Shown one piece after another: positions 1 to 59,727 of a DNA stretch of 59,727 nt. Numbering within the stretch: the stretch's first letter is position 1; each line of letters begins with the position of its first letter. Below the pieces are notes generated by a model. That model saw nothing but the letters and a program-made list of their open reading frames with translations. It did not search any database and had not been told where the DNA came from. The position numbers and the translations under genes are program-made. Origin of the DNA: Nitrosomonas sp. (GTDB lineage: Bacteria; Pseudomonadota; Gammaproteobacteria; Burkholderiales; Nitrosomonadaceae); NCBI GenBank assembly GCA_024281675.1, contig JAMXAG010000017.1, forward strand, positions 1-59,727. The letters are read 5' to 3'.

Positions 1-102
1 GACGTGCAATAACTCTCAGTTGGATATTTTTCTCTGTCACTACAGCTAAATTCTCGCGGTTGTGCAGAGGTCTTTAGTGTCGAATCATGAAACAATGCAC
101 GG

Positions 103-383
103 TCATTTAAGCACAGCCTGAGCGGCAGCTTCTATGGCTTGTGTTTGTTCGTCGGTGGCTCTTGGCCGGGGGAGTGCCGATAATCGTTCTTTAATCGTCT
201 ACACACCGTTCGCATCCAGGCATTGTGCATGATGATGGAAGTGAGGATACCGAAGTGATGGAGGGTGGCGTTGGGCAGCATAAATACTAAATTGCTGCAG
301 AATGTGTCTGGTTGCATAAATCCAGGCGGAATAAAGTTACACCGCTCAGATGAAACTTTTGGAATAAGCAGAATTGATGAGCG
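103..383 (-). pseudogene. Remnant of a MmeI/YeeA-type class I DNA methylase, C-terminal part
   Basis: Read on the minus strand from base 383, one frame gives LLIPKVSSERCNFIPPGF, then LPNATLHHFGILTS, AWMRTVCRRLKNDYRHS. This is the conserved run of the C-terminal part of large SAM-dependent DNA methyltransferases of the YeeA/MmeI group (known motif: SERR.YIP.GF ... HFGVLTS ... GRLKSDYRYSKDIVYNNFPWP). After DYRHS the expected DIVYNNFPW segment is missing. The family match resumes in another frame as PRATDEQTQAIEAAAQAVLK and stops at 103. The upstream frame closes at a stop at 384-386. The gene is therefore truncated at both ends and internally deleted, with no start and no catalytic NPPY region. 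Family assignment is from remembered motifs, not a search. A fossil of a defence or mobile element is the likely reading. Confidence 0.72.
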
Positions 384-446
384 TCATGGATCAAACCAAT
401 GCCTTTATGGAGCGGGGTACCTTTAAACTCGCATCAGAAGGTTCTT

Positions 447-512
447 AGATAATATTGCGGGTAACTTTATGGGTAATTGTACTTACCCATAAAGTTACCC
501 GCAATATTATCT
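447..512. repeat. Perfect 30-bp inverted repeat with 6-base spacer
   Basis: Bases 447-476 are the exact reverse complement of 483-512, separated by ttgtac. Each arm contains ttacccataaagttacccgc or its complement, and the octamer ttacccgc recurs once more at 515-522 in direct orientation. The structure could form a long hairpin. It resembles abutted ends of a mobile element, or paired binding arms of a tyrosine recombinase, more than a terminator, because no T-run follows on either side. It lies between the methylase remnant and the 3' end of tRNA-Ser. Confidence 0.85.
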
Positions 513-548
513 TGTTACCCGCATTTCACATGATTGGCTGTTATTAGC

Positions 549-582
549 AAAAAACCCGATAAACTTATTATTTATGCGGGTC
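549..582 (-). terminator. Rho-independent terminator downstream of tRNA-Ser
   Basis: On the minus strand an 11-bp stem (ACCCG then CATAAA with one bulged C, pairing with TTTAT and CGGGT) closes a short loop and is followed directly by six T residues. It sits about 35 bases past the tRNA 3' end and would end a lysC/tRNA-Ser transcript. Confidence 0.6.
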
Positions 583-617
583 TTGTTGGTTTTTTGGGTG
601 TTGTTGGGGGGTATCTT

Positions 618-710
618 TGGCGGAGAGAGAGGGATTCGAACCCTCGATAAGCTTTTTGAGCCTATACTCCCTTAGCAGGGGAGCGCCTTCGACCACTCGG
701 CCATCTCTCC
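618..710 (-). tRNA. tRNA-Ser (anticodon GCU)
   Basis: The minus strand from 710 folds as a class II tRNA. The GGAGAGA acceptor arm pairs with TCTCTCC before a G discriminator and an encoded CCA at 618-620. The anticodon loop CTGCTAA carries GCT. A long variable arm of the serine type follows, and the T-loop reads GGTTCGAATCC. It lies 80 bases downstream of lysC on the same strand, so co-transcription is possible. The sequence beyond its 3' end is accessory, as is common where integrative elements use tRNA 3' ends. Confidence 0.97.
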
Positions 711-791
711 GGTTTTATTACAATAGAATGATGAATTGTTAGTAATTGCGAAATTCAGTATGACTGCTGTTGTGCAGTATACCAGCCATGC

Positions 792-2021
792 TCAAAGGGC
801 CTGTTCCAAATCAAATGCTTTATGCAGGACTCGAACCGCTAATTCCATGTATTTCTCATCAACTACTACGGATATTTTTATTTCAGATGTTGCGATCATT
901 TGAATATTGATGCCTTCTTCAGCGAGTACACGAAACATCTTGCTAGCGATGCCGGCATGTGAGCGCATACCAACACCGACAACGGAAACTTTTGCGATTC
1001 TATCACCTCCGATGACGTCGCGGGCGCCAATATGCGGTTGAATCTTTTCTTTAAGGATATTCATTGCATTATTAAATTCATTGCGATGAACCGTGAATGA
1101 AAAGTCTGTTAACCCATCTTGCCCGACGTTTTGAATAATCATGTCAACGTCAATGTTGGCATCAGCTACTGGTCCCAGAATCTGATAAGCAATGCCTGGA
1201 TGATCAGGAACGCCAACGACCGTAATTTTCGCTTCATCACGGTTAAATGCTATTCCCGAAATAACGGCTTGTTCCATATTCTCATCTTCCTCAAAAGTAA
1301 TCAGCGTGCCTTGTCCGTCTTCTTCGAAACTGGAAAGCACTCTCAACTTGACTTTATATTTTCCTGCAAATTCAACCGATCTGAGTTGCAACACTTTAGA
1401 GCCAAGACTGGCCATCTCAAGCATTTCCTCAAATGTGATGGTATTTAAGCGCCTGGCTTCAGCAACAACACGCGGATCAGTGGTATAAATGCCATCCACA
1501 TCGGTATAAATCTGGCATTCATCGGCTTTGAGTGCCGCCGCTAATGCAACGCCCGTAGTGTCTGAACCTCCGCGACCCAGCGTAGTAATGCTACCTTTTT
1601 CATCGACACCTTGGAATCCGGCAACAACGATGACATAACCGGCTTCAAGATCGGCACGGATTCTGGATTCGTCGATATTCAGTATGCGCGCTTTGGTGTG
1701 GGTGCTGTCGGTTAAGATCCTGACTTGCGATCCGGTATAGCTTTTAGCATTGACACCTAATTCCTTGAGGGCCATGGATAATAGCGCAATCGAGACTTGT
1801 TCGCCGGTGGATACCATTACATCCATTTCGCGTGGATCGGGCGATGCTTGTACCTCATGCGCGAGCGCGATCAGTCGATTGGTTTCACCACTCATGGCGG
1901 AAACGACGACCACAATCTGGTGTCCTTGCGAATGGAATTTGGCGACTTTTCGGGCTACGTTTTTAATCCGCTCGGTGCTACCGACCGAAGTGCCGCCGTA
2001 TTTCTGAACATAAAATGCCAC
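792..2021 (-). CDS. lysC: Aspartate kinase LysC
   Basis: Phosphorylates L-aspartate with ATP, the first step toward lysine/diaminopimelate, threonine and methionine. The 409-residue length fits the single-chain beta/gammaproteobacterial aspartokinase. The amino-acid kinase domain opens with QKYGGTSVGS (residues 6-15) and contains the SGETNRL and GRGGSDTT substrate/nucleotide motifs. Two ACT regulatory domains fill about residues 265-409, consistent with feedback inhibition by lysine and/or threonine. The start is GTG (GTG-GCA-TTT-TAT); the family normally begins MALIVQKYGG, which this matches. dapC and dapD of the same pathway lie about 40 kb away. In many betaproteobacteria lysC follows accA-tilS directly and precedes this same tRNA-Ser; here accA-tilS lie 15 kb away on the other strand. 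Confidence 0.97.
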   Translation of the reverse strand: MAFYVQKYGGTSVGSTERIKNVARKVAKFHSQGHQIVVVVSAMSGETNRLIALAHEVQASPDPREMDVMVSTGEQVSIALLSMALKELGVNAKSYTGSQVRILTDSTHTKARILNIDESRIRADLEAGYVIVVAGFQGVDEKGSITTLGRGGSDTTGVALAAALKADECQIYTDVDGIYTTDPRVVAEARRLNTITFEEMLEMASLGSKVLQLRSVEFAGKYKVKLRVLSSFEEDGQGTLITFEEDENMEQAVISGIAFNRDEAKITVVGVPDHPGIAYQILGPVADANIDVDMIIQNVGQDGLTDFSFTVHRNEFNNAMNILKEKIQPHIGARDVIGGDRIAKVSVVGVGMRSHAGIASKMFRVLAEEGINIQMIATSEIKISVVVDEKYMELAVRVLHKAFDLEQAL

Positions 2022-2098
2022 GAATTACTGACCCATACAGTAAGAAAAGTGCGTCATTTTACACGATTCTCAGATAAAAAAAGATACTGTGCGGATTT

Positions 2099-3850
2099 TT
2101 AATTTCCCATCCAAAGGATTGCGGGGTTGTGTTCCAGTTGATCAAAGTATGTTCCCACGATTACGGGGTGATTGAAGTGTAATGTAATTGTTTCGATTAC
2201 TTGGAGAGGAATTGAAGTGTTCATATCGACCGTGATGAGCCCGCCTGAGAATTTCAATTGACGCTCACCAGAGAACGATAAGGTTTCACCGTTTTTTAGG
2301 GTGAAGGTTGCATTGGCTTGGGTTGGATAAGAAGATTTCTTTTTGTGGGGACGAACAACGATTCCCAATGCCAGTAATTGCGAGCCCATAATATTTTCAG
2401 GGATTTGAATGGTAATCGAATTAGCAGGTTCCTTTAAAGAGAGTGAATCAAAAGTAATGGGTGTCTGCACATTTAGTACGGGATTCAATTGCTGGCAATT
2501 TCGCAAGTAATACCAACCCAGTGGATCAATGGGGACGCATAGCGGCGATACATTCGAATCGATCAACGATGACATGTGCTGCCACTGTGAGGAATGGATA
2601 GATGGAAACGGGGGGGATTTGCTAATTTTTGGTCCCCGAATAGCCCAACCAGAGCATATAAACCAAAATACAAACAAGAAAACTGGAAGCGTTATTTTAT
2701 TTCTCTGAAGGAAAGCAACATTGGCGGGAAACAATGCGAGGATTCCACTGAAAGCCAGCGCCATACCAAAAAACATCAAAATGATTGTACGATTAAGAGT
2801 GAAATGTTGAAGGTGAAACAGATCCTGGTTCCACGAAACATTCATTGCAAATACATTGATCATGGATTGGAAAAATATCAATGTTAAGCCGATAAGTGCA
2901 AGAATTCCTGGTGCCTTTCGTCGCCAGAGAATTAGCAGGATCATAAGGCTAAAGAGGACTAGGCCTATATAAATACTCGTAGAAACTGGTAATTTGTGAA
3001 AAAAAGGACCTAATCCAATTTTTCCGATAAATCCTAAAAAGTATTCAATGGTGGCAGTAACTTTTAGCAATAGCGTATTATCAGAAGCCGGAAAGATCGT
3101 TGATTGATTTGATTGACTTATAAAAAGCTGAATAATTTGTAGGCAACCTAATACTGTAGAAACAATCGTGATGTTGCGGAAGCGGCGATTACTCACCATT
3201 GCTGTAATTACCATCGCTGGAAGCGTCGCAAGAATTGCCGGCTTGGAAAGGATCAATAAGGGGATAAACCATGACCACCAGGGGACTTCACGGTTTTTTT
3301 CAACAAAAGCGAGTGCTGTGATAGTGGCGATAAAAAAAGCCGAAAAATACGAGAAATTAATGAATGTTCGTGTTTCAAAATCAGCCACCATGGCAATCGT
3401 GATGGCCGTCAACAAGCGTAACGCATCGTTTTGTATCAGGATACGGAAAGGGCGTAAACAGAACGTACTGACCATGACAGCAGCGAGAACAATGGCCGAA
3501 CCGCTATAGAAATACGGGATAATCGATGCCGGGAGATTTAAAAGGCTGCCTAGCAAAGCAATCATGCGCGGTGGTAGTGGAATATAGCCCGCATCGGTAG
3601 CAAATAAATTTTCGTATAATGAGGGATCGTTTGCTTTAGGGAAGTAATTGGTCCCCATCTCGGCATACATTGCGCCACTCAATAACCATTGATACTGCAG
3701 TGCAACGACATAGACGCAGGAAGAAACAATGCACAACAGAAAAAACAGGATTGGGCGCCGGGGGTGATCATCGTTGACTAGTTGCGTACTTTCATTGTGT
3801 AGCATCCAGTTGCGAGAAAGTTGTAGATACGAAAGGACAGATCTCAGCAT
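2099..3850 (-). CDS. Polytopic membrane protein, possible GT-C-type enzyme
   Basis: No family is recognised with confidence. The 583-residue product has about ten hydrophobic segments between residues 35 and 410, starting with PILFFLLCIVSSCVYVVAL. A roughly 170-residue, beta-rich hydrophilic C-terminus then probably lies in the periplasm. That layout recalls membrane GT-C glycosyltransferases that use lipid-linked sugar donors, and an early acidic loop (EMGTNYFPKANDPSLYENL) fits loosely, but no diagnostic motif is claimed. ATG at 3850 is preferred; a TTG at 3871 would add seven residues. Neither has a good ribosome site, and the gene abuts the aldolase stop, so translation may be coupled. It is the last gene of the eight-gene glycan-like cluster. 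Confidence 0.6.
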   Translation of the reverse strand: MLRSVLSYLQLSRNWMLHNESTQLVNDDHPRRPILFFLLCIVSSCVYVVALQYQWLLSGAMYAEMGTNYFPKANDPSLYENLFATDAGYIPLPPRMIALLGSLLNLPASIIPYFYSGSAIVLAAVMVSTFCLRPFRILIQNDALRLLTAITIAMVADFETRTFINFSYFSAFFIATITALAFVEKNREVPWWSWFIPLLILSKPAILATLPAMVITAMVSNRRFRNITIVSTVLGCLQIIQLFISQSNQSTIFPASDNTLLLKVTATIEYFLGFIGKIGLGPFFHKLPVSTSIYIGLVLFSLMILLILWRRKAPGILALIGLTLIFFQSMINVFAMNVSWNQDLFHLQHFTLNRTIILMFFGMALAFSGILALFPANVAFLQRNKITLPVFLFVFWFICSGWAIRGPKISKSPPFPSIHSSQWQHMSSLIDSNVSPLCVPIDPLGWYYLRNCQQLNPVLNVQTPITFDSLSLKEPANSITIQIPENIMGSQLLALGIVVRPHKKKSSYPTQANATFTLKNGETLSFSGERQLKFSGGLITVDMNTSIPLQVIETITLHFNHPVIVGTYFDQLEHNPAILWMGN

Positions 3851-3871
3851 GGTGTTTTTTAGGTTAAGCAA

Positions 3872-4897
3872 TTAAAGTGTGTCTGCTAAACGCATACGAT
3901 ATTTTTCTGCATCCCAGTCGAGCAAGGCCGCAATTTGATTGTGGTGCAGCGATGCCAGCACAGTATCGGTTTGTTGTCTTGTGAGGACATCATAATAGCA
4001 GCGTAGCTGAGCTTGTTTTGCGATATTGAAGGTACGGGTGACAAAGACACCGTAGTCACGAATAAATATCAACTCAGGTTTTTCATGTGGATTTGCAGTG
4101 AATAGGGTTTCGAGCTGTTCCCAATTCGTATAGGTGTGTGCTTGTGTACCAAGAAATACAACGTGATCGGGGTAAAGCGCCCAGTCGGATGCAAGCCGGT
4201 CAAACAGCGCTGAATGGGTTGCCAATTCGTGCAATGTAGGGTCTTGAATGGGCACATAATCCGGGTGTCTGGAAACGGGAATATGACGCGCATGATCCAG
4301 TGCGGCAACTGGAGTTTGAAGCATGGCAATCAGCGTGTTGAGTGTTGCCACAACGTCCGCAATGCTGGATCCACCTATCACGACACCGTGATTTTTTAAA
4401 AAAACGACACGGGCATCTTGTTTCTGCATGAGTGCATCGTAAACTGCTTGGGCAAGTTCCTGCCCGGGCTTATGATAAGCCACTAAAACACACGATAACG
4501 AATCATTTTGTGCAGCGATCAAAGTTTTCTCGCAATCAGCTCGTACCAGATGGGCCAGTATTTCGATGGCATGCAAATGAATCACAACCGGCTGTGGCAT
4601 CAGCGCATGCAGCAGCGTTTCAATCGAGGGTTTCAATTCATATGTGCCGATCAATTGAGGGGTTACAGAAAAATTGCGTTGTTGGATAGCGTGTTGTAGC
4701 GCCTGCAGATTGACCGGAACGAAAATGTTGCGTTGATCCGCTTCAGCTAACCAGGTTCCTGATGCTTTGATCCATAATGTGCCAGAGTCTTTCCATGACA
4801 CATTGCCACCCGCACCCTGTACCAACAAAGGATTTTTGCCAATACTTGCACAAAACTGAATGACTTGCGCTCGTGTCTGATCGTTATGGTTGTTCAT
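3872..4897 (-). CDS. Class II aldolase/adducin-family protein
   Basis: Members are Zn-dependent aldolases, epimerases or decarboxylases acting on sugar phosphates (fuculose-phosphate aldolase, ribulose-phosphate epimerase). The N-terminal GAGGNVSWKDSGTLWIKASG stretch is the family phosphate/substrate loop. PSIETLLHALMP supplies the general acid/base Glu (about E93), and HLHAIE (H107, H109) with KNHGVVIGG (H170) give the three zinc histidines. The 341-residue length exceeds the usual 210-230; about 120 extra residues at the C-terminus have no assigned role. It starts with an ATGA overlap on the HAD stop, so the two are translationally coupled and probably act on the same phosphorylated sugar. 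The substrate is unknown. Confidence 0.8.
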   Translation of the reverse strand: MNNHNDQTRAQVIQFCASIGKNPLLVQGAGGNVSWKDSGTLWIKASGTWLAEADQRNIFVPVNLQALQHAIQQRNFSVTPQLIGTYELKPSIETLLHALMPQPVVIHLHAIEILAHLVRADCEKTLIAAQNDSLSCVLVAYHKPGQELAQAVYDALMQKQDARVVFLKNHGVVIGGSSIADVVATLNTLIAMLQTPVAALDHARHIPVSRHPDYVPIQDPTLHELATHSALFDRLASDWALYPDHVVFLGTQAHTYTNWEQLETLFTANPHEKPELIFIRDYGVFVTRTFNIAKQAQLRCYYDVLTRQQTDTVLASLHHNQIAALLDWDAEKYRMRLADTL

Positions 4898-5646
4898 GTG
4901 TGTTCCCTTAGCCGTACCAGCAAGCGCCGGAGTTCGCCAAAATGTTTGAATGCGGCATCTGGAGCGCTTTCACCCGTTCCCAATGGTGTGTCTTCATGGA
5001 TCTTCTGTAAAGTGACCGCATTGATTTCTCTACGTGCTTCGCGGATATCGTTGATCGGATTATCGCCAATCATCCAGATACAATCGCCTTGCGGGTGCAT
5101 TTTTTCCAGTGCAATGTGAAAAGGCGCTGCATGGCATTTATCAAATCCGGCTTCCTCGCTGGTGACAATATAATCAAAATAGTGATCCAGTCCAAAATAA
5201 ACGACTTTGCGGAATTGGATTTGTGCGGTGAGGTCAGTGACGATCGTGGTTGGTATTGCCAGCATACGGATATCGTCGAGCAATTCTTTGACTTCATCGA
5301 ATAGTGTGGCGTTGCTCAAAAAAGTGCGCCAATAGGTTTGTTCAAAATCCAGCGCGAGCAGTACTTGTGATCCCAAGCCCATGATTTCCAACATACGTTG
5401 CAGATACAGCAACCGGTTATGTGACGAAGCGGTATATTTCAAGCGTACTTTGATTTGATGGCGCGCTTCTTGGAATGCGCGGTCAAAATCTTCTCCGCTT
5501 AAAGACAAGGTCAGCATGACCTTTTCACGTACTGCCAGTTGTGCGGCTGCATGCGCCGGGGCATAAGGATAGAGGGTGTTATCGGTATCGAACAGGATGG
5601 CGTCGGGTAAGCGCGTAAAACGTTGTGGTTGATACAGGGTTACCAT
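4894..5646 (-). CDS. HAD-superfamily hydrolase
   Basis: A 250-residue haloacid-dehalogenase-fold protein, probably a sugar-phosphate or nucleoside-phosphate phosphatase. Motif I is ILFDTDNTLYPY with nucleophile D20 and acid/base D22. Motif II is IVTD near residue 137, a conserved Lys follows near 170, and motif IV is MIGDNPINDI near 193-201. The helical cap between motifs I and II is of the C1 type. The start at 5646 (MVTLYQPQRF) is chosen because it overlaps the upstream stop by only a few bases; an in-frame ATG at 5763 would need a 120-base overlap. Its cluster contains a nucleotidyltransferase, a kinase-like domain and an aldolase, suggesting removal of a phosphate during synthesis of an unusual building block. 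Confidence 0.82.
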   Translation of the reverse strand: MVTLYQPQRFTRLPDAILFDTDNTLYPYAPAHAAAQLAVREKVMLTLSLSGEDFDRAFQEARHQIKVRLKYTASSHNRLLYLQRMLEIMGLGSQVLLALDFEQTYWRTFLSNATLFDEVKELLDDIRMLAIPTTIVTDLTAQIQFRKVVYFGLDHYFDYIVTSEEAGFDKCHAAPFHIALEKMHPQGDCIWMIGDNPINDIREARREINAVTLQKIHEDTPLGTGESAPDAAFKHFGELRRLLVRLREHT

Positions 5647-7700
5647 ACAAAACGCCGTGTCAATGCTTGGTTGATATGTGACAAGGTAATCAGTTGCATC
5701 AAGCCGATCATGCCATCGTGCCATTTGGGTGGAATATCCAGAAAATCCAGCATGTGTGGGCAAAGCATCTCTGCCGCTAACACCATGTCAGCAGCCGATA
5801 CTTCGCCCTCAATGGTCATTTGCATGGTATCGGTACTATTGCTGGCCGCAATATCAACATGCAGGCCGCACACACCGATCAACGCACGATTCAATGATAA
5901 TTCATTAAAGCCATGACGGGTTTCAACAACCAATTTAAGCCGCATCGGATGTCGTTTGCCTGAATCTTCTAACATGTTTGGGTGGATTGGTTGCAAGGAA
6001 AATACCAGATCGGCGTGATCCGATTGCGGCACAATGAATCGCTGTGAATCGGAAATTTTTTGTGCGGCAAGATTCGGTGTATTTTCCAAAGTACTCATAG
6101 TCTCTACCAAGCTATGATGTTGTTTGCGTTGAAAATAGTCGCGCAGATTTTCGGGCATATCGAGGAAAATTTTTAAATGATAGTATTGCCGTAACCAGGG
6201 AAGATAGAGTGTGTGCAATCCATTTGCAATAATGAAATTGTTGCTTTCAATCAACAACGTTGGGTTGGATTGGCCATCTGACCAATTCGAACGCCTTGCT
6301 TGAATTCGTTTGCCATCCGCCAGCGCCATTAGGTCATTGCCAAACCCTTCCAGATCGTTGGTTATCGGATTGCGTCGTGCCATCATTTGCCAAATCGGTT
6401 TTTGTTTATCCCATAAGTAATAATCATTGCCCGATAACGTGACCGTGGAATGATGGCCGAATAAATCAGCAATTGCGTCAGTGAACAAGCTTTTACCACT
6501 ACCGATATCGCCGGCAACTCCAATCACGAAAGGTTTCCGGCTCAAGCGGAAGAAATCGTTACGACTGATTGTTTCTCGCCAAACGCGCAGCGCTAGAATA
6601 ATACCGATGGCGACCATTATTGTGTGTAACAACGAAACGGCATGGCTGCCGAATGGTTCGGGCAATTGCAGCACGGAATTTAAATCAAGGATTCCTGCGG
6701 CGGTGAGTTGCAGTGGCGTGGCTAGCAATATACTGAGTACGTACAGTAATGAAAACAGGCTAATCAGCAACTGGGTCATTGGGTTACTGAGTGACTGATA
6801 CAGCACTAAAAAAGGAATACACCATACGAACCAGCCCGGAGAGGCCGGTGTCATCAGTACGATCAATAGAAAAGCGATGCCGATGGTGGCTTGGAATAAA
6901 TGGAAATTCAAGCGGCGTACCTGCCAGACCTGGTATAGCAGGATCAGATAAATCAGCGGAACGATATAGATGGAGATGTGATCTCCCAGACTCAATGCCA
7001 GTCGATAGATTTTTCCCATTTCCGGGTTACTGAATAACATCAGAAGTGCATCGCTGGATGCCAAAAAAGGTGCACCAAACACCAGAGCGGCAATGGCAAA
7101 GCCTTTGGCAAATTCAAGTGCGTATTGCCATAACGCTTTGTTATGGTAAAGATAGATGAGAAAGAAAGGCAACGCTATGATCATACTTAATTTGCTGGAA
7201 ATGGCCATTGCACAAAATATTCCGGTCCATCGCAGTGACGCTTTGCGGATAAAAAATAGTGCAAGTGTCAGTAGCAAGACCGGAATCAAGTCATTCAGCC
7301 CTAGGCCATAGCTGGCCAGAATCACGATCGGGGATAACCAATAGGCGAGCAACAATAGATAGTGTCGTTTCGGCAATAGATGATGCAACGTGAGTAATAA
7401 ACCAACATCCACAATCAACAGCGTCAGGGCATATCCGGTGGCAAGTGGGAAGCCCAGTAGTTTGGCTGCCAGTGTCATGGGCAGTAGTACTAGCCACATG
7501 ACATAACCGTATGGAAATGCTGTCAAAATACCCTCATTGGCGCGCCAGGTCGACCAAGGATCGAACGTTAATTGTTGTGTGCTGGTATCGAGAAAGGGCA
7601 CATACCATGTCGATACGGCGTATGGCGTGATGCTGGCAATCAATAGAATGCGAACCATTAATCCAATAATAAATAGCGGATTATGCAGTAGCTTTTTCAT
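5640..7700 (-). CDS. Fusion: polytopic GT-C-like membrane domain plus P-loop uridine-kinase-like domain
   Basis: The 686-residue protein has two unlike halves. Residues 1 to about 380 contain ten or more hydrophobic segments, in the manner of membrane mannosyl/glycosyltransferases that use lipid-phosphate donors; an acidic loop (FLDTSTQQLTFDPW) follows the first helix. The cytosolic half begins FVIGVAGDIGSGKS (P-loop at about 396-404), then GNDYYLWDK and later FLDMPENLRDYFQRK, the layout of the uridine kinase/phosphoribulokinase family. A further small alpha/beta domain ends the chain. The start at 7700 (MKKLLHNPLF) gives an ATGA overlap with the gene upstream; an ATG 15 codons earlier is less likely. 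Coupling a kinase to a membrane transferase in one chain is unusual. Substrates are unknown. Confidence 0.75.
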   Translation of the reverse strand: MKKLLHNPLFIIGLMVRILLIASITPYAVSTWYVPFLDTSTQQLTFDPWSTWRANEGILTAFPYGYVMWLVLLPMTLAAKLLGFPLATGYALTLLIVDVGLLLTLHHLLPKRHYLLLLAYWLSPIVILASYGLGLNDLIPVLLLTLALFFIRKASLRWTGIFCAMAISSKLSMIIALPFFLIYLYHNKALWQYALEFAKGFAIAALVFGAPFLASSDALLMLFSNPEMGKIYRLALSLGDHISIYIVPLIYLILLYQVWQVRRLNFHLFQATIGIAFLLIVLMTPASPGWFVWCIPFLVLYQSLSNPMTQLLISLFSLLYVLSILLATPLQLTAAGILDLNSVLQLPEPFGSHAVSLLHTIMVAIGIILALRVWRETISRNDFFRLSRKPFVIGVAGDIGSGKSLFTDAIADLFGHHSTVTLSGNDYYLWDKQKPIWQMMARRNPITNDLEGFGNDLMALADGKRIQARRSNWSDGQSNPTLLIESNNFIIANGLHTLYLPWLRQYYHLKIFLDMPENLRDYFQRKQHHSLVETMSTLENTPNLAAQKISDSQRFIVPQSDHADLVFSLQPIHPNMLEDSGKRHPMRLKLVVETRHGFNELSLNRALIGVCGLHVDIAASNSTDTMQMTIEGEVSAADMVLAAEMLCPHMLDFLDIPPKWHDGMIGLMQLITLSHINQALTRRFVW

Positions 7701-8302
7701 GCTTTGGAAAGCTGCCATTCCCATAAATCGGTACGTTTGGTACACACGGCATCAGCAGCGATAGCTTGCTCATTGAGCAATTTTGCCAATGCGGGAATTT
7801 CACTGTGCGCGTCTCGTCCTTGCAATTCCGGGGAAACCAGGCACAGCTTGAAGCCAGCCGTCTGGAGCCGTTGCGCATCATGTGACGTCAATGGAAAACG
7901 GTTGAAGCAATCGACCCATACCCAATCAACTTTGCCGGCCAATGTTAAGGCGGTTTCGATCGATTCAAATTCGGATACTCTTACCGCACAGTGATGCTCT
8001 CCGGCTTTCGAGCATTTCACCAGAAATGGGAATGATTGATCGAGAAAAAAATAATCCGTAATGTTTTTTTCGCGCATCAGATCGATCAGCCGTGCTTCTA
8101 ATCCTTCCTCTTTGACATTGAGAATCAAGGTTCCATGCTGATAAGCGTCAATCCATTGGGTCAATGATTCACCGCTGAGAAATGGATCATGCTGCAGGAT
8201 CAATTGGTCACCCAAGCTGCGAATATCGATTTCGATGCCATACCGAAGATTCGTGGCACGTAGCTCATCGACGGTATTGCGGCGGTGGGCAATGAGTTTC
8301 AT
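7697..8302 (-). CDS. Small GDPD/PI-PLC-like phosphodiesterase-fold protein
   Basis: The protein has 201 residues, shorter than the usual 240-300 of glycerophosphodiester phosphodiesterases. The N-terminus KLIAHRRNTVDEL corresponds to the family's AHRG...ENT. YGIEIDIR supplies the Glu-x-Asp metal pair and LILQHDPF the second catalytic His, so the main catalytic residues are present, although the Gly after HR is replaced by Arg. The later barrel strands are abbreviated. The start at 8302 gives an ATGA overlap with the GT2 gene; the upstream ATG at 8386 would overlap it by 88 bases. In this context it may cleave or transfer a phosphodiester on a glycan or lipid. A degenerate binding role is also possible. 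Confidence 0.65.
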   Translation of the reverse strand: MKLIAHRRNTVDELRATNLRYGIEIDIRSLGDQLILQHDPFLSGESLTQWIDAYQHGTLILNVKEEGLEARLIDLMREKNITDYFFLDQSFPFLVKCSKAGEHHCAVRVSEFESIETALTLAGKVDWVWVDCFNRFPLTSHDAQRLQTAGFKLCLVSPELQGRDAHSEIPALAKLLNEQAIAADAVCTKRTDLWEWQLSKA

Positions 8303-8997
8303 GCCGAAATATTTTTTTTCAGCTGCAGGCTGAAATCGACGGTGCGGCGAATGAATTTCCATTTCGCTGCCCAATTGACGTTCCAATGCGATACACCATA
8401 CGCCCGCTCACCAAACTTAACGGGGAAGCGATGCACCGCTAACCCTTGCCGCTGTGCTTGATAATAAGCATACAAATCCAACGAAAAATCATGCGGCGGT
8501 GAATGCCAAGTATGGAAAAATTCACGCGAAAACAGGGTTGGTTGCGCATTGATGTCCCACATTGGCTTGGCCATCAAAGCGGTTTCAAAAATACTCATGC
8601 CAACGGTAAATGCCACATCCATGAAAGGGCGGCCGTAGCGTTGTCCTTTGACAAAGCTGTTGTTACCGTAACGATCGAATAATTCCAAGCCACGCAGTGT
8701 ATCTTGCGGATCGGTCTGCATGTCTGCATGGGTCCAGCCCAGAATTTCTCCTTCGGCCGCTTTGAGGCCGGATAGGATGCCAAAACCATATCCTTGGTTA
8801 TTATCTACGCACACACTGCGGCAGCCCGGGTATTGGGGCAGTAAGTTTTGCAATACTTCTGGTGAGCGGTCGGTTGAGCCATTATCAACCAGGATGACTT
8901 CAATATTGGGCTGGGCTTCCAAGAGTTTGCAACGTTCTAGCAATAAAGGAAGGTTGGCGGATTCGTTATAACAAGGAATGATCAGTGAAAATTTCAT
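8299..8997 (-). CDS. Family 2 glycosyltransferase (DPM1/GtrB-like)
   Basis: A 232-residue GT-A enzyme beginning FSLIIPCYNESANLPLLL. VILVDNGSTDRSPEVL and the metal-binding region GWTHADMQTDP (an H-A-D-x-Q variant of the DXD motif) follow. It lacks the C-terminal membrane helices of the longer GtrB proteins, so it is probably a soluble or peripheral transferase that loads a sugar onto polyprenyl phosphate or a related acceptor. It directly follows a GtrA-type flippase, overlapping it by four bases (ATGA). GtrA/GtrB-type pairing is the known mechanism by which an undecaprenyl-phosphate sugar is made inside and flipped outward for a membrane transferase. Confidence 0.88.
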   Translation of the reverse strand: MKFSLIIPCYNESANLPLLLERCKLLEAQPNIEVILVDNGSTDRSPEVLQNLLPQYPGCRSVCVDNNQGYGFGILSGLKAAEGEILGWTHADMQTDPQDTLRGLELFDRYGNNSFVKGQRYGRPFMDVAFTVGMSIFETALMAKPMWDINAQPTLFSREFFHTWHSPPHDFSLDLYAYYQAQRQGLAVHRFPVKFGERAYGVSHWNVNWAAKWKFIRRTVDFSLQLKKNISA

Positions 8998-9437
8998 GGA
9001 AGCTCCGATGACTTGGCAGAGTCGTCAGGATTGACGGGATTAGCCGGTTTTGCTTGTGAATGGAAAACAAAAAACTTCATACCGAGAAAATTCAATGTGG
9101 CCGAAACACCGGTTGCCAACAAAAAAGCCCACTGCAGGCTGGATGGAACATCGATTAACGCCTTCAATGCTAGCGCATTAACCGCAATATTGGCAATGAG
9201 TGTGGACAGATACAGCACGGCAAAGCGCCCCACGCTACCGGCAGCAATGGATTGATGGCCAAATGTCCAGAAGCGGTTAGCAAAGTAGGCAAATATTGTT
9301 CCGGCCAAGAAGCTAACACCTTTGGCAAGGTCGATACTGGTAATGTCCAGCCATAGCAAGCCGCGATAAACGGCGAAGTCGACCAGTACGGTCAATGAAC
9401 CTACAATCAAAAAAATACCGAACTCACGTTTGATCAT
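8994..9437 (-). CDS. GtrA-family membrane protein (putative lipid-linked sugar flippase)
   Basis: The 147-residue protein has four predicted membrane helices, starting FLIVGSLTVLVDFAVYRGLLW, followed by FLAGTIFAYFANRFWTFG, the characteristic GtrA signature with its N-R-x-W-T-F motif. The tail is short and hydrophilic. GtrA proteins are thought to move polyprenyl-phosphate sugars across the inner membrane. ATG at 9437 overlaps the upstream nucleotidyltransferase by 14 bases, and its own stop overlaps the glycosyltransferase start. The likely partners are the adjacent GT2 enzyme, which would make the lipid-sugar, and one of the two large membrane proteins downstream, which would use it. Confidence 0.9.
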   Translation of the reverse strand: MIKREFGIFLIVGSLTVLVDFAVYRGLLWLDITSIDLAKGVSFLAGTIFAYFANRFWTFGHQSIAAGSVGRFAVLYLSTLIANIAVNALALKALIDVPSSLQWAFLLATGVSATLNFLGMKFFVFHSQAKPANPVNPDDSAKSSELP

Positions 9438-11109
9438 GATTTTTTGCAGTCAAGAAATTGGGAACCACGGCTTGGTAACGCCGTTCAAGATTCTTTACTT
9501 GCGCCCCTGGGATCCGAGCGTCCAGCTCTAATCGATAGGGATGTCCGCTCCATTTGTGAAAGCACGATTGCCAGTATTCAAACGTGCGTAAATCATTCGG
9601 CGTGCCCCAGCACAGATAGTGATCGACTTCAAACAACTGGCAGCGTAGCCCAAGTGCTATCGCATCGTTGATACACGAATCTATATAGAATTCGCCGTTA
9701 ATCCGCCCATCACGTGCCATGAGCTTTTCCACGGAATGGCAATAATCCTGTTCGCGGCGGAAAGTAAATGTTCCGAGTATGATGGGATCCGTTGCAGGAT
9801 TCTGTAAAGGTGCTTTAACTGAGATGGCTCGGATCAAGCCACTCGAATCCGCATCAATCCAGCCAAACATGTGTGGATTTCGGATTGCATTGGGATAACC
9901 GCGCACGCCCCACACAATGACATCGATGTTCGTGTCATCAATGAGTTGTTGTAAAAGCTCAGGTCGATAGAGCGCGCCATTATCGCAAGCGCCAATGGTG
10001 ATAGGTTCCGGAATGTTTCCTAACGTATCCCGTAAAGCATCGATACCGATCAACGCCGTGATCGCCTGGCCCTCGGTTACGTGATCGATGGTTTTTATGG
10101 TCGTATGTGGATAAGCATGGCTTAATTCGTTAACAATCGCTTGATATCCAGGCATGTCAGTGCGTAACACAAAAACCTGATGCTGTGCTGGCGGCAAGTC
10201 ATGGACGGCTTGTGTCACCATGGCCTTTCCGGAAACGGGGAGCATTGGTTTGGTTGTGGTATAACCTTCGTTAGCAAAACGTTGTCCCAATCCCGCCATG
10301 GGTATGACCAGGGAACCACGTGGGGAAAGGAAGGTGGGCGGTGGATTGAGCAGGTTTCTAAATGCGTCTGACCACTGATTGTATTCTGCCACGTCTTCCG
10401 GTGTGCCCCATTGCATGAAATGCTGCAAAGGATACACGGCAATCGGCAATTGCTGTGCCAACAAAGGCTTATAGGCCAAGCTGACATAATATTCACCGCC
10501 GACATTCAATTGTTGCGCCATAGTGTGATGAAAAGCTTCACTCATCAAGCGCGCCGATGCGAAATAATACGTGCCACTGGAAGCAAATTCCTCCATGCGG
10601 TTCGCGGTGTAAGGTTGTTTTTCCTGGATGTCCTGTACCCAACCGTCTATTTCTCGCATGTACGCATAGTTGGTACTACCCAGCGAATGCGGATGAAATC
10701 CGCGATAGGCTGGAATTGCGCCTGCGCATTGATTTTGTGCAACAAATTGTTTGAAATGCTGCCAATCCCAATAACACGTGAAATCGCAATAATTTACCAC
10801 CACCGGTAATTGGGGATCGAGTAAGTGTTCCGCTTGGCGTACTGCATTGATCGGCCCGAGCTTATGCGGTGCAATGCCAATAATCCTTCCTGAGGGGCAA
10901 TAATGCTGCAGGATGGCGTGCATGCGATAAACCGGTTCATCGAGGTGCCGCTGATTACAAACAAAAATAAAATCTGTTTCGCCGGGAAATAGATCAATGA
11001 CATGTGCAATGACCGGTTTGCCTTCGATTTCAATCAACGGTTTTGGTACAGTGTATCCGGCGCGGCGAAACCGCTCGCCAAAACCGGACATGGGAATGAT
11101 GATCTGCAA
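9424..11109 (-). CDS. Tandem sugar nucleotidyltransferase (two NTP-transferase domains)
   Basis: Two complete nucleotidyltransferase folds lie in one 561-residue chain. Domain 1 (1-245) opens IIIPMSGFGERFRRAGY with KPLIEIEGKPV. Domain 2 (from about 266) opens LVIPMAGLGQRFANEGY with KPMLPVSGKAM. Each closes with a matching WGTP(E/N)D block, at about 234-239 and near the C-terminus. The copies differ widely, so the duplication is old or the domains have different substrates. The role is presumably activation of sugar phosphates (or an analogue) to NDP-sugars for this cluster. The start appears to be TTG at 11109, because the next ATG would cut into the first beta-strand; no clear ribosome site is visible. 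This is the first gene of the cluster. Confidence 0.82.
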   Translation of the reverse strand: MQIIIPMSGFGERFRRAGYTVPKPLIEIEGKPVIAHVIDLFPGETDFIFVCNQRHLDEPVYRMHAILQHYCPSGRIIGIAPHKLGPINAVRQAEHLLDPQLPVVVNYCDFTCYWDWQHFKQFVAQNQCAGAIPAYRGFHPHSLGSTNYAYMREIDGWVQDIQEKQPYTANRMEEFASSGTYYFASARLMSEAFHHTMAQQLNVGGEYYVSLAYKPLLAQQLPIAVYPLQHFMQWGTPEDVAEYNQWSDAFRNLLNPPPTFLSPRGSLVIPMAGLGQRFANEGYTTTKPMLPVSGKAMVTQAVHDLPPAQHQVFVLRTDMPGYQAIVNELSHAYPHTTIKTIDHVTEGQAITALIGIDALRDTLGNIPEPITIGACDNGALYRPELLQQLIDDTNIDVIVWGVRGYPNAIRNPHMFGWIDADSSGLIRAISVKAPLQNPATDPIILGTFTFRREQDYCHSVEKLMARDGRINGEFYIDSCINDAIALGLRCQLFEVDHYLCWGTPNDLRTFEYWQSCFHKWSGHPYRLELDARIPGAQVKNLERRYQAVVPNFLTAKNHDQT

Positions 11110-11190
11110 GGAATGGCTCGTTTAATGGGGTTTTTCTTGAATGGAATGTTGATAGGACATGTTACAGGATTTATAGGTTGTTTTTAATGG

Positions 11191-11466
11191 CTACTGCGCT
11201 TTGATGAGTGTCCAAATTCCAATCATAATAAATCCAGTACCCGCGATATAGTGCAAGTACCGGGTATTGATCGTATCCGACAAAAAGCTACCGGCTAAAA
11301 CACCGATCCCGGAAGCAGTAATTAACGCTAAAGACGCACCGATAAATACGGTCAGCTTGCTGACTTCCTTGTCGGCGGCAAACAGCATCGTGGCTAATTG
11401 CGTTTTATCACCCAGTTCCGCGAGAAATACGGTGGCAAAAATCGTCAATAAAATTTTGTAATCCAT
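11191..11466 (-). CDS. Half-size GDT1/TMEM165 (UPF0016) family cation transporter
   Basis: A 91-residue, three-helix protein carrying one copy of the family motif E-x-G-D-K-T (AELGDKTQLAT). Full-length relatives have two such repeats; single-repeat bacterial forms are thought to dimerise. The family exports Mn2+ or moves Ca2+/Mn2+. ATG at 11466 (MDYKILLTIF) is preferred over an ATG 20 codons upstream, which would add a non-membrane leader. No yybP-ykoY manganese riboswitch could be recognised in the 5' region. It stands 80 bases beyond the start of the nucleotidyltransferase gene, so it is probably separate from that cluster or just ahead of it in the same transcript. Confidence 0.85.
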   Translation of the reverse strand: MDYKILLTIFATVFLAELGDKTQLATMLFAADKEVSKLTVFIGASLALITASGIGVLAGSFLSDTINTRYLHYIAGTGFIMIGIWTLIKAQ

Positions 11467-11782
11467 ACTTTGATATCCTGTAACTGAAAAAGGGTGAGTG
11501 AAATAGACTATCCCAGCAATCCACAATGGAAATTTTTTAAGGTTGATTACCTCTTATATGGATGAACTTTGCATACCGAATGATATTAAAAAGCGCATTC
11601 ATTGCTCAATACCTTTATAATATGTAGTTATATTCATCTAACAGACATCAGATATCCGCTTCGCTCGGCAACTGTCCAATTTAATCTGGCACATCAACAC
11701 TCAATACTTCTATCAATAATAATAAATAGTAGCCCCCTTTTTTGCTAACAATGATGAGGGGTATCACTGGAAAGCTTGCTTT

Positions 11783-12955
11783 ATGATCCCTATTTTAAAT
11801 AAAAAAGAAATTCGCTCGCATACTTCTTTGCGTGGCTGGGCAGCCTTGATGGTTGTCTTTGTGCATTTTCGATCTTTTTTTCATGCATCAATAGATCCCG
11901 ATGAAATTACATTTTTTTTGTACAAGGGTTATCTTTGGGTTGATTTCTTCTTTATCCTCAGTGGGTTCGTGATGGCTTATGTGTATGATATCGAACATCC
12001 CAAGCGCTATAGCCCGCGTGATGCCATGCACTATTTGATTGCACGGATCGCTCGGATATATCCGTTGCATTTCATGACGTTGTTGGCAACGTTGCTGTTT
12101 TTTATGTTGATGGCGCTGATCAATTGGGGTTTGGGAGGTGAGGATTGCTGCGTGTTCGATGAATCCTTGCGCACGGCCGAATCCCTGGCAGCCAATCTAT
12201 TTTTGATTCACGCCTGGGGAATGTTTGATTGGGTGACTTGGAACCTGCCTTCATGGTCGTTGAGCGCCGAACTGTTTTGTTATCTACTTTTTGCCGCGCT
12301 GCTCACGATCAATGGCGCTAAACGTAGGCTGGTTTTGGTTGCACTGTCATGCATGGCAGTGCTGTTCTATTGTTTATGTATGGCGGCCAGTAGCGATGTG
12401 GATGAGATTTTCCGGTTATCGACCGTGCGCGCTGCGTCGGCTTTCACGATCGGAATTTTGTTGTTCCTGGGGCGTAGAGCGATTTCTGCTTTGTCAGAAA
12501 AAAGCTTGACGGTGATTCAGATGGCCGCTTGTACTGCGTTATTACTTGTGCTGCATTTTGGCTTGACCGATATTTTAGCAATCATCCTGATGGCTCTGAT
12601 CGTTTGGGTGACCTGGGAAGACCGCGGTTACTTATGCCGTTGCTTGGATACGCGTTATCTCCACACGATTGGCGTGTTGTCGTTTTCTATTTATATGTGG
12701 CATTACCTGATCAAGTTTATCGCCAAGCAGGATTGGGAAGGTCTGACAGGATTGCCAGTACAGAGTAGCGTGATGGGATCGGTCCTGCTTGTTGTGTGTA
12801 TGATCGGCTTGCTCATTCCGATTGCTGTTTGGAGTTATCGGTACTTGGAAATGCCTACACGCAAATGGATTAGCCTACGTTTGAATGGCTTGCTGGAAGC
12901 CAAGTACTCGCCAAGCTGGCAATTGGTATGGGTGTCTAGTGAAAGAAAAAGGTAA
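11783..12955 (+). CDS. OafA/YrhL-type acyltransferase (acyltransferase 3 family)
   Basis: A 390-residue integral membrane protein with about ten helices. Near the N-terminus SLRGWAALMVVFVHF matches the family LRG(I/W)AAL.V...H motif containing the catalytic-site His. Further family marks are FFFILSGFVMAYVY, ARIARIYPLH and WSLSAELFCYLLF. Such enzymes O-acetylate sugars in LPS, capsule, peptidoglycan or exopolysaccharide. It is transcribed away from the glycan-like cluster, yet its function fits decorating that product. A GGAAAG site lies about ten bases before the ATG. No terminator is obvious after it. Confidence 0.9.
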   Translation: MIPILNKKEIRSHTSLRGWAALMVVFVHFRSFFHASIDPDEITFFLYKGYLWVDFFFILSGFVMAYVYDIEHPKRYSPRDAMHYLIARIARIYPLHFMTLLATLLFFMLMALINWGLGGEDCCVFDESLRTAESLAANLFLIHAWGMFDWVTWNLPSWSLSAELFCYLLFAALLTINGAKRRLVLVALSCMAVLFYCLCMAASSDVDEIFRLSTVRAASAFTIGILLFLGRRAISALSEKSLTVIQMAACTALLLVLHFGLTDILAIILMALIVWVTWEDRGYLCRCLDTRYLHTIGVLSFSIYMWHYLIKFIAKQDWEGLTGLPVQSSVMGSVLLVVCMIGLLIPIAVWSYRYLEMPTRKWISLRLNGLLEAKYSPSWQLVWVSSERKR

Positions 12956-13029
12956 AGATACTTTCTGTTTTTTTGATCGAAACATTAACACTTGAGGGTT
13001 GTGCTAGGTTAACTTAAATGATAGGCAAA

Positions 13030-13626
13030 TTAAAAAAATTCTGTACACCGAACTGTGTCACTATTGCGTACACAAAATTTTATAGGAGATTCTGCGGTAT
13101 TTGCATCTTTAGGGGAAAATCGTGTTTTTTGTTTCTTTCCTCTACGTTTTGCGTCTTGTGAGTCAGTATGAAATACAACAAATCGTTCTTTTGTAATCTC
13201 TAACCTTATGCCGCAAAATACATTTACTAAATGTAAGGCATAAGACATAAAAGCTTGGGTACTCTTAAATTGTCCTGAAAATCCTGATGGATTATCTGAC
13301 TTGAGCTCAATGTAGAATAACTCGCAACCAGCAGAAACTTTTCTTACTAGTACTGCATCACAAGCGCGATTCTGATCAAATTTACCATCTTGCTTGAATA
13401 AGGGAGACATACAGGCATGCTTGCCAAGTTTACGACCCTCATTGTCAAAATTACGACCTTTATCAGTTGCAAGTAATAACATTCCAGGAGTAAGTTCGGA
13501 TAAACACAATTTTTTTAGCTTTGCTTCATTATTTTCCTCAATGTAGGCGTCCGTTTTCGAATTGCCATCAGAATGTACACAACTCAATATTGCTTTCAAA
13601 GCTTCAATGCCATCAGTTAAGACCAT
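13030..13626 (-). CDS. Small PD-(D/E)XK-nuclease-like protein paired with an ATPase
   Basis: This gene is not recognised as a named family. The 198-residue product contains ACDAVLVRKVSAGCELFYIELKS, in which D90 and E107-x-K109 sit at the ends of two predicted beta-strands, the spacing of the PD-(D/E)XK nuclease core. Downstream, QFKSTQAFMSYAL forms a helix with Gln and Tyr as in many of these nucleases. The C-terminal third is basic (RRGKKQKTRF). It overlaps the upstream ATPase gene by 14 bases, so the two are translationally coupled and probably form a complex. The composition is AT-rich. The nuclease assignment is inference from motif spacing alone; it could instead be a non-catalytic partner. 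Confidence 0.6.
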   Translation of the reverse strand: MVLTDGIEALKAILSCVHSDGNSKTDAYIEENNEAKLKKLCLSELTPGMLLLATDKGRNFDNEGRKLGKHACMSPLFKQDGKFDQNRACDAVLVRKVSAGCELFYIELKSDNPSGFSGQFKSTQAFMSYALHLVNVFCGIRLEITKERFVVFHTDSQDAKRRGKKQKTRFSPKDANTAESPIKFCVRNSDTVRCTEFF

Positions 13627-15022
13627 AATAAATTGCTTCCTGAATATTATTCATATCATCTATTGTTTCATCAAAGCTCTTTGCTTCAATTCCCAACGTA
13701 GAACTTATTTCTGCTTTGATCAATGCTTTTGCTTTAATTTTTCTTCTATATCCAGGACGTTCAATTCTGGCATAGTGTGCCATATAAAGCGATACACATT
13801 TGGGATCCAATTTGTCCTCTGGAAGATAGTCTGCAAATTTCTCACGAATAGATTGAAGCTTTGGCGATTCCTGATTCAGCATAATCAATGTATTGAATTC
13901 TTTGACTATATAATCGCTATGTGTAGTTATAAATATTTTGATTCCATGATTTACAAGAGCAGTAATAAAGCGCGCCAGCCTACGCTGGTTAGCTGGATGC
14001 AGATTTAATTCTGGCTCATCCAGCATAAGCATGTCACCTTTCTTGGCAAAATGCTTTAACCAATACCAAACGATTAATAAAGATCGAACAGAACTTGAAA
14101 CTTCACCCAAACCTAGCTTTAGGCTTGATCCTTTAGGTTGGAAATGAGTTATTCCTTCTTTATTAGTAGCATAGGTTCCACCAACAATTGCTTCAAATCT
14201 CTTCAGTAAATCTGGGAATGATCTATAAAGCTCACCATCTTCAGCATTGCTATTTGGTAATTGGTTAATGAATTGAACATTATGCCTAACGGGTAGGGCA
14301 TATTCCGGGCGACCATAAATTGTTTCGAACAGTTTTTGTGGAGTAATACTATCAGCTCCTTCCTTGTGTGCTTGACCAAGCAAGTCAACTAAATTACTAA
14401 TTGCAAGATTGAGCTGTTTTTTGAATGTGGTTGCACCTGTTCGTTCAGTACTTGCGATAAAAACAGTTGGAATAGTTTCCTCGAGCAGTAATCCAAACAA
14501 ATTCTCTTCGATAAAATTTCCTAGTGAAGTAATTGATGGAGAAATTACTTCCTTGGATTGAGGTGCAGCAAGCTCCAAATCGGAGGAATCTACTAGCTTT
14601 GTCATGGTAACTAGTAAATTGCCATTTGTACTACGCAATTCGCTTTTAAACTCGCGTTGTTTCCATGATGTACCAAGAGGTATATCAACCTTTATTGATA
14701 ATCTTGCAAAGAGTTCGCTTTTAGATGCGAGCATTTCAGGAAATTGTTTTATAAATTTCGCAACAGTATCTTCACAAATATTGCTCCATGAATCAGCAAT
14801 CTTTTTTTGAAGATCAATTTTGATTACACCATGGAGTTTCAGTTCGTTGAATTCAGTCTTTAGATTAATATCGATTAAATGTTTCCAGCTTGTTAGAAGA
14901 CAGTAAATTAAGTAAGTTACATAGGTCTTTCCGGTATTATTCTCACCACAAATTACTGTGAGATCAGCAAGTTCTATTTCACCGAATTCTAATGGACCGA
15001 GATTCTCAAATGTTAATTTCAT
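13613..15022 (-). CDS. ABC/OLD-like AAA family ATPase
   Basis: The 469-residue ATPase has an SMC/RecF-type split head. Walker A is GENNTGKT at 26-33, a signature-like LGLGEVSSSVRSL lies at 303-315, Walker B is MLMLDEPE at 331-338 (D335, E336), and the switch His is in TTHSD at 366-370. The roughly 270 residues between are an insertion without clear heptads. About 95 residues after the His lack the TOPRIM acidic motifs of OLD/GajA proteins, so it is ATPase-only. Such ATPases act as sensors or motors in two-gene defence systems (Septu PtuA, PARIS AriA), here paired with the small nuclease-like gene. A hand count over 14821-14880 gives 30% G+C, against 48% over 9901-9960 in the glycan cluster. 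Confidence 0.85.
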   Translation of the reverse strand: MKLTFENLGPLEFGEIELADLTVICGENNTGKTYVTYLIYCLLTSWKHLIDINLKTEFNELKLHGVIKIDLQKKIADSWSNICEDTVAKFIKQFPEMLASKSELFARLSIKVDIPLGTSWKQREFKSELRSTNGNLLVTMTKLVDSSDLELAAPQSKEVISPSITSLGNFIEENLFGLLLEETIPTVFIASTERTGATTFKKQLNLAISNLVDLLGQAHKEGADSITPQKLFETIYGRPEYALPVRHNVQFINQLPNSNAEDGELYRSFPDLLKRFEAIVGGTYATNKEGITHFQPKGSSLKLGLGEVSSSVRSLLIVWYWLKHFAKKGDMLMLDEPELNLHPANQRRLARFITALVNHGIKIFITTHSDYIVKEFNTLIMLNQESPKLQSIREKFADYLPEDKLDPKCVSLYMAHYARIERPGYRRKIKAKALIKAEISSTLGIEAKSFDETIDDMNNIQEAIYYGLN

Positions 15023-15139
15023 TTTTTCTAATACTCCTCAGTCTAAATGTACTATGTTATTTTAAAAACGAGTTTAATTTATACTCTAATTTTATATTCA
15101 AGCTTCAAATCTAAAACCAATTTTCTTCATCTTTCGAGA

Positions 15140-16261
15140 TTAATCCATATAACCATTCAGATACCACTGATACAGCAGTGCTTCCGTTTCTTTATCGACA
15201 GGCATTGCGGCGGGCAACGTATAGTCGTCGGCCAACTTGGTCAGGGTTGCAAATGCGTGTTTGTTGACAGGATACGCTTCGCCATTGATAAACAGAGTGT
15301 TGCCTGCAGTCAGCATGCGGCTTTTCAAGTTAAGCTTGATGCCACTTTCCTGTAGATGTTTTTGAAACTGGCGCTGTGTCATTGGTTGCTCCGGTGGATC
15401 GAAGAATACGTGTGATTTCGGTTCGGATAGGTAGTGGCCGAGAAAATCTTCCCCCGTCATTTCGTTCCAGCGAATTTTCTTAAGGATGTTGCGTGTTTGT
15501 TGTTGCATGCCGGAACCGATGCGGGAGGGGTGCTGTTGCAATTGCAAATCTGGGTCTGAGTACCAGCCTTCAATTTGTATCGAATCTTGCAAGTAGATGA
15601 GGAATTGTTCAATCAATTCTTGGTGGCTTGGTGCGCGAAAACCTATTGAATAAGTCATGCAGTCGTCTTCCGCGATACCGTTGTGGGCGTATTGCGGCGG
15701 CAGGTAAAGCATATCACCGGCATGAAGGAGCCATTCTTGTTCGACATGAAAGTGTTCTAAGATTCTTAATGGCGCATCGGCGATCAATGTCTGATCCGGT
15801 TGCGCGGAGATTTGCCAACGCCGTGTGCCAAGCCCTTGCAGCAAAAAAACATCGTATGAATCGAAATGTGGGCCGACGCCCCCGCCTTCAGGTGCATAAC
15901 TGACCATCAAATCATCCAAACGCGCATGTGGAATAAAGCGGAATTGTGTTAAAAGATCGCGCGCTGTCGGTAAGAAGTGATTAATTTCTTGTACCAGCAA
16001 AGTCCATTGCTTGCCAGATAACTTCCTGAAATCCTGACTGCGGAATGGGCCATGTCGTAACTGCCATTGCTGGTTCTCATGAATGACGAGCCGGGATTGG
16101 GCTTCGTCATGGCAAGCGAGCTTTTTTAATGCGGCCGGTGAGAGTAGGCCATTGAAGTCGGGCATTGCGTTTCTTACCAGCAAAGGTTTTTTTTGCCAGT
16201 ATTCGCGTAAAAAGCATTCTGGTGTGAGGTTTCCTAAAGAAATTAAAGGGGGAACGTTCAT
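15140..16261 (-). CDS. roxA: Ribosomal protein L16 arginine hydroxylase, JmjC/cupin-fold (RoxA/YcfD)
   Basis: A Fe(II)/2-oxoglutarate oxygenase of 373 residues, the length of E. coli YcfD, which hydroxylates an arginine of 50S protein L16. The iron site is visible as GPHFDSYDVFLLQG (H132, D134) and the distal H193 in PPQYAHNGIAED. The preceding EYWQKKPLLVRNAMP is the typical start of this family. Oxygenase activity makes it sensitive to oxygen and iron. It lies 12 bases beyond an exported methionine sulfoxide reductase on the same strand, possibly a two-gene operon. The start ATG at 16261 is the only sensible one. Confidence 0.9.
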   Translation of the reverse strand: MNVPPLISLGNLTPECFLREYWQKKPLLVRNAMPDFNGLLSPAALKKLACHDEAQSRLVIHENQQWQLRHGPFRSQDFRKLSGKQWTLLVQEINHFLPTARDLLTQFRFIPHARLDDLMVSYAPEGGGVGPHFDSYDVFLLQGLGTRRWQISAQPDQTLIADAPLRILEHFHVEQEWLLHAGDMLYLPPQYAHNGIAEDDCMTYSIGFRAPSHQELIEQFLIYLQDSIQIEGWYSDPDLQLQQHPSRIGSGMQQQTRNILKKIRWNEMTGEDFLGHYLSEPKSHVFFDPPEQPMTQRQFQKHLQESGIKLNLKSRMLTAGNTLFINGEAYPVNKHAFATLTKLADDYTLPAAMPVDKETEALLYQWYLNGYMD

Positions 16262-16272
16262 GTAGGTATTGA

Positions 16273-16803
16273 TTAGCTTCGAAGTAAGGGGAGCGGGTCG
16301 GTTTTAAGCACAAAATTCAAAGCTAATCCGTTGTTGCACCAGCGTTGCTTGGTTGGAAGCGGCCCATCGTTAAAAACGTGGCCCTGATGTCCGTGGCAAC
16401 GGATGCAGTGATATTCAGTGCGTACAATGCCGAATTGATGATCCGGTTGAGTGCCAACATGGCGTGCAATGGGTTGTGTAAAACTCGGCCAACCGCTACC
16501 GCTTTCATATTTGTGCTGGCTTTGAAACAGCGGTAGATAGCATGCGGCACAGATAAACGTGCCTTCGCGGTGTTCTTGATTGAGTTCGCTGCTACTGGGT
16601 TCCTCAGTGTGGTGTTCGAATAACACTTGATAAGCTTCGGGTGAAAGTTGTGTGCGCCAAGCGATGTGGGGTTTATTGAGTGGTTCTAAATGTGAATTGG
16701 CAGATGCCCGCGGCAAAATTAATAACGGAACGACAGGCGCATAAAGAATAATAACCAATGCCTGAAGAATGTTACGCCGTTTTATGTTGTGAGTGCGGAT
16801 CAT
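16273..16803 (-). CDS. msrB: Peptide-methionine (R)-S-oxide reductase MsrB, exported
   Basis: Reduces methionine-R-sulfoxide in proteins. The catalytic Cys is C156 in QRWCNNGLALNF. Zinc-binding pairs are C85/C88 (CAAC) and C133/C136 (CIRC), and the SGSGWPSF loop is conserved except that the resolving Cys of SGCGWPSF is Ser, as in several MsrBs. Residues 1-36 form a signal sequence with a twin-arginine-like KRRN start, a long hydrophobic core and ASA-N cleavage region, so the enzyme probably works in the periplasm. The 176-residue length equals a standard MsrB plus the leader. It is divergent from accA, with 119 bases between. Confidence 0.9.
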   Translation of the reverse strand: MIRTHNIKRRNILQALVIILYAPVVPLLILPRASANSHLEPLNKPHIAWRTQLSPEAYQVLFEHHTEEPSSSELNQEHREGTFICAACYLPLFQSQHKYESGSGWPSFTQPIARHVGTQPDHQFGIVRTEYHCIRCHGHQGHVFNDGPLPTKQRWCNNGLALNFVLKTDPLPLLRS

Positions 16804-16922
16804 TTGCTGAGTGGTATCAATAAAACAGCTAATTTTGTATGCCGTTGGGTCAATTGTGTCGCATGCCGATTTACCTATAAATCCTGTATCATTTAAGGTT
16901 TTAAGATTATATCTCAGCCTAC

Positions 16923-17882
16923 ATGAAAATTACTTTCCTGGAGTTTGAACAGAATATCGCAGAATTCGAATCCAAAATTGAGGAATTGCGCTTTGCACAA
17001 GATGATTCTGCGTTGGATATTTCGTCTGAAATTGAGCGGTTGCAAGCAAAAAGCCAATCATTGACGAAAAGCATGTATGCCAAGTTGACACCTTGGCAAA
17101 TATCGCAAGTGGCTCGCCATCCACAGCGTCCTTATACGTTGGATTATATCCATCATTTAATCACTGATTTTGAAGAGCTGCATGGTGATCGTAATTTTGG
17201 CGATGACCACGCGATTGTCGGAGGTTTAGGGCGCTTCAATGGGCAGCCGGTGATGGTGATTGGCCATCAAAAGGGGCGAGACACCAAGGAAAAAATCTAT
17301 CGTAATTTTGGCATGCCCAAACCGGAAGGTTATCGCAAAGCACTGCGCTTGATGCGTTTAGCGGAGAAATTTTCACTGCCGCTGATTACTTTTATTGATA
17401 CGCCTGGTGCTTATCCGGGTATCGATGCTGAGGAAAGAGGACAATCAGAAGCGATTGGCAGAAATCTATACGTACTCGCTGAACTACGAATACCGGTTAT
17501 TTGTGTCATTATTGGCGAAGGGGGTTCCGGAGGTGCGTTAGCGGTTGCGGTAGGCGATGTTGTGCATATGTTGCAATATGCAACGTATTCCGTCATTTCA
17601 CCCGAGGGTTGTGCATCAATTTTGTGGAAAAGTGCGGATAAAGCCCCAGAGGCAGCAGAAATCATGGGGATTACTGCCGACCGCCTCAAGGCTTTGAGTT
17701 TAATTGATAGCATTATTCCTGAACCGATTGGCGGCGCCCACCGCGATTACACGGTCATTATGCATTCCGTGAGTACTGTATTGCAAGAATCATTGCGAAA
17801 ACTACAAGATCTTTCTACCGATACGCTGCTGGAAAAACGCCATGAACGATTGATGGCTTATGGATCGTTTAAAGAAACCTGA
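16923..17882 (+). CDS. accA: Acetyl-CoA carboxylase carboxyltransferase subunit alpha
   Basis: The alpha subunit of the carboxyltransferase that moves CO2 from carboxybiotin to acetyl-CoA, making malonyl-CoA for fatty acid synthesis with AccB, AccC and AccD. At 319 residues it matches the E. coli protein exactly in length. Recognisable stretches are [36 protein letters not shown] and [10 protein letters not shown], the crotonase-fold CoA-binding and oxyanion elements. It overlaps tilS by 23 bases, the accA-tilS arrangement common in betaproteobacteria. Confidence 0.98.
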
Positions 17883-19254
17883 GCCGGATCATCCGCTGTT
17901 TGCGCTGTCTGCTCAGGTTGAGCATGTATTGCGTACGCATGTAAAACAGGGCGATCATTTATGCATTGCGTTGAGCGGTGGTGTTGATTCGATCGTGTTG
18001 CTCGACGTGTTGGCGATATTCTCCCAACAAATGCAATTTACCTTATCGGCGGTGCATATCAATCACGGCATCAGTAGCAATGCAACGACTTGGTCTCAAT
18101 TCTGTTGTAAGCGTTCCTACGATTACGGTGTTTCCATTTGGGTGGCTTATTTGCATATCCATAAAGTACGCGGTGTGAGCCTGGAAGCATCTGCACGCGA
18201 GCAGCGTTATCGTATTTTCAGTGAGGTCGCAGCGGATTATGTGGTGCTGGCACATCACTTGGATGATCAAGCCGAAACTTTGTTATTGCAACTACTACGC
18301 GGTGCGGGAATCAGGGGGTTAAGCGGTATGCCAGCCATTCGGCAGCAACAGCAGGAACATCAAGCTAAGCTGTTAAGACCATTATTGAACGTATCACGAC
18401 ATCAAATAGAGCGCTATGCGCAATGCAACAATTTAACTTGGATTGTTGATGAAAGTAATGATGATACGGCTTATGACCGAAATTTCTTGCGCCACGAAAT
18501 ATTACCAGTATTAAAAAAACGCTACATCAATTATGCCAAGACCTTGACAAGGACGAGTCGCCATCTTTCCGAAGCTTCCGTATTATTGGATGAATTGGCT
18601 GAAATAGACAGTGAGCGGTGTACGGTTTCCGGGCGGCTTGATTTAGGTAGCTTGCACCAATTAGGGACGCCGCGTGTGAAAAATCTTTTACGGTATACCT
18701 TAGTGCGTCAAGGGATACAGTTACCCAACACTGGGAAAATGGAAAATTTAACGCAGCAATTGCTGTTGATGCGTGACGATGGCCAGCTTAGAGTTGATTT
18801 GGCTGATTACGAAATTCGCTGTTTTAAAGGGGCTGTACATATTTTGCACAAAATTGAATCAATGCCAACTCACGAGCGACACCTCGTTAGTCCTGACAGT
18901 TTGGTTTGGAATGACGAAATTGGACAAGAAATGCAATATATGCATGGGAAAATTGAATTTTCCTGGTCTGGGAACCAGGGTATCTGCCGTGAAAAAATAG
19001 CGAGTCGATTGTTGGCGATCCGTTTGCGTGTGGGTGGGGAAAGTTTTAAACCGGCGTGTAATCGTCCGCGCCGCAGCCTGAAAAATTTATTACAAGAAGC
19101 TTCTATGCCCCCATGGCAGCGGAAATTATTACCTTTGTTATTTTGTGAGGATCGGTTGATTTGGGTGCCTGGCATCGGTATCGATTGTGACTTTCAAGTA
19201 AAATCCGGGGAAATGGGGATTTTGCCAGTTTGGCATGCGATAAAAAATAATTAA
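17860..19254 (+). CDS. tilS: tRNA(Ile)-lysidine synthase TilS
   Basis: Converts the wobble C34 of the CAU-anticodon tRNA-Ile to lysidine with ATP and lysine, so that AUA is read as isoleucine. The N-type ATP-pyrophosphatase P-loop is LSGGVDS (about 38-44). [17 protein letters not shown] and GIRGLSGMP are signature blocks, and [18 protein letters not shown] is the tRNA-recognition stretch. The 464-residue length includes the C-terminal TilS domains. Its ATG lies inside accA, 23 bases before the accA stop. In related genomes lysC usually follows; here rmlB does. Confidence 0.96.
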
Positions 19255-19338
19255 GCCTGGAAAATACGCAAGCTTCTAGGTAAAAGAGTGCTATTTAACG
19301 AGATTTGAGCGTACTAAAGCATAAATAAAGGGACTTGA

Positions 19339-20397
19339 ATGATTCTGGTGACGGGCGGGGCGGGATTTATCGGTAGTAATTTTGTTTTGGATTGGTTGCG
19401 GCAGGGTGATGAGGGTGTTGTCAATGTTGATAAATTGACGTATGCCGGTAATTTGCAAAATTTATCAAGCATTAAAAACAATGCTCGGCATATTTTTTTT
19501 CAAGGTGATATTGGTAATACCGAACTAATTACGCGACTTCTGAAACAGTATCAACCGCGTGCTATCGTGAATCTGGCTGCGGAGAGTCATGTCGACCGAT
19601 CGATTCATGGTCCGGAAGATTTTATTCAAACAAATATTTTGGGTACGTTCCATTTATTGGAAGCCGTTCGTGCTTACTGGACACAATTGGATCATGCGGC
19701 TCAATCTGGTTTCCGTTTTTTGCATGTATCTACCGATGAGGTGTACGGATCACTAGCGCCGCATGCGCCCGCATTCACTGAAACACATGGTTATCAACCT
19801 AACAGTCCCTATTCGGCGAGTAAAGCTTCAAGTGATCATTTGGTTCGTGCCTATCATCATACGTACGGGTTGCCCGTACTGACCACGAACTGCTCGAATA
19901 ACTACGGGCCTTATCAGTTCCCTGAAAAATTAATTCCTTTGATTATTTGTAATGCATTGGCAGGAAAGAGTTTGCCTGTTTATGGCGATGGCCTACAGAT
20001 TCGGGATTGGCTCTTTGTGACGGATCATTGCACGGCGATTCGCCGGGTTTTGGAGATGGGAGTGCCTGGGGATACTTATAATATTGGCGGATGGAATGAA
20101 AAAGCCAATATTGAGATTGTCCAAACGATTTGTGATCTTTTGACAGAAATCTATCCCGATAGGCAGTTTCGACAGTTGATTACATATGTTACCGATCGCC
20201 CTGGGCACGACCGACGCTATGCCATTGATGCTACAAAAATCAAACGTGAATTGGGTTGGCGGCCAGCAGAAACTTTTGCAACCGGTATCCGTAAAACCAT
20301 CCATTGGTACCTGGACAATCAGCAGTGGACGGCAGATGTTCAAACAGGCGCTTATCGCCAGTGGATTGAAAAAAACTATCAGCAACGTACATCATGA
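19339..20397 (+). CDS. rmlB: dTDP-glucose 4,6-dehydratase
   Basis: Second enzyme of dTDP-L-rhamnose synthesis: NAD-dependent conversion of dTDP-glucose to dTDP-4-keto-6-deoxyglucose. It is a 352-residue extended SDR. The NAD motif is [12 protein letters not shown] at the N-terminus. STDEVYGSL supplies the catalytic Thr-Asp-Glu and [12 protein letters not shown] the YxxxK pair. The ATG is preceded by AAAGGGAC. It overlaps rmlD by four bases (ATGA). rmlA and rmlC, needed for complete dTDP-rhamnose, are not adjacent. Confidence 0.97.
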
Positions 20398-21296
20398 AAA
20401 TTTTATTATTCGGTAAAAATGGGCAGGTTGGTTGGGAGTTGCAACGTAGCCTCGCACCATTGGGCGAAGTAGTGGCACTGAGTTCATCCAGCCAGGAATT
20501 ATGCGGAGATTTGCTGCGTTTTGATGATGTTCGTCAGACGATTCAAAGCGTTGCGCCGGATGTCATTGTCAATGCGGTCGCTTACACGGCGGTCGATAAA
20601 GCCGAAAGCGATGCGGAACAAGCCGATATTCTTAATGTGCAAGCACCGGCATTGTTGGCTCAGGAAGCTAAACAACGTGATATCTGCTTGATTCATTATT
20701 CAACGGATTATGTATTTAATGGCGCAAGCGATAAGCCTTATAATGAAACGGATCTACCCGATCCGCTCAATGTATATGGAAATAGTAAACTGCAGGGGGA
20801 AAACAACGTCATTGCATCCGGGTGTGAGTATTTGATTTTTCGTACCAGTTGGGTTTATGCAGCGCATGGGAATAACTTTATTAAAACGATTTTGCGATTA
20901 TCTCAGCAGCGTGAGAAGCTAAGTATCGTAAATGATCAGATCGGTGCTCCAACTGGTGCTGAACTGATCGCCGATGTGACTGCGCACACAGTGCGCACAT
21001 TAAAGTCTCAATCTGCAGTGTCTGGGCTATATCACTTGACGGCCAAGGAGTACACGAGCTGGTATGAGTTTGCTGAGTTTATTTTGAGGTATGTCGAGCG
21101 GGAACATGCCTATTTTACTAAACCACCTAGTCAGCTCATTGCAATTCCAAGTACCGACTATCCGGTACCGGCAAAGCGTCCATTAAATTCTCGGTTAGAT
21201 ACTTCAAAATTGGAGCAAACGTTTGGATTAAGTTTGCCGAATTGGCGAAGCGGAGTGCTACGAGTTTTGGATGAAATACTTACTCTTAAGATTTAA
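20394..21296 (+). CDS. rmlD: dTDP-4-dehydrorhamnose reductase
   Basis: Last step of dTDP-L-rhamnose synthesis, reducing dTDP-4-keto-L-rhamnose with NAD(P)H. The 300-residue SDR has the [10 protein letters not shown] cofactor loop, [20 protein letters not shown] and YGNSK catalytic elements, all characteristic of RmlD. It is translationally coupled to rmlB. Rhamnose from this pathway would normally go to O-antigen or exopolysaccharide, consistent with the glycan genes earlier in the window, though a direct link is only inferred. Confidence 0.96.
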
Positions 21297-21367
21297 ATGG
21301 TTCTGTCAAAGTGTCATCGTGTTTATTATGTAATTGTTATTCACTGCGCTCTTGCTAAATGAAAAAA

Positions 21368-21398
21368 TTGCAACGATTTATCAAATTCGTTATATACT
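21368..21398 (+). promoter_or_regulatory. Candidate sigma-70 promoter for the small lipoprotein gene
   Basis: TTGCAA at 21368-21373 and TATATA at 21391-21396 are 17 bases apart; an overlapping TATACT at 21393 is an alternative -10. It lies about 45 bases upstream of the ATG at 21444. Confidence 0.45.
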
Positions 21399-21443
21399 AC
21401 AAAGCCTAACTTAAAGTTAAATATTTTTAAAAGGGATAAATAA

Positions 21444-21665
21444 ATGAAATATACACTTCTTTTAGCTGCGTTACTCGTTTTTGGACTGTCAGCATGTGGT
21501 AGACCTGAACAAGCTTTACCTGAGCAAGAAAAAGCAAATTATGAAAAAATGATGAAGGGTGAAGCGGTCGAATGCCCACATGGCCTTGATGGCAATGGTA
21601 ATTGCTTGAAAGAAGGTGCTGATCCTCGTCCATATGGTGGTAAAGGTGGCAAAGAAGGCCATTAA
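21444..21665 (+). CDS. Small lipoprotein, unknown function
   Basis: The 73-residue product has a signal peptide ending in the lipobox LSAC, so the mature protein would start at Cys18 and be lipid-anchored. The mature part is short and charged, with CPHGLDGNGNC, two cysteines and a His spaced like a possible disulfide or metal site, and a Gly/Lys-rich tail (YGGKGGKEGH). No family is recognised. It is a stand-alone unit: candidate promoter upstream, ribosome site AAGGGATAAAT, and a strong terminator 20 bases after the stop. Confidence 0.78.
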   Translation: MKYTLLLAALLVFGLSACGRPEQALPEQEKANYEKMMKGEAVECPHGLDGNGNCLKEGADPRPYGGKGGKEGH

Positions 21666-21686
21666 TTCATAAATATATGGCATCTT

Positions 21687-21719
21687 AAAAACCGCCAAAC
21701 GGCGGTTTTTTTATTTTTA
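21687..21719 (+). terminator. Rho-independent terminator after the lipoprotein gene
   Basis: A ten-base stem (aaaaaccgcc pairing with ggcggttttt) closes an aaac loop and runs into a long T-rich tract. The T-rich side on plus and the A-rich side upstream would let it act in both directions, but it clearly serves the lipoprotein transcript. Confidence 0.88.
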
Positions 21720-21792
21720 GCGCTTCTGAGGCTAAATGAATTGAGTTTTGTGGTATGTTTGATTTTTAGAAAAGAACGATAAAGCTAAGAAA

Positions 21793-22275
21793 ATGACATC
21801 GGTTTGGTTTAAAGATTATACGGTTGAGTACCTCGAAGGACTGCGTAACGCAAATATGGGGGAGCATATCGGTATCCATTTTACTGAAATCGGCGTGGAC
21901 TTTTTAAAAGGAAGTATGCCGGTAGACAACCGTACTACACAGCCTTTTGGTATTTTACATGGCGGCGCTAGTTGTGTTTTGTCTGAAACTTTGGGCAGTG
22001 TGGCGGGGTGGATGACGATTGATCCGGATAAATACCGCGCGGTTGGATTGGAACTTAACATTAATCATATTCGTGCAGTAACCCAAGGCAGTGTTATTGG
22101 CACATGCACCCCATTACACGTTGGTAAGCGCACGCAGGTCTGGCAAACCGACATCACCGAAGAGGCGAGCGGGAAGCGAGTCGCTATTTCAAGGTTAACT
22201 TTGGCGATCATTGAACAGGGTACCTTGAGTGCGCAGAAGGAACATGTGATTGTCGAGAAGATACGCCAAGCATAA
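21793..22275 (+). CDS. Hotdog-fold thioesterase (PaaI/YdiI-like)
   Basis: The 160-residue single-hotdog enzyme likely hydrolyses an acyl-CoA or aryl-CoA. The family core is FGILHGGASCVLSETLGS, where HGG forms the oxyanion site and Glu of SETLGS is the catalytic acid. GLELNINHIRAV and GKRVAISRLTLAI are the matching strands. The closest described group is YdiI/MenI/EntH, which release menaquinone- or enterobactin-related thioesters, but the substrate cannot be told here. It is monocistronic by appearance, placed after a terminator. Confidence 0.85.
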   Translation: MTSVWFKDYTVEYLEGLRNANMGEHIGIHFTEIGVDFLKGSMPVDNRTTQPFGILHGGASCVLSETLGSVAGWMTIDPDKYRAVGLELNINHIRAVTQGSVIGTCTPLHVGKRTQVWQTDITEEASGKRVAISRLTLAIIEQGTLSAQKEHVIVEKIRQA

Positions 22276-22314
22276 AAGTTTTCTGAGTGCCTGATCGGTG
22301 GTCATTGATCGGCT

Positions 22315-22761
22315 CTAGTTTTGCGTTTTATTGCTATCCTGTAACGATTGTTTTGTATCGGATAACCCGGGTTTTTCCGATGCTTGTGCCTCTTGTTCAG
22401 GAATTTCTGTTGTGCGAGTTTCAGCGGATTCAGTAGCTTGTTGATCAATACTTGATTGCGCTGCTTCGGTTGAATCCTCATCCTGTTTGTCTTTGCTGCG
22501 CCACATAAAATAAATTGCGCCAACCGTTACTAACACAAGTGGTGTAACGACTGAAAAAAGTATTGCGGATTCGGTAGTGATACCTGGAGGCGGTGCTTTG
22601 TTGACAATCATATAGGCGTGTGTAAAAGCAAAGCCATAAACCGGAACCAATGCGGCAACAAAGCGATTGGTAATGAGCGGGCGCACAGTCAACATGTTGA
22701 GAACATTTGAACCGTAGTAACCAAGAAAATAAATAAAAACATAAAAAAATGCATTACTCAT
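22315..22761 (-). CDS. Small membrane protein with acidic tail, unknown function
   Basis: No family recognised. The 148-residue product has two or three hydrophobic segments in its first 95 residues (FFYVFIYFLGYYGSNVL; SAILFSVVTPLVLVTVGAIYF). The hydrophilic cytosolic tail is rich in Gln, Glu, Ser and Thr and is probably disordered. The ATG at 22761 follows a GGAGAACG ribosome site. It converges on the thioesterase and diverges from the EI24 gene. The coding pattern (hydrophobic segments followed by a low-complexity tail) and the good ribosome site support a real gene. Confidence 0.6.
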   Translation of the reverse strand: MSNAFFYVFIYFLGYYGSNVLNMLTVRPLITNRFVAALVPVYGFAFTHAYMIVNKAPPPGITTESAILFSVVTPLVLVTVGAIYFMWRSKDKQDEDSTEAAQSSIDQQATESAETRTTEIPEQEAQASEKPGLSDTKQSLQDSNKTQN

Positions 22762-22903
22762 GCGTTCTCCTTAATTGACACGTCGTAGAGAAATAAGAAA
22801 TATTTTTGATGGCTAGTATACCGATAAACTATGATACGCACACAATAGTATCATTAGTGCATACTCTAAAAATAACATCCTTCGATTAATAAAATTTATC
22901 AAT

Positions 22904-23647
22904 ATGTCTTCAGTTTTTATAGCAATTATTAGTGCATTCCGCGATTTATTTGGGCTCAGGGTTGCTTGGATTATTATTTGGCCATTAATGCTTTCAATAA
23001 CCTTTTGGTTCGGCATTGGATATGTTTTTTGGGATGAATTGTCGGTGTTGATGTATCAGGCGTTTGATGTGATTGGTATTGGAGAGCGATTGGCTAGCAT
23101 TCAAACGCCGTGGCTTGCTTCAAGTATTCAGTTTTTTTTGCATATCTTGATCATAGGTCCTTTGATTATTATTACTACCTTAATGATCACGTCTATTTTT
23201 GTAATGCCAGCATTGATAAAACTGGTGGCTGATAGAAATTATCCTGAACTCATGCGGGAAAATGGCGGTGGTGTGACTGGCAGCGTGGTGAATGCATTGT
23301 TAGCCAGTGGTGTTTTTATTGTGATCTGGATTGTTACTTTGCCTTTGTGGGCGATAGGTGTTGGGTTTGTCGTTCCTTTTGTTGCTGCGGCATTTATGAA
23401 CCAGCAATTATTTCGTTATGATGCGCTATCGGAACATGCGAATAAACAAGAAATTAAAGCGGTTGTAACGCTAAATAAATATGCTCTCTGGGTATTGGGA
23501 TTGCTGACTGGGTTGATGCAGTTTGTTCCTGTACTGAATTTTTTTGCGCCGATTTTTACAGCACTGGCATTTATTCATTTTGGTCTTCATCAATTAAAGT
23601 TTTTGCGCTTAAAAAACCAAACGGATACTGTTCAATCGCACCAATAG
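22904..23647 (+). CDS. EI24-domain (CysZ-like) membrane protein
   Basis: A 247-residue inner-membrane protein with four or five long helices, including FFLHILIIGPLIIITTLMITSIFVMP, then LLASGVFIVIWIVTLPLWAIGVGFVVPFV. The FMNQQLFRYDAL block is typical of EI24/CysZ proteins, whose E. coli member assists sulfate uptake. No sulfate gene is nearby, so a transport role is only a family-level suggestion. The DUF3025 gene follows 26 bases later and is probably co-transcribed. Confidence 0.8.
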   Translation: MSSVFIAIISAFRDLFGLRVAWIIIWPLMLSITFWFGIGYVFWDELSVLMYQAFDVIGIGERLASIQTPWLASSIQFFLHILIIGPLIIITTLMITSIFVMPALIKLVADRNYPELMRENGGGVTGSVVNALLASGVFIVIWIVTLPLWAIGVGFVVPFVAAAFMNQQLFRYDALSEHANKQEIKAVVTLNKYALWVLGLLTGLMQFVPVLNFFAPIFTALAFIHFGLHQLKFLRLKNQTDTVQSHQ

Positions 23648-23673
23648 CTTTGGTTTTTTATTCGACTTAAGTC

Positions 23674-24492
23674 ATGTCACCGCAAATTTGGAATGCCAAT
23701 TTTATAGCGCTATCCCCTATGTTTGGGCCATTTTTGCAGTTTAAAGAATACATTGAGAATATGCAGAAATGGCCAACCCATGGCGATTTTAATCGTTTGA
23801 ATGTGCTCAAAGGCTATGAAATGCGAACACAATCCGGTAAAAGCATTTGTTTTGTGCCCCCGCATGCAAGTAAAGCAGGAATCGAAGAGCGTTATGAAAC
23901 AAAAATCTATTTAACCGGGGAGATTCCTACGCGTCTCAGTAATTGGCATGATTTTTTTAATGCATTGGTTTGGCGGGTATTTCCAATTGCTAAATCCGCA
24001 TTGAATTATTTGCATTTCCATGCACAGCAAATGGAATCTGCGCATAATTTTAAACAACGCAGCTCTCTAAGAGATGCTGCAACAATTTTTGATGAGTCGG
24101 GTGTTGTTGTTGTGAGTAGCAGTATTAAGCTGATCAATATGTTGAAAGAGTTTTGTTGGGAGGAATTGTTTTGGCATGAACGTTCAGCCGTTTTGTCGGA
24201 GATGCGTTTTTATGTATTTGGTCATGGATTATATGAAAAAGTATTGAATCCTTATATCGGAATGACCGGCAAAGGAATGTGTTTTCATGTGTCGGGTGGT
24301 TTTTTTGAGCAAGCAGTGCCGGAACAATTGGCAGCCGTGGATATAATGCTGAAATTGCATTTATTGGAGTCTTTTTCCTCGAATGCTGATCTAACGCCTG
24401 TTCCTTTGTTAGGGTATCCCGGTTGGGATAAAAACAACAATGATAAAGCTTATTACCGTAACAAAAATTACTTTCGCAACCGACCAGCTTAA
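23674..24492 (+). CDS. DUF3025-family protein
   Basis: A 272-residue soluble protein of unknown function. The recognised family block is WHDFFNALVWRVFPIAKSALN, followed by DESGVVVVSS and an ELFWHERSAV segment with conserved Trp/His/Glu. It ends with LLGYPGWDKNN, a typical DUF3025 ending (GxPGW). Such genes are common in beta- and gammaproteobacteria beside housekeeping genes. It follows the EI24 gene closely and precedes ndk by 143 bases. Confidence 0.82.
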   Translation: MSPQIWNANFIALSPMFGPFLQFKEYIENMQKWPTHGDFNRLNVLKGYEMRTQSGKSICFVPPHASKAGIEERYETKIYLTGEIPTRLSNWHDFFNALVWRVFPIAKSALNYLHFHAQQMESAHNFKQRSSLRDAATIFDESGVVVVSSSIKLINMLKEFCWEELFWHERSAVLSEMRFYVFGHGLYEKVLNPYIGMTGKGMCFHVSGGFFEQAVPEQLAAVDIMLKLHLLESFSSNADLTPVPLLGYPGWDKNNNDKAYYRNKNYFRNRPA

Positions 24493-24635
24493 GTCGCTCA
24501 ATGAATTCGTGATGAGAGGAATGGATTTGTTCTGTTTAAGCGCATGTGTGCAAAATCGTTTTGATGTTTTTCCGAATCGACAACAGATTTTTGTTAAAAT
24601 AAGCGATTAATTAACGAATCTTATTGGAGTATTTG

Positions 24636-25061
24636 ATGGCAGTTGAAAGAACGTTGTCCATTATTAAACCGGATGCGGTTGCAAAAAATGTCATTGGGCA
24701 AATTTATTCACGTTTTGAATCAAATGGTTTAAAAATTATTGCAGCAAAGATGGTGCATCTGTCGCAATCCGATGCTGAACAATTTTATGCAGTGCATCGT
24801 GGTCGTCCTTTTTTTATGGATTTGGTTAAATTCATGACGTCTGGGCCGGTGATGGTGCAGGTTTTAGAAGGTGAAAATGCCATTAAGAAGAATCGCGATT
24901 TGATGGGGGCAACTGATCCTAAAAAGGCAGATAAGGGTACCATTCGAGCCGATTTTGCCGACAGTATCGATGCGAATGCCGTTCATGGTTCAGATGCTTC
25001 AGAAACTGCAGCAATCGAAATTGCTTGTTTCTTTCCTGCGTTGAATGTTTATTCACGTTAG
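24636..25061 (+). CDS. ndk: Nucleoside diphosphate kinase
   Basis: Transfers the gamma-phosphate among nucleoside di- and triphosphates through a phosphohistidine, keeping NTP and dNTP pools balanced. The catalytic His is in [12 protein letters not shown], the [11 protein letters not shown] start is invariant in the family, and at 141 residues the length is standard. The start at 24636 is set by GGAG nine bases upstream and by MAVERTLS, rather than by an in-frame codon four residues earlier. It heads the long plus-strand block that runs to der. Confidence 0.97.
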
Positions 25062-25085
25062 TAATTTGATTACTTGTTGAAAATA

Positions 25086-26192
25086 GTGACTGCTAACCTG
25101 CTTAATTTTGATGCAAAAGGGTTAACTGATTTTTGTATTGGAATCGGGGAAAAACCCTTTCGTGCAAAGCAACTGTTGCGCTGGATTCATCAATCCAGTG
25201 CAATCGATTTTGTCAGCATGAGCGATTTGGCAAAAAGCTTACGCGATAAATTGACTGATTTAGCAGTTATTGAAGCGCCACAAGTCATTTCTGATCATGT
25301 TGCGTCCGATGGAACACGTAAATGGTTGTTGTCGGTTGGTACTGAAAATGCCATTGAAACTGTTTTTATTCCTGAAGTAAGTCGCGGCACGTTGTGTGTT
25401 TCTAGTCAAGTTGGATGTGCATTGGCTTGTACTTTCTGTTCGACAGGTAAGCAAGGTTTCAATCGTAATTTGACTGTCGCTGAAATTATCGGACAGTTAT
25501 GGATTGCCAATAAGTTACTTCGAGAAGATTTGCGACAAGTTTCAAATGATAGTCCGGATTCGGAGCGCCTTGTCAGCAATGTCGTTATGATGGGAATGGG
25601 TGAGCCGCTGGCCAATTTCGAGAATGTGGTCATGGCGCTGGATCTGATGTTGGATGATCATGCCTATGGCTTATCTCGGCGGCGTGTTACTGTAAGTACT
25701 TCAGGATTGGTTCCCGCTATGGATCGACTACGTGAGCGTTGTCCAGTGGCGCTGGCAGTTTCTTTGCATGCATCAAATGATGCGTTACGAGATCATTTGG
25801 TACCTATTAATAAGAAATATCCGATTCAAGAATTGTTGGCGGCTTGCAGAAGATATCTCGCCGTAGCTCCTCGGGATTTTGTGACCTTTGAGTATGTGAT
25901 GCTCGATGGCATTAATGATACTACCCTGCATGCGCGTGAATTGATTCAATTGGTTCGAGATACGCCTTGCAAGTTTAATCTGATTCCTTTTAACTCGTTC
26001 CATGGCTCCGGGTATAAACGATCTACATCGGAGAATATTCGTGTTTTTCGTGATATCTTGATGCAAGCTGGCTATGTTGTCACTGTCAGAAAAACTCGCG
26101 GAGATGATATTGCTGCTGCCTGCGGTCAACTGGCGGGACAAGTAAAAGACAAAACACGTCGTACGACGACTATTAATATGCAAATCCAATAA
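25086..26192 (+). CDS. rlmN: Dual-specificity 23S rRNA A2503 / tRNA A37 methyltransferase
   Basis: A radical-SAM enzyme that methylates C2 of A2503 in 23S rRNA and A37 of some tRNAs. The CX3CX2C cluster motif is CALACTFC, preceded by [19 protein letters not shown] and SLHASND are hallmark blocks, and a late Cys in [10 protein letters not shown] is the methyl-carrying/resolving partner. The start is uncertain: GTG at 25086 ([12 protein letters not shown]) is chosen over TTG codons at 25074 and 25077, and no ribosome site decides it. ndk-rlmN-pilW-rodZ-ispG-hisS is a conserved order in proteobacteria. Confidence 0.95.
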
Positions 26193-26201
26193 CTGAATCA
26201 A

Positions 26202-26990
26202 GTGAAGAAGATCATTTTGCCAATATTAGCTTTGTTAATCCTTGTTCTGGGATTCGGCGGTTGTGTGCAACAACCAAGGGTTGCTGAGCCTACCAAAGAA
26301 GAGAAAAGTGCACGTGCGCTCCAAAGTGCTAAAGTACATACCGAATTGGCTGGGGAGTACTATAACCGTGGGCAGATGGATGTCGCCCTGGAGGAGGTTG
26401 ATGAAGCATTAAAAGCCGAGCCCAATTATGCGCCCGCTTATAATGTACTGGGGTTAGTGAATATGAAGCTAAATGACGATGCGAAAGCGTTGCAGAATTT
26501 CACACAAGCCCTGAAATTAACACCGGAAAATGCTGAAATACGCAATAATTATGGCTGGTTCTTGTGTCAGCGTGTTTCTCAGCAAATGGATCAAGCAATT
26601 GAGCAATTTACACAAGCCGTACAGAATCCGTTGTATACAACGCCAGAAATGGCATTAACCAATGCTGGGATCTGTGAAATCAAACGCCAGCGTTACGATG
26701 AGGCACAAGCGTATTTACGCAAGGCGCTATTAATACAGCCTAGCTATTTCACGGCCTTGCTGGCTCTGGTCGATATGGATTTTCGGCGTGGCAGGTTGGT
26801 TGAAGCTAAATCAAAATTGATTGAATTAATGCAAAACAATTCACCAACCCCGGAAAGTCTTTTGCTAGCAATTCAAATTGAACAAGCCATCGGTGATCAA
26901 ATGAGCGCGGATAGTTATATTTTTCAGCTGCAAAAGCGATTTCCCGATTCGAGAGAAGCGATATCAGTACGAGAAGGAAAAATCAATTAG
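26202..26990 (+). CDS. pilW: Type IV pilus biogenesis/stability lipoprotein PilW (PilF)
   Basis: The pilotin that helps the PilQ secretin assemble in the outer membrane. A GTG start gives a signal peptide with the lipobox GFGGC near residue 21. The rest is TPR: repeats run from about 45 to 250, for example AGEYYNRGQMDVALEEVDEAL and APAYNVLGLVNMKLNDDAKAL. The length of 262 fits. It begins nine bases after rlmN. Other pilus genes are not in the window. Confidence 0.9.
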   Translation: MKKIILPILALLILVLGFGGCVQQPRVAEPTKEEKSARALQSAKVHTELAGEYYNRGQMDVALEEVDEALKAEPNYAPAYNVLGLVNMKLNDDAKALQNFTQALKLTPENAEIRNNYGWFLCQRVSQQMDQAIEQFTQAVQNPLYTTPEMALTNAGICEIKRQRYDEAQAYLRKALLIQPSYFTALLALVDMDFRRGRLVEAKSKLIELMQNNSPTPESLLLAIQIEQAIGDQMSADSYIFQLQKRFPDSREAISVREGKIN

Positions 26991-27068
26991 TTGAAGTTGG
27001 AATGGTTAGTTTTTTAGTTTTAGAGATAGATTGAATCTACTGCGACTTATAAAAATGGGTGCATAACT

Positions 27069-28070
27069 ATGAACTTGGAAAATGACAACAGTGTTGGTGC
27101 AGGTGCGTTAGTAAATGATGATGTTCATTCAGGTAATTTCGTACATAGCGTTGGCCATGTATTGCGCAATGCGAGAGTGGCTAGAGGATTGAGTACCGAA
27201 GATGTGTCTCGGCAATTGCGAATCTCAGTTAGGCAGGTTGAGGCTATTGAGAAAGAGGACTTTGATAAATTGCCTGGACGTACTTTTTTGCGTGGTTTTG
27301 TACGTAATTACGCCAATTTCGTTCAATTAGAATCTGCGCCATTATTAGAGTCGTTACCAGGTTCCTCGCCGATACTTGCGGTCCAAGAACGCACACCGTT
27401 TAAAGATAAGCAATTATCTTTTTCTGCTAATCGTAGAGAAGGCTTGGGTGGCAGTCGTTTGGTATCGATTGTAATGCTTTTGCTGGTGATTTTCGGAGCT
27501 TATTATGTTCTGGAAAATAACACTTGGCTGCAAAGTTCCATTGATGAAACGACTGAAAAAGGTGCTAAATCACAAAATGGAAAAGGGTCGATAGAAATTC
27601 AACTGCCGATTTCTGGTTTGACAAAAAGCGAAATCAATCTTCCGGTCAATAAGGTACCTGAAAGTTTAAACAATGAAGAAAAGAAAGATTTATCCTTGGG
27701 TAATGTAAAGCTTTTTGAGACTCTGGATAAGAAAAATCTCCAAACTGTCGAGACTATTTCACTCACAGAGGATAAATTTGAAGCGCTTGAAGAAGGCAAA
27801 TTTGCCAAAACGAACTTGTCTAGTGAAGATACAGGAAGCTTATATTTCACATTTACTGCTGATTCATGGATTAAAGTTGTAGATGGAAAGGGTGTGCCTC
27901 TTTTAGAACAGATGCGTAAAAAGGGTAGTGAACAAGTATTAACAGGGAAGAAACCATTTAGTATCGTGATTGGCAATGCATCAGGGGTTAATCTCACCTA
28001 TAATGACAAAGAGATTAATATCGATTCCTATAAAAAACAAGATGGAACCGCACGGTTTAAGCTGCAATAA
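27069..28070 (+). CDS. rodZ: RodZ-like cell-shape protein (HTH plus DUF4115)
   Basis: A bitopic protein linking MreB to the elongation machinery. The cytosolic Xre-type HTH at about 27-95 (GHVLRNARVARGLSTEDVS, then RTFLRGFVRNYA) is followed by a basic juxtamembrane region and one helix at about 134-152 (SIVMLLLVIFGAYYVLE). A low-complexity periplasmic linker leads to a C-terminal DUF4115 beta-domain from about 255 (FTADSWIKVVDGKG). The order matches E. coli RodZ (333 versus 337 residues). The linker is Lys/Glu/Ser-rich and probably fast evolving. Confidence 0.92.
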   Translation: MNLENDNSVGAGALVNDDVHSGNFVHSVGHVLRNARVARGLSTEDVSRQLRISVRQVEAIEKEDFDKLPGRTFLRGFVRNYANFVQLESAPLLESLPGSSPILAVQERTPFKDKQLSFSANRREGLGGSRLVSIVMLLLVIFGAYYVLENNTWLQSSIDETTEKGAKSQNGKGSIEIQLPISGLTKSEINLPVNKVPESLNNEEKKDLSLGNVKLFETLDKKNLQTVETISLTEDKFEALEEGKFAKTNLSSEDTGSLYFTFTADSWIKVVDGKGVPLLEQMRKKGSEQVLTGKKPFSIVIGNASGVNLTYNDKEINIDSYKKQDGTARFKLQ

Positions 28071-28126
28071 CCGCTATGGGATTTTCCTAATTTGTAATTA
28101 TTACGTAGTTTAGTCAATTATTTATT

Positions 28127-29365
28127 ATGTCTGAGAATGGTTTATCTCGTAAACGCAGAATGAGTGTCGGGGTTTGCGTTGGCGACGTCCAAATCGGTGG
28201 TAATGCGCCGGTTGTAGTGCAATCAATGACCAATACCGATACTGCCAACGAAGCAGCTACCGTTGAGCAAGTAGCGCAGCTAGCACGTGCAGGTTCCGAA
28301 TTGGTGCGTATTACTGTGAATTCAATGGAAGCGGCCGCTGCCGTGCCGGGTATTCGTGCGAGTCTTGACGATATTGGATGTCATGTGCCATTGATTGGTG
28401 ATTTTCATTTCAATGGCCATAAGTTATTAACTACCCATCCTGAATGTGCCAAAGCATTGGCTAAGTTTCGTATTAATCCAGGCAATGTGGGACATGGAAA
28501 GAAACGCGATGAACAATTTGCTATGCTGATTGAAACTGCATGCAAATACGACAAACCGATTCGAATTGGGGTCAATTGGGGTAGCCTTGATCCTGAGATG
28601 CTGGCAAGAATCATGGATCAAAATGCAGCTTCCGACAATCCCCAAGATGCAAAATATGTTATGCGCGAAGCATTGATTACATCAGCACTAGAGAGTGCGG
28701 CTAAGGCTGAGGAAATCGGGTTGAGTCGTAATAAAATCGTTTTATCTTGCAAAGTGAGCGGTGTGCAAGATTTAATCATGGTATACCGTGAGCTTGCAGC
28801 GCGTTGTGATTATGCCCTGCATTTGGGGCTTACTGAAGCGGGTATGGGCTCTAAAGGAATTGTTGCATCGTCTGCAGCTTTAGCCGTTTTGCTGCAAGAA
28901 GGTGTTGGCGATACGATTCGCATTTCATTGACTCCTGAGCCAGGTGGTTCTCGTTCGCGTGAAGTGATTGTTGCACAAGAAATTCTTCAGACCATGGGGT
29001 TGCGTGCTTTTGTTCCTTTGGTGGCGGCATGTCCCGGATGTGGTCGTACGACTAGTACGTATTTCCAAGAGCTTGCAGAAAGTATACAGGCTTATGTACG
29101 TGATGAAATGTTGGTATGGCGTGAACAATACGAAGGTGTGGAAAACATGACACTCGCAGTGATGGGGTGTGTGGTGAATGGTCCTGGCGAAAGCAAACAT
29201 GCGAACATCGGCATCAGCCTGCCTGGTTCGGGCGAAAGTCCTGTTGCACCGGTATTTGTCGATGGTCAGAAAACGGTCACGTTAAAAGGTGATAACATTG
29301 CCAGCGATTTTCGGCAAATTGTTGCCAATTATGTCAGTGAAAAGTATCCAAGAAAACATATCTGA
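28127..29365 (+). CDS. ispG: 4-hydroxy-3-methylbut-2-en-1-yl diphosphate synthase
   Basis: The penultimate MEP-pathway enzyme, converting MEcPP to HMBPP through a [4Fe-4S] cluster. The cluster cysteines lie in [10 protein letters not shown] and [11 protein letters not shown]. The N-terminal TIM barrel opens [16 protein letters not shown]. At 412 residues it is the short bacterial form extended by the usual betaproteobacterial insert. The TGA overlaps the hisS ATG (TGATG), giving translational coupling. Confidence 0.97.
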
Positions 29366-30624
29366 TGGTCAGTAGCATCAAGGCTATTCGCGGGATGAAT
29401 GATATCCTGCCAAGTGAAACCTATCGATGGATTCACTTTGAACAAGTCATACATCAATGGCTTGCATCGTATGGTTACCGGAATATACGTACCCCCATTC
29501 TCGAACAGACTGATTTATTTGTGCGTTCGATCGGTGAGGTAACTGATATTGTCGAAAAAGAAATGTATACGTTTACGGACCAATTGAATAATGATAGTTT
29601 GACGTTGCGTCCCGAAGGCACTGCGTCGTGTGTGCGTGCAGCCATCGAGCACAACCTGCTATATGGTGGTCCGCAAAGACTTTATTATTTTGGTCCGATG
29701 TTTCGACATGAAAGGCCACAAAAAGGGCGATATCGACAATTTCATCAAGTCGGTGTTGAGGCATTGGGGTATGGTGGCCCTGATGTTGATGCTGAGTTAA
29801 TAATCATGTGTTCGCGATTGTGGAAGTTACTGGGAATTTCGGACTTGCGTCTTGAAATTGGTACTTTGGGAAATAGCGAAGCGCGTGCAGCTTATCGCAT
29901 TCATTTGCTCGAATATTTGGAGAACCATCGTAATAAGCTGGATGAGGATTCATTAAGGCGGCTACATACTAATCCCTTGCGCATTTTAGATAGTAAGAAT
30001 CCGGTATTACAGGAGATCATCGAGAATGCGCCCAAATTAATAGAGCATTTAGATGCAGAATCAAAAAATCATTTCGATGAACTGCAAGCTATCTTGCGGG
30101 ACCAGGGGATTGCTTTTACGATCAATTTGCGATTGGTAAGAGGGCTTGATTATTACAATCGTACAGTATTTGAGTGGGTTACCGACCAATTAGGTGCACA
30201 AGGTACGGTATGCGCGGGCGGGCGTTATGATGGTTTAGTTGAACAGATTGGAGGTAAATCAGCGCCGGCATGTGGTTTTGCGATGGGAGTCGAACGTTTG
30301 CTGGCTTTGATGGATCAACAGGATTCCGCAGAAGCGCAATTCAATCCCGATTGCTACATTGTTCATCAAGGGGAAAACACGCGTGATTATGCTTGGAAGT
30401 GTGCGGAATTTTTACGGGATAAAGGCCTTGATGTTGTTTTGCACTGCGGTGGTGGAAACTTCAAAACACAAATGAAAAAAGCTGATACATCCGGTGCTTA
30501 TTACGCTTTGATCATTGGCGATGAAGAAGTAAAAACAAATCAAATTACAGTGAAATCATTACGTCGGATATCTGAGCAAGCCAGGTTAAACTTGGACGAT
30601 GTGGTGCGGTTTATTAAACAATAA
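29365..30624 (+). CDS. hisS: Histidine--tRNA ligase
   Basis: A class II aminoacyl-tRNA synthetase charging tRNA-His. Motif 2 is [14 protein letters not shown]. The His-specific loop is [15 protein letters not shown], and motif 3 is [15 protein letters not shown]. The C-terminal anticodon-binding domain begins about residue 325. The length of 419 is standard. The start overlaps ispG. The following gene is the YfgM-like protein, as in E. coli (ispG-hisS-yfgM-bamB-der). Confidence 0.98.
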
Positions 30625-30649
30625 TTAATCATTTTTCTAGGAACATAGC

Positions 30650-31288
30650 ATGGCAGCTTATTCTCTTGAAGAGCAGGAAAAAATTGATGGACTTAAAGCT
30701 TGGTGGAATAGATTCGGCACGGTGCTGGCCGTTCTACTCACGGTTGCATTATTTGCCATGGGGGCTATGAAAGCGTGGGAATACTATCAACAAAAGCAAG
30801 CGCATCAAGCGGCTGATTTATATGCTTTGTTGCAGCAAATTCAAGCTTCGGATGATGCAACGAAAATTAATGATGCGGCACAGTTAGTGATGACAGGTTA
30901 TCCATCAAGTGGTTATGCGCCACGCGCTGCGCTCATTACAGCACAAGCTGATGAAAAAAATGGTAATGCTAAACGGGCGCTACAGAGTTTGCAATGGGTT
31001 GTTGACCATGCAAAGGAAGCTCCTTTGCGTGATTTGGCTCGCTTGAGGGTTGCTGGTATTCTGTTAGATGAAGAAAAGTATGATGAAGCGTTAAGAGTAA
31101 TTAGCGTTCCACATGGCGATAGTTTCTCGGGTTTATATCTGGATCGCAAAGGTGATATTTTGGTTGCAACCCATAAATTTTCCGAAGCGAGATTGAGTTA
31201 TCAGGAAGCAATTGGGAAATTAAGCAAAACCAATAACTACTACAACATCGTCCAAATGAAATTGGATGCATTGGGTGAAGCTGAATAA
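30650..31288 (+). CDS. yfgM: YfgM-family TPR ancillary factor
   Basis: A 212-residue inner-membrane anchored protein associated with the Sec translocon and PpiD in E. coli. A short cytosolic N-terminus (YSLEEQEKIDGLKAWWNRFG) is followed by one helix (VLAVLLTVALFAMGAM, about 24-41) and a periplasmic TPR-like domain of the TPR_21 type. The WWNRFG signature before the helix is strongly conserved. The neighbouring bamB and der confirm the assignment. ppiD occurs later in this window. Confidence 0.93.
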   Translation: MAAYSLEEQEKIDGLKAWWNRFGTVLAVLLTVALFAMGAMKAWEYYQQKQAHQAADLYALLQQIQASDDATKINDAAQLVMTGYPSSGYAPRAALITAQADEKNGNAKRALQSLQWVVDHAKEAPLRDLARLRVAGILLDEEKYDEALRVISVPHGDSFSGLYLDRKGDILVATHKFSEARLSYQEAIGKLSKTNNYYNIVQMKLDALGEAE

Positions 31289-31302
31289 ATACTTGATTAG
31301 AC

Positions 31303-32529
31303 GTGGTGCAGAAAATAAATAGTGCCAAATTCTGGCCATTATCCCAATTCTTCATAGCACTGATTTTTTTACTTGCAGGTTGTAGTAGCATGCCCAATCC
31401 ATTGGATTCCCCTATGGTGGAGTCAATGAGCACAGGCATATCTGACTTTTTTGTGAAGGACGAAGAAATTGTCTACGACAAAGAAGAACTAGATGTACTC
31501 AAAGCGGCTGAGGCGATTCCTTTAAAATGGAAAACTAAAGTTAAAGAAAGCAATATTGGGTATTTCCAAACAGCTTATGATAGTGGCGCATTATATGTCG
31601 CTGATGAAACGGGTGGAGTGACAAAATTTGATGCGGTAACTGGGCAACAACTCTGGCAACTTAAAACAGACGGAAAATTTTCTGCCGGCGTGAGTGTTGA
31701 TGGGCAATTGGTTCTAATTGGCACATTCAAAGGTGAAGTGCTGGCCTATAATGACGCGGGCCAAATGGTTTGGCAGTCATTGGTTACAAGTGAGATTTTG
31801 AGTCCGCCGCAGGTATATAACAATATCGTTGCGGTGCGAACTTTGGATGGACGAATCTTTGGATTGGATGCTGTCGATGGAACACGTAAATGGGTCTACC
31901 AAGGCGCAACACCTTCACTTACTGTACGAAGTACAGCCGGGGTAACACTGGCGCATGGCGCTGCATTTGCCGGATTTCCGGGCGGGAAATTGGTCGCGTT
32001 GAGTTCGTTTAACGGTAACGTAGGATGGGAGGTAGCAGTATCATTTCCTCGTGGTGTTACTGAACTGGAAAGAATTACGGATATTACGAGTGCGCCCGTG
32101 GTAAGTAATCAATTTGTGTGCTCTGTTGCATATCAAGGCAGATTGGGCTGTTTTGTATTAAATGATGGTACACAGATATGGTCGCGTGAATCATCCAGTA
32201 GTGCCGGGTTATCGATGGACAAAGATTACGTATATGTCACTGAAGAAAAAGGGATTGTGGCTGCATATGATCTGATTAGCGGCGCAGGGATGTGGAAACA
32301 ATCAAAACTCGGAAGTAAAAGATTGACCCGGCCAATGATACAAGGACAATATGTGATTGTTGCTGATGATCAGGGGTTTGTAAATTTGTTACGTAACTAT
32401 GATGGGACTTTAGTTGCACGCTCGGCAACTGATGGCAGTCGTATACAAGCACCACCTACTTTGTTATATGATGGTTTCGCAGTGCAAACGGCAAAAGGGG
32501 GAGTGTTTGTGTTTAGTACCAATTTTTAG
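31303..32529 (+). CDS. bamB: Outer membrane protein assembly factor BamB
   Basis: A lipoprotein of the BAM complex that folds outer-membrane beta-barrels. The signal peptide ends in LLAGC, giving a lipidated Cys near residue 26. An eight-bladed PQQ-like propeller follows, with repeated AVTGQQLWQLKTDGK and AVDGTRKWVYQG-type blades. At 408 residues the length is close to that of E. coli BamB. A tandem GTGGTG supplies the start, with the first GTG 15 bases after yfgM. It is probably in the ispG-to-der transcript. Confidence 0.95.
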   Translation: MVQKINSAKFWPLSQFFIALIFLLAGCSSMPNPLDSPMVESMSTGISDFFVKDEEIVYDKEELDVLKAAEAIPLKWKTKVKESNIGYFQTAYDSGALYVADETGGVTKFDAVTGQQLWQLKTDGKFSAGVSVDGQLVLIGTFKGEVLAYNDAGQMVWQSLVTSEILSPPQVYNNIVAVRTLDGRIFGLDAVDGTRKWVYQGATPSLTVRSTAGVTLAHGAAFAGFPGGKLVALSSFNGNVGWEVAVSFPRGVTELERITDITSAPVVSNQFVCSVAYQGRLGCFVLNDGTQIWSRESSSSAGLSMDKDYVYVTEEKGIVAAYDLISGAGMWKQSKLGSKRLTRPMIQGQYVIVADDQGFVNLLRNYDGTLVARSATDGSRIQAPPTLLYDGFAVQTAKGGVFVFSTNF

Positions 32530-32656
32530 TGATTCGATATTTCTTATTCCGTAGATATTTTTTTAGTTCAATAGCGTTTTACTATTTCACCTTTTGCTGG
32601 TTTCTCTGTTCTTGAGCACGCAATGTGCTCCATGGATAGGAGTAACTTAATACTAT

Positions 32657-34054
32657 ATGAAACCCACCCTTGTTCTCGTTGGACGACCGAATGTTGGTAA
32701 ATCAACTTTATTTAACCGCTTAACACGGACGCGGGATGCTATTGTGGCTGATATTCCTGGGTTGACTCGTGATCGACACTATGGACAAGGAAGAGTCGGT
32801 GATAAGCCTTATTTGGTTATGGATACCGGAGGATTCGAACCGGTCGTTAAAGAAGGTATTCTGCACGCCATGGCAAAGCAAACTTTGCAAGCAATTGATG
32901 AAGCAGACAAAGTTTTATTTATTGTCGATGGAAGGCAAGGTGTTACTGCGCATGACAAAATTATTGCAGAACAATTGCGGAAGTCGGGGCAAAAAATTGT
33001 ATTAGTGGTTAATAAAACAGAGGGTATGGCGCTTTCGGTCGTAACGGCTGAGTTTTATGAATTAGGTTTAGGTGAGCCTTGTGCTGTATCTGCGATGCAT
33101 GGCGATCATGTTAACGATTTGGTCGAATGGGTATTGCATGATTTTTCAGATGCAACGGATGAGTTGCCACAAGATAAGCATCCTAAAATTGCAATTGTAG
33201 GGCGGCCTAACGTAGGAAAATCGACCCTGGTCAATACGTTGCTAGGCGAAGAACGAGTGATTGTTTTTGACCAACCCGGTACAACACGCGATAGTATTTA
33301 TATTGATTTCCAGCATAAAGACAAGAGCTATACTTTAATTGATACCGCCGGATTGCGACGCCGAGGTCAAGTTAATGAAACCATAGAAAAGTTTTCGGTT
33401 ATCAAAACATTGCAAGCGATAGAGGACGCCAATGTGGTTGTATTGGTACTTGATGCGCATAGCGAGATTTCAGATCAAGATGCACATATTGCTCAATTTA
33501 TTTTAGAAGCAGGATGCGCATTGGTGATTGCGGTCAACAAATGGGATGATTTGGATGAATACCAAAGGGATACAATTAAACGTGAGTTGAGTCGTAAGTT
33601 ACAATTTCTAAGCTTCGCACAATTGCATTATATTTCTGCATTGCATGGTACGGGTATTAATAATTTGTTGCCCTCTATTGATCAAGCTTATGCTGCTGCG
33701 ATGGTAAAATTGTCTACTCCGAAGTTGACACGTACTCTGATTGCGGCGGTAGAGAGACACTCTCCTCCACGTGGAGGCATGTCAAGACCCAAAATGCGCT
33801 ATGCTCATCAAGGTGGATCCAATCCACCTTTGATTGTTGTGCATGGCAGTATGCTGGGACATGTGCCAGAAAGCTATCGGCGTTATTTAGAGAATGTTTT
33901 TCGGGAGACTTTTAAGCTGATAGGTACTCCGTTACGTGTCGATTTTAAAGTTGGACATAATCCTTATTCCGATAAAAAGCCAGCGCCACTGACAGAGTCT
34001 GAATTACGGACAGCGCATAACAAAAGACGGCGAAATCGGAAAAAATACGGGTAA
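32657..34054 (+). CDS. der: GTPase Der (EngA), 50S ribosome assembly
   Basis: An essential tandem GTPase. G domain 1 has GRPNVGKS at 8-15 and DTGG; G domain 2 has a second GRPNVGKS near 183 and [13 protein letters not shown] and NKWD are the base-recognition motifs, and the last 100 residues form the KH-like domain. At 465 residues the length is normal. The 127-base gap after bamB contains a small hairpin (32614-32630) without a T-run, so der may have its own promoter. Confidence 0.98.
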
Positions 34055-34122
34055 AACCCAAATTTACTGGAATAAATGTATGTGCAAACGACTTTCTTGA
34101 ATAGAGATCTGCTGCAAAATCA

Positions 34123-35097
34123 CTATTGAATGACTGTTTGTTCAGTGATTAATTCTTGATAGCTTTTTTGCATTCTTTGATAGTTGGATGGATTAATTTC
34201 TAATCCTTCTACAATTTTATATTGACCGTTGATACAAGTCACTGGAAAGCTATAAATCACGCCGCTTGGTATGTCATAACATCCTGTTGACACAACACCC
34301 ATTGAAACCCAGTCATTTTCTTTAGTACCGAAAATCCAGTCTTGCATATGGTTGATAATAGCATTCGCAGCGCTGGCAGCACTCGATTTTCCTTGACGTG
34401 CTTCAATGATAGCAGCACCACGATTTTGTACGGTTGGAATAAAATTATTTTCTACCCAATTGGAATCATTAATTAACGAAACAATCTTCTGATCTTTAAT
34501 CATAGCATGGCTTAAGTCTGGAAATTGTGTGTTGGAATGATTGCCCCACACTATCATTTTTTTTATTTCTGATACTGACGCATTAATTTTTTGTGCAACT
34601 TGAGATAACGCACGGTTATGGTCAAGCCGAAGCATTGCTGAGAAATTACGGGGGTCAAGATCAGGAGCGTTATTTAAAGTAATCCATGCATTAGTGTTAG
34701 CAGGATTTCCTACTACAAGAATCTTGATGTTTTTCATCGCAACTGAGTTGAGAACTTTTCCTTGCCGTACAAATATCGGGCCATTCGCTGCAAGAAGATC
34801 TTTGCGTTCCATATTTTCGCCGCGAGGACGTGCACCTACTAACAGTGCAATATCCGCATCACCAAAAGCAATATCGAGATCATCAGTAGTAATAACTTGC
34901 TTTAATAACGGAAAGGCACAGTCATTTAATTCCATGACGATGCCTTTAAAAAAATGCTGAGCTTCAGTAATATCGTGCAGTTGCAGTATGATCGGCTGAT
35001 CATGACCTAACATGTCGCCCGCAGCAATGCGATAAAGTAAACTATAACCAATCTGCCCTGTTGCGCCTGTTATGGCTATACGAATAGGCGGTTTCAT
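34123..35097 (-). CDS. mdh: Malate dehydrogenase
   Basis: An NAD-dependent TCA-cycle enzyme of the cytosolic-type (group 2, about 325 residue) family common in betaproteobacteria. It has [23 protein letters not shown] at the N-terminus and [15 protein letters not shown] as the substrate loop with Arg residues. Catalytic His lies in [10 protein letters not shown] and the partner Asp in MLRLDHNRA. The start at 35097 ([11 protein letters not shown]) is fixed by an AGGA/TTAGGAAAA ribosome site and the family N-terminus; an in-frame start nine codons upstream is rejected. It converges with der. Confidence 0.97.
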
Positions 35098-35295
35098 TTT
35101 TCCTAATCCTTGAGAACCCACCAATCATTAATGAAATATTTGGTGGCATTATATGTATGGAGAATAGTGAAAATTATACTGGTATTCGTAATCACACGGA
35201 AGAGCTAGTTTTTTCACCATTATCCCGGATTTTAGAAAAATATACCTAATTCATAACAATATCATTTGACTGGTTTTTTTATAATTTACCTTGAT

Positions 35296-36861
35296 CTAAT
35301 GAATATGAATAATTTTAGCGATAGAGGGTACGCCCGAAGAATTCCAAACAAATAGTTGATAAAAACCAGGAGGGGCAACATTGGCTGTAGCTGGTGATTG
35401 TACCGTTACAATGTTATTAGGTTGTGAAAAAGGTAAGTCAAAAAAACGAACTTCCACATCAATATTATGCGTAACAGCGCCTAATCGAAGTAGCGTTACA
35501 CGATGAATGGTTTCATTCGCTTCAATAGAGAAATCTTGCCCCCAAGTAATAGTATTTGATGGTGCATCAATAATTGCGGGACGTGAGGCAAGTTCTCCGC
35601 TGCCGTCGGTTTTGAACAAATAGGGTGGATAATAAATTTCACCGTTCATTTGTTTAATCGGGCCGGGCGCTCCTCCACCGCCGGTCATAACCGTTGCATC
35701 GGGTAGCAAAATCGAAGCCGAATGATACAGTCTTACTTCGGAGGCATTTGCAGTTGCTGTCCATGTATTCGTGATTGGATTCCAAAGCTCCGAAGTCAAT
35801 GTGGCACCCGTGAGATTGTTACCTGATGAAGAGCCTCCATTTACCCAGACTTTGCCATCAGCAAGTACGGTCGTGTTGCCATATAAACGTTCCATGCTTA
35901 CGGTGCCAGCCGAAGTGACGGTAGGATCGCCATTGCCATTGATGTTTACGATAACTGCAATTTTATTTCTACGTAACGAAAGAATCTTTCCTGGGGAAAA
36001 CATTACACTGGGCAGTTCCCAACGCCCTGCTTTGGGTTTGGTAGTTTGATATTTCGTAATCGTACCTGTACCTGATATATCAAGTGTATATGCAGCATCA
36101 TAGTGCCCAAGAATAAAAATCTTGCCTTGTGGATTTACCCAGGCACGCGGGTAGTACCAAGAAGCTGAACCAAGTGCACCATAAGCATAGTCATTCGAAG
36201 CAGTCGTAAGCGAGCGCCAGCTCCCATCAATGGCACGTACTTCGGGAATCGGAGAGTATGAAGCTGCAGTAGCGGGCAGGGTAGCATTACCTGCAAAATA
36301 TCTATCATTACGTCCACCCAATATTGTATGTTCACCATTTGGCAAAGCAACTGTCGTTGCATACCAGCGTTTATAGGCCATCTGATGGGACTGGCGTATG
36401 AGTGTTTCGGTTGCCGGATCGAAAATATTGATGTCGCTGTTAGCGTAGTTTCGTTGTCCGTTGACCAGTGCATCACCACCCACAATTAATGCCTGACCGG
36501 TAGCTGGTATAATGGATTGACCTGCACAGAAAATATCGGTATCTGTGATGTTGGGTAACACTGTAAATGCGTTCGATCCAGTGCCCAGAGAAGGATCCCA
36601 GACGACGTAATACATTTTCGCGCCTTGTGCACCCGCAAGATTTGTTCCATAAGCAAATACTCTTCCATCCGGCATCAGCATCATCGCAATTGGGATGATT
36701 GGCCAATGATGCAATGGTCCGAATATTCCTTGCAAATGGGCCGTTGAATTAGTTGCTAAAACTGGCATTGAAATGCTTAAAAAAGTTATAGCTACTAACA
36801 GTATTTTTCTGAAAGTGTTTTGTATAATTCTTTGAATACCAGTAAATCGTTTCATCGTCAT
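35296..36861 (-). CDS. Exported copper-radical oxidase (galactose/glyoxal oxidase-like)
   Basis: A 521-residue secreted kelch-propeller oxidase with a signal peptide ending near VLATN (about residue 38). All five residues of the galactose-oxidase copper site are identifiable: C112 (DIFCAGQS) and Y167 (KRWYATT) for the Cys-Tyr cofactor, Y379-H380 (VRLYHSAS) and H465 (GAVTHNID). The C-terminal DUF1929 beta-sandwich ends PGFYQLFVWNSSGVPS. The RWY context is closer to glyoxal oxidase/GlxA than to fungal galactose oxidase. The expected reaction is alcohol or aldehyde plus O2 giving aldehyde or acid plus H2O2, outside the cytoplasm. The substrate is unknown; GlxA-type enzymes help make extracellular glycans. 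Confidence 0.88.
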   Translation of the reverse strand: MTMKRFTGIQRIIQNTFRKILLVAITFLSISMPVLATNSTAHLQGIFGPLHHWPIIPIAMMLMPDGRVFAYGTNLAGAQGAKMYYVVWDPSLGTGSNAFTVLPNITDTDIFCAGQSIIPATGQALIVGGDALVNGQRNYANSDINIFDPATETLIRQSHQMAYKRWYATTVALPNGEHTILGGRNDRYFAGNATLPATAASYSPIPEVRAIDGSWRSLTTASNDYAYGALGSASWYYPRAWVNPQGKIFILGHYDAAYTLDISGTGTITKYQTTKPKAGRWELPSVMFSPGKILSLRRNKIAVIVNINGNGDPTVTSAGTVSMERLYGNTTVLADGKVWVNGGSSSGNNLTGATLTSELWNPITNTWTATANASEVRLYHSASILLPDATVMTGGGGAPGPIKQMNGEIYYPPYLFKTDGSGELASRPAIIDAPSNTITWGQDFSIEANETIHRVTLLRLGAVTHNIDVEVRFFDLPFSQPNNIVTVQSPATANVAPPGFYQLFVWNSSGVPSIAKIIHIH

Positions 36862-37229
36862 GATTACAGGCCCAAATAAAAGCTCTTGTAAGTTAAAAAT
36901 AAATTAAGTTATGGAATGTTCTTTTAATGGATGATGAATCTAGTTAAAACTAGGAAATTAAATAACTACCATTCACTACAGATTGACTTTATCAATTTAT
37001 TTGAATTTGGTTATGAGGCAGATGTACTATTTATCTAAGCAATATGTCCTTTCTATGAATGAGTGGAGTTCTTTGCAAAACTTCATTTTCAAGATAGGTA
37101 TACTTGAAAGACAGTTGGTTAGGAATTTCTGGATAGATTGTTCGAGTTCAGGAGATAATCTATTTTGAATCGGACACGTGATCGCAAGTGGAGAAAAAGA
37201 TCAAGTGCGACAATTGCATAATTGCTATA
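36862..37229 (-). other. 368-base AT-rich intergenic region, no gene seen
   Basis: Between ppk1 and the copper oxidase, both minus strand. A 61-codon plus-strand frame at 36983 has no ribosome site, family match or coding bias and is not called. A weak stem (tttcaag/cttgaaa at 37087-37109) has no T-run. The oxidase promoter is presumably here, but no convincing -35/-10 pair was found. Confidence 0.5.
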
Positions 37230-39299
37230 TTACTTGCAATAATGCTCAAGTAATAATTGTTGTGCTGAGCGAGGTTTATGTGTACCGGGTTTTAATCGTT
37301 TGTAGGAACCATCGCTTTGTAATGACCAAGCTTGTGTGTTATCGGAAAGATAATTCAGTAGGCCCAGTTCAATAACAGTGTCACTGGTTCGTTTTTCCTC
37401 GATCGGGAAGCATACTTCCACGCGATGATGTAAGTTGCGTGTCATCCAATCAGCGCTTGAACAAAATAGCAGCTCTTCTCCATTTTGATGGAAATAAAAT
37501 ACCCGCGTGTGTTCCAAGAAGCGTCCGACAATGGAGCGTACGTTAATATTTTCTGATACTCCTTTGATTCCTGGGCGGAGGCAACATACGCCTCGAACGA
37601 TCAAATCAATTTTCACACCGGCTTGAGAAGCACGGTAAAGTGCTATGATGATTTCCGGATCGACCAGCGCATTCATTTTGGCAATGATCCATCCCTTTTT
37701 ACCTTCATTGACTAAGCTGATTTCTTTATCAATATAAGTCAGGATTCCTTTATGTAATGTGAAAGGTGATTGCAGCAGTTTTTTTAAGCGGCCAGCTCGA
37801 CCCAGTCCAGTGAGTTGATGGAATAATTTATTGACGTCTTCGCCAATTGCTTTGTCGCTCGTGAGTAAGCCATAGTCGGTATACAATCGTGCGGTTCTAG
37901 CATGATAATTGCCGGTGCCCAAATGGACGTAACGGCGCAGACTACGACCTTCTCTTCGTACCACCAAGATCATTTTGGCATGTGTTTTGTAATTAACCAC
38001 GCCATACACTACGTGCGCGCCAGCTTGTTGTAATTCGCTGGCTAATTCGATATTAGCTTCTTCATCGAATCGCGCGCGTAATTCAATAACAACAGTGACT
38101 TCTTTACCCGTGCGTGCAGCAATTTTTAACGCTTCTACTACGACTGATTCGGCCCCTGTGCGATAGAGCGTTTGTTTGATCGATAATACATGGGGATCTG
38201 TGGCTGCTTGACGTAAAAAATCGATGACCGGTGCAAATGATTGGAAAGGGTGATGTAATACTATATCACCATTGTGTAAGGTATCAAAAATACTGGTGTT
38301 TTTTACTAAACGTCGAGGAATATCTGGGGTAAAGCCTGGGAATTTTAATTCTGGCCGGTCGACCAGATCACAAATTGCCAGTAATCGACCCAAGTTAACG
38401 GGGCCATTTACTTGATAGAGGTCCTCTTGGTGCAACTCAAATTTTCGCAATAGGAAATGACTTAATTCATCAGGGCAGTTATCGGCCACTTCAAGCCGAA
38501 CGGCATCACTGAATCTTCGTGAAGGTAGCTCACCTTTCAAAGCACGCAATAGGTCATCCGTTTCTTCGTCGTCGATGAGCAGGTCGCTGTCACGTGTTAC
38601 CTTGAACTGATAGCAACCCATCACATTCATGCCTGGAAATAAGTCACTGACGTGGGCATGGATGATAGAGGAAAGTAAAATGAAATCATGGCTGCCGCCA
38701 CTGTATCGTGCAGGAATTTGGATAATACGAGGGAGGGAACGAGGTGCCTGCACGATAGCAAGACCCGAATCACGCCCAAATGCATCTTTGCCATCCAATG
38801 ATATGATGAAATACAAATTTTTATTAAGCACCCTGGGAAAAGGGTGGGCCGGATCCAATCCAATCGGACTTAACACTGGTAATACTTCATTTCTAAAATA
38901 ACGATGAATCCATCGACTTGTTTGTGGTTTCCATTGTGTTCGACGTAGCAAGCGAATTTTGTCTTTGGAGAGCGCCGGTATCATCATTTCATTCCAGACC
39001 TGGTATTGTTCCTCGACAAATCGATGTGCTGTTTCACTGATGCGCATGAGTACTTCGGCTGGAGATAGATTATCAGGGCCAGTCTGTGTTAAACCATATT
39101 TGGCTTGTTGTTTGAGTCCTGCTACACGGATTTCAAAAAACTCATCTAGGTTCGTGCTGGCAATGCATAAAAAGCGCAATCTTTCTAACAAAGGAAGATT
39201 TTCGTCTTTTGTTTGCTCGATCACACGCAGGTTGAATTCAAGTAAGCTCAACTCACGGTTGATATAAAGCGTTGGGTTTTTAAGGTCAGTGATATCCAT
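37230..39299 (-). CDS. ppk1: Polyphosphate kinase 1
   Basis: Reversibly makes inorganic polyphosphate from ATP. The 689-residue protein has the PPK1 four-domain layout. The N-terminal helical region opens YINRELSLLEFNLRV. The phospholipase-D-like catalytic domains contain the phosphorylated His in NYKTHAKMILVVRRE, followed by YVHLGTGNYHARTARLYTDYGL. FLEHTRVFYFHQNGEELLFCSSADWM is also diagnostic. ATG at 39299 is taken rather than the TTG one codon upstream. It stands alone between an exported oxidase and a sugar dehydrogenase, with no exopolyphosphatase beside it. Confidence 0.97.
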   Translation of the reverse strand: MDITDLKNPTLYINRELSLLEFNLRVIEQTKDENLPLLERLRFLCIASTNLDEFFEIRVAGLKQQAKYGLTQTGPDNLSPAEVLMRISETAHRFVEEQYQVWNEMMIPALSKDKIRLLRRTQWKPQTSRWIHRYFRNEVLPVLSPIGLDPAHPFPRVLNKNLYFIISLDGKDAFGRDSGLAIVQAPRSLPRIIQIPARYSGGSHDFILLSSIIHAHVSDLFPGMNVMGCYQFKVTRDSDLLIDDEETDDLLRALKGELPSRRFSDAVRLEVADNCPDELSHFLLRKFELHQEDLYQVNGPVNLGRLLAICDLVDRPELKFPGFTPDIPRRLVKNTSIFDTLHNGDIVLHHPFQSFAPVIDFLRQAATDPHVLSIKQTLYRTGAESVVVEALKIAARTGKEVTVVIELRARFDEEANIELASELQQAGAHVVYGVVNYKTHAKMILVVRREGRSLRRYVHLGTGNYHARTARLYTDYGLLTSDKAIGEDVNKLFHQLTGLGRAGRLKKLLQSPFTLHKGILTYIDKEISLVNEGKKGWIIAKMNALVDPEIIIALYRASQAGVKIDLIVRGVCCLRPGIKGVSENINVRSIVGRFLEHTRVFYFHQNGEELLFCSSADWMTRNLHHRVEVCFPIEEKRTSDTVIELGLLNYLSDNTQAWSLQSDGSYKRLKPGTHKPRSAQQLLLEHYCK

Positions 39300-39459
39300 C
39301 AACGATGACTAGTTTTTAAAACAATGATCCATACAATCTCAATTTGTTTATGTTATTTGATTGCAGTGCCAGGAAAAATGTAACAGTAATAACAAAGATT
39401 ACCAATGTTAGAGAATTGTTGTTGATGAATCTGTGAATTTATGATGACAACACAAAAAT

Positions 39460-40596
39460 TTACTGAGATTTAATGCTGGGTACGATTTTTAATAATTTTC
39501 CATTAATATCATCGGTCAGTAAATATAATGTTCCGTCGGGACTTTGTTTTACATCGCGAAAACGGGTCGTGTTCATAAGCAACTGTTCTTCATGTATGAT
39601 TTTATTGCCATCCGTGCTCAATCGTGCAACATGTTTTCCAGCCAGTGCACCAATAAACAGATTGCTACGCCACGCAGCGAATTGATTGCCGGTATAAAAC
39701 GCCATACCGGAAGGTGCAATTGATGGTGTCCAATAGCGAATAGGTTCTTCGAAGCCTTGCTCGGCATGCTCATCTTTAATAGGCGTGTCATCATAATGGG
39801 AGCCATAACATGCCAGTGGCCAACCGAAATTTTTCCCAGGCTGTGGAATATTGATTTCATCGCCACCCTTAGGGCCATGCTCATGTATCCATAGTTCACC
39901 TGTTTTGGGATGGATGGCGGCACCTTGAATGCTGCGATGACCGTAAGACCATATTTCCGGTTTTGCTTGAGGATTTTTAACAAATGGATTGTCAGGAGGC
40001 ACCGTTCCATCAGAGCGGATACGGATAATTTTACCAAAATAGTTATCCAGTTGCTGAGCATCATGGGCGCGGCTACCACGGTCACCCAGTGTAATGAAAA
40101 GATTGCCATCACGTGCAAACGCTAAGCGCGACCCAAAATGAATACCGTCTGCGGTTTTGGGCAGTTGTCGGAAAATCACCTGTAAGTTTTTGAGCTGGCC
40201 ATGAATTAATTCCGCTCGAGCAACTGCGGTACTGGCTTTATGATCTTCGGGTTCAGCGTAAGAAAGATAAATCAGTCGGTTTTTTGAGAACTCAGGATCG
40301 AGTGCGACGTCAAGTAACCCCCCTTGTTGTTTGAAAAATACTTCGGGAACACCTTGAATTGGATCGGATATTTGACCATTGGCAGAAATAATGCGTAATT
40401 GACCAATACGTTCGGTCACCAAAATATTGCCATCAGGTAAAAATGCCATTCCCCAAGGAAATTTTAAACCAGTTGCAACTTGTTGCACGGTAAATTCTGG
40501 CTGTAATCGTTGCGCATGAGCAGCGGATAACAAATATCCGTGTGGATCAAAAAAATTGGTTGCGGCAACCAAGAATATCAAAGCAAAGCGGAACAT
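39460..40596 (-). CDS. Exported PQQ-dependent aldose sugar dehydrogenase (YliI/Asd-like)
   Basis: A 378-residue soluble six-bladed propeller quinoprotein. The signal peptide ends at SAAHAQ (about residue 33). Family blocks are LKFPWGMAFLPDGNILVTER, FHLQ-like GIHFGSRLAFARDGNLFITLGDRG with the catalytic-type His-Phe-Gly, and GHRSIQGAAIHP. It oxidises aldoses in the periplasm and passes electrons to the respiratory chain if PQQ is available; no pqq genes are in the window. The start at 40596 is set by AGGAAG five bases upstream of ATG. A longer frame starting 15 codons earlier would bury the signal peptide. Confidence 0.9.
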   Translation of the reverse strand: MFRFALIFLVAATNFFDPHGYLLSAAHAQRLQPEFTVQQVATGLKFPWGMAFLPDGNILVTERIGQLRIISANGQISDPIQGVPEVFFKQQGGLLDVALDPEFSKNRLIYLSYAEPEDHKASTAVARAELIHGQLKNLQVIFRQLPKTADGIHFGSRLAFARDGNLFITLGDRGSRAHDAQQLDNYFGKIIRIRSDGTVPPDNPFVKNPQAKPEIWSYGHRSIQGAAIHPKTGELWIHEHGPKGGDEINIPQPGKNFGWPLACYGSHYDDTPIKDEHAEQGFEEPIRYWTPSIAPSGMAFYTGNQFAAWRSNLFIGALAGKHVARLSTDGNKIIHEEQLLMNTTRFRDVKQSPDGTLYLLTDDINGKLLKIVPSIKSQ

Positions 40597-40883
40597 TTTT
40601 CTTCCTGTAAGTGACGAAGTAAGGAGATACAAATGTAGCATCCTTATAATGGGATCTCAAATCAAACACGTGGCATTTTTTACGAAATTTGAAAAAATAT
40701 TTTTCCATCGTAACCATTATTGGATGAGGGCTGTAAACAAGGTGACAATTTGTCGCATTGTAGTTTTATTTTTTATGGGATAGAGTGTGATAACAGAAAA
40801 TTAACATGCGTTGTTATATCTTTGTCACATACATTTGCTATCTTGAGATTATCCTTAAAAAATTATGTGAGGAGTGAATTCAA

Positions 40884-41240
40884 ATGAAGCAATTACAATC
40901 ACAAGTTGATCTGAAAACGGATGCAGTAAACGTCCCATCGACCGAACAAAGAAATGGTCAATCCTTTTATGAGTCTGGTCAAATGCGGCGTGCAAAGATG
41001 CATGCAGCACGTCTTATTGAATCTATTGATGGCTATAATACATTGCCTCCTTCGTTACAACGTTTGGTGGAAGCGTGTTTCGTTTTAGAAACAACCGACT
41101 CCAGAATACTGGCAGCTTACTTAAAGCAAAAACCTGCAGTGATTCGCATGGACTTCCAAAAAATTTGCACAATCTTGGGGGAAAAATTTGCGTTGCAAAA
41201 AATGCATCAGCCTGCTTCCCCTAGTCGTGAATTTGCGTAG
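40884..41240 (+). CDS. Small predicted helix-turn-helix protein, unknown
   Basis: The 118-residue product has a disordered first 40 residues and a helical C-terminal half. LPPSLQRLVEACFVLETTDSRILAAYLKQ then AVIRMDFQKICTILGE is laid out like the four-helix HTH of sigma-region-4/LuxR proteins, with a turn before a putative recognition helix. The DNA-binding role is inference. A strong GAGGAG ribosome site eight bases before ATG supports expression. A GACAA-t-TTGTC palindrome (40744-40754) lies about 130 bases upstream and could be an operator. It may be lineage-restricted. Confidence 0.65.
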   Translation: MKQLQSQVDLKTDAVNVPSTEQRNGQSFYESGQMRRAKMHAARLIESIDGYNTLPPSLQRLVEACFVLETTDSRILAAYLKQKPAVIRMDFQKICTILGEKFALQKMHQPASPSREFA

Positions 41241-41327
41241 TATTACGTTGTTTTTGTTCTGGGTAATCGTAAAGTAACAGTTTTGCGTCAACCTTCATCA
41301 GTCATGCATTGACAATTTAGGCCCAAA

Positions 41328-41369
41328 ATATCTGGAGCCTTGTCGGTGATATCTGGAGCCTTGTCGGTG
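41328..41369. repeat. Two perfect tandem copies of a 21-bp unit
   Basis: 41328-41348 and 41349-41369 are identical (atatctggagcc then ttgtcggtg). The repeat ends directly against a perfect TATAAT at 41370-41375. It lies in the 294-base gap between the HTH-like gene and dapC, which otherwise holds no gene. It may be replication slippage or a pair of regulator sites. Confidence 0.9.
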
Positions 41370-41534
41370 TATAATCTATACCACTAATTTTGTCTTTGGT
41401 TTTTTGTTGGTTATTCTTTCCTGTGCGATTTATAATAATTCGAATTCAACATTTCAGAATTTATCATTAAGACCTATTTCGCATTGAGATAATGGTAATT
41501 AAATTTAAGCATTGATTGCCATTCATTACTTGTC

Positions 41535-42731
41535 ATGAATCCAAAACTGAACCAACTGCAATCTTACCCATTTCAGAAATTAAAACAATTGCTTGATGGT
41601 GTGACGCCCGATAGCGCACTATCTGCGATTAATTTACAGATTGGTGAGCCGAAGCACGCTACACCTGATTTCATTCGACAAGCGATGATCGATCATATGG
41701 ATGGGTTGTCCGCATACCCTATGACCTTGGGTTCTGTTTCACTTAGAAACACCTTGGCAAATTGGATTCAGAGACGGTTTAATTTAACGGAAATCAATCC
41801 TGATACCGAAGTTATTCCAGTCAACGGTAGCCGTGAGGCATTATTTTCTTTTGCACAAGCGGTTGTAGACACCGATAAGGATAGGGCGATGGTGATCTGC
41901 CCCAATCCGTTTTACCAAATTTATGAAGGCGCTGTATTGTTGGCCGGTGCTGAGCCTTATTTCATGAATGCATCTTCACAAAATCATTTTGCATGCGATT
42001 TTTCCCAAGTAAGCGATGCGATCTGGTCTAATACGCAGCTCGTTTATGTTTGTTCGCCTAACAATCCTACCGGTCGTGTCATGGCTTTGGAAGAATGGGA
42101 GCAACTATTTGAATTATCAGATCGTTATGGTTTTGTAATTGCGTCGGATGAATGCTATTCGGAAATTTATTTTGCTGAAACGGCTCCCCCTTTAGGCGCA
42201 TTGGATGCAGCACAACGAATGGGACGGTATGGATTTCCACGTTTAATGGTATTCAATAGTCTATCAAAGCGGTCCAATGTGCCGGGACTACGTTCTGGAT
42301 TCGTGGCGGGCGACGCCCAAATATTAGAAAAATTTTTACTCTATCGAACTTATCATGGTTCTGCTATGAGTCCGGTAGCACAAGCAGCAAGCACGACGGC
42401 TTGGAATGATGAAGCGCACGTGATTGAAAATCGACGCTTGTACACGCAAAAATTTTCTGATGCAATGCGGATTTTGTCGGATGTGATCAATATAAAGATG
42501 CCGGATGCGGGTTTTTATTTTTGGCTAGAGACACCAATCAGTGACACTGAATTCACCAAAAGACTTTATCAAGACTATAATGTTACTGTGCTGCCGGGTA
42601 GCTACCTAGCTCGGGATGCGCATGGTGTTAATCCTGGAACAAACTACGTGCGTATTGCGTTGGTAGCCACGCCTTCAGAATGTGTTGAAGCCATGCAACG
42701 GATTAAGAATTTTGTAAGCGATTTAAATTAA
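41535..42731 (+). CDS. dapC: Succinyldiaminopimelate transaminase
   Basis: A PLP aminotransferase of the lysine/diaminopimelate pathway, converting N-succinyl-2-amino-6-ketopimelate with glutamate. It is a fold-type I enzyme of 398 residues. [10 protein letters not shown] and [10 protein letters not shown] are family blocks, and the Schiff-base Lys is in [15 protein letters not shown]. The [22 protein letters not shown] start is typical of the proteobacterial DapC group. dapD follows 25 bases later; together they perform adjacent succinylase-branch steps. Confidence 0.95.
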
Positions 42732-42756
42732 GCGATATTCCAATATAAGGAACAAT

Positions 42757-43578
42757 ATGAGTGAATTGCAAATCATCATTGAAGAAGCTTTTGAACGTCG
42801 AGCGGATATTACCCCTCGAAATGTTGAAGCCAGTTTAAAAGAATCCATTGCCCAAGTTTTGGCTATGTTGGATAGCGGTAAGTTGCGCGTAGCCGAGAAA
42901 ATCAATGGTTGCTGGGTGACGCATCAATGGATCAAGAAAGCAGTATTGTTGTCTTTCCGCATTGAAGACAATAGTTTCATCAAAGGCGGTTTTTCCAATT
43001 ATTTTGATAAAGTTCCTTCAAAATTTGCTGACTACAGTTCCAGGGATTTCCGGGATGGTGGGTTTCGTGTAGTTCCCCCCGCAGCCGTGCGTAAAGGATC
43101 ATTTATAGCGGGAAATGTAGTGCTGATGCCTTCGTATGTCAATATCGGAGCTTATGTTGACCAAGGTACGATGGTTGATACCTGGGCGACGGTGGGTTCT
43201 TGTGCACAAATCGGTAAGAACGTGCATTTATCCGGCGGCGTCGGTATTGGTGGCGTGTTGGAACCTGTACAATCCAATCCAACCATCATTGAAGACAATT
43301 GTTTTATCGGCGCGCGTTCAGAGATCGTAGAAGGGGTCATCGTCGAAGAAAACTCTGTAATTTCGATGGGGGTTTATATTGGCCAGAGTACTAAAATCTA
43401 TCACCGCGATACGGGAGAGGTCAGTTACGGGCGTATTCCGGCGGGTTCAGTGGTGGTGTCCGGGAACCTACCTTCGGAGAATGGGAAGTACAGTCTTTAT
43501 TGTGCAGTCATCGTCAAACAGGTTGATGCAAAAACACGTTCTAAAACAGGTATAAATGAATTATTACGTGGTATTTAG
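42757..43578 (+). CDS. dapD: Tetrahydrodipicolinate N-succinyltransferase
   Basis: Adds succinate from succinyl-CoA to tetrahydrodipicolinate, the step before DapC. A trimeric left-handed beta-helix enzyme; its hexapeptide repeats are visible from [20 protein letters not shown] through [22 protein letters not shown] to [19 protein letters not shown]. The length of 273 is standard. The ATG follows an AAGGAACA ribosome site. It is probably co-transcribed with dapC and the antiporter gene 17 bases downstream. Confidence 0.98.
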
Positions 43579-43595
43579 AGATATATAATATAAAT

Positions 43596-44861
43596 ATGAT
43601 TGATCCTACTTCGATTCAATTGATTGCAGCAATACTGTTTGCGTTAGCTATAACGCATACATTTTCAACCAAGTATTTTGAGCATCTTGCGCATATTCAG
43701 CCACGACATGCTGGGGTCTGGCATTTGCTGGGTGAAGTTGAAGTAGTTTTTGGTTTGTGGGCAATGATATTAATTTTGTTTATTTTTGTCCTGAGCGGGA
43801 AGCACGACGCGATCACTTATCTTGAGTCACGTAATTTTACTGAACCGATGTTTGTTTTTGTCATCATGGTGATTGCCGGAACACGCCCTATTCTAGATTT
43901 TGTTGCGGCCGTGGTACAGCGTATAGCAATGATGGTACCACTCAATCAACGTATGGTCATGTATTTCTTGCTATTAGCGTTTGTTCCTTTGCTCGGGTCA
44001 TTTATTACTGAACCTGCGGCAATGACATTGGCAGCATTGATGCTACGCGAAACATTATTTAGCCGAGATATATCGACACGCTTAAAATACGCAACGGTTG
44101 GCGTATTATTTGTCAACATTTCTATAGGGGGTACTCTAACGCCCTTTGCAGCGCCGCCCGTTCTGATGGTTGCGGCAAAATGGGATTGGGATATCGCGTT
44201 TATGTTGGTGAATTTTGGATGGAAAGCAGCAATCGCTGTCATAGTGAACGCGCTTGCGGTGACTTGGTTGTTTCGTCGAGAATTCAATCAGGCTGATCCA
44301 TTAAAAGATATTGAATCTGTTGCTAATAAAATTCCTTTATCTGTTGTGTTGATCCATTTGTTTTTTTTAGTGTTGGTGGTGGTGTTTGCGCATCACCCCG
44401 TGGTATTTATGGGATTGTTTCTGTTTTTTCTCGGTTATACGGCGGCTTATGAGCGCTATCAAAGCCCATTGATTTTGCGAGAAGCTTTATTGGTTGCTTT
44501 TTTCTTGGCAGGATTAGTGGTTCTAGGGGGGCAACAGCAATGGTGGCTCCAACCCTTATTGATGAATATGAGCGAAACGGCTGTTTATTTTGGCGCTACT
44601 GCACTGACTGCAGTGACTGATAATGCTGCATTGACGTATTTAGGCTCATTGGTGGAAGGTTTGACGGAGGAATTTAAAATAGCCTTGGTGGCAGGTGCAG
44701 TGACAGGGGGAGGGTTGACAGTCATTGCAAACGCACCTAATCCAGCAGGTTTTTCTATTCTTAAAAGCAAATTTGATGAGCAATCCATTCATCCATTGGG
44801 ATTATTGGTTGCAGCTATTCCTCCAACATTGGTAGCCGTTGCGGCATTCAGGGTGTTATAA
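43596..44861 (+). CDS. Putative Na+/H+ antiporter (PF07399-type)
   Basis: A 421-residue membrane protein with ten to twelve helices. Recognised parts are TRPILDFVAAVVQRIA, LGSFITEPAAMTLAALML, NISIGGTLTPFAAPPVLMVA with the helix-breaking Gly/Pro core, and a late TALTAVTDNAALTYLGSLV with a buried Asp. The ion-transporter superfamily shares these broken helices. A role in sodium or pH homeostasis is known only by homology. It follows dapD closely and ends in front of a strong hairpin. Confidence 0.85.
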   Translation: MIDPTSIQLIAAILFALAITHTFSTKYFEHLAHIQPRHAGVWHLLGEVEVVFGLWAMILILFIFVLSGKHDAITYLESRNFTEPMFVFVIMVIAGTRPILDFVAAVVQRIAMMVPLNQRMVMYFLLLAFVPLLGSFITEPAAMTLAALMLRETLFSRDISTRLKYATVGVLFVNISIGGTLTPFAAPPVLMVAAKWDWDIAFMLVNFGWKAAIAVIVNALAVTWLFRREFNQADPLKDIESVANKIPLSVVLIHLFFLVLVVVFAHHPVVFMGLFLFFLGYTAAYERYQSPLILREALLVAFFLAGLVVLGGQQQWWLQPLLMNMSETAVYFGATALTAVTDNAALTYLGSLVEGLTEEFKIALVAGAVTGGGLTVIANAPNPAGFSILKSKFDEQSIHPLGLLVAAIPPTLVAVAAFRVL

Positions 44862-44901
44862 AAAACAAACGTAGCGTTGATGGAAGCAGCTTGATATCAT
44901 A

Positions 44902-44933
44902 TTTCGAGTCGCCTTAATTTGGGCGACTCGAAA
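44902..44933. terminator. Perfect 12-bp hairpin between convergent genes
   Basis: tttcgagtcgcc (44902-44913) pairs exactly with ggcgactcgaaa (44922-44933) around an eight-base loop. It lies between the plus-strand antiporter and the minus-strand moeB-like gene. A moderate T-rich stretch follows on plus (tattttgc). It is best read as a shared bidirectional terminator. Confidence 0.65.
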
Positions 44934-44987
44934 GCTGTATTTTGCTATGACAATATTGATTATTGGGTTAGTCAAAAAAATCTGACT

Positions 44988-45737
44988 TTAGGCGTTTCTA
45001 CATACCATGCAATATGGATCTTTATGAAGTTTTACTGAGCGCCAGCTCATCGTTAAACCATCCAATAATTGTAAGCGGCCTTGTAGGTTACTGCCGATAT
45101 TGAGTAGGGTTTTTATTGTTTCGGCAGCTTGTATGCAGCCTATGATGCCAACTAAGGGCGAAAATACCCCCATCACTGCGCATGGCATATCGTCTGATTT
45201 TCCTTCGAAAGGATACAAACAGTGGTAACACGGACTGTTTGAGTATCGTGTATCAAAAACAGTAACTTGTCCATTAAATCGTGTCACTGCCCCTGAAATC
45301 AGGGGTTTTTTGTATTTTACACAAGCTTGATTGATTTGATGGCGTGTTGAGAAGTTATCACTGGCATCGACAACAATGTCAACATTCTGCAAGAGCGCTC
45401 GTAATGCAACAGACTCGATTCGTTGGGGAATTACAGTAACATCGATTCCAGGATTGATTTTTGTAAGGACTTGCTTTGCTGAGTCAACTTTTGCTAAACC
45501 AATTGATTCAGTATGATGAATGATTTGGCGTTGTAGATTGGTTAAATCAACCTGGTCACCATCACAAAGCGTTAAGTATCCGATACCACTGGCTGCGAGA
45601 TACATCGCAGCCGGGGAACCTAACCCACCCATTCCTACAATTAACACATGTGATCGATTAAGTTTTTCTTGTCCTTCGATATCAATTTCCGGTAACAGAA
45701 TATGCCGACTGTACCTAATCAGCTGATGGTCATTCAC
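44988..45737 (-). CDS. moeB: HesA/MoeB/ThiF-family adenylyltransferase
   Basis: An E1-like enzyme that adenylates the C-terminal Gly of a ubiquitin-like sulfur carrier (MoaD or ThiS). Visible are the ATP site GMGGLGSPAAMYLA, DLTNLQRQI with the catalytic Arg region, VDASDNFSTR, and two zinc Cys pairs, CYHC and CMVC. The start is GTG at 45737 (MNDHQLIRYSRHILL), the standard family N-terminus, eight bases after the ctpA stop; the longer frame extends into ctpA. MoeB and ThiF cannot be separated from sequence alone, and no partner gene is adjacent. Confidence 0.87.
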   Translation of the reverse strand: MNDHQLIRYSRHILLPEIDIEGQEKLNRSHVLIVGMGGLGSPAAMYLAASGIGYLTLCDGDQVDLTNLQRQIIHHTESIGLAKVDSAKQVLTKINPGIDVTVIPQRIESVALRALLQNVDIVVDASDNFSTRHQINQACVKYKKPLISGAVTRFNGQVTVFDTRYSNSPCYHCLYPFEGKSDDMPCAVMGVFSPLVGIIGCIQAAETIKTLLNIGSNLQGRLQLLDGLTMSWRSVKLHKDPYCMVCRNA

Positions 45738-45744
45738 AGCATTA

Positions 45745-47205
45745 TTAGCTATCAGTTTTATCGCTTTTCTTTTTGGGTGTTGGGGTGGATGTAGTATCAC
45801 CTTTAAAGTAATTTATGGCTTGGGTGAGCAATTGGTCTTCTTCTGAGCCAAATTCCAGTGGTTTTTTGTTTTTCTTACTTTGGGCTTTTTCTTCTTTGGT
45901 TTCGTCTGAAGTCTCTTGAATAGCTTTTTCTATTTGTATTGCTGGATCTAGATTCGTAGGTGCCTTATTTTTCTTATCATTTTTTCCGTTCGATAAATGA
46001 CGATTCAAATCGGATTCACGTAACCTGCTCGTCTCATCGCCGCTATTGGTTTCATCCAGAATGTCAGGAGTAATTCCTTTAGCTTGTATTGATTGACCGT
46101 TTGGCGTGTAATAACGTGCAGTGGTTAATTTTATTGCAGTATTGTTACCCAGTGGTAGTATGGTTTGAACTGAGCCTTTACCGAAGGTTTGCGAACCCAT
46201 TACTACTGAGCGTTTATGATCTTGCAAAGCGCCTGCTACGATTTCAGAAGCTGAAGCCGATCCACCGTTAACCAGTGTGATCATCGGAACAGTTTTTGCC
46301 TCCTTCGGTAATCCTTTTAGGAAATCGTCGTCGGAACCACGCAAATAGTGTTCTGGACTGGCAATTAATTTCATTTTTGCATCGGCACTACGTCCTTCGG
46401 TATAAACAACCAATGCATTTTCAGGCAGGAACGCTGCGGAGACAGCTACTGCACCGTTTAACAATCCTCCTGGATCATTACGCAAATCCAAGATTAAGCC
46501 TTTCATTGCACCATTATTTTGAGAAAATAAGGTTTTAATGGCTTGCGCTAAATTCTCACCGGTTTGTTCTTGAAATTGTGTAATGCGAATATATGCATAT
46601 CCAGGTTCAATCATTTTTGATTTAACACTTTGGATTTTAATAATATCCCGAACCAAATTGAATATCAGGGGCTCCGATTCACCTTCACGAACAATGGTAA
46701 TTTTAATAGGGGTTTTTGGTTTGCCACGCATCATCTTAATGGCATCATTCAATGTCATGCCTTTGACGACTTTGTCATCCAGTTTTACAATCAGATCGCC
46801 GGTTTTAATGCCAGCGCGGAATGCGGGCGTATCTTCGATGGGAGAAATAACCTTGACAATGCCATCTTCCATAGTAACTTGTATTCCCAATCCGCCAAAT
46901 TCACCCTGAGTACCTATTTGTAATTCTTTATATTCGTCTTTATCAAGATAGGACGAGTGTGGATCCAAGCCCACCAGCATTCCATTAATCGCTTCGGTAA
47001 TTAATTTTTTGTCTTCTACGGATTCTACATAATCACTTTTGATGCGCCCGAAAACCTGTGCAAAGGTTCGTAATTCCTCAATCGGAAGCGGATGAACTGC
47101 TTCTAAATGTTCTTTCTTTGCAATGGCAGAGAAATTTAAACTGATCATGATGCCAGCGATTATGCCAACGACTAGTAATCCCGATTTTTTAAAAATATGA
47201 CTCAT
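45745..47205 (-). CDS. ctpA: C-terminal processing protease CtpA (S41A)
   Basis: A periplasmic serine protease of 486 residues. N-terminal signal anchor SGLLVVGIIAGIMISLNFSA; PDZ domain about 95-180 (GGLGIQVTMEDGIVKVISP). Catalytic Ser is in NGGSASASEI and catalytic Lys in MGSQTFGKGSVQ. The C-terminal 110 residues are Lys/Glu/Ser-rich and probably disordered. CtpA/Prc enzymes tune peptidoglycan hydrolases and lipoproteins. Direct adjacency to envC, a murein-hydrolase activator, is a conserved pairing and fits a cell-wall role. Confidence 0.95.
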   Translation of the reverse strand: MSHIFKKSGLLVVGIIAGIMISLNFSAIAKKEHLEAVHPLPIEELRTFAQVFGRIKSDYVESVEDKKLITEAINGMLVGLDPHSSYLDKDEYKELQIGTQGEFGGLGIQVTMEDGIVKVISPIEDTPAFRAGIKTGDLIVKLDDKVVKGMTLNDAIKMMRGKPKTPIKITIVREGESEPLIFNLVRDIIKIQSVKSKMIEPGYAYIRITQFQEQTGENLAQAIKTLFSQNNGAMKGLILDLRNDPGGLLNGAVAVSAAFLPENALVVYTEGRSADAKMKLIASPEHYLRGSDDDFLKGLPKEAKTVPMITLVNGGSASASEIVAGALQDHKRSVVMGSQTFGKGSVQTILPLGNNTAIKLTTARYYTPNGQSIQAKGITPDILDETNSGDETSRLRESDLNRHLSNGKNDKKNKAPTNLDPAIQIEKAIQETSDETKEEKAQSKKNKKPLEFGSEEDQLLTQAINYFKGDTTSTPTPKKKSDKTDS

Positions 47206-47266
47206 GATGCTTTCTCCGCACTGATCGATTTGTGTGTGTATTCAAAAATACTTCCTAAGGTACTCA

Positions 47267-48514
47267 TTATTCTATTTTTATCCAGGTTAAGGGGTCAAGC
47301 GGCTTACCATTGTAGCGTAGTTCAAAATATAACCCAGAATCAAGATTACCGCTGCTATTTCCAACAGTAGCAATGGTGTCACCTGCTCGAACAGTTGTGC
47401 CAACTTGTTTGAGAAGTGTCTCATTATTACCATAAAGACTCATGTAGCCTTTGCCGTGATCTACAATAAGCAAATTCCCAAAACCTTTCAGCCATTCAGC
47501 AAATACAACTTTACCATCAGTAATTGCTTTAATTTCATTGCCTGCGTCAGATTGAATGAAGAGTCCTTTCCAAATTACATGTTTTCCAGATCTTTGGTCA
47601 CCAAAATGATTCATAAGTTTCCCACGAACCGGTAATTTGAATTTGCCTTTCAGTAATTGGAGTGATGTATTAGATGTCGTAGCTTCTGGAAGTTTATTGC
47701 CATTAATAAGTACTTTTTCTTGAGACGTCTTTGCACGTTTCTCTTCTTGTGCTTGCTGCTGGCGAATAGCCTGGCTAATTTTGCTGATGAGTTGTGAAAT
47801 ACGCTTCTCGTCATTACGTAATTTACTAATTTCTTGTTGTTGTTGTGTAATTTGGCCTGAAACCTGCGTAAGCATAGCTTGGTGCTTGTTTTTCTCTTGC
47901 GTCAGATTTTCTTGCTGAGAGATATATTGGGATTGTATGGTACTCATTTCCTGCTGTTTTTTTTGTTGTGCTTCTGACAGATTTGCTATCTTCTGTTGAT
48001 GATTTAACAGGTTCTGGATGCTATCTGAACTTGCCAACAGCAGCTGTTTGAAATAATACATATCCCTAAGAATTTGATTGGGGTCTTTCTGATTAAAAAC
48101 GTATTGCAGATAATTGCGTTGCCCTTTTGCATAATGGTGGTAGAACAATTGTTCTAGCTGATTTTGTTCTTTTATGAGATCGTAGCTAAGCCGATGAAGT
48201 TGCGTTGTTAAATGTTGTAATTCCTGATTCGCTGTTTTTTTACTTTCCGTCAGCTTTTGTAGTTGATGCATGATATCGGTAATGGCGCGCTGGGTTTCTT
48301 GTATTTTAATCGCAGTATCTTGTTTGGCCGTTTCTTTGTTAGCTAAATCCTTTTGTAAAGATTGAATACGTTCTTGCACTGACTTTAGTTTTTGCTGATT
48401 ATCAGAAAAAACTGGTGATGAGCAGAAAAGTATTAGAAAACAGATACAGTTACAGTGCCCATTTATAAAGGAGCGAACGCTGCGTAATTGGGTTTGATAA
48501 AAAGAACTATCCAA
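47267..48514 (-). CDS. envC: Murein hydrolase activator EnvC
   Basis: The 415-residue periplasmic protein has a signal sequence (CFLILFCSSPVFS), a long coiled coil about residues 38-270 dominated by Gln, Lys and Glu heptads, and a C-terminal LytM/M23 domain. The zinc residues of active M23 peptidases are lost: the HxGxD position reads WKGLFIQ and the HxH position reads YGNNE. This is the EnvC situation, in which the domain activates amidases at the division site instead of cutting. The start appears to be TTG at 48514, with no ATG before the signal core. Confidence 0.92.
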   Translation of the reverse strand: MDSSFYQTQLRSVRSFINGHCNCICFLILFCSSPVFSDNQQKLKSVQERIQSLQKDLANKETAKQDTAIKIQETQRAITDIMHQLQKLTESKKTANQELQHLTTQLHRLSYDLIKEQNQLEQLFYHHYAKGQRNYLQYVFNQKDPNQILRDMYYFKQLLLASSDSIQNLLNHQQKIANLSEAQQKKQQEMSTIQSQYISQQENLTQEKNKHQAMLTQVSGQITQQQQEISKLRNDEKRISQLISKISQAIRQQQAQEEKRAKTSQEKVLINGNKLPEATTSNTSLQLLKGKFKLPVRGKLMNHFGDQRSGKHVIWKGLFIQSDAGNEIKAITDGKVVFAEWLKGFGNLLIVDHGKGYMSLYGNNETLLKQVGTTVRAGDTIATVGNSSGNLDSGLYFELRYNGKPLDPLTWIKIE

Positions 48515-48575
48515 GCTATCTAAAAAATATCCTAACTATAGTTATTTTGAGGTTTGAGTAATGGTGGCTAATGTT

Positions 48576-49325
48576 TTAAGTCTTTGTTCTTGCCTGGTCA
48601 GCAACTGACTGAATTGCTTGTTGTATTTCAGACAAATTCCCTAAATAATAATTTTGAATTGGTTTCAAATTATCATCAAGTTCGTAAACTAGTGGGATGC
48701 CTGTCGGGATATTGAAATTGAGTATTTCTTCCTCAGAAAAATTATTTAAGTACTGTGCTAATGCTCGTAATGAATTACCGTGAGCTGCAATAATAATGTT
48801 TTTGCCAGATTTTACTTGTGGCGCAATAATGGTATCCCAGTAAGGTAAAAACCTTTCTACAGTATCCCTTAAGCATTCAGTAAGCGGTAATTGATTGGCA
48901 GTTAGATCTTTATAGCGAGGGTCAGAACCAGGATAACGACTATCGCCCGGTGTTAGGGCCGGCGGTTTTGCATCATAGCTGCGGCGCCATATCAAGACTT
49001 GTTCTTCACCATACTGTGCAGCGATTTCGGCCTTATTTAATCCCTGTAGCGCGCCATAATGTCTTTCATTCAGGCGCCAAGTATGCTCAATGGGAATCCA
49101 CATTTGGTCCATTTCATCCAGGGCAATCCATAGGGTGCGAATAGCTCGTTTGAGCACAGAAGTGTAGGCGATGTCGAATGAATACCCTAAATTTTTAAGG
49201 AGTTGTCCGGCATTCTTGGCTTCTTGTACCCCTTGCGGTGTTAAATCTACATCAGTCCAGCCAGTAAATCTGTTTTCTTTGTTCCAAATGCTCTCTCCGT
49301 GTCTCAGGAGAACAATTTTCTTCAT
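48576..49325 (-). CDS. gpmA: 2,3-bisphosphoglycerate-dependent phosphoglycerate mutase
   Basis: Glycolytic/gluconeogenic interconversion of 3- and 2-phosphoglycerate. The phosphohistidine is in [19 protein letters not shown] at the N-terminus. [14 protein letters not shown] and [10 protein letters not shown] are the other active-site blocks. 249 residues, the dPGM length. Same strand as envC, 61 bases before it, so it may head the gpmA-envC-ctpA-moeB transcript; this order recurs in betaproteobacteria. Confidence 0.97.
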
Positions 49326-49612
49326 GGTATTTTTAGAATGGAAATAATTAATTGTAATGCAGGAAAAATCCTTACATTCTAGTATATTCTGGAGCCATTT
49401 GCAGTACCTTTACACACATTTATACATTCTTAAATAACGAATTCTGCCTACAATTAAGCTATATCGAGGTGCAGCTTACTCAAAGCGATATAGATTATTA
49501 ATTCGCAGACATAATGTTAATATACGTGCCCATTAAGATATGGTAAATAAAGTCCGACATTTCTCAATCGAAGTAAATTTTTTAAAATTATTAAAGCTAT
49601 AACATTATCAAC

Positions 49613-50047
49613 ATGGATCTATCACTATTTCAAAATCACTTTCTTTTAAGAATTGAAAATTTAATTTTTTTAATCACGGCAATTGTCAGTGGCTTAATGC
49701 TACTGTGGACTCTGGTAGCGCAGCGTGGAGTCAAGGAAATTGATACTAGAGTCGCTGTGCAGTTAATTAACTATGAAAATGCGGTGATTGTCGACGTGCG
49801 CGATGATAGTGAATATGCGAATGGGCATCTGCCAAATTCCAAGCATATCCCTGCTGAAAAAATGGAAGAGCGTTGGAAGGAATTGGAAAAACACAAGGAT
49901 AAACCCATCGTAATGATTTACCGTGGAGGGGTACGATCCAGTAGTGCGAGTACTCTGTTAAAAAAGAATGGTTTTCTCCAAATTTTTAATTTAATGGGTG
50001 GAATTGATGCTTGGAAAAGAGCGAATCTCCCCATAGTAAAGCGATGA
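49613..50047 (+). CDS. Membrane-anchored rhodanese-like protein lacking the catalytic Cys
   Basis: One N-terminal helix (IENLIFLITAIVSGLMLLW, about 14-32) anchors a cytosolic rhodanese domain with VIVDVRDDSEYANGHLPNSKHIP. The active loop, normally YCRxGxRS, reads MIYRGGVRSSS, so residue 103 is Tyr (codon TAC, one base from TGC) where the sulfur-carrying Cys belongs. Sulfurtransferase activity is therefore unlikely. A sulfide-independent binding role remains possible. YibN-type rhodaneses commonly precede grxC and secB, as here, six bases apart. Confidence 0.88.
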   Translation: MDLSLFQNHFLLRIENLIFLITAIVSGLMLLWTLVAQRGVKEIDTRVAVQLINYENAVIVDVRDDSEYANGHLPNSKHIPAEKMEERWKELEKHKDKPIVMIYRGGVRSSSASTLLKKNGFLQIFNLMGGIDAWKRANLPIVKR

Positions 50048-50056
50048 AGGAAATTG

Positions 50057-50326
50057 ATGTCAAAAATTACTATGTATGTAACGGGGTCTTGTCCTTATTG
50101 CAAGATGGCAGAAAATTTATTACGAACAAAAGGTGTACTGGATATCGAAAAAATCCGTGTTGATTTAAATTCTGAGCAGCGTCATGAAATGATGGCTAAA
50201 ACCGGTCGACGTACAGTTCCGCAAATATATATCGATGAAAAACACATCGGCGGTTATGATGATCTGTCATTGCTAGATCACAAAGGTGAACTGTCAACTT
50301 TGCTCTTGCAATCTGACGGAGTTTAA
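50057..50326 (+). CDS. grxC: Glutaredoxin 3
   Basis: An 89-residue thiol-disulfide oxidoreductase reduced by glutathione. The active site is SCPYCKMAENLL (CPYC), and RRTVPQIYIDEKHIGGYDDL supplies the cis-Pro and GG glutathione-binding elements. The ATG at 50057, with AAGGAAATTG just upstream, is used rather than the preceding TTG codon. Middle gene of the rhodanese-grxC-secB-SH3-gpsA set. Confidence 0.96.
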   Translation: MSKITMYVTGSCPYCKMAENLLRTKGVLDIEKIRVDLNSEQRHEMMAKTGRRTVPQIYIDEKHIGGYDDLSLLDHKGELSTLLLQSDGV

Positions 50327-50383
50327 GGTCAAGGGTTATATAAGAAAAACTAGTGTTTTAATGCTTTTTGGATAGAAAATGAT

Positions 50384-50845
50384 ATGAGTGAACCAGCGCA
50401 GCCACAACAGCAACAACCGACATTTGTAATAGAAAAACTTTATGTTAAGGATTTATCGTTAGAGATTCCAAATGCACCCAAGGTTTTTTTGGAAAGAGAG
50501 GCTCCTGAAATTAATATGCAGCTTGGCGGTAAGAATCAAAGTTTGGGCGATGGTCTCTATGAGGTTTTATTAACGGTTACTGTAACAGCAAAAATTAAAG
50601 ATAAGGTTTTATTTTTAGTAGAAGCTCAGCAAGCAGGTGTTTTTCGTATAGACAATATTTCCGAAGATGAAATTGGGCCGGTGTTGGGTATTGGGTGTCC
50701 AAATATTATTTTTCCGTATTTGCGCGAAGTGGTGTCGGATATCGTTATACGTGCTGGCTTTCCACCAGTCATTCTTAATCCAGTTAATTTTGAGGCTATT
50801 TATCGTCAAAAGAGACCAGATTCTGTCGTGAATGGAGCGAGTTAA
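50384..50845 (+). CDS. secB: Protein-export chaperone SecB
   Basis: A tetrameric chaperone that keeps preproteins unfolded and hands them to SecA. The 153-residue chain has the family blocks QPTFVIEKLYVKDLSLEIP, AQQAGVFRIDNI and IIFPYLREVVSDIVIRAGFPP. The first ten residues are Gln/Pro-rich. The grxC-secB-gpsA neighbourhood is the E. coli one, here with an SH3-domain gene inserted before gpsA. Confidence 0.98.
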   Translation: MSEPAQPQQQQPTFVIEKLYVKDLSLEIPNAPKVFLEREAPEINMQLGGKNQSLGDGLYEVLLTVTVTAKIKDKVLFLVEAQQAGVFRIDNISEDEIGPVLGIGCPNIIFPYLREVVSDIVIRAGFPPVILNPVNFEAIYRQKRPDSVVNGAS

Positions 50846-50873
50846 ATGTTTTAACGATTGATATGAGGAACAA

Positions 50874-51332
50874 ATGAAGAAGCTTTCGTATTCTTTACGT
50901 GCTGTTTTAATGATAGCGGGGTTGTATTTTTCGAATTATGCTTTAGCTGAAATGTCGTATTTCTCTGTTGCTGAGAATGGTGCAATAATGTATGACGCGC
51001 CTTCTCTAAAAGCCGGAAAACAATATGTGGTGAGTCTTTATTATCCTGTTGAAATGATTGTAGATGTAGAGAATTGGGCAAAAGTAAGAGATAGTAACGG
51101 AGTACTTGCCTGGATAGAAAAAAAAGCTTTGAGTGATAAACGTTACGTTGTTGTTACTGCTCCTATTGCAAGTGTGCATCAAGCTCCGGATACTAACTCA
51201 GTGCTACTGTTTCAAGCTGAGCAAAATGTTGTTATGGAATGGATGGATGCTGATAATCCAGGCTGGATCAAAGTCCGTCACTTAGATGGACAAACGGGGT
51301 ACGTAAAGAGTATTCAGGTTTGGGGTTCATGA
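50874..51332 (+). CDS. Periplasmic SH3-like domain protein
   Basis: The 152-residue protein has a signal peptide (LMIAGLYFSNYALA) and two bacterial SH3 repeats at about 28-85 and 90-150, each ending in a W-x-K-V-R strand (NWAKVRDSNG, GWIKVRHLDGQTGYV). Such proteins bind peptidoglycan or protein partners; no catalytic domain is attached. Its ATG follows TGAGGAAC, and its stop overlaps the gpsA start (ATGA), so it is translationally tied to gpsA and secB. Confidence 0.82.
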   Translation: MKKLSYSLRAVLMIAGLYFSNYALAEMSYFSVAENGAIMYDAPSLKAGKQYVVSLYYPVEMIVDVENWAKVRDSNGVLAWIEKKALSDKRYVVVTAPIASVHQAPDTNSVLLFQAEQNVVMEWMDADNPGWIKVRHLDGQTGYVKSIQVWGS

Positions 51333-52321
51333 GAATTGCGATATTAGGTGCGGGTGCATGGGGTTCTGCTTTAGCGATAAATTTGTCATCGTGTCATCAG
51401 GTAAATCTCTGGACTAGAGATAGCCATCATGCCACGGAAATGATAGCGACAGGTATTAATCAACGGTATTTGCCACATTATGCTCTACCTAAAACGATCA
51501 CAGTCTCAGCTGTACTTACGGACGCTCTAAAAGAAGTTGATTTTGCGCTAGTTGTGGTTCCCATCTCAGGTTTACGTGAAACGTTAAGAAAAATTACAGT
51601 ATCTCGAATTAAGCTTCCATTGTTGTGGGGATGTAAAGGTTTTGAGTCTAGTACTGCCAAGTTACCCCACCAAATTATCCAAGAAGAGTACTCCGGATTC
51701 GTATCGCAGTATGGTGTTTTGTCCGGTCCCAGTTTTGCTGACGAAGTAGCGCGAAATTTACCGACTGCATTAACATTGGCTTCAAAAGATCCAGAATTCT
51801 CCAAGCAGATGGCAGCTAACCTACATAGTCCGAAATTACGTATTTATACTAGTCGAGATGTTATTGGCGTAGAAATTGGTGGCGCAATAAAAAACGTGAT
51901 CAGCATTGCAGCGGGGATTTCTGATGGACTTGGGTTTGGAAATAACGCCCGCGCTGCTTTAATTACCAGAGGTCTATCTGAAATAACTCGGCTAGGGTTG
52001 AAATTAGGCGGTGACTTAAAGACTTTTATGGGATTGACTGGGGTTGGTGATTTGATTTTAACCAGTACCGGTCAATTATCACGCAATCGTCAAGTCGGAT
52101 TAATGCTTGCGGAAGGGAAATCAATCGATGAAATTCTTACGCAATTAGGTCACGTTGCAGAAGGAGTATATACGACACAATCGGTCTTGCAATTGGGGAG
52201 GCAATTAAATATCGAAATGCCGATTACACAGGCTGTATATAGCATTCTTCATGAGCGAGTATCCCCTCGTTCAGCGGTAGAAGTGTTGTTAAATCGCGAA
52301 CAAAAAACAGAAGTTTATTGA
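51329..52321 (+). CDS. gpsA: Glycerol-3-phosphate dehydrogenase [NAD(P)+]
   Basis: Makes sn-glycerol-3-phosphate from dihydroxyacetone phosphate for phospholipid synthesis. The 330-residue chain begins MRIAILGAGAWGSALA with the dinucleotide motif. GCKGFE, SGPSFADEVARNLPTA and the catalytic Lys in EIGGAIKNVISIAAG follow. The ATG at 51329 is embedded in the SH3 gene stop; a TTG three codons earlier is less likely. Confidence 0.97.
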   Translation: MRIAILGAGAWGSALAINLSSCHQVNLWTRDSHHATEMIATGINQRYLPHYALPKTITVSAVLTDALKEVDFALVVVPISGLRETLRKITVSRIKLPLLWGCKGFESSTAKLPHQIIQEEYSGFVSQYGVLSGPSFADEVARNLPTALTLASKDPEFSKQMAANLHSPKLRIYTSRDVIGVEIGGAIKNVISIAAGISDGLGFGNNARAALITRGLSEITRLGLKLGGDLKTFMGLTGVGDLILTSTGQLSRNRQVGLMLAEGKSIDEILTQLGHVAEGVYTTQSVLQLGRQLNIEMPITQAVYSILHERVSPRSAVEVLLNREQKTEVY

Positions 52322-52463
52322 CGATTATAAACTTCTATAGACTCTTTAAATTATTTTTATACCTTATTGTTTTTAAAAAATAAAGTTTTGATATAAGTAG
52401 AACTTATTTTGAATCCAATTAAAAAAGATTGATAAATCATGAAACTGAAGTATCTTAATTATC

Positions 52464-52492
52464 TTGACCAAGCTTTAATGGCTTGATATAAG
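52464..52492 (+). promoter_or_regulatory. Sigma-70 promoter of hupB
   Basis: TTGACC at 52464-52469 and TATAAG at 52487-52492 with an exact 17-base spacer, about 57 bases before the HU start codon. The spacer contains aagctttaatggctt, a small inverted repeat that could bind a regulator. Confidence 0.8.
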
Positions 52493-52548
52493 TGCGCTTG
52501 CAGTATTTGCTTGTGATTTAATTACCATTAACTTTGAAGGGGAATGTT

Positions 52549-52821
52549 ATGAACAAATCCGAACTCATTGAAGCAATCGCAAAATCCGCCAAACTCTCTA
52601 AAGCTGCTGCTGGGAATGCTTTAGATGGAACACTATCTGCAATAAAGGGAGCACTTAAAAAAAATGAAAGTGTAACATTAGTCGGATTTGGCACCTTCAA
52701 AGTAGGTACACGGGCTGCACGTACAGGTCGTAACCCACGTACGGGCGCCGCTATAAAAATCAAAGCAGCAAAAGTTCCAAAATTCAGTGCTGGTAAAGCG
52801 CTAAAAGATGCAGTAAACTAG
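52549..52821 (+). CDS. hupB: DNA-binding protein HU
   Basis: A 90-residue nucleoid protein that bends and compacts DNA as a dimer. [20 protein letters not shown] and [25 protein letters not shown], with the conserved Pro in the DNA-contacting arm, are definitive. The start at 52549 has AAGGGGAATGTT upstream. It is followed by tRNA-Val after 12 bases without a visible terminator, so read-through into the tRNAs is possible. HU next to ppiD (lon-hupB-ppiD order) is widespread; lon is absent here. Confidence 0.97.
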
Positions 52822-52833
52822 CGCACTTTGCTG

Positions 52834-52909
52834 GGGTGCTTAGCTCAGCTGGTAGAGCGTCGCCCTTACAAGGCGAATGTCGGCGGTTCGATCCCGTCAG
52901 CACCCACCA
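52834..52909 (+). tRNA. tRNA-Val (anticodon UAC)
   Basis: 76-base cloverleaf: GGGTGCT acceptor pairs with AGCACCC, A discriminator, encoded CCA. The D arm is TTAGCTCAGCTGGTAGAGC, the anticodon loop CTTACAA contains TAC, and the T-loop is GGTTCGATCCC. Confidence 0.98.
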
Positions 52910-52949
52910 GTTAAATTGTTAGCATCAAGTTTTAATTTTTAGTTTGTAG

Positions 52950-53026
52950 GGAGTGGTAGTTCAGTTGGTTAGAATACCGGCCTGTCACGCCGGGGGTCGC
53001 GGGTTCGAGTCCCGTCCACTCCGCCA
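52950..53026 (+). tRNA. tRNA-Asp (anticodon GUC)
   Basis: 77-base cloverleaf: GGAGTGG acceptor pairs with CCACTCC, G discriminator, encoded CCA. The anticodon loop CTGTCAC contains GTC and the T-loop is GGTTCGAGTCC. It lies 40 bases after tRNA-Val, making a Val-Asp pair between hupB and ppiD as in other betaproteobacteria. Confidence 0.98.
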
Positions 53027-53087
53027 TGAATTCACTCTTTGTGAAAATATCGCATGTCAAATCTTAATATTCAGTTAGGTTCATTTC

Positions 53088-54974
53088 GTGTTTGATTTTG
53101 TCAATCGCAAGAAACGTATTGTTCAAATCATTATGGCATTAGCAGTACTGCCATTTTTGTTTTGGGGGGTAGAATCGTATCGTGATAAGGGTGACGATGG
53201 ATTCGTTGCTATTGTTGAAGGTGATAAAATTTCGCGCCGCGAATTTGAGCAGGCATTACGAGATCACCACGAACGCGTTCGTGGGATGTTGGGTGCTAAT
53301 TTCGATAGCTCGTTGTTAGATAACTTTGAAGTCAGAAATTCAGTGTTAGAACGCCTTGTTCAACAACGTCTGATTCAATCCGAAGCAGAGAAAAATGGAT
53401 TTGTCGTGCTGGATTCGCAGCTAATCAAAACTATCCAAGATATCCAGGCGTTTCAAAAAGATGGTAAATTTTCTAAGCAACAATACGAAGATTTATTGCG
53501 TGCGCAAGGATTGACACCAGCACTTTTTGAATCACGTGTACGTAAAGAATTAATGATACAGCAGTTAATGGATGGATATAGTGAGAATGCTTTTGCACCG
53601 GGTATGGTTGCGAAAAAAGTATCTTATTTAAGTGAAGTGCAACGCGAAGTCAGTCAGTCGATTATCAAAGAAGAACAATTTTTTTCTGAAATACAGCCGG
53701 ATGAATTGGAGATAAAAGCTTATTACGATAAAAATCAAGCAAATTTTCATTTGCCCGAACGAGTGCGTGTTGAATACGTGGTGTTGTCGTTAGCTGATGT
53801 TGCTAAAAAAGAGGTGATCAGCGATGAGGCCATTGAGGTTTATTATGCTGAACATCTCAGTGATTTTGTTCAGCCAGAAGAACGTAAAGCGAGTCATATT
53901 TTAGTAAGTATAGCTGCAGATGCTTCGTCAGAAAATAAACAAGCGGCTCGAGAAAAAGCACAGAAGGTGTTAGAGCAGGTTAAACAAAATCCAGAACAGT
54001 TTGCAGAAATCGCAAAAGAATTTTCAGATGATCCAGGCTCAGCCAGTAGTGGTGGCGATCTTGGTTTTTTTGGCCGTGGCGTTATGGTTAAGTCTTTTGA
54101 AGAGCAGATTTTTTCAATGCAAATAAACGAAATCAGTGACATTGTGGAAACGGATTTTGGTTTTCATGTAATTCAGTTGACTGATATTAAGGCGGAAAAG
54201 AAACCTGAACTACAGGAAGTGCGTGAACAAATTGAACAACAATTAAAAACACAAGCTGCTGGAAAAATTTTTGGAGAGATCTCTGAAGATTTTAGTAACA
54301 TGGTTTATGAACAAAATGAGAATTTACAGGCCGTGGCGGATAAGCTTGGCTTAACTATTAATAAGAGTGATTGGATAAGTAAGGATGGTGCCGAACTGTC
54401 GATACTGAGTAATGATCGTTTGTTATCGGCGATTTTCTCAAGTGATACGATTGTTAGTCAAAAACCCACCGAAGCAATAGAAGTTGAAGCTGATACATTT
54501 GCTTCAGCACGCGTCATTGAACATCAACCAGAAGCTATCCAGCCTCTTACAGTAGTTGAGGCTCAGATAGTTGAAGCATTGAAAAAGCAAATGGCGAGAG
54601 CTAAAGCTGCCGAGATCGGACTAAAAAAATTAGTACAGCTTCAACAAGCAGTCTCGCATGATATAGAAGAGATTATATGGGATGAACCAAAATTGATATC
54701 TTACATGCAGTCGCACGATATGAATTCTGAAGAACTGCGTGCTGTTTTTAAAGCGGATACGAAAAAACTGCCGGCATATATCGGCTTAGAAAGCCCTGAT
54801 GGATTCACTTTGCTGAGAATCAATAGAGTTATTGAGCCGAGTGCTATGGAACAGGAAAAGCTTGATATCTTCAAGAAACAATTGCAACAAATGATTACTC
54901 AAGAAGAAACAATGGCCTATCTATCAGGGCTTAGAAAGCAATATGATGTAAAAATAAATCAAGATGGTTTTTAG
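53088..54974 (+). CDS. ppiD: Periplasmic folding chaperone/isomerase PpiD
   Basis: An inner-membrane anchored periplasmic chaperone at the Sec exit. The 628-residue chain begins [26 protein letters not shown], a basic start and one helix. A SurA-N-like region ([21 protein letters not shown]) extends to about 180. The parvulin domain spans roughly 262-365 ([10 protein letters not shown], then [22 protein letters not shown] and [11 protein letters not shown]), and a second helical arm follows. The start is GTG. Its stop overlaps the fabI stop by four bases; the genes converge. Confidence 0.94.
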
Positions 54975-55765
54975 GTTTCAGAAGTTCTGATATCGAAAGC
55001 GACAGTATTGAAACCTGCATCAACATAAGTAATTTCGCCGGTAATTCCACTCGCCAAATCACTGCATAAAAAAGCAGCTACATTACCGACTTCTTCGGTG
55101 GTTACATTGCGATGCAGCGGTGAAATTTTTTCGGTATATCCCAGCAATTTTCCAAAATCTCCAATTCCGGCTGCGGCTAGAGTTTTGATCGGTCCGGCGG
55201 AAATTGCATTAACTCGAATACCTTTAGGCCCTAGGCTAGAAGCCATAAAGCGCACATTTGCCTCTAGACTGGCTTTGGCTAGACCCATCACATTATAATT
55301 TGGCATGACTCGAACTGCACCTAAGTAGCTTAAAGTGAGGAGCGCAGCATTTCTATTTTCCATTAATGGCAACGCTGCTTTGGCGAGCGCAGAGAAACTA
55401 TAAGAACTAATATCGTGTGCAATGCGAAATGATTCTCTATCTATGCTTTCCAGATAGTCGCCAGAAAGGGCGTGGCGAGGTGCAAATGCGATGGAATGTA
55501 CGATGCCATCCAATCCATGCCAATGCTGCTTCAGACCGTCAAAACAGGCCGTAATTTCATCGTCACTAGCTACATCACAAGGAAATAATAAGGTGGAATC
55601 AAATTCTGCGGCTAATTTTTCAACTCGGCTACGTATATCTTCACCTTGATAAGTGAACGCTAAGGTTGCGCCTTCTCGCTTCATCACTTTGGCGATACCG
55701 TAGGCAATAGAACGGTTGCTGAGTAGGCCGGTTACGAGTATTTGTTTATTGGCGAGAAATCCCAT
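54971..55765 (-). CDS. fabI: Enoyl-[acyl-carrier-protein] reductase FabI
   Basis: Final reduction of fatty acid elongation, NADH-dependent. The 264-residue SDR has [16 protein letters not shown] at the N-terminus, the catalytic pair YNVMGLAK (Y-x6-K, the FabI spacing), and [19 protein letters not shown]. The start at 55765 ([13 protein letters not shown]) is supported by AAAGGAAATTTC upstream; the longer frame adds eight non-conserved residues. It shares its last bases with ppiD on the other strand. Confidence 0.97.
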
Positions 55766-55872
55766 GAAATTTCCTTTAATATTGATCAAGCGGTGTCATT
55801 ATAGCTGATGATAATGAGGTTGCGATTCGCAAATAAGATGGTATGACTAAATTACTTGTTTAGAGAGTTATT

Positions 55873-58113
55873 TTGAACTTAAAAATCAATTATTCATTGC
55901 AAAAAAAAATAAACTTTATTGCGATGTCGATCAGCTGTCTTTTTTTACTGACTTCGTGTGAGTTGAATGTTTGGAATAATCCGTATTCAGAGAAGGATGC
56001 TCAAAAGAATGCTTTATACAGTGTATTTAGCGAACGACCCAAGCATCTTGATCCAGTGCAATCGTATAGTTCAAGTGAGATTCAGTTTACTGCGCAGATT
56101 TATGAGCCACCGCTACAGTATCATTATCTCAAACGTCCTTTTACATTGATTCCAGCGACTGCAAAAGAGCTTCCAGCGATTCAGTATTTGGATAAAAATG
56201 GAAATTTAATATCGGGTGAGTCTGTTGACGAGATAGCTTATAGTGTTTACCAAATTACTATTGTTCCTGGTATTTTGTATCAACCGCATCCCGCATTTGC
56301 AAAAGATGAAAGCGATCAGTGGCTTTATCATCAACTCAGCGAGCAAGAGATAGCCAAAGCTTCCAAACCAGCTGATTTTCCTCGAACAGGTACGCGTGAG
56401 TTAGTAGCAGAAGACTATGTTTATCAAATTAAACGCTTGGCACATCCGAGATTACATTCGCCAATTTTTGAGTTAATGGCAGACTATATCATCGGACTTA
56501 GGGAATATGCTACGTTATTAAAGCAGGTAGATTCACAGACAATGCACAATCATCATTTGGATTTGAGAAAGTATTCATTAGATGGGTTGGAGGTGGTTGA
56601 TGATTATACCTATCGCATTAAAATTAAAGGGAAATATCCACAATTTGCTTATTGGTTGGCAATGCCATTTTTTGCTCCAATTCCATGGGAAGCTGATTTG
56701 TTTTACTCACAGCCAGGATTGATACAGAAAAATTTAACGTTGGATTGGTTTCCGGTAGGTACTGGGCCTTATATGTTGACAGAGAATAATCCGAACTTGC
56801 GTATGGTGTTGGAGAAGAATCCAAATTTTCATGAAGAGCGCTATCCTGTTGATGGAATGCCCGGAGACGAAGAGAAAGGATTGCTGGTTGATGCAAATAA
56901 GAAGCTTCCATTGATCGATAAAGTCATTTTTACACGTGAGAAAGAAAATATTCCACGATGGAACAAATTCTTGCAAGGATATTATGATGCAGCTGGAATT
57001 GGTTCAGATAGTTTTGATCAGGCGGTACAATTGACGGGGCAGGGGGAAGCTATGGTCACACAAGAAATGGCTGAGCAAGGTATTCGATTGGAAACGACAG
57101 TTGCTGTTTCAACCTATTACATGGGGTTCAACATGTTGAATCCGATCGTGGGTGATGGTGGCAGTCGTGCCAAAGAACGTGAGGCGGCAAGGAAATTGCG
57201 TCAAGCGATTTCCATTGCAGTAGACTATGAAGAGTTTATATCGATTTTTGCGAATGGTCGTGGTTTGGTGGCGCATGGACCGATTGCTCCAGGTATTATA
57301 GGGTATCGAGATGGTAAGGAAGGTGTGAATCCAATTGTTTATGATTGGATCGATGGACAAGCTAAGAGAAAACCGATCGAAGCCGCAAAAAAGCTCTTGG
57401 AAGAAGCGGGATATCCTAATGGCATCAATCAAGAGACCGGGTCACCGTTGGTGCTTTATTACGACGTTACGGCGCGTAGTGCTGACGACAAATCTAAACT
57501 GGATTGGATGCGTAAGCAATTTCAGAAACTTAATATTCAGTTGGTAGTGCGCAGCACGGATTACAATCGATTTCAAGACAAGATCCGTAAAGGCAACGCA
57601 CAAATTTTTGAGTGGGGGTGGAACGCGGATTATCCAGATGCTGAGAATTTTTTGTTTTTGTTATATGGGCCGCAACGAAAGGTCGGCAATAGTGGTGAAA
57701 ATGCGGCAAATTATGATAACGGTGAATATAATCAATTCTTTGAAAGAATGAAGAATATGGATGATAGTCCAGAAAGACAACGGTTGATTGATCGCATGGT
57801 GGAGATATTGCGTTATGATGCGCCATGGTTATGGGGTTATCATCCAAAGGATTTCGGTTTGTATCATGCTTGGTATCAGAATGTGAAGCCGAATAGGATA
57901 TCCAATAATACGCTTAAGTATTTCAAAATTGACGGAGATACGCGACAAAACAAACAAAGAGAATGGAACACGCCTGTAGTTGGGCCTGTTTTAATATTTT
58001 TTGTGTTGTTGGTGGTCGGAGGTATTCCGGCAATAGTTGCTTTTCGGCGTCGAGAGAAAAGTACGGCAATACTAGGTTACATAGATATGAAGCGTGTAAA
58101 TAATAATGTTTGA
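55873..58113 (+). CDS. Oligopeptide-type ABC transporter substrate-binding lipoprotein with C-terminal helix
   Basis: A family 5 solute-binding protein of 746 residues, larger than the usual 530-600. The lipobox is LLTSCE near residue 29. FSERPKHLDPVQSYSSSEIQ is the typical SBP_bac_5 start, LDWFPVGTGPYMLTENNP the hinge region, and EWGWNADYPDAENFL the late signature. Unusually, a membrane helix (VLIFFVLLVVGGIPAIVAF) and a basic tail end the protein, so it would be tethered at both ends. The start may be TTG 55873 or ATG 55924. It overlaps the permease gene by eight bases. Confidence 0.87.
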   Translation: MNLKINYSLQKKINFIAMSISCLFLLTSCELNVWNNPYSEKDAQKNALYSVFSERPKHLDPVQSYSSSEIQFTAQIYEPPLQYHYLKRPFTLIPATAKELPAIQYLDKNGNLISGESVDEIAYSVYQITIVPGILYQPHPAFAKDESDQWLYHQLSEQEIAKASKPADFPRTGTRELVAEDYVYQIKRLAHPRLHSPIFELMADYIIGLREYATLLKQVDSQTMHNHHLDLRKYSLDGLEVVDDYTYRIKIKGKYPQFAYWLAMPFFAPIPWEADLFYSQPGLIQKNLTLDWFPVGTGPYMLTENNPNLRMVLEKNPNFHEERYPVDGMPGDEEKGLLVDANKKLPLIDKVIFTREKENIPRWNKFLQGYYDAAGIGSDSFDQAVQLTGQGEAMVTQEMAEQGIRLETTVAVSTYYMGFNMLNPIVGDGGSRAKEREAARKLRQAISIAVDYEEFISIFANGRGLVAHGPIAPGIIGYRDGKEGVNPIVYDWIDGQAKRKPIEAAKKLLEEAGYPNGINQETGSPLVLYYDVTARSADDKSKLDWMRKQFQKLNIQLVVRSTDYNRFQDKIRKGNAQIFEWGWNADYPDAENFLFLLYGPQRKVGNSGENAANYDNGEYNQFFERMKNMDDSPERQRLIDRMVEILRYDAPWLWGYHPKDFGLYHAWYQNVKPNRISNNTLKYFKIDGDTRQNKQREWNTPVVGPVLIFFVLLVVGGIPAIVAFRRREKSTAILGYIDMKRVNNNV

Positions 58114-59086
58114 CTATATTGCGCGACGTATTCTGTATGCTATTCCAATTTTAATTGGCGTAAACTTGATTACTTTTGCGCTTTTTTTTGTTGTGAATAC
58201 GCCTGATGATATGGCGCGTATGCAGTTGGGGATTAAGCACGTAACTCCAGAAGCGATAGAAAAATGGAAATCTGATAAAGGCTATGACAAGCCATTGTTT
58301 TTTAATCAACAAAAAGAAAATTTAGGGAACAAATTGACTGAGACAATTTTCTTTGAAAAATCGGTTGCAATGTTTTTGTTTGAATTTGGTAGGGCAGATG
58401 ATGGACGTGATATTGCCGAGGAAATGAAATCACGCATGTTACCTAGTTTGGCAATTGCAGTTCCAGTGTTTTTTCTAGGACTAATAAGCTATGTAAGTTT
58501 CGCATTGCTGATGGTTTTTTTTCGAGCCACTTATATTGATTTCTGGGGTATGGTTTTGTGTGTGGCATTGATGTCGATTTCAGGCTTGTTTTATATCATT
58601 TCGGGGCAGTTTTTGTTAGGAAAATTGTGGCGTTTAGTACCTATTTCGGGATATGGAGATGGACTTGACGTCAGTAAATTTCTGGTATTGCCTGTGATTA
58701 TTGGAATATTGAGCAGCGCAGGAGCAAATATTCGTTGGTATCGAACTATTTTCTTGGAGGAAATGAATAAAGATTATGTGCGTACAGCGCGCGCCAAAGG
58801 ATTGGCAGAGTATTTGGTATTGTTCAAACATGTTTTGAAAAATGCGATGATTCCAATTATGACTGGGGCAATTGCAGTTGTGCCGCTACTATTTATGGGA
58901 AGCTTGCTAATCGAATCATTTTTTGGTGTTCCCGGTCTAGGTAGTTATACGATTGATGCGATCAACTCCCAGGACTTTGCTATTGTTCGGTCAATGGTAT
59001 TCTTGGGATCCATGCTTTATATCATCGGACTTATTTTGACGGATATATCTTATACCTTAGTTGATCCACGCATCCGCCTGATTTAA
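58106..59086 (+). CDS. ABC transporter permease, OppB/DppB type
   Basis: The 326-residue permease has about six helices. It starts FDYIARRILYAIPILIGVNLITFALFF, the standard OppB N-terminus, and has the EAA loop DYVRTARAKGLAEYLVLFKHVLKNAMIP that docks the ATPase. An extra periplasmic stretch of about 70 residues follows the first helix, as in YejB-like proteins. A second permease and ATPases would be expected next, but tRNA genes follow instead, so the remaining subunits must be encoded elsewhere or be missing. Confidence 0.9.
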   Translation: MFDYIARRILYAIPILIGVNLITFALFFVVNTPDDMARMQLGIKHVTPEAIEKWKSDKGYDKPLFFNQQKENLGNKLTETIFFEKSVAMFLFEFGRADDGRDIAEEMKSRMLPSLAIAVPVFFLGLISYVSFALLMVFFRATYIDFWGMVLCVALMSISGLFYIISGQFLLGKLWRLVPISGYGDGLDVSKFLVLPVIIGILSSAGANIRWYRTIFLEEMNKDYVRTARAKGLAEYLVLFKHVLKNAMIPIMTGAIAVVPLLFMGSLLIESFFGVPGLGSYTIDAINSQDFAIVRSMVFLGSMLYIIGLILTDISYTLVDPRIRLI

Positions 59087-59175
59087 CTTATCAATGAGAT
59101 GAATGTTATGGCGGTATTGGGGGTTGTGGTATGCATATATTTTCAATCTATCTACAGTACTGTATTACTATCAGA

Positions 59176-59204
59176 TTGACTTATAGCAGTAAAATATTCA
59201 TAAT
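59176..59204 (+). promoter_or_regulatory. Sigma-70 promoter of the tRNA-Tyr-Gly-Thr-tuf unit
   Basis: TTGACT at 59176-59181 and CATAAT at 59199-59204 with a 17-base spacer, followed by a G+C-rich tcgcgg discriminator about 14 bases ahead of tRNA-Tyr. GC-rich discriminators are typical of stringently controlled stable-RNA promoters. Confidence 0.75.
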
Positions 59205-59218
59205 TCGCGGTTTCGCTT

Positions 59219-59304
<86 letters not shown>

Positions 59305-59389
59305 GTCAATTGGTTAGTGGTAAAAATGTATGGCCTAGCGAGGTTGTATATTTTGCAAGTGATGGTAAAGGCTATTCTTTGTGGTTATT

Positions 59390-59463
59390 GCGGGTGTAGC
59401 TCAATGGTAGAGCAGAAGCCTTCCAAGCTTACGACGAGGGTTCGATTCCCTTCACCCGCTCCA
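59390..59463 (+). tRNA. tRNA-Gly (anticodon UCC)
   Basis: 74-base cloverleaf: GCGGGTG acceptor pairs with CACCCGC, T discriminator, encoded CCA. The anticodon loop CTTCCAA contains TCC. The D arm is the short TAGCTCAATGGTAGAGC form usual for tRNA-Gly. Confidence 0.97.
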
Positions 59464-59517
59464 ATTTGTGTAAGTATCATTGCGAAACGGAATAAAGCAT
59501 TAAATAGAGTTATGCTT

Positions 59518-59592
<75 letters not shown>

Positions 59593-59651
59593 TAGGCTAG
59601 ATTAGATTATTGTGAATTAAAGGGTTTAGTACGTAAAAAAGGGAGCGGAAC

Positions 59652-59727
59652 ATGGCGAAGAGTAAATTTGAGCGGTCGAAGCCACACGTAAATGTAGGGA
59701 CGATAGGTCATGTGGATCATGGTAAGA
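59652..59727 (+). CDS. tuf: Elongation factor Tu, 5' part only
   Basis: The first 25 codons run into the window edge: [19 protein letters not shown] then HVDHGK, the EF-Tu N-terminus and the start of its GTP-binding P-loop (GHVDHGKT). The ribosome site GGGAGCGGAAC precedes the ATG. The tRNA-Tyr-Gly-Thr-tuf order is the conserved tufB locus, normally continuing with tRNA-Trp, secE and nusG. Confidence 0.97.

Follow-up and report, generated by a model that had tools for sequence, protein, structure and literature searches.

A predicted PD-T4-4-type ATPase and nuclease-like gene pair inserted between an acyltransferase gene and roxA in Nitrosomonas sp.

Introduction

Vassallo et al. 2022 (PMC9519451) identified the anti-phage system PD-T4-4 in E. 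coli, where it sits together with PD-T7-2 in an ICE-like element; every system described in that study reduced plating of its selecting phage (PMC9519451). In the table of a 2023 review PD-T4-4 is listed under PF13175 (ATPase) and PF11645 (PD-(D/E)XK nuclease) (PMC10952713). A 2025 paper on WonAB, which pairs an ATPase with a nuclease and is carried by the WASA-1 prophage of V. cholerae, groups PD-T4-4 beside WonAB and models the B protein of PD-T4-4 as a PD-(D/E)xK protein (PMC12137116). According to the same source, WonA is a predicted ATPase dimer, WonB is bound on the surface of the dimerised C-terminal extensions, and defence needs both proteins (PMC12137116). Among the listed matches in the literature on PD-T4 and on defence systems, Nitrosomonas is not mentioned.

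The stretch of DNA analysed here (the window) comprises 59,727 nucleotides of contig JAMXAG010000017.1 (GenBank assembly GCA_024281675.1) from Nitrosomonas sp., family Nitrosomonadaceae. It contains a pair of overlapping genes at 13030-15022, which an earlier sequence-only reading had put forward as a candidate new defence system. The pair is compared below with PD-T4-4, WonAB and related systems, and its setting and distribution are described.

Classification and features of the gene pair

Gene A (13613-15022, minus strand, 469 aa; reading frame, PADLOC, Pfam and dN/dS) encodes an OLD/ABC ATPase of the PD-T4-4_A type, and gene B (13030-13626, minus strand, 198 aa; reading frame, PADLOC and residue conservation) a small protein of the PD-T4-4_B type. 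The genes are adjacent on the same strand, A first and then B, and by their frame coordinates the end of A overlaps the start of B by 14 bases (13613-13626, minus strand); the coordinates, strand, lengths and overlap of the two-gene pair had been given exactly in the sequence-only reading. The same 14-base overlap occurs in L009 (frames 3605-5014 and 5001-5597), which lies on the contig of genome G119 and was the single locus returned by one scan of genome contigs. A and B are presumably coupled in translation across this overlap. Both frames look to be under protein-coding constraint, with dN/dS values (NG86, against homologues in two other genomes) of 0.066-0.101 for gene A and 0.118-0.340 for gene B.

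The G+C content of the pair is 36.0%, compared with 42.4% for the window. At 13030-15029 it is 35.9%, and when a 2-kb frame is slid along the window clear of the insert, none of its 536 positions is equally low; the contrast is moderate, because stretches near 47-49 kb reach 37.0%. The earlier figure of 30% described one 60-base line only.

Both proteins match PADLOC models of PD-T4-4 at nearly full length. Protein A matches PD-T4-4_A (PDLC04033) with an E-value of 1e-167 (residues 1-468, profile positions 1-458 of 460), and protein B matches PD-T4-4_B (PDLC04034) with an E-value of 3e-39 (residues 1-196, profile positions 1-187 of 190). Membership in PD-T4-4 is thereby set by PADLOC profiles, not by alignment with the E. 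coli PD-T4-4 proteins. The models of PDC-M47, a candidate known here by its PADLOC label only, also match (PDC-M47A to A, E 1.2e-136; PDC-M47B to B, E 1.9e-8); both score below PD-T4-4, and the boundary between the two labels is soft because PDC-M47A is also strong for A. The PD-T4-4_B profile further matches all 23 B rows of the larger B alignment (A2), a result that is independent only for the six plasmid rows, which were reached through A alone and likewise match, because the other 17 came via B, via that profile or from the window itself.

The proposal of a new defence system does not survive these matches: a check against named systems in PADLOC returned the already named PD-T4-4 for both genes. 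A new, unnamed system would be in keeping with the lack of a Pfam or NCBIfam family for B and with the literature passages considered here, which give no worked-out mechanism for PD-T4-4; given the nearly full-length matches of both proteins, it is judged very improbable. The pair is very probably of the known PD-T4-4 type, an ATPase-gated nuclease.

Regarding the layout, the pair shares with PD-T4-4 the order of ATPase gene followed by small-protein gene and an ATPase of the AAA_15/PF13175 kind. The present copy differs from the E. coli system, which is in an ICE-like element, in being a chromosomal insertion in a member of the Nitrosomonadaceae and in having no mobility gene of its own. The ATPase-plus-effector layout proposed earlier agrees with what was found, an OLD-type ATPase coupled to a protein that bears a PD-(D/E)XK-like motif.

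Protein A, the ATPase

Protein A matches the Pfam families AAA_15 (E 6e-26, residues 2-373) and AAA_21 (E 3.5e-16), and a weak resemblance to SMC/RecF-type and UvrA ATPases was seen. No TOPRIM family was found in A by the Pfam search at E-values up to 1, and the approximately 95 C-terminal residues past the end of the AAA_15 match (residue 373) gave no Pfam match. The ATPase motifs are intact: a Walker A motif at G26-T33 (GENNTGKT from 26, with the lysine K32), the motif E193-R194-T195-G196 (STERTGA from 191), a signature-like motif at L303-S311 (LGLGEVSSS from 303), a Walker B motif with D335-E336 (LMLDEPELNLHP from 332) and an H-loop motif with H368 (TTHSDY from 366). The OLD-type motifs, the AAA_15 and AAA_21 matches and the lack of a TOPRIM match at E-values up to 1 bear out the description of A as an ABC/OLD-like ATPase without TOPRIM domain.

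WonAB is alike in combining an OLD-type ABC ATPase, with the same kinds of ATPase motif, with a small PD-(D/E)xK protein. The residues that WonA needs are K34, R182, E300 and H333 (PMC12137116). When paired by motif and spacing, K32, E336 and H368 of A would correspond to K34, E300 and H333 of WonA; R194 of A perhaps corresponds to R182, which is a guess from spacing.

Septu, Gabija and PARIS are alike in coupling an OLD-like ATPase with a nuclease effector. The PADLOC models of PtuA, GajA and AriA are far weaker on A than PD-T4-4_A, the best of them, AriA, reaching 2.4e-29. Septu was rejected on the grounds that B has no match to the HNH nuclease (PtuB) in Pfam at E-values up to 1 and that all five PADLOC matches of B are to PD-T4-4_B or PDC-M47B models. 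Gabija was rejected because Pfam returns neither a TOPRIM nor a UvrD-like family for either protein, and PARIS because B has no match to an AriB-type TOPRIM protein in Pfam or PADLOC; A likewise has no TOPRIM match. The earlier statement that the effector is unlike the HNH of Septu and the TOPRIM of Gabija and PARIS is in line with these Pfam and PADLOC results.

Protein B, the putative nuclease

Residues 90, 107 and 109 of B are D, E and K, in an arrangement resembling the PD-(D/E)XK motif (D90, E107-x-K109). In alignment A2 (23 rows, including the window and close pairs such as L078/L082, L005/L008 and L015/L016), D90 and K109 are identical in all 23 sequences, whereas position 107 is occupied by E in 18 rows and by D in the other 5. 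Two further residues that were absent from the sequence-only reading, E30 and D55, are also invariant in A2 (23 of 23); the E30 column is alignment-dependent, because it is constant in A2 and kept in 16 of 17 sequences in the smaller alignment A1. C89, S110 and Y129 are each conserved in 21 of the 23. Both alignments exclude L004 (a broken copy, genome G011) and L006 (a decayed copy, genome G052); L004 was used in the alignment for the survey of A/B pairing, and L001, L002, L010 and L022 are duplicates of other rows.

No Pfam or NCBIfam family was found for B at E-values up to 1. Across the 23 members of the B alignment, searches of Pfam and NCBIfam gave single weak matches only, the best nuclease-like one being HSDR_N_2 in one member (E 0.068). 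A profile of B compared with solved structures gave four matches, of which none was credible and none was to a solved nuclease. The AF2 model of B alone, computed without an alignment, had a pLDDT of 38.9, which is too low to use; it places strands at 89-97 and 100-108 and a helix at 123-138, which is the expected order and carries little weight. B is therefore described here as a putative PD-(D/E)XK-type enzyme, on the basis of motif conservation and of published predictions for PD-T4-4_B. Of the earlier claim about the partner, the residues D90 and E107-x-K109 are present and D90 and K109 are constant throughout the alignment; the nuclease fold is putative, given the low pLDDT of the model.

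Insertion site and shared block

The pair lies in a segment of 2184 bp between the stop of an acyltransferase gene and the stop of a roxA-like gene (12956-15139, from genome alignment). The left neighbour is the acyltransferase (Acyl_transf_3 by Pfam, 11783-12955, plus strand), and the right neighbour is the roxA-like protein (JmjC_2 and ROXA-like_wH by Pfam, 15140-16261, minus strand); both are host context. In two related genomes, G066 and G062, the gap between the same two genes is 25 bp. Identity of the flanks to the window is 94.3% and 92.6% in G066, and in G062 it is 89.2% on one flank, the other flank aligning in two pieces with 82.4% and 85.2%. The pair is thus a true insertion between the acyltransferase gene and roxA by virtue of two empty sites, as had been stated from the window alone. 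Other frames of at least 80 aa in the insert are one opposite to A and B and one running into roxA; the insert is without an integrase or transposase of its own, because these two are the only extra frames of that length.

A block of approximately 2.09 kb (13028-15116) is shared with two other genomes, with identities of 92.6% in G119 (13029-15116) and 84.6% in G089 (13028-15113). On the left, identity in all three genomes begins no more than a few bases from the stop codon of B, and on the right it fades approximately 95 bp before the start of A. A scan for consensus promoters found seven sites, compared with 8.7 in shuffles, and none of them was upstream of A or at 15023-15139; a promoter belonging to the shared block itself is therefore no more than a guess.

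In G089, nothing aligns outside the block. In G119, the block adjoins a homologue of the same acyltransferase, the DNA of which is only 77.4% identical; roxA is not beside the block, and no further piece of window positions 9001-19000 aligns to that 12-kb stretch. The flanks of the block in G119 hold a type I methyltransferase-like fragment on one side and a fragment matching EcoEI_R_C on the other, an arrangement that would fit arrival of the pair within a former type I restriction-modification operon. In the corresponding locus L070 (2049-5299), the pair is seen between fragments resembling a type I methyltransferase and the C-terminal part of a restriction subunit.

The acyltransferase loci of relatives were inspected with 1.5-kb flanks for the best 14 (L054-L067) of 37 genomes with an acyltransferase match, 85 genomes having been searched, the own genome included. 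roxA is adjacent in two of the 14, and an HsdR-like gene takes that place in one (G023). There is a weak hint in these observations that the 3' side of the acyltransferase gene is a repeated landing place.

Regarding the wider surroundings in the window, nine neighbouring proteins (8994-20397) were tested and are of housekeeping type; they do not form a defence island. One protein in this region (9424-11109, 561 aa) is of nucleotidyltransferase type, and by eye its halves resemble tandem NTP-transferase domains, of which Pfam calls the first only. Elsewhere, the pair is found near other defence genes. In G043 (L074, 5209-8931) it is directly followed by a GmrSD-type gene (HEC-06/Orf5 in PADLOC), and in G073 (L072, 1200-8744) it belongs to a compact defence cluster that runs from an SNF2/DrmD-like helicase and a Bro-N protein (match to PDC-S13) through the pair to a second OLD/AriA-like ATPase, of 573 aa. 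For the surroundings in G068 (L073) and G011 (L075), the analysis covered a listing of the frames.

Distribution

Of the 125 genomes searched within the family, 8 (the own genome included) have a match to B at E-values up to 0.001, and the match reaches at least 84% identity in only three. At the same threshold they were found in 3 of 369 genomes drawn from the class and in 9 of 398 drawn from the phylum (own genome counted in each), in one plasmid record and in none of 14 control genomes. A search of 61 relatives with PD-T4-4_A at E-values up to 1e-30 returned the own genome only. Among viral contigs, eight scans (A, the A-homologue sets A4 and A5, four B homologues, and B) confirmed no relative, the scans being sensitive to close relatives only, and a tblastn search of B against phages gave no match at E-values up to 1e-3.

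An A-type frame adjoins B at 18 of the 19 distinct places found via B, one broken copy (G011) being counted among the 18. At the 19th place, in G052, A and B both look decayed, and a DEPEL-type stretch is visible upstream in the DNA. The broken and decayed copies are located at L075 6045-7464 (G011) and L006 1000-1900 (G052). Conversely, A matches 29 plasmid records, of which seven regions were opened; a B-type gene is beside A in six of them, and in the seventh, from Enterococcus, a gene for an IS256 transposase takes its place. On a Serratia plasmid (L021, 2716-8768), a shortened pair is flanked by inverted copies, two in number, of one gene set that includes a recombinase. The plasmids L077 (E. 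coli) and L078 (Klebsiella) are 4.8 and 4.3 kb in size, and the pair makes up some 40-50% of them; the remaining annotation comprises Rop and helix-turn-helix proteins only, plus two hypothetical proteins in L077.

The weak similarity of A to SMC/RecF-type and UvrA ATPases might point to a housekeeping or DNA-repair pair. This reading is practically negligible and was rejected on the empty sites in two relatives and on the patchy occurrence (8 of 125 family genomes, none of the 14 controls); the low G+C content of the pair and the carriage of its relatives on plasmids also count against it. Occupation of a single site throughout the genus, which would favour this reading, is not seen in the family search or in the genome alignment. 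By its sequence, the pair looks like a horizontally acquired anti-phage system, an additional member of PD-T4-4 in another host with predicted activity.

Proposed mechanism

A would belong to the OLD clade of ABC ATPases, would most likely form a dimer around ATP and would serve as sensor and switch; B would be a small PD-(D/E)XK-type nuclease under the control of A, probably held on the C-terminal extension of A. A would read a sign of phage infection and B would be switched on; active B would then cut nucleic acid, and the infected cell would be stopped before phage are made. The dimer, the complex, the abortive outcome and the shut-off of translation are inferred here from the published work on WonAB.

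WonAB acts by abortive infection after phage DNA replication begins (PMC12137116). Phage DNA is still replicated, with a 2.7-fold defect; translation stops, the genomic DNA remains intact, and the authors suggest rRNA or tRNA as the target (PMC12137116). By this analogy, an abortive outcome through RNA is rated a little better than even for the present pair.

PD-(D/E)XK enzymes are mostly DNases. A member of the same family whose B acts as a DNase straight on the phage DNA and destroys it, with survival of the infected cells, would share the PD-T4-4 assignment with the explanation given above and differ from it in target and outcome. Against such a DNase stand the WonAB findings just described and the insert itself, which has no methylase of its own to mark self DNA because it holds no other gene; the DNase alternative is considered possible, with a likelihood clearly below even.

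A pair of overlapping genes of which the second is nuclease-like also calls to mind a toxin-antitoxin pair, with B as a toxin neutralised by A, and over-production of WonB is indeed toxic (PMC12137116). That toxicity requires WonA and its ATPase, and simple sequestration is taken as ruled out by the authors (PMC12137116). In the present pair the ATPase gene comes first and its motifs are intact. The toxin-antitoxin reading was rejected on the WonAB data and is regarded as quite improbable.

The preferred reading thus remains that of an ATPase-gated nuclease of the PD-T4-4 type. A more extended proposal would combine a self-contained cassette of 2.09 kb, without integrase or transposase and with near-constant ends, that enters different intergenic places of Nitrosomonadaceae, with B as an ATPase-gated PD-(D/E)XK enzyme (constant E30, D55, D90 and K109) that cuts translation RNA, not DNA; in this combined form it is thought unlikely to hold.

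Significance

The claim of a new system at this locus is settled, since by profile the pair is PD-T4-4. The locus is well suited to comparative work: the insertion can be set against two empty sites, and three well-matched copies are available in different settings. The constant residues of B (E30 and D55 besides D90 and K109) provide a guide for mutants in the PD-T4-4 family.
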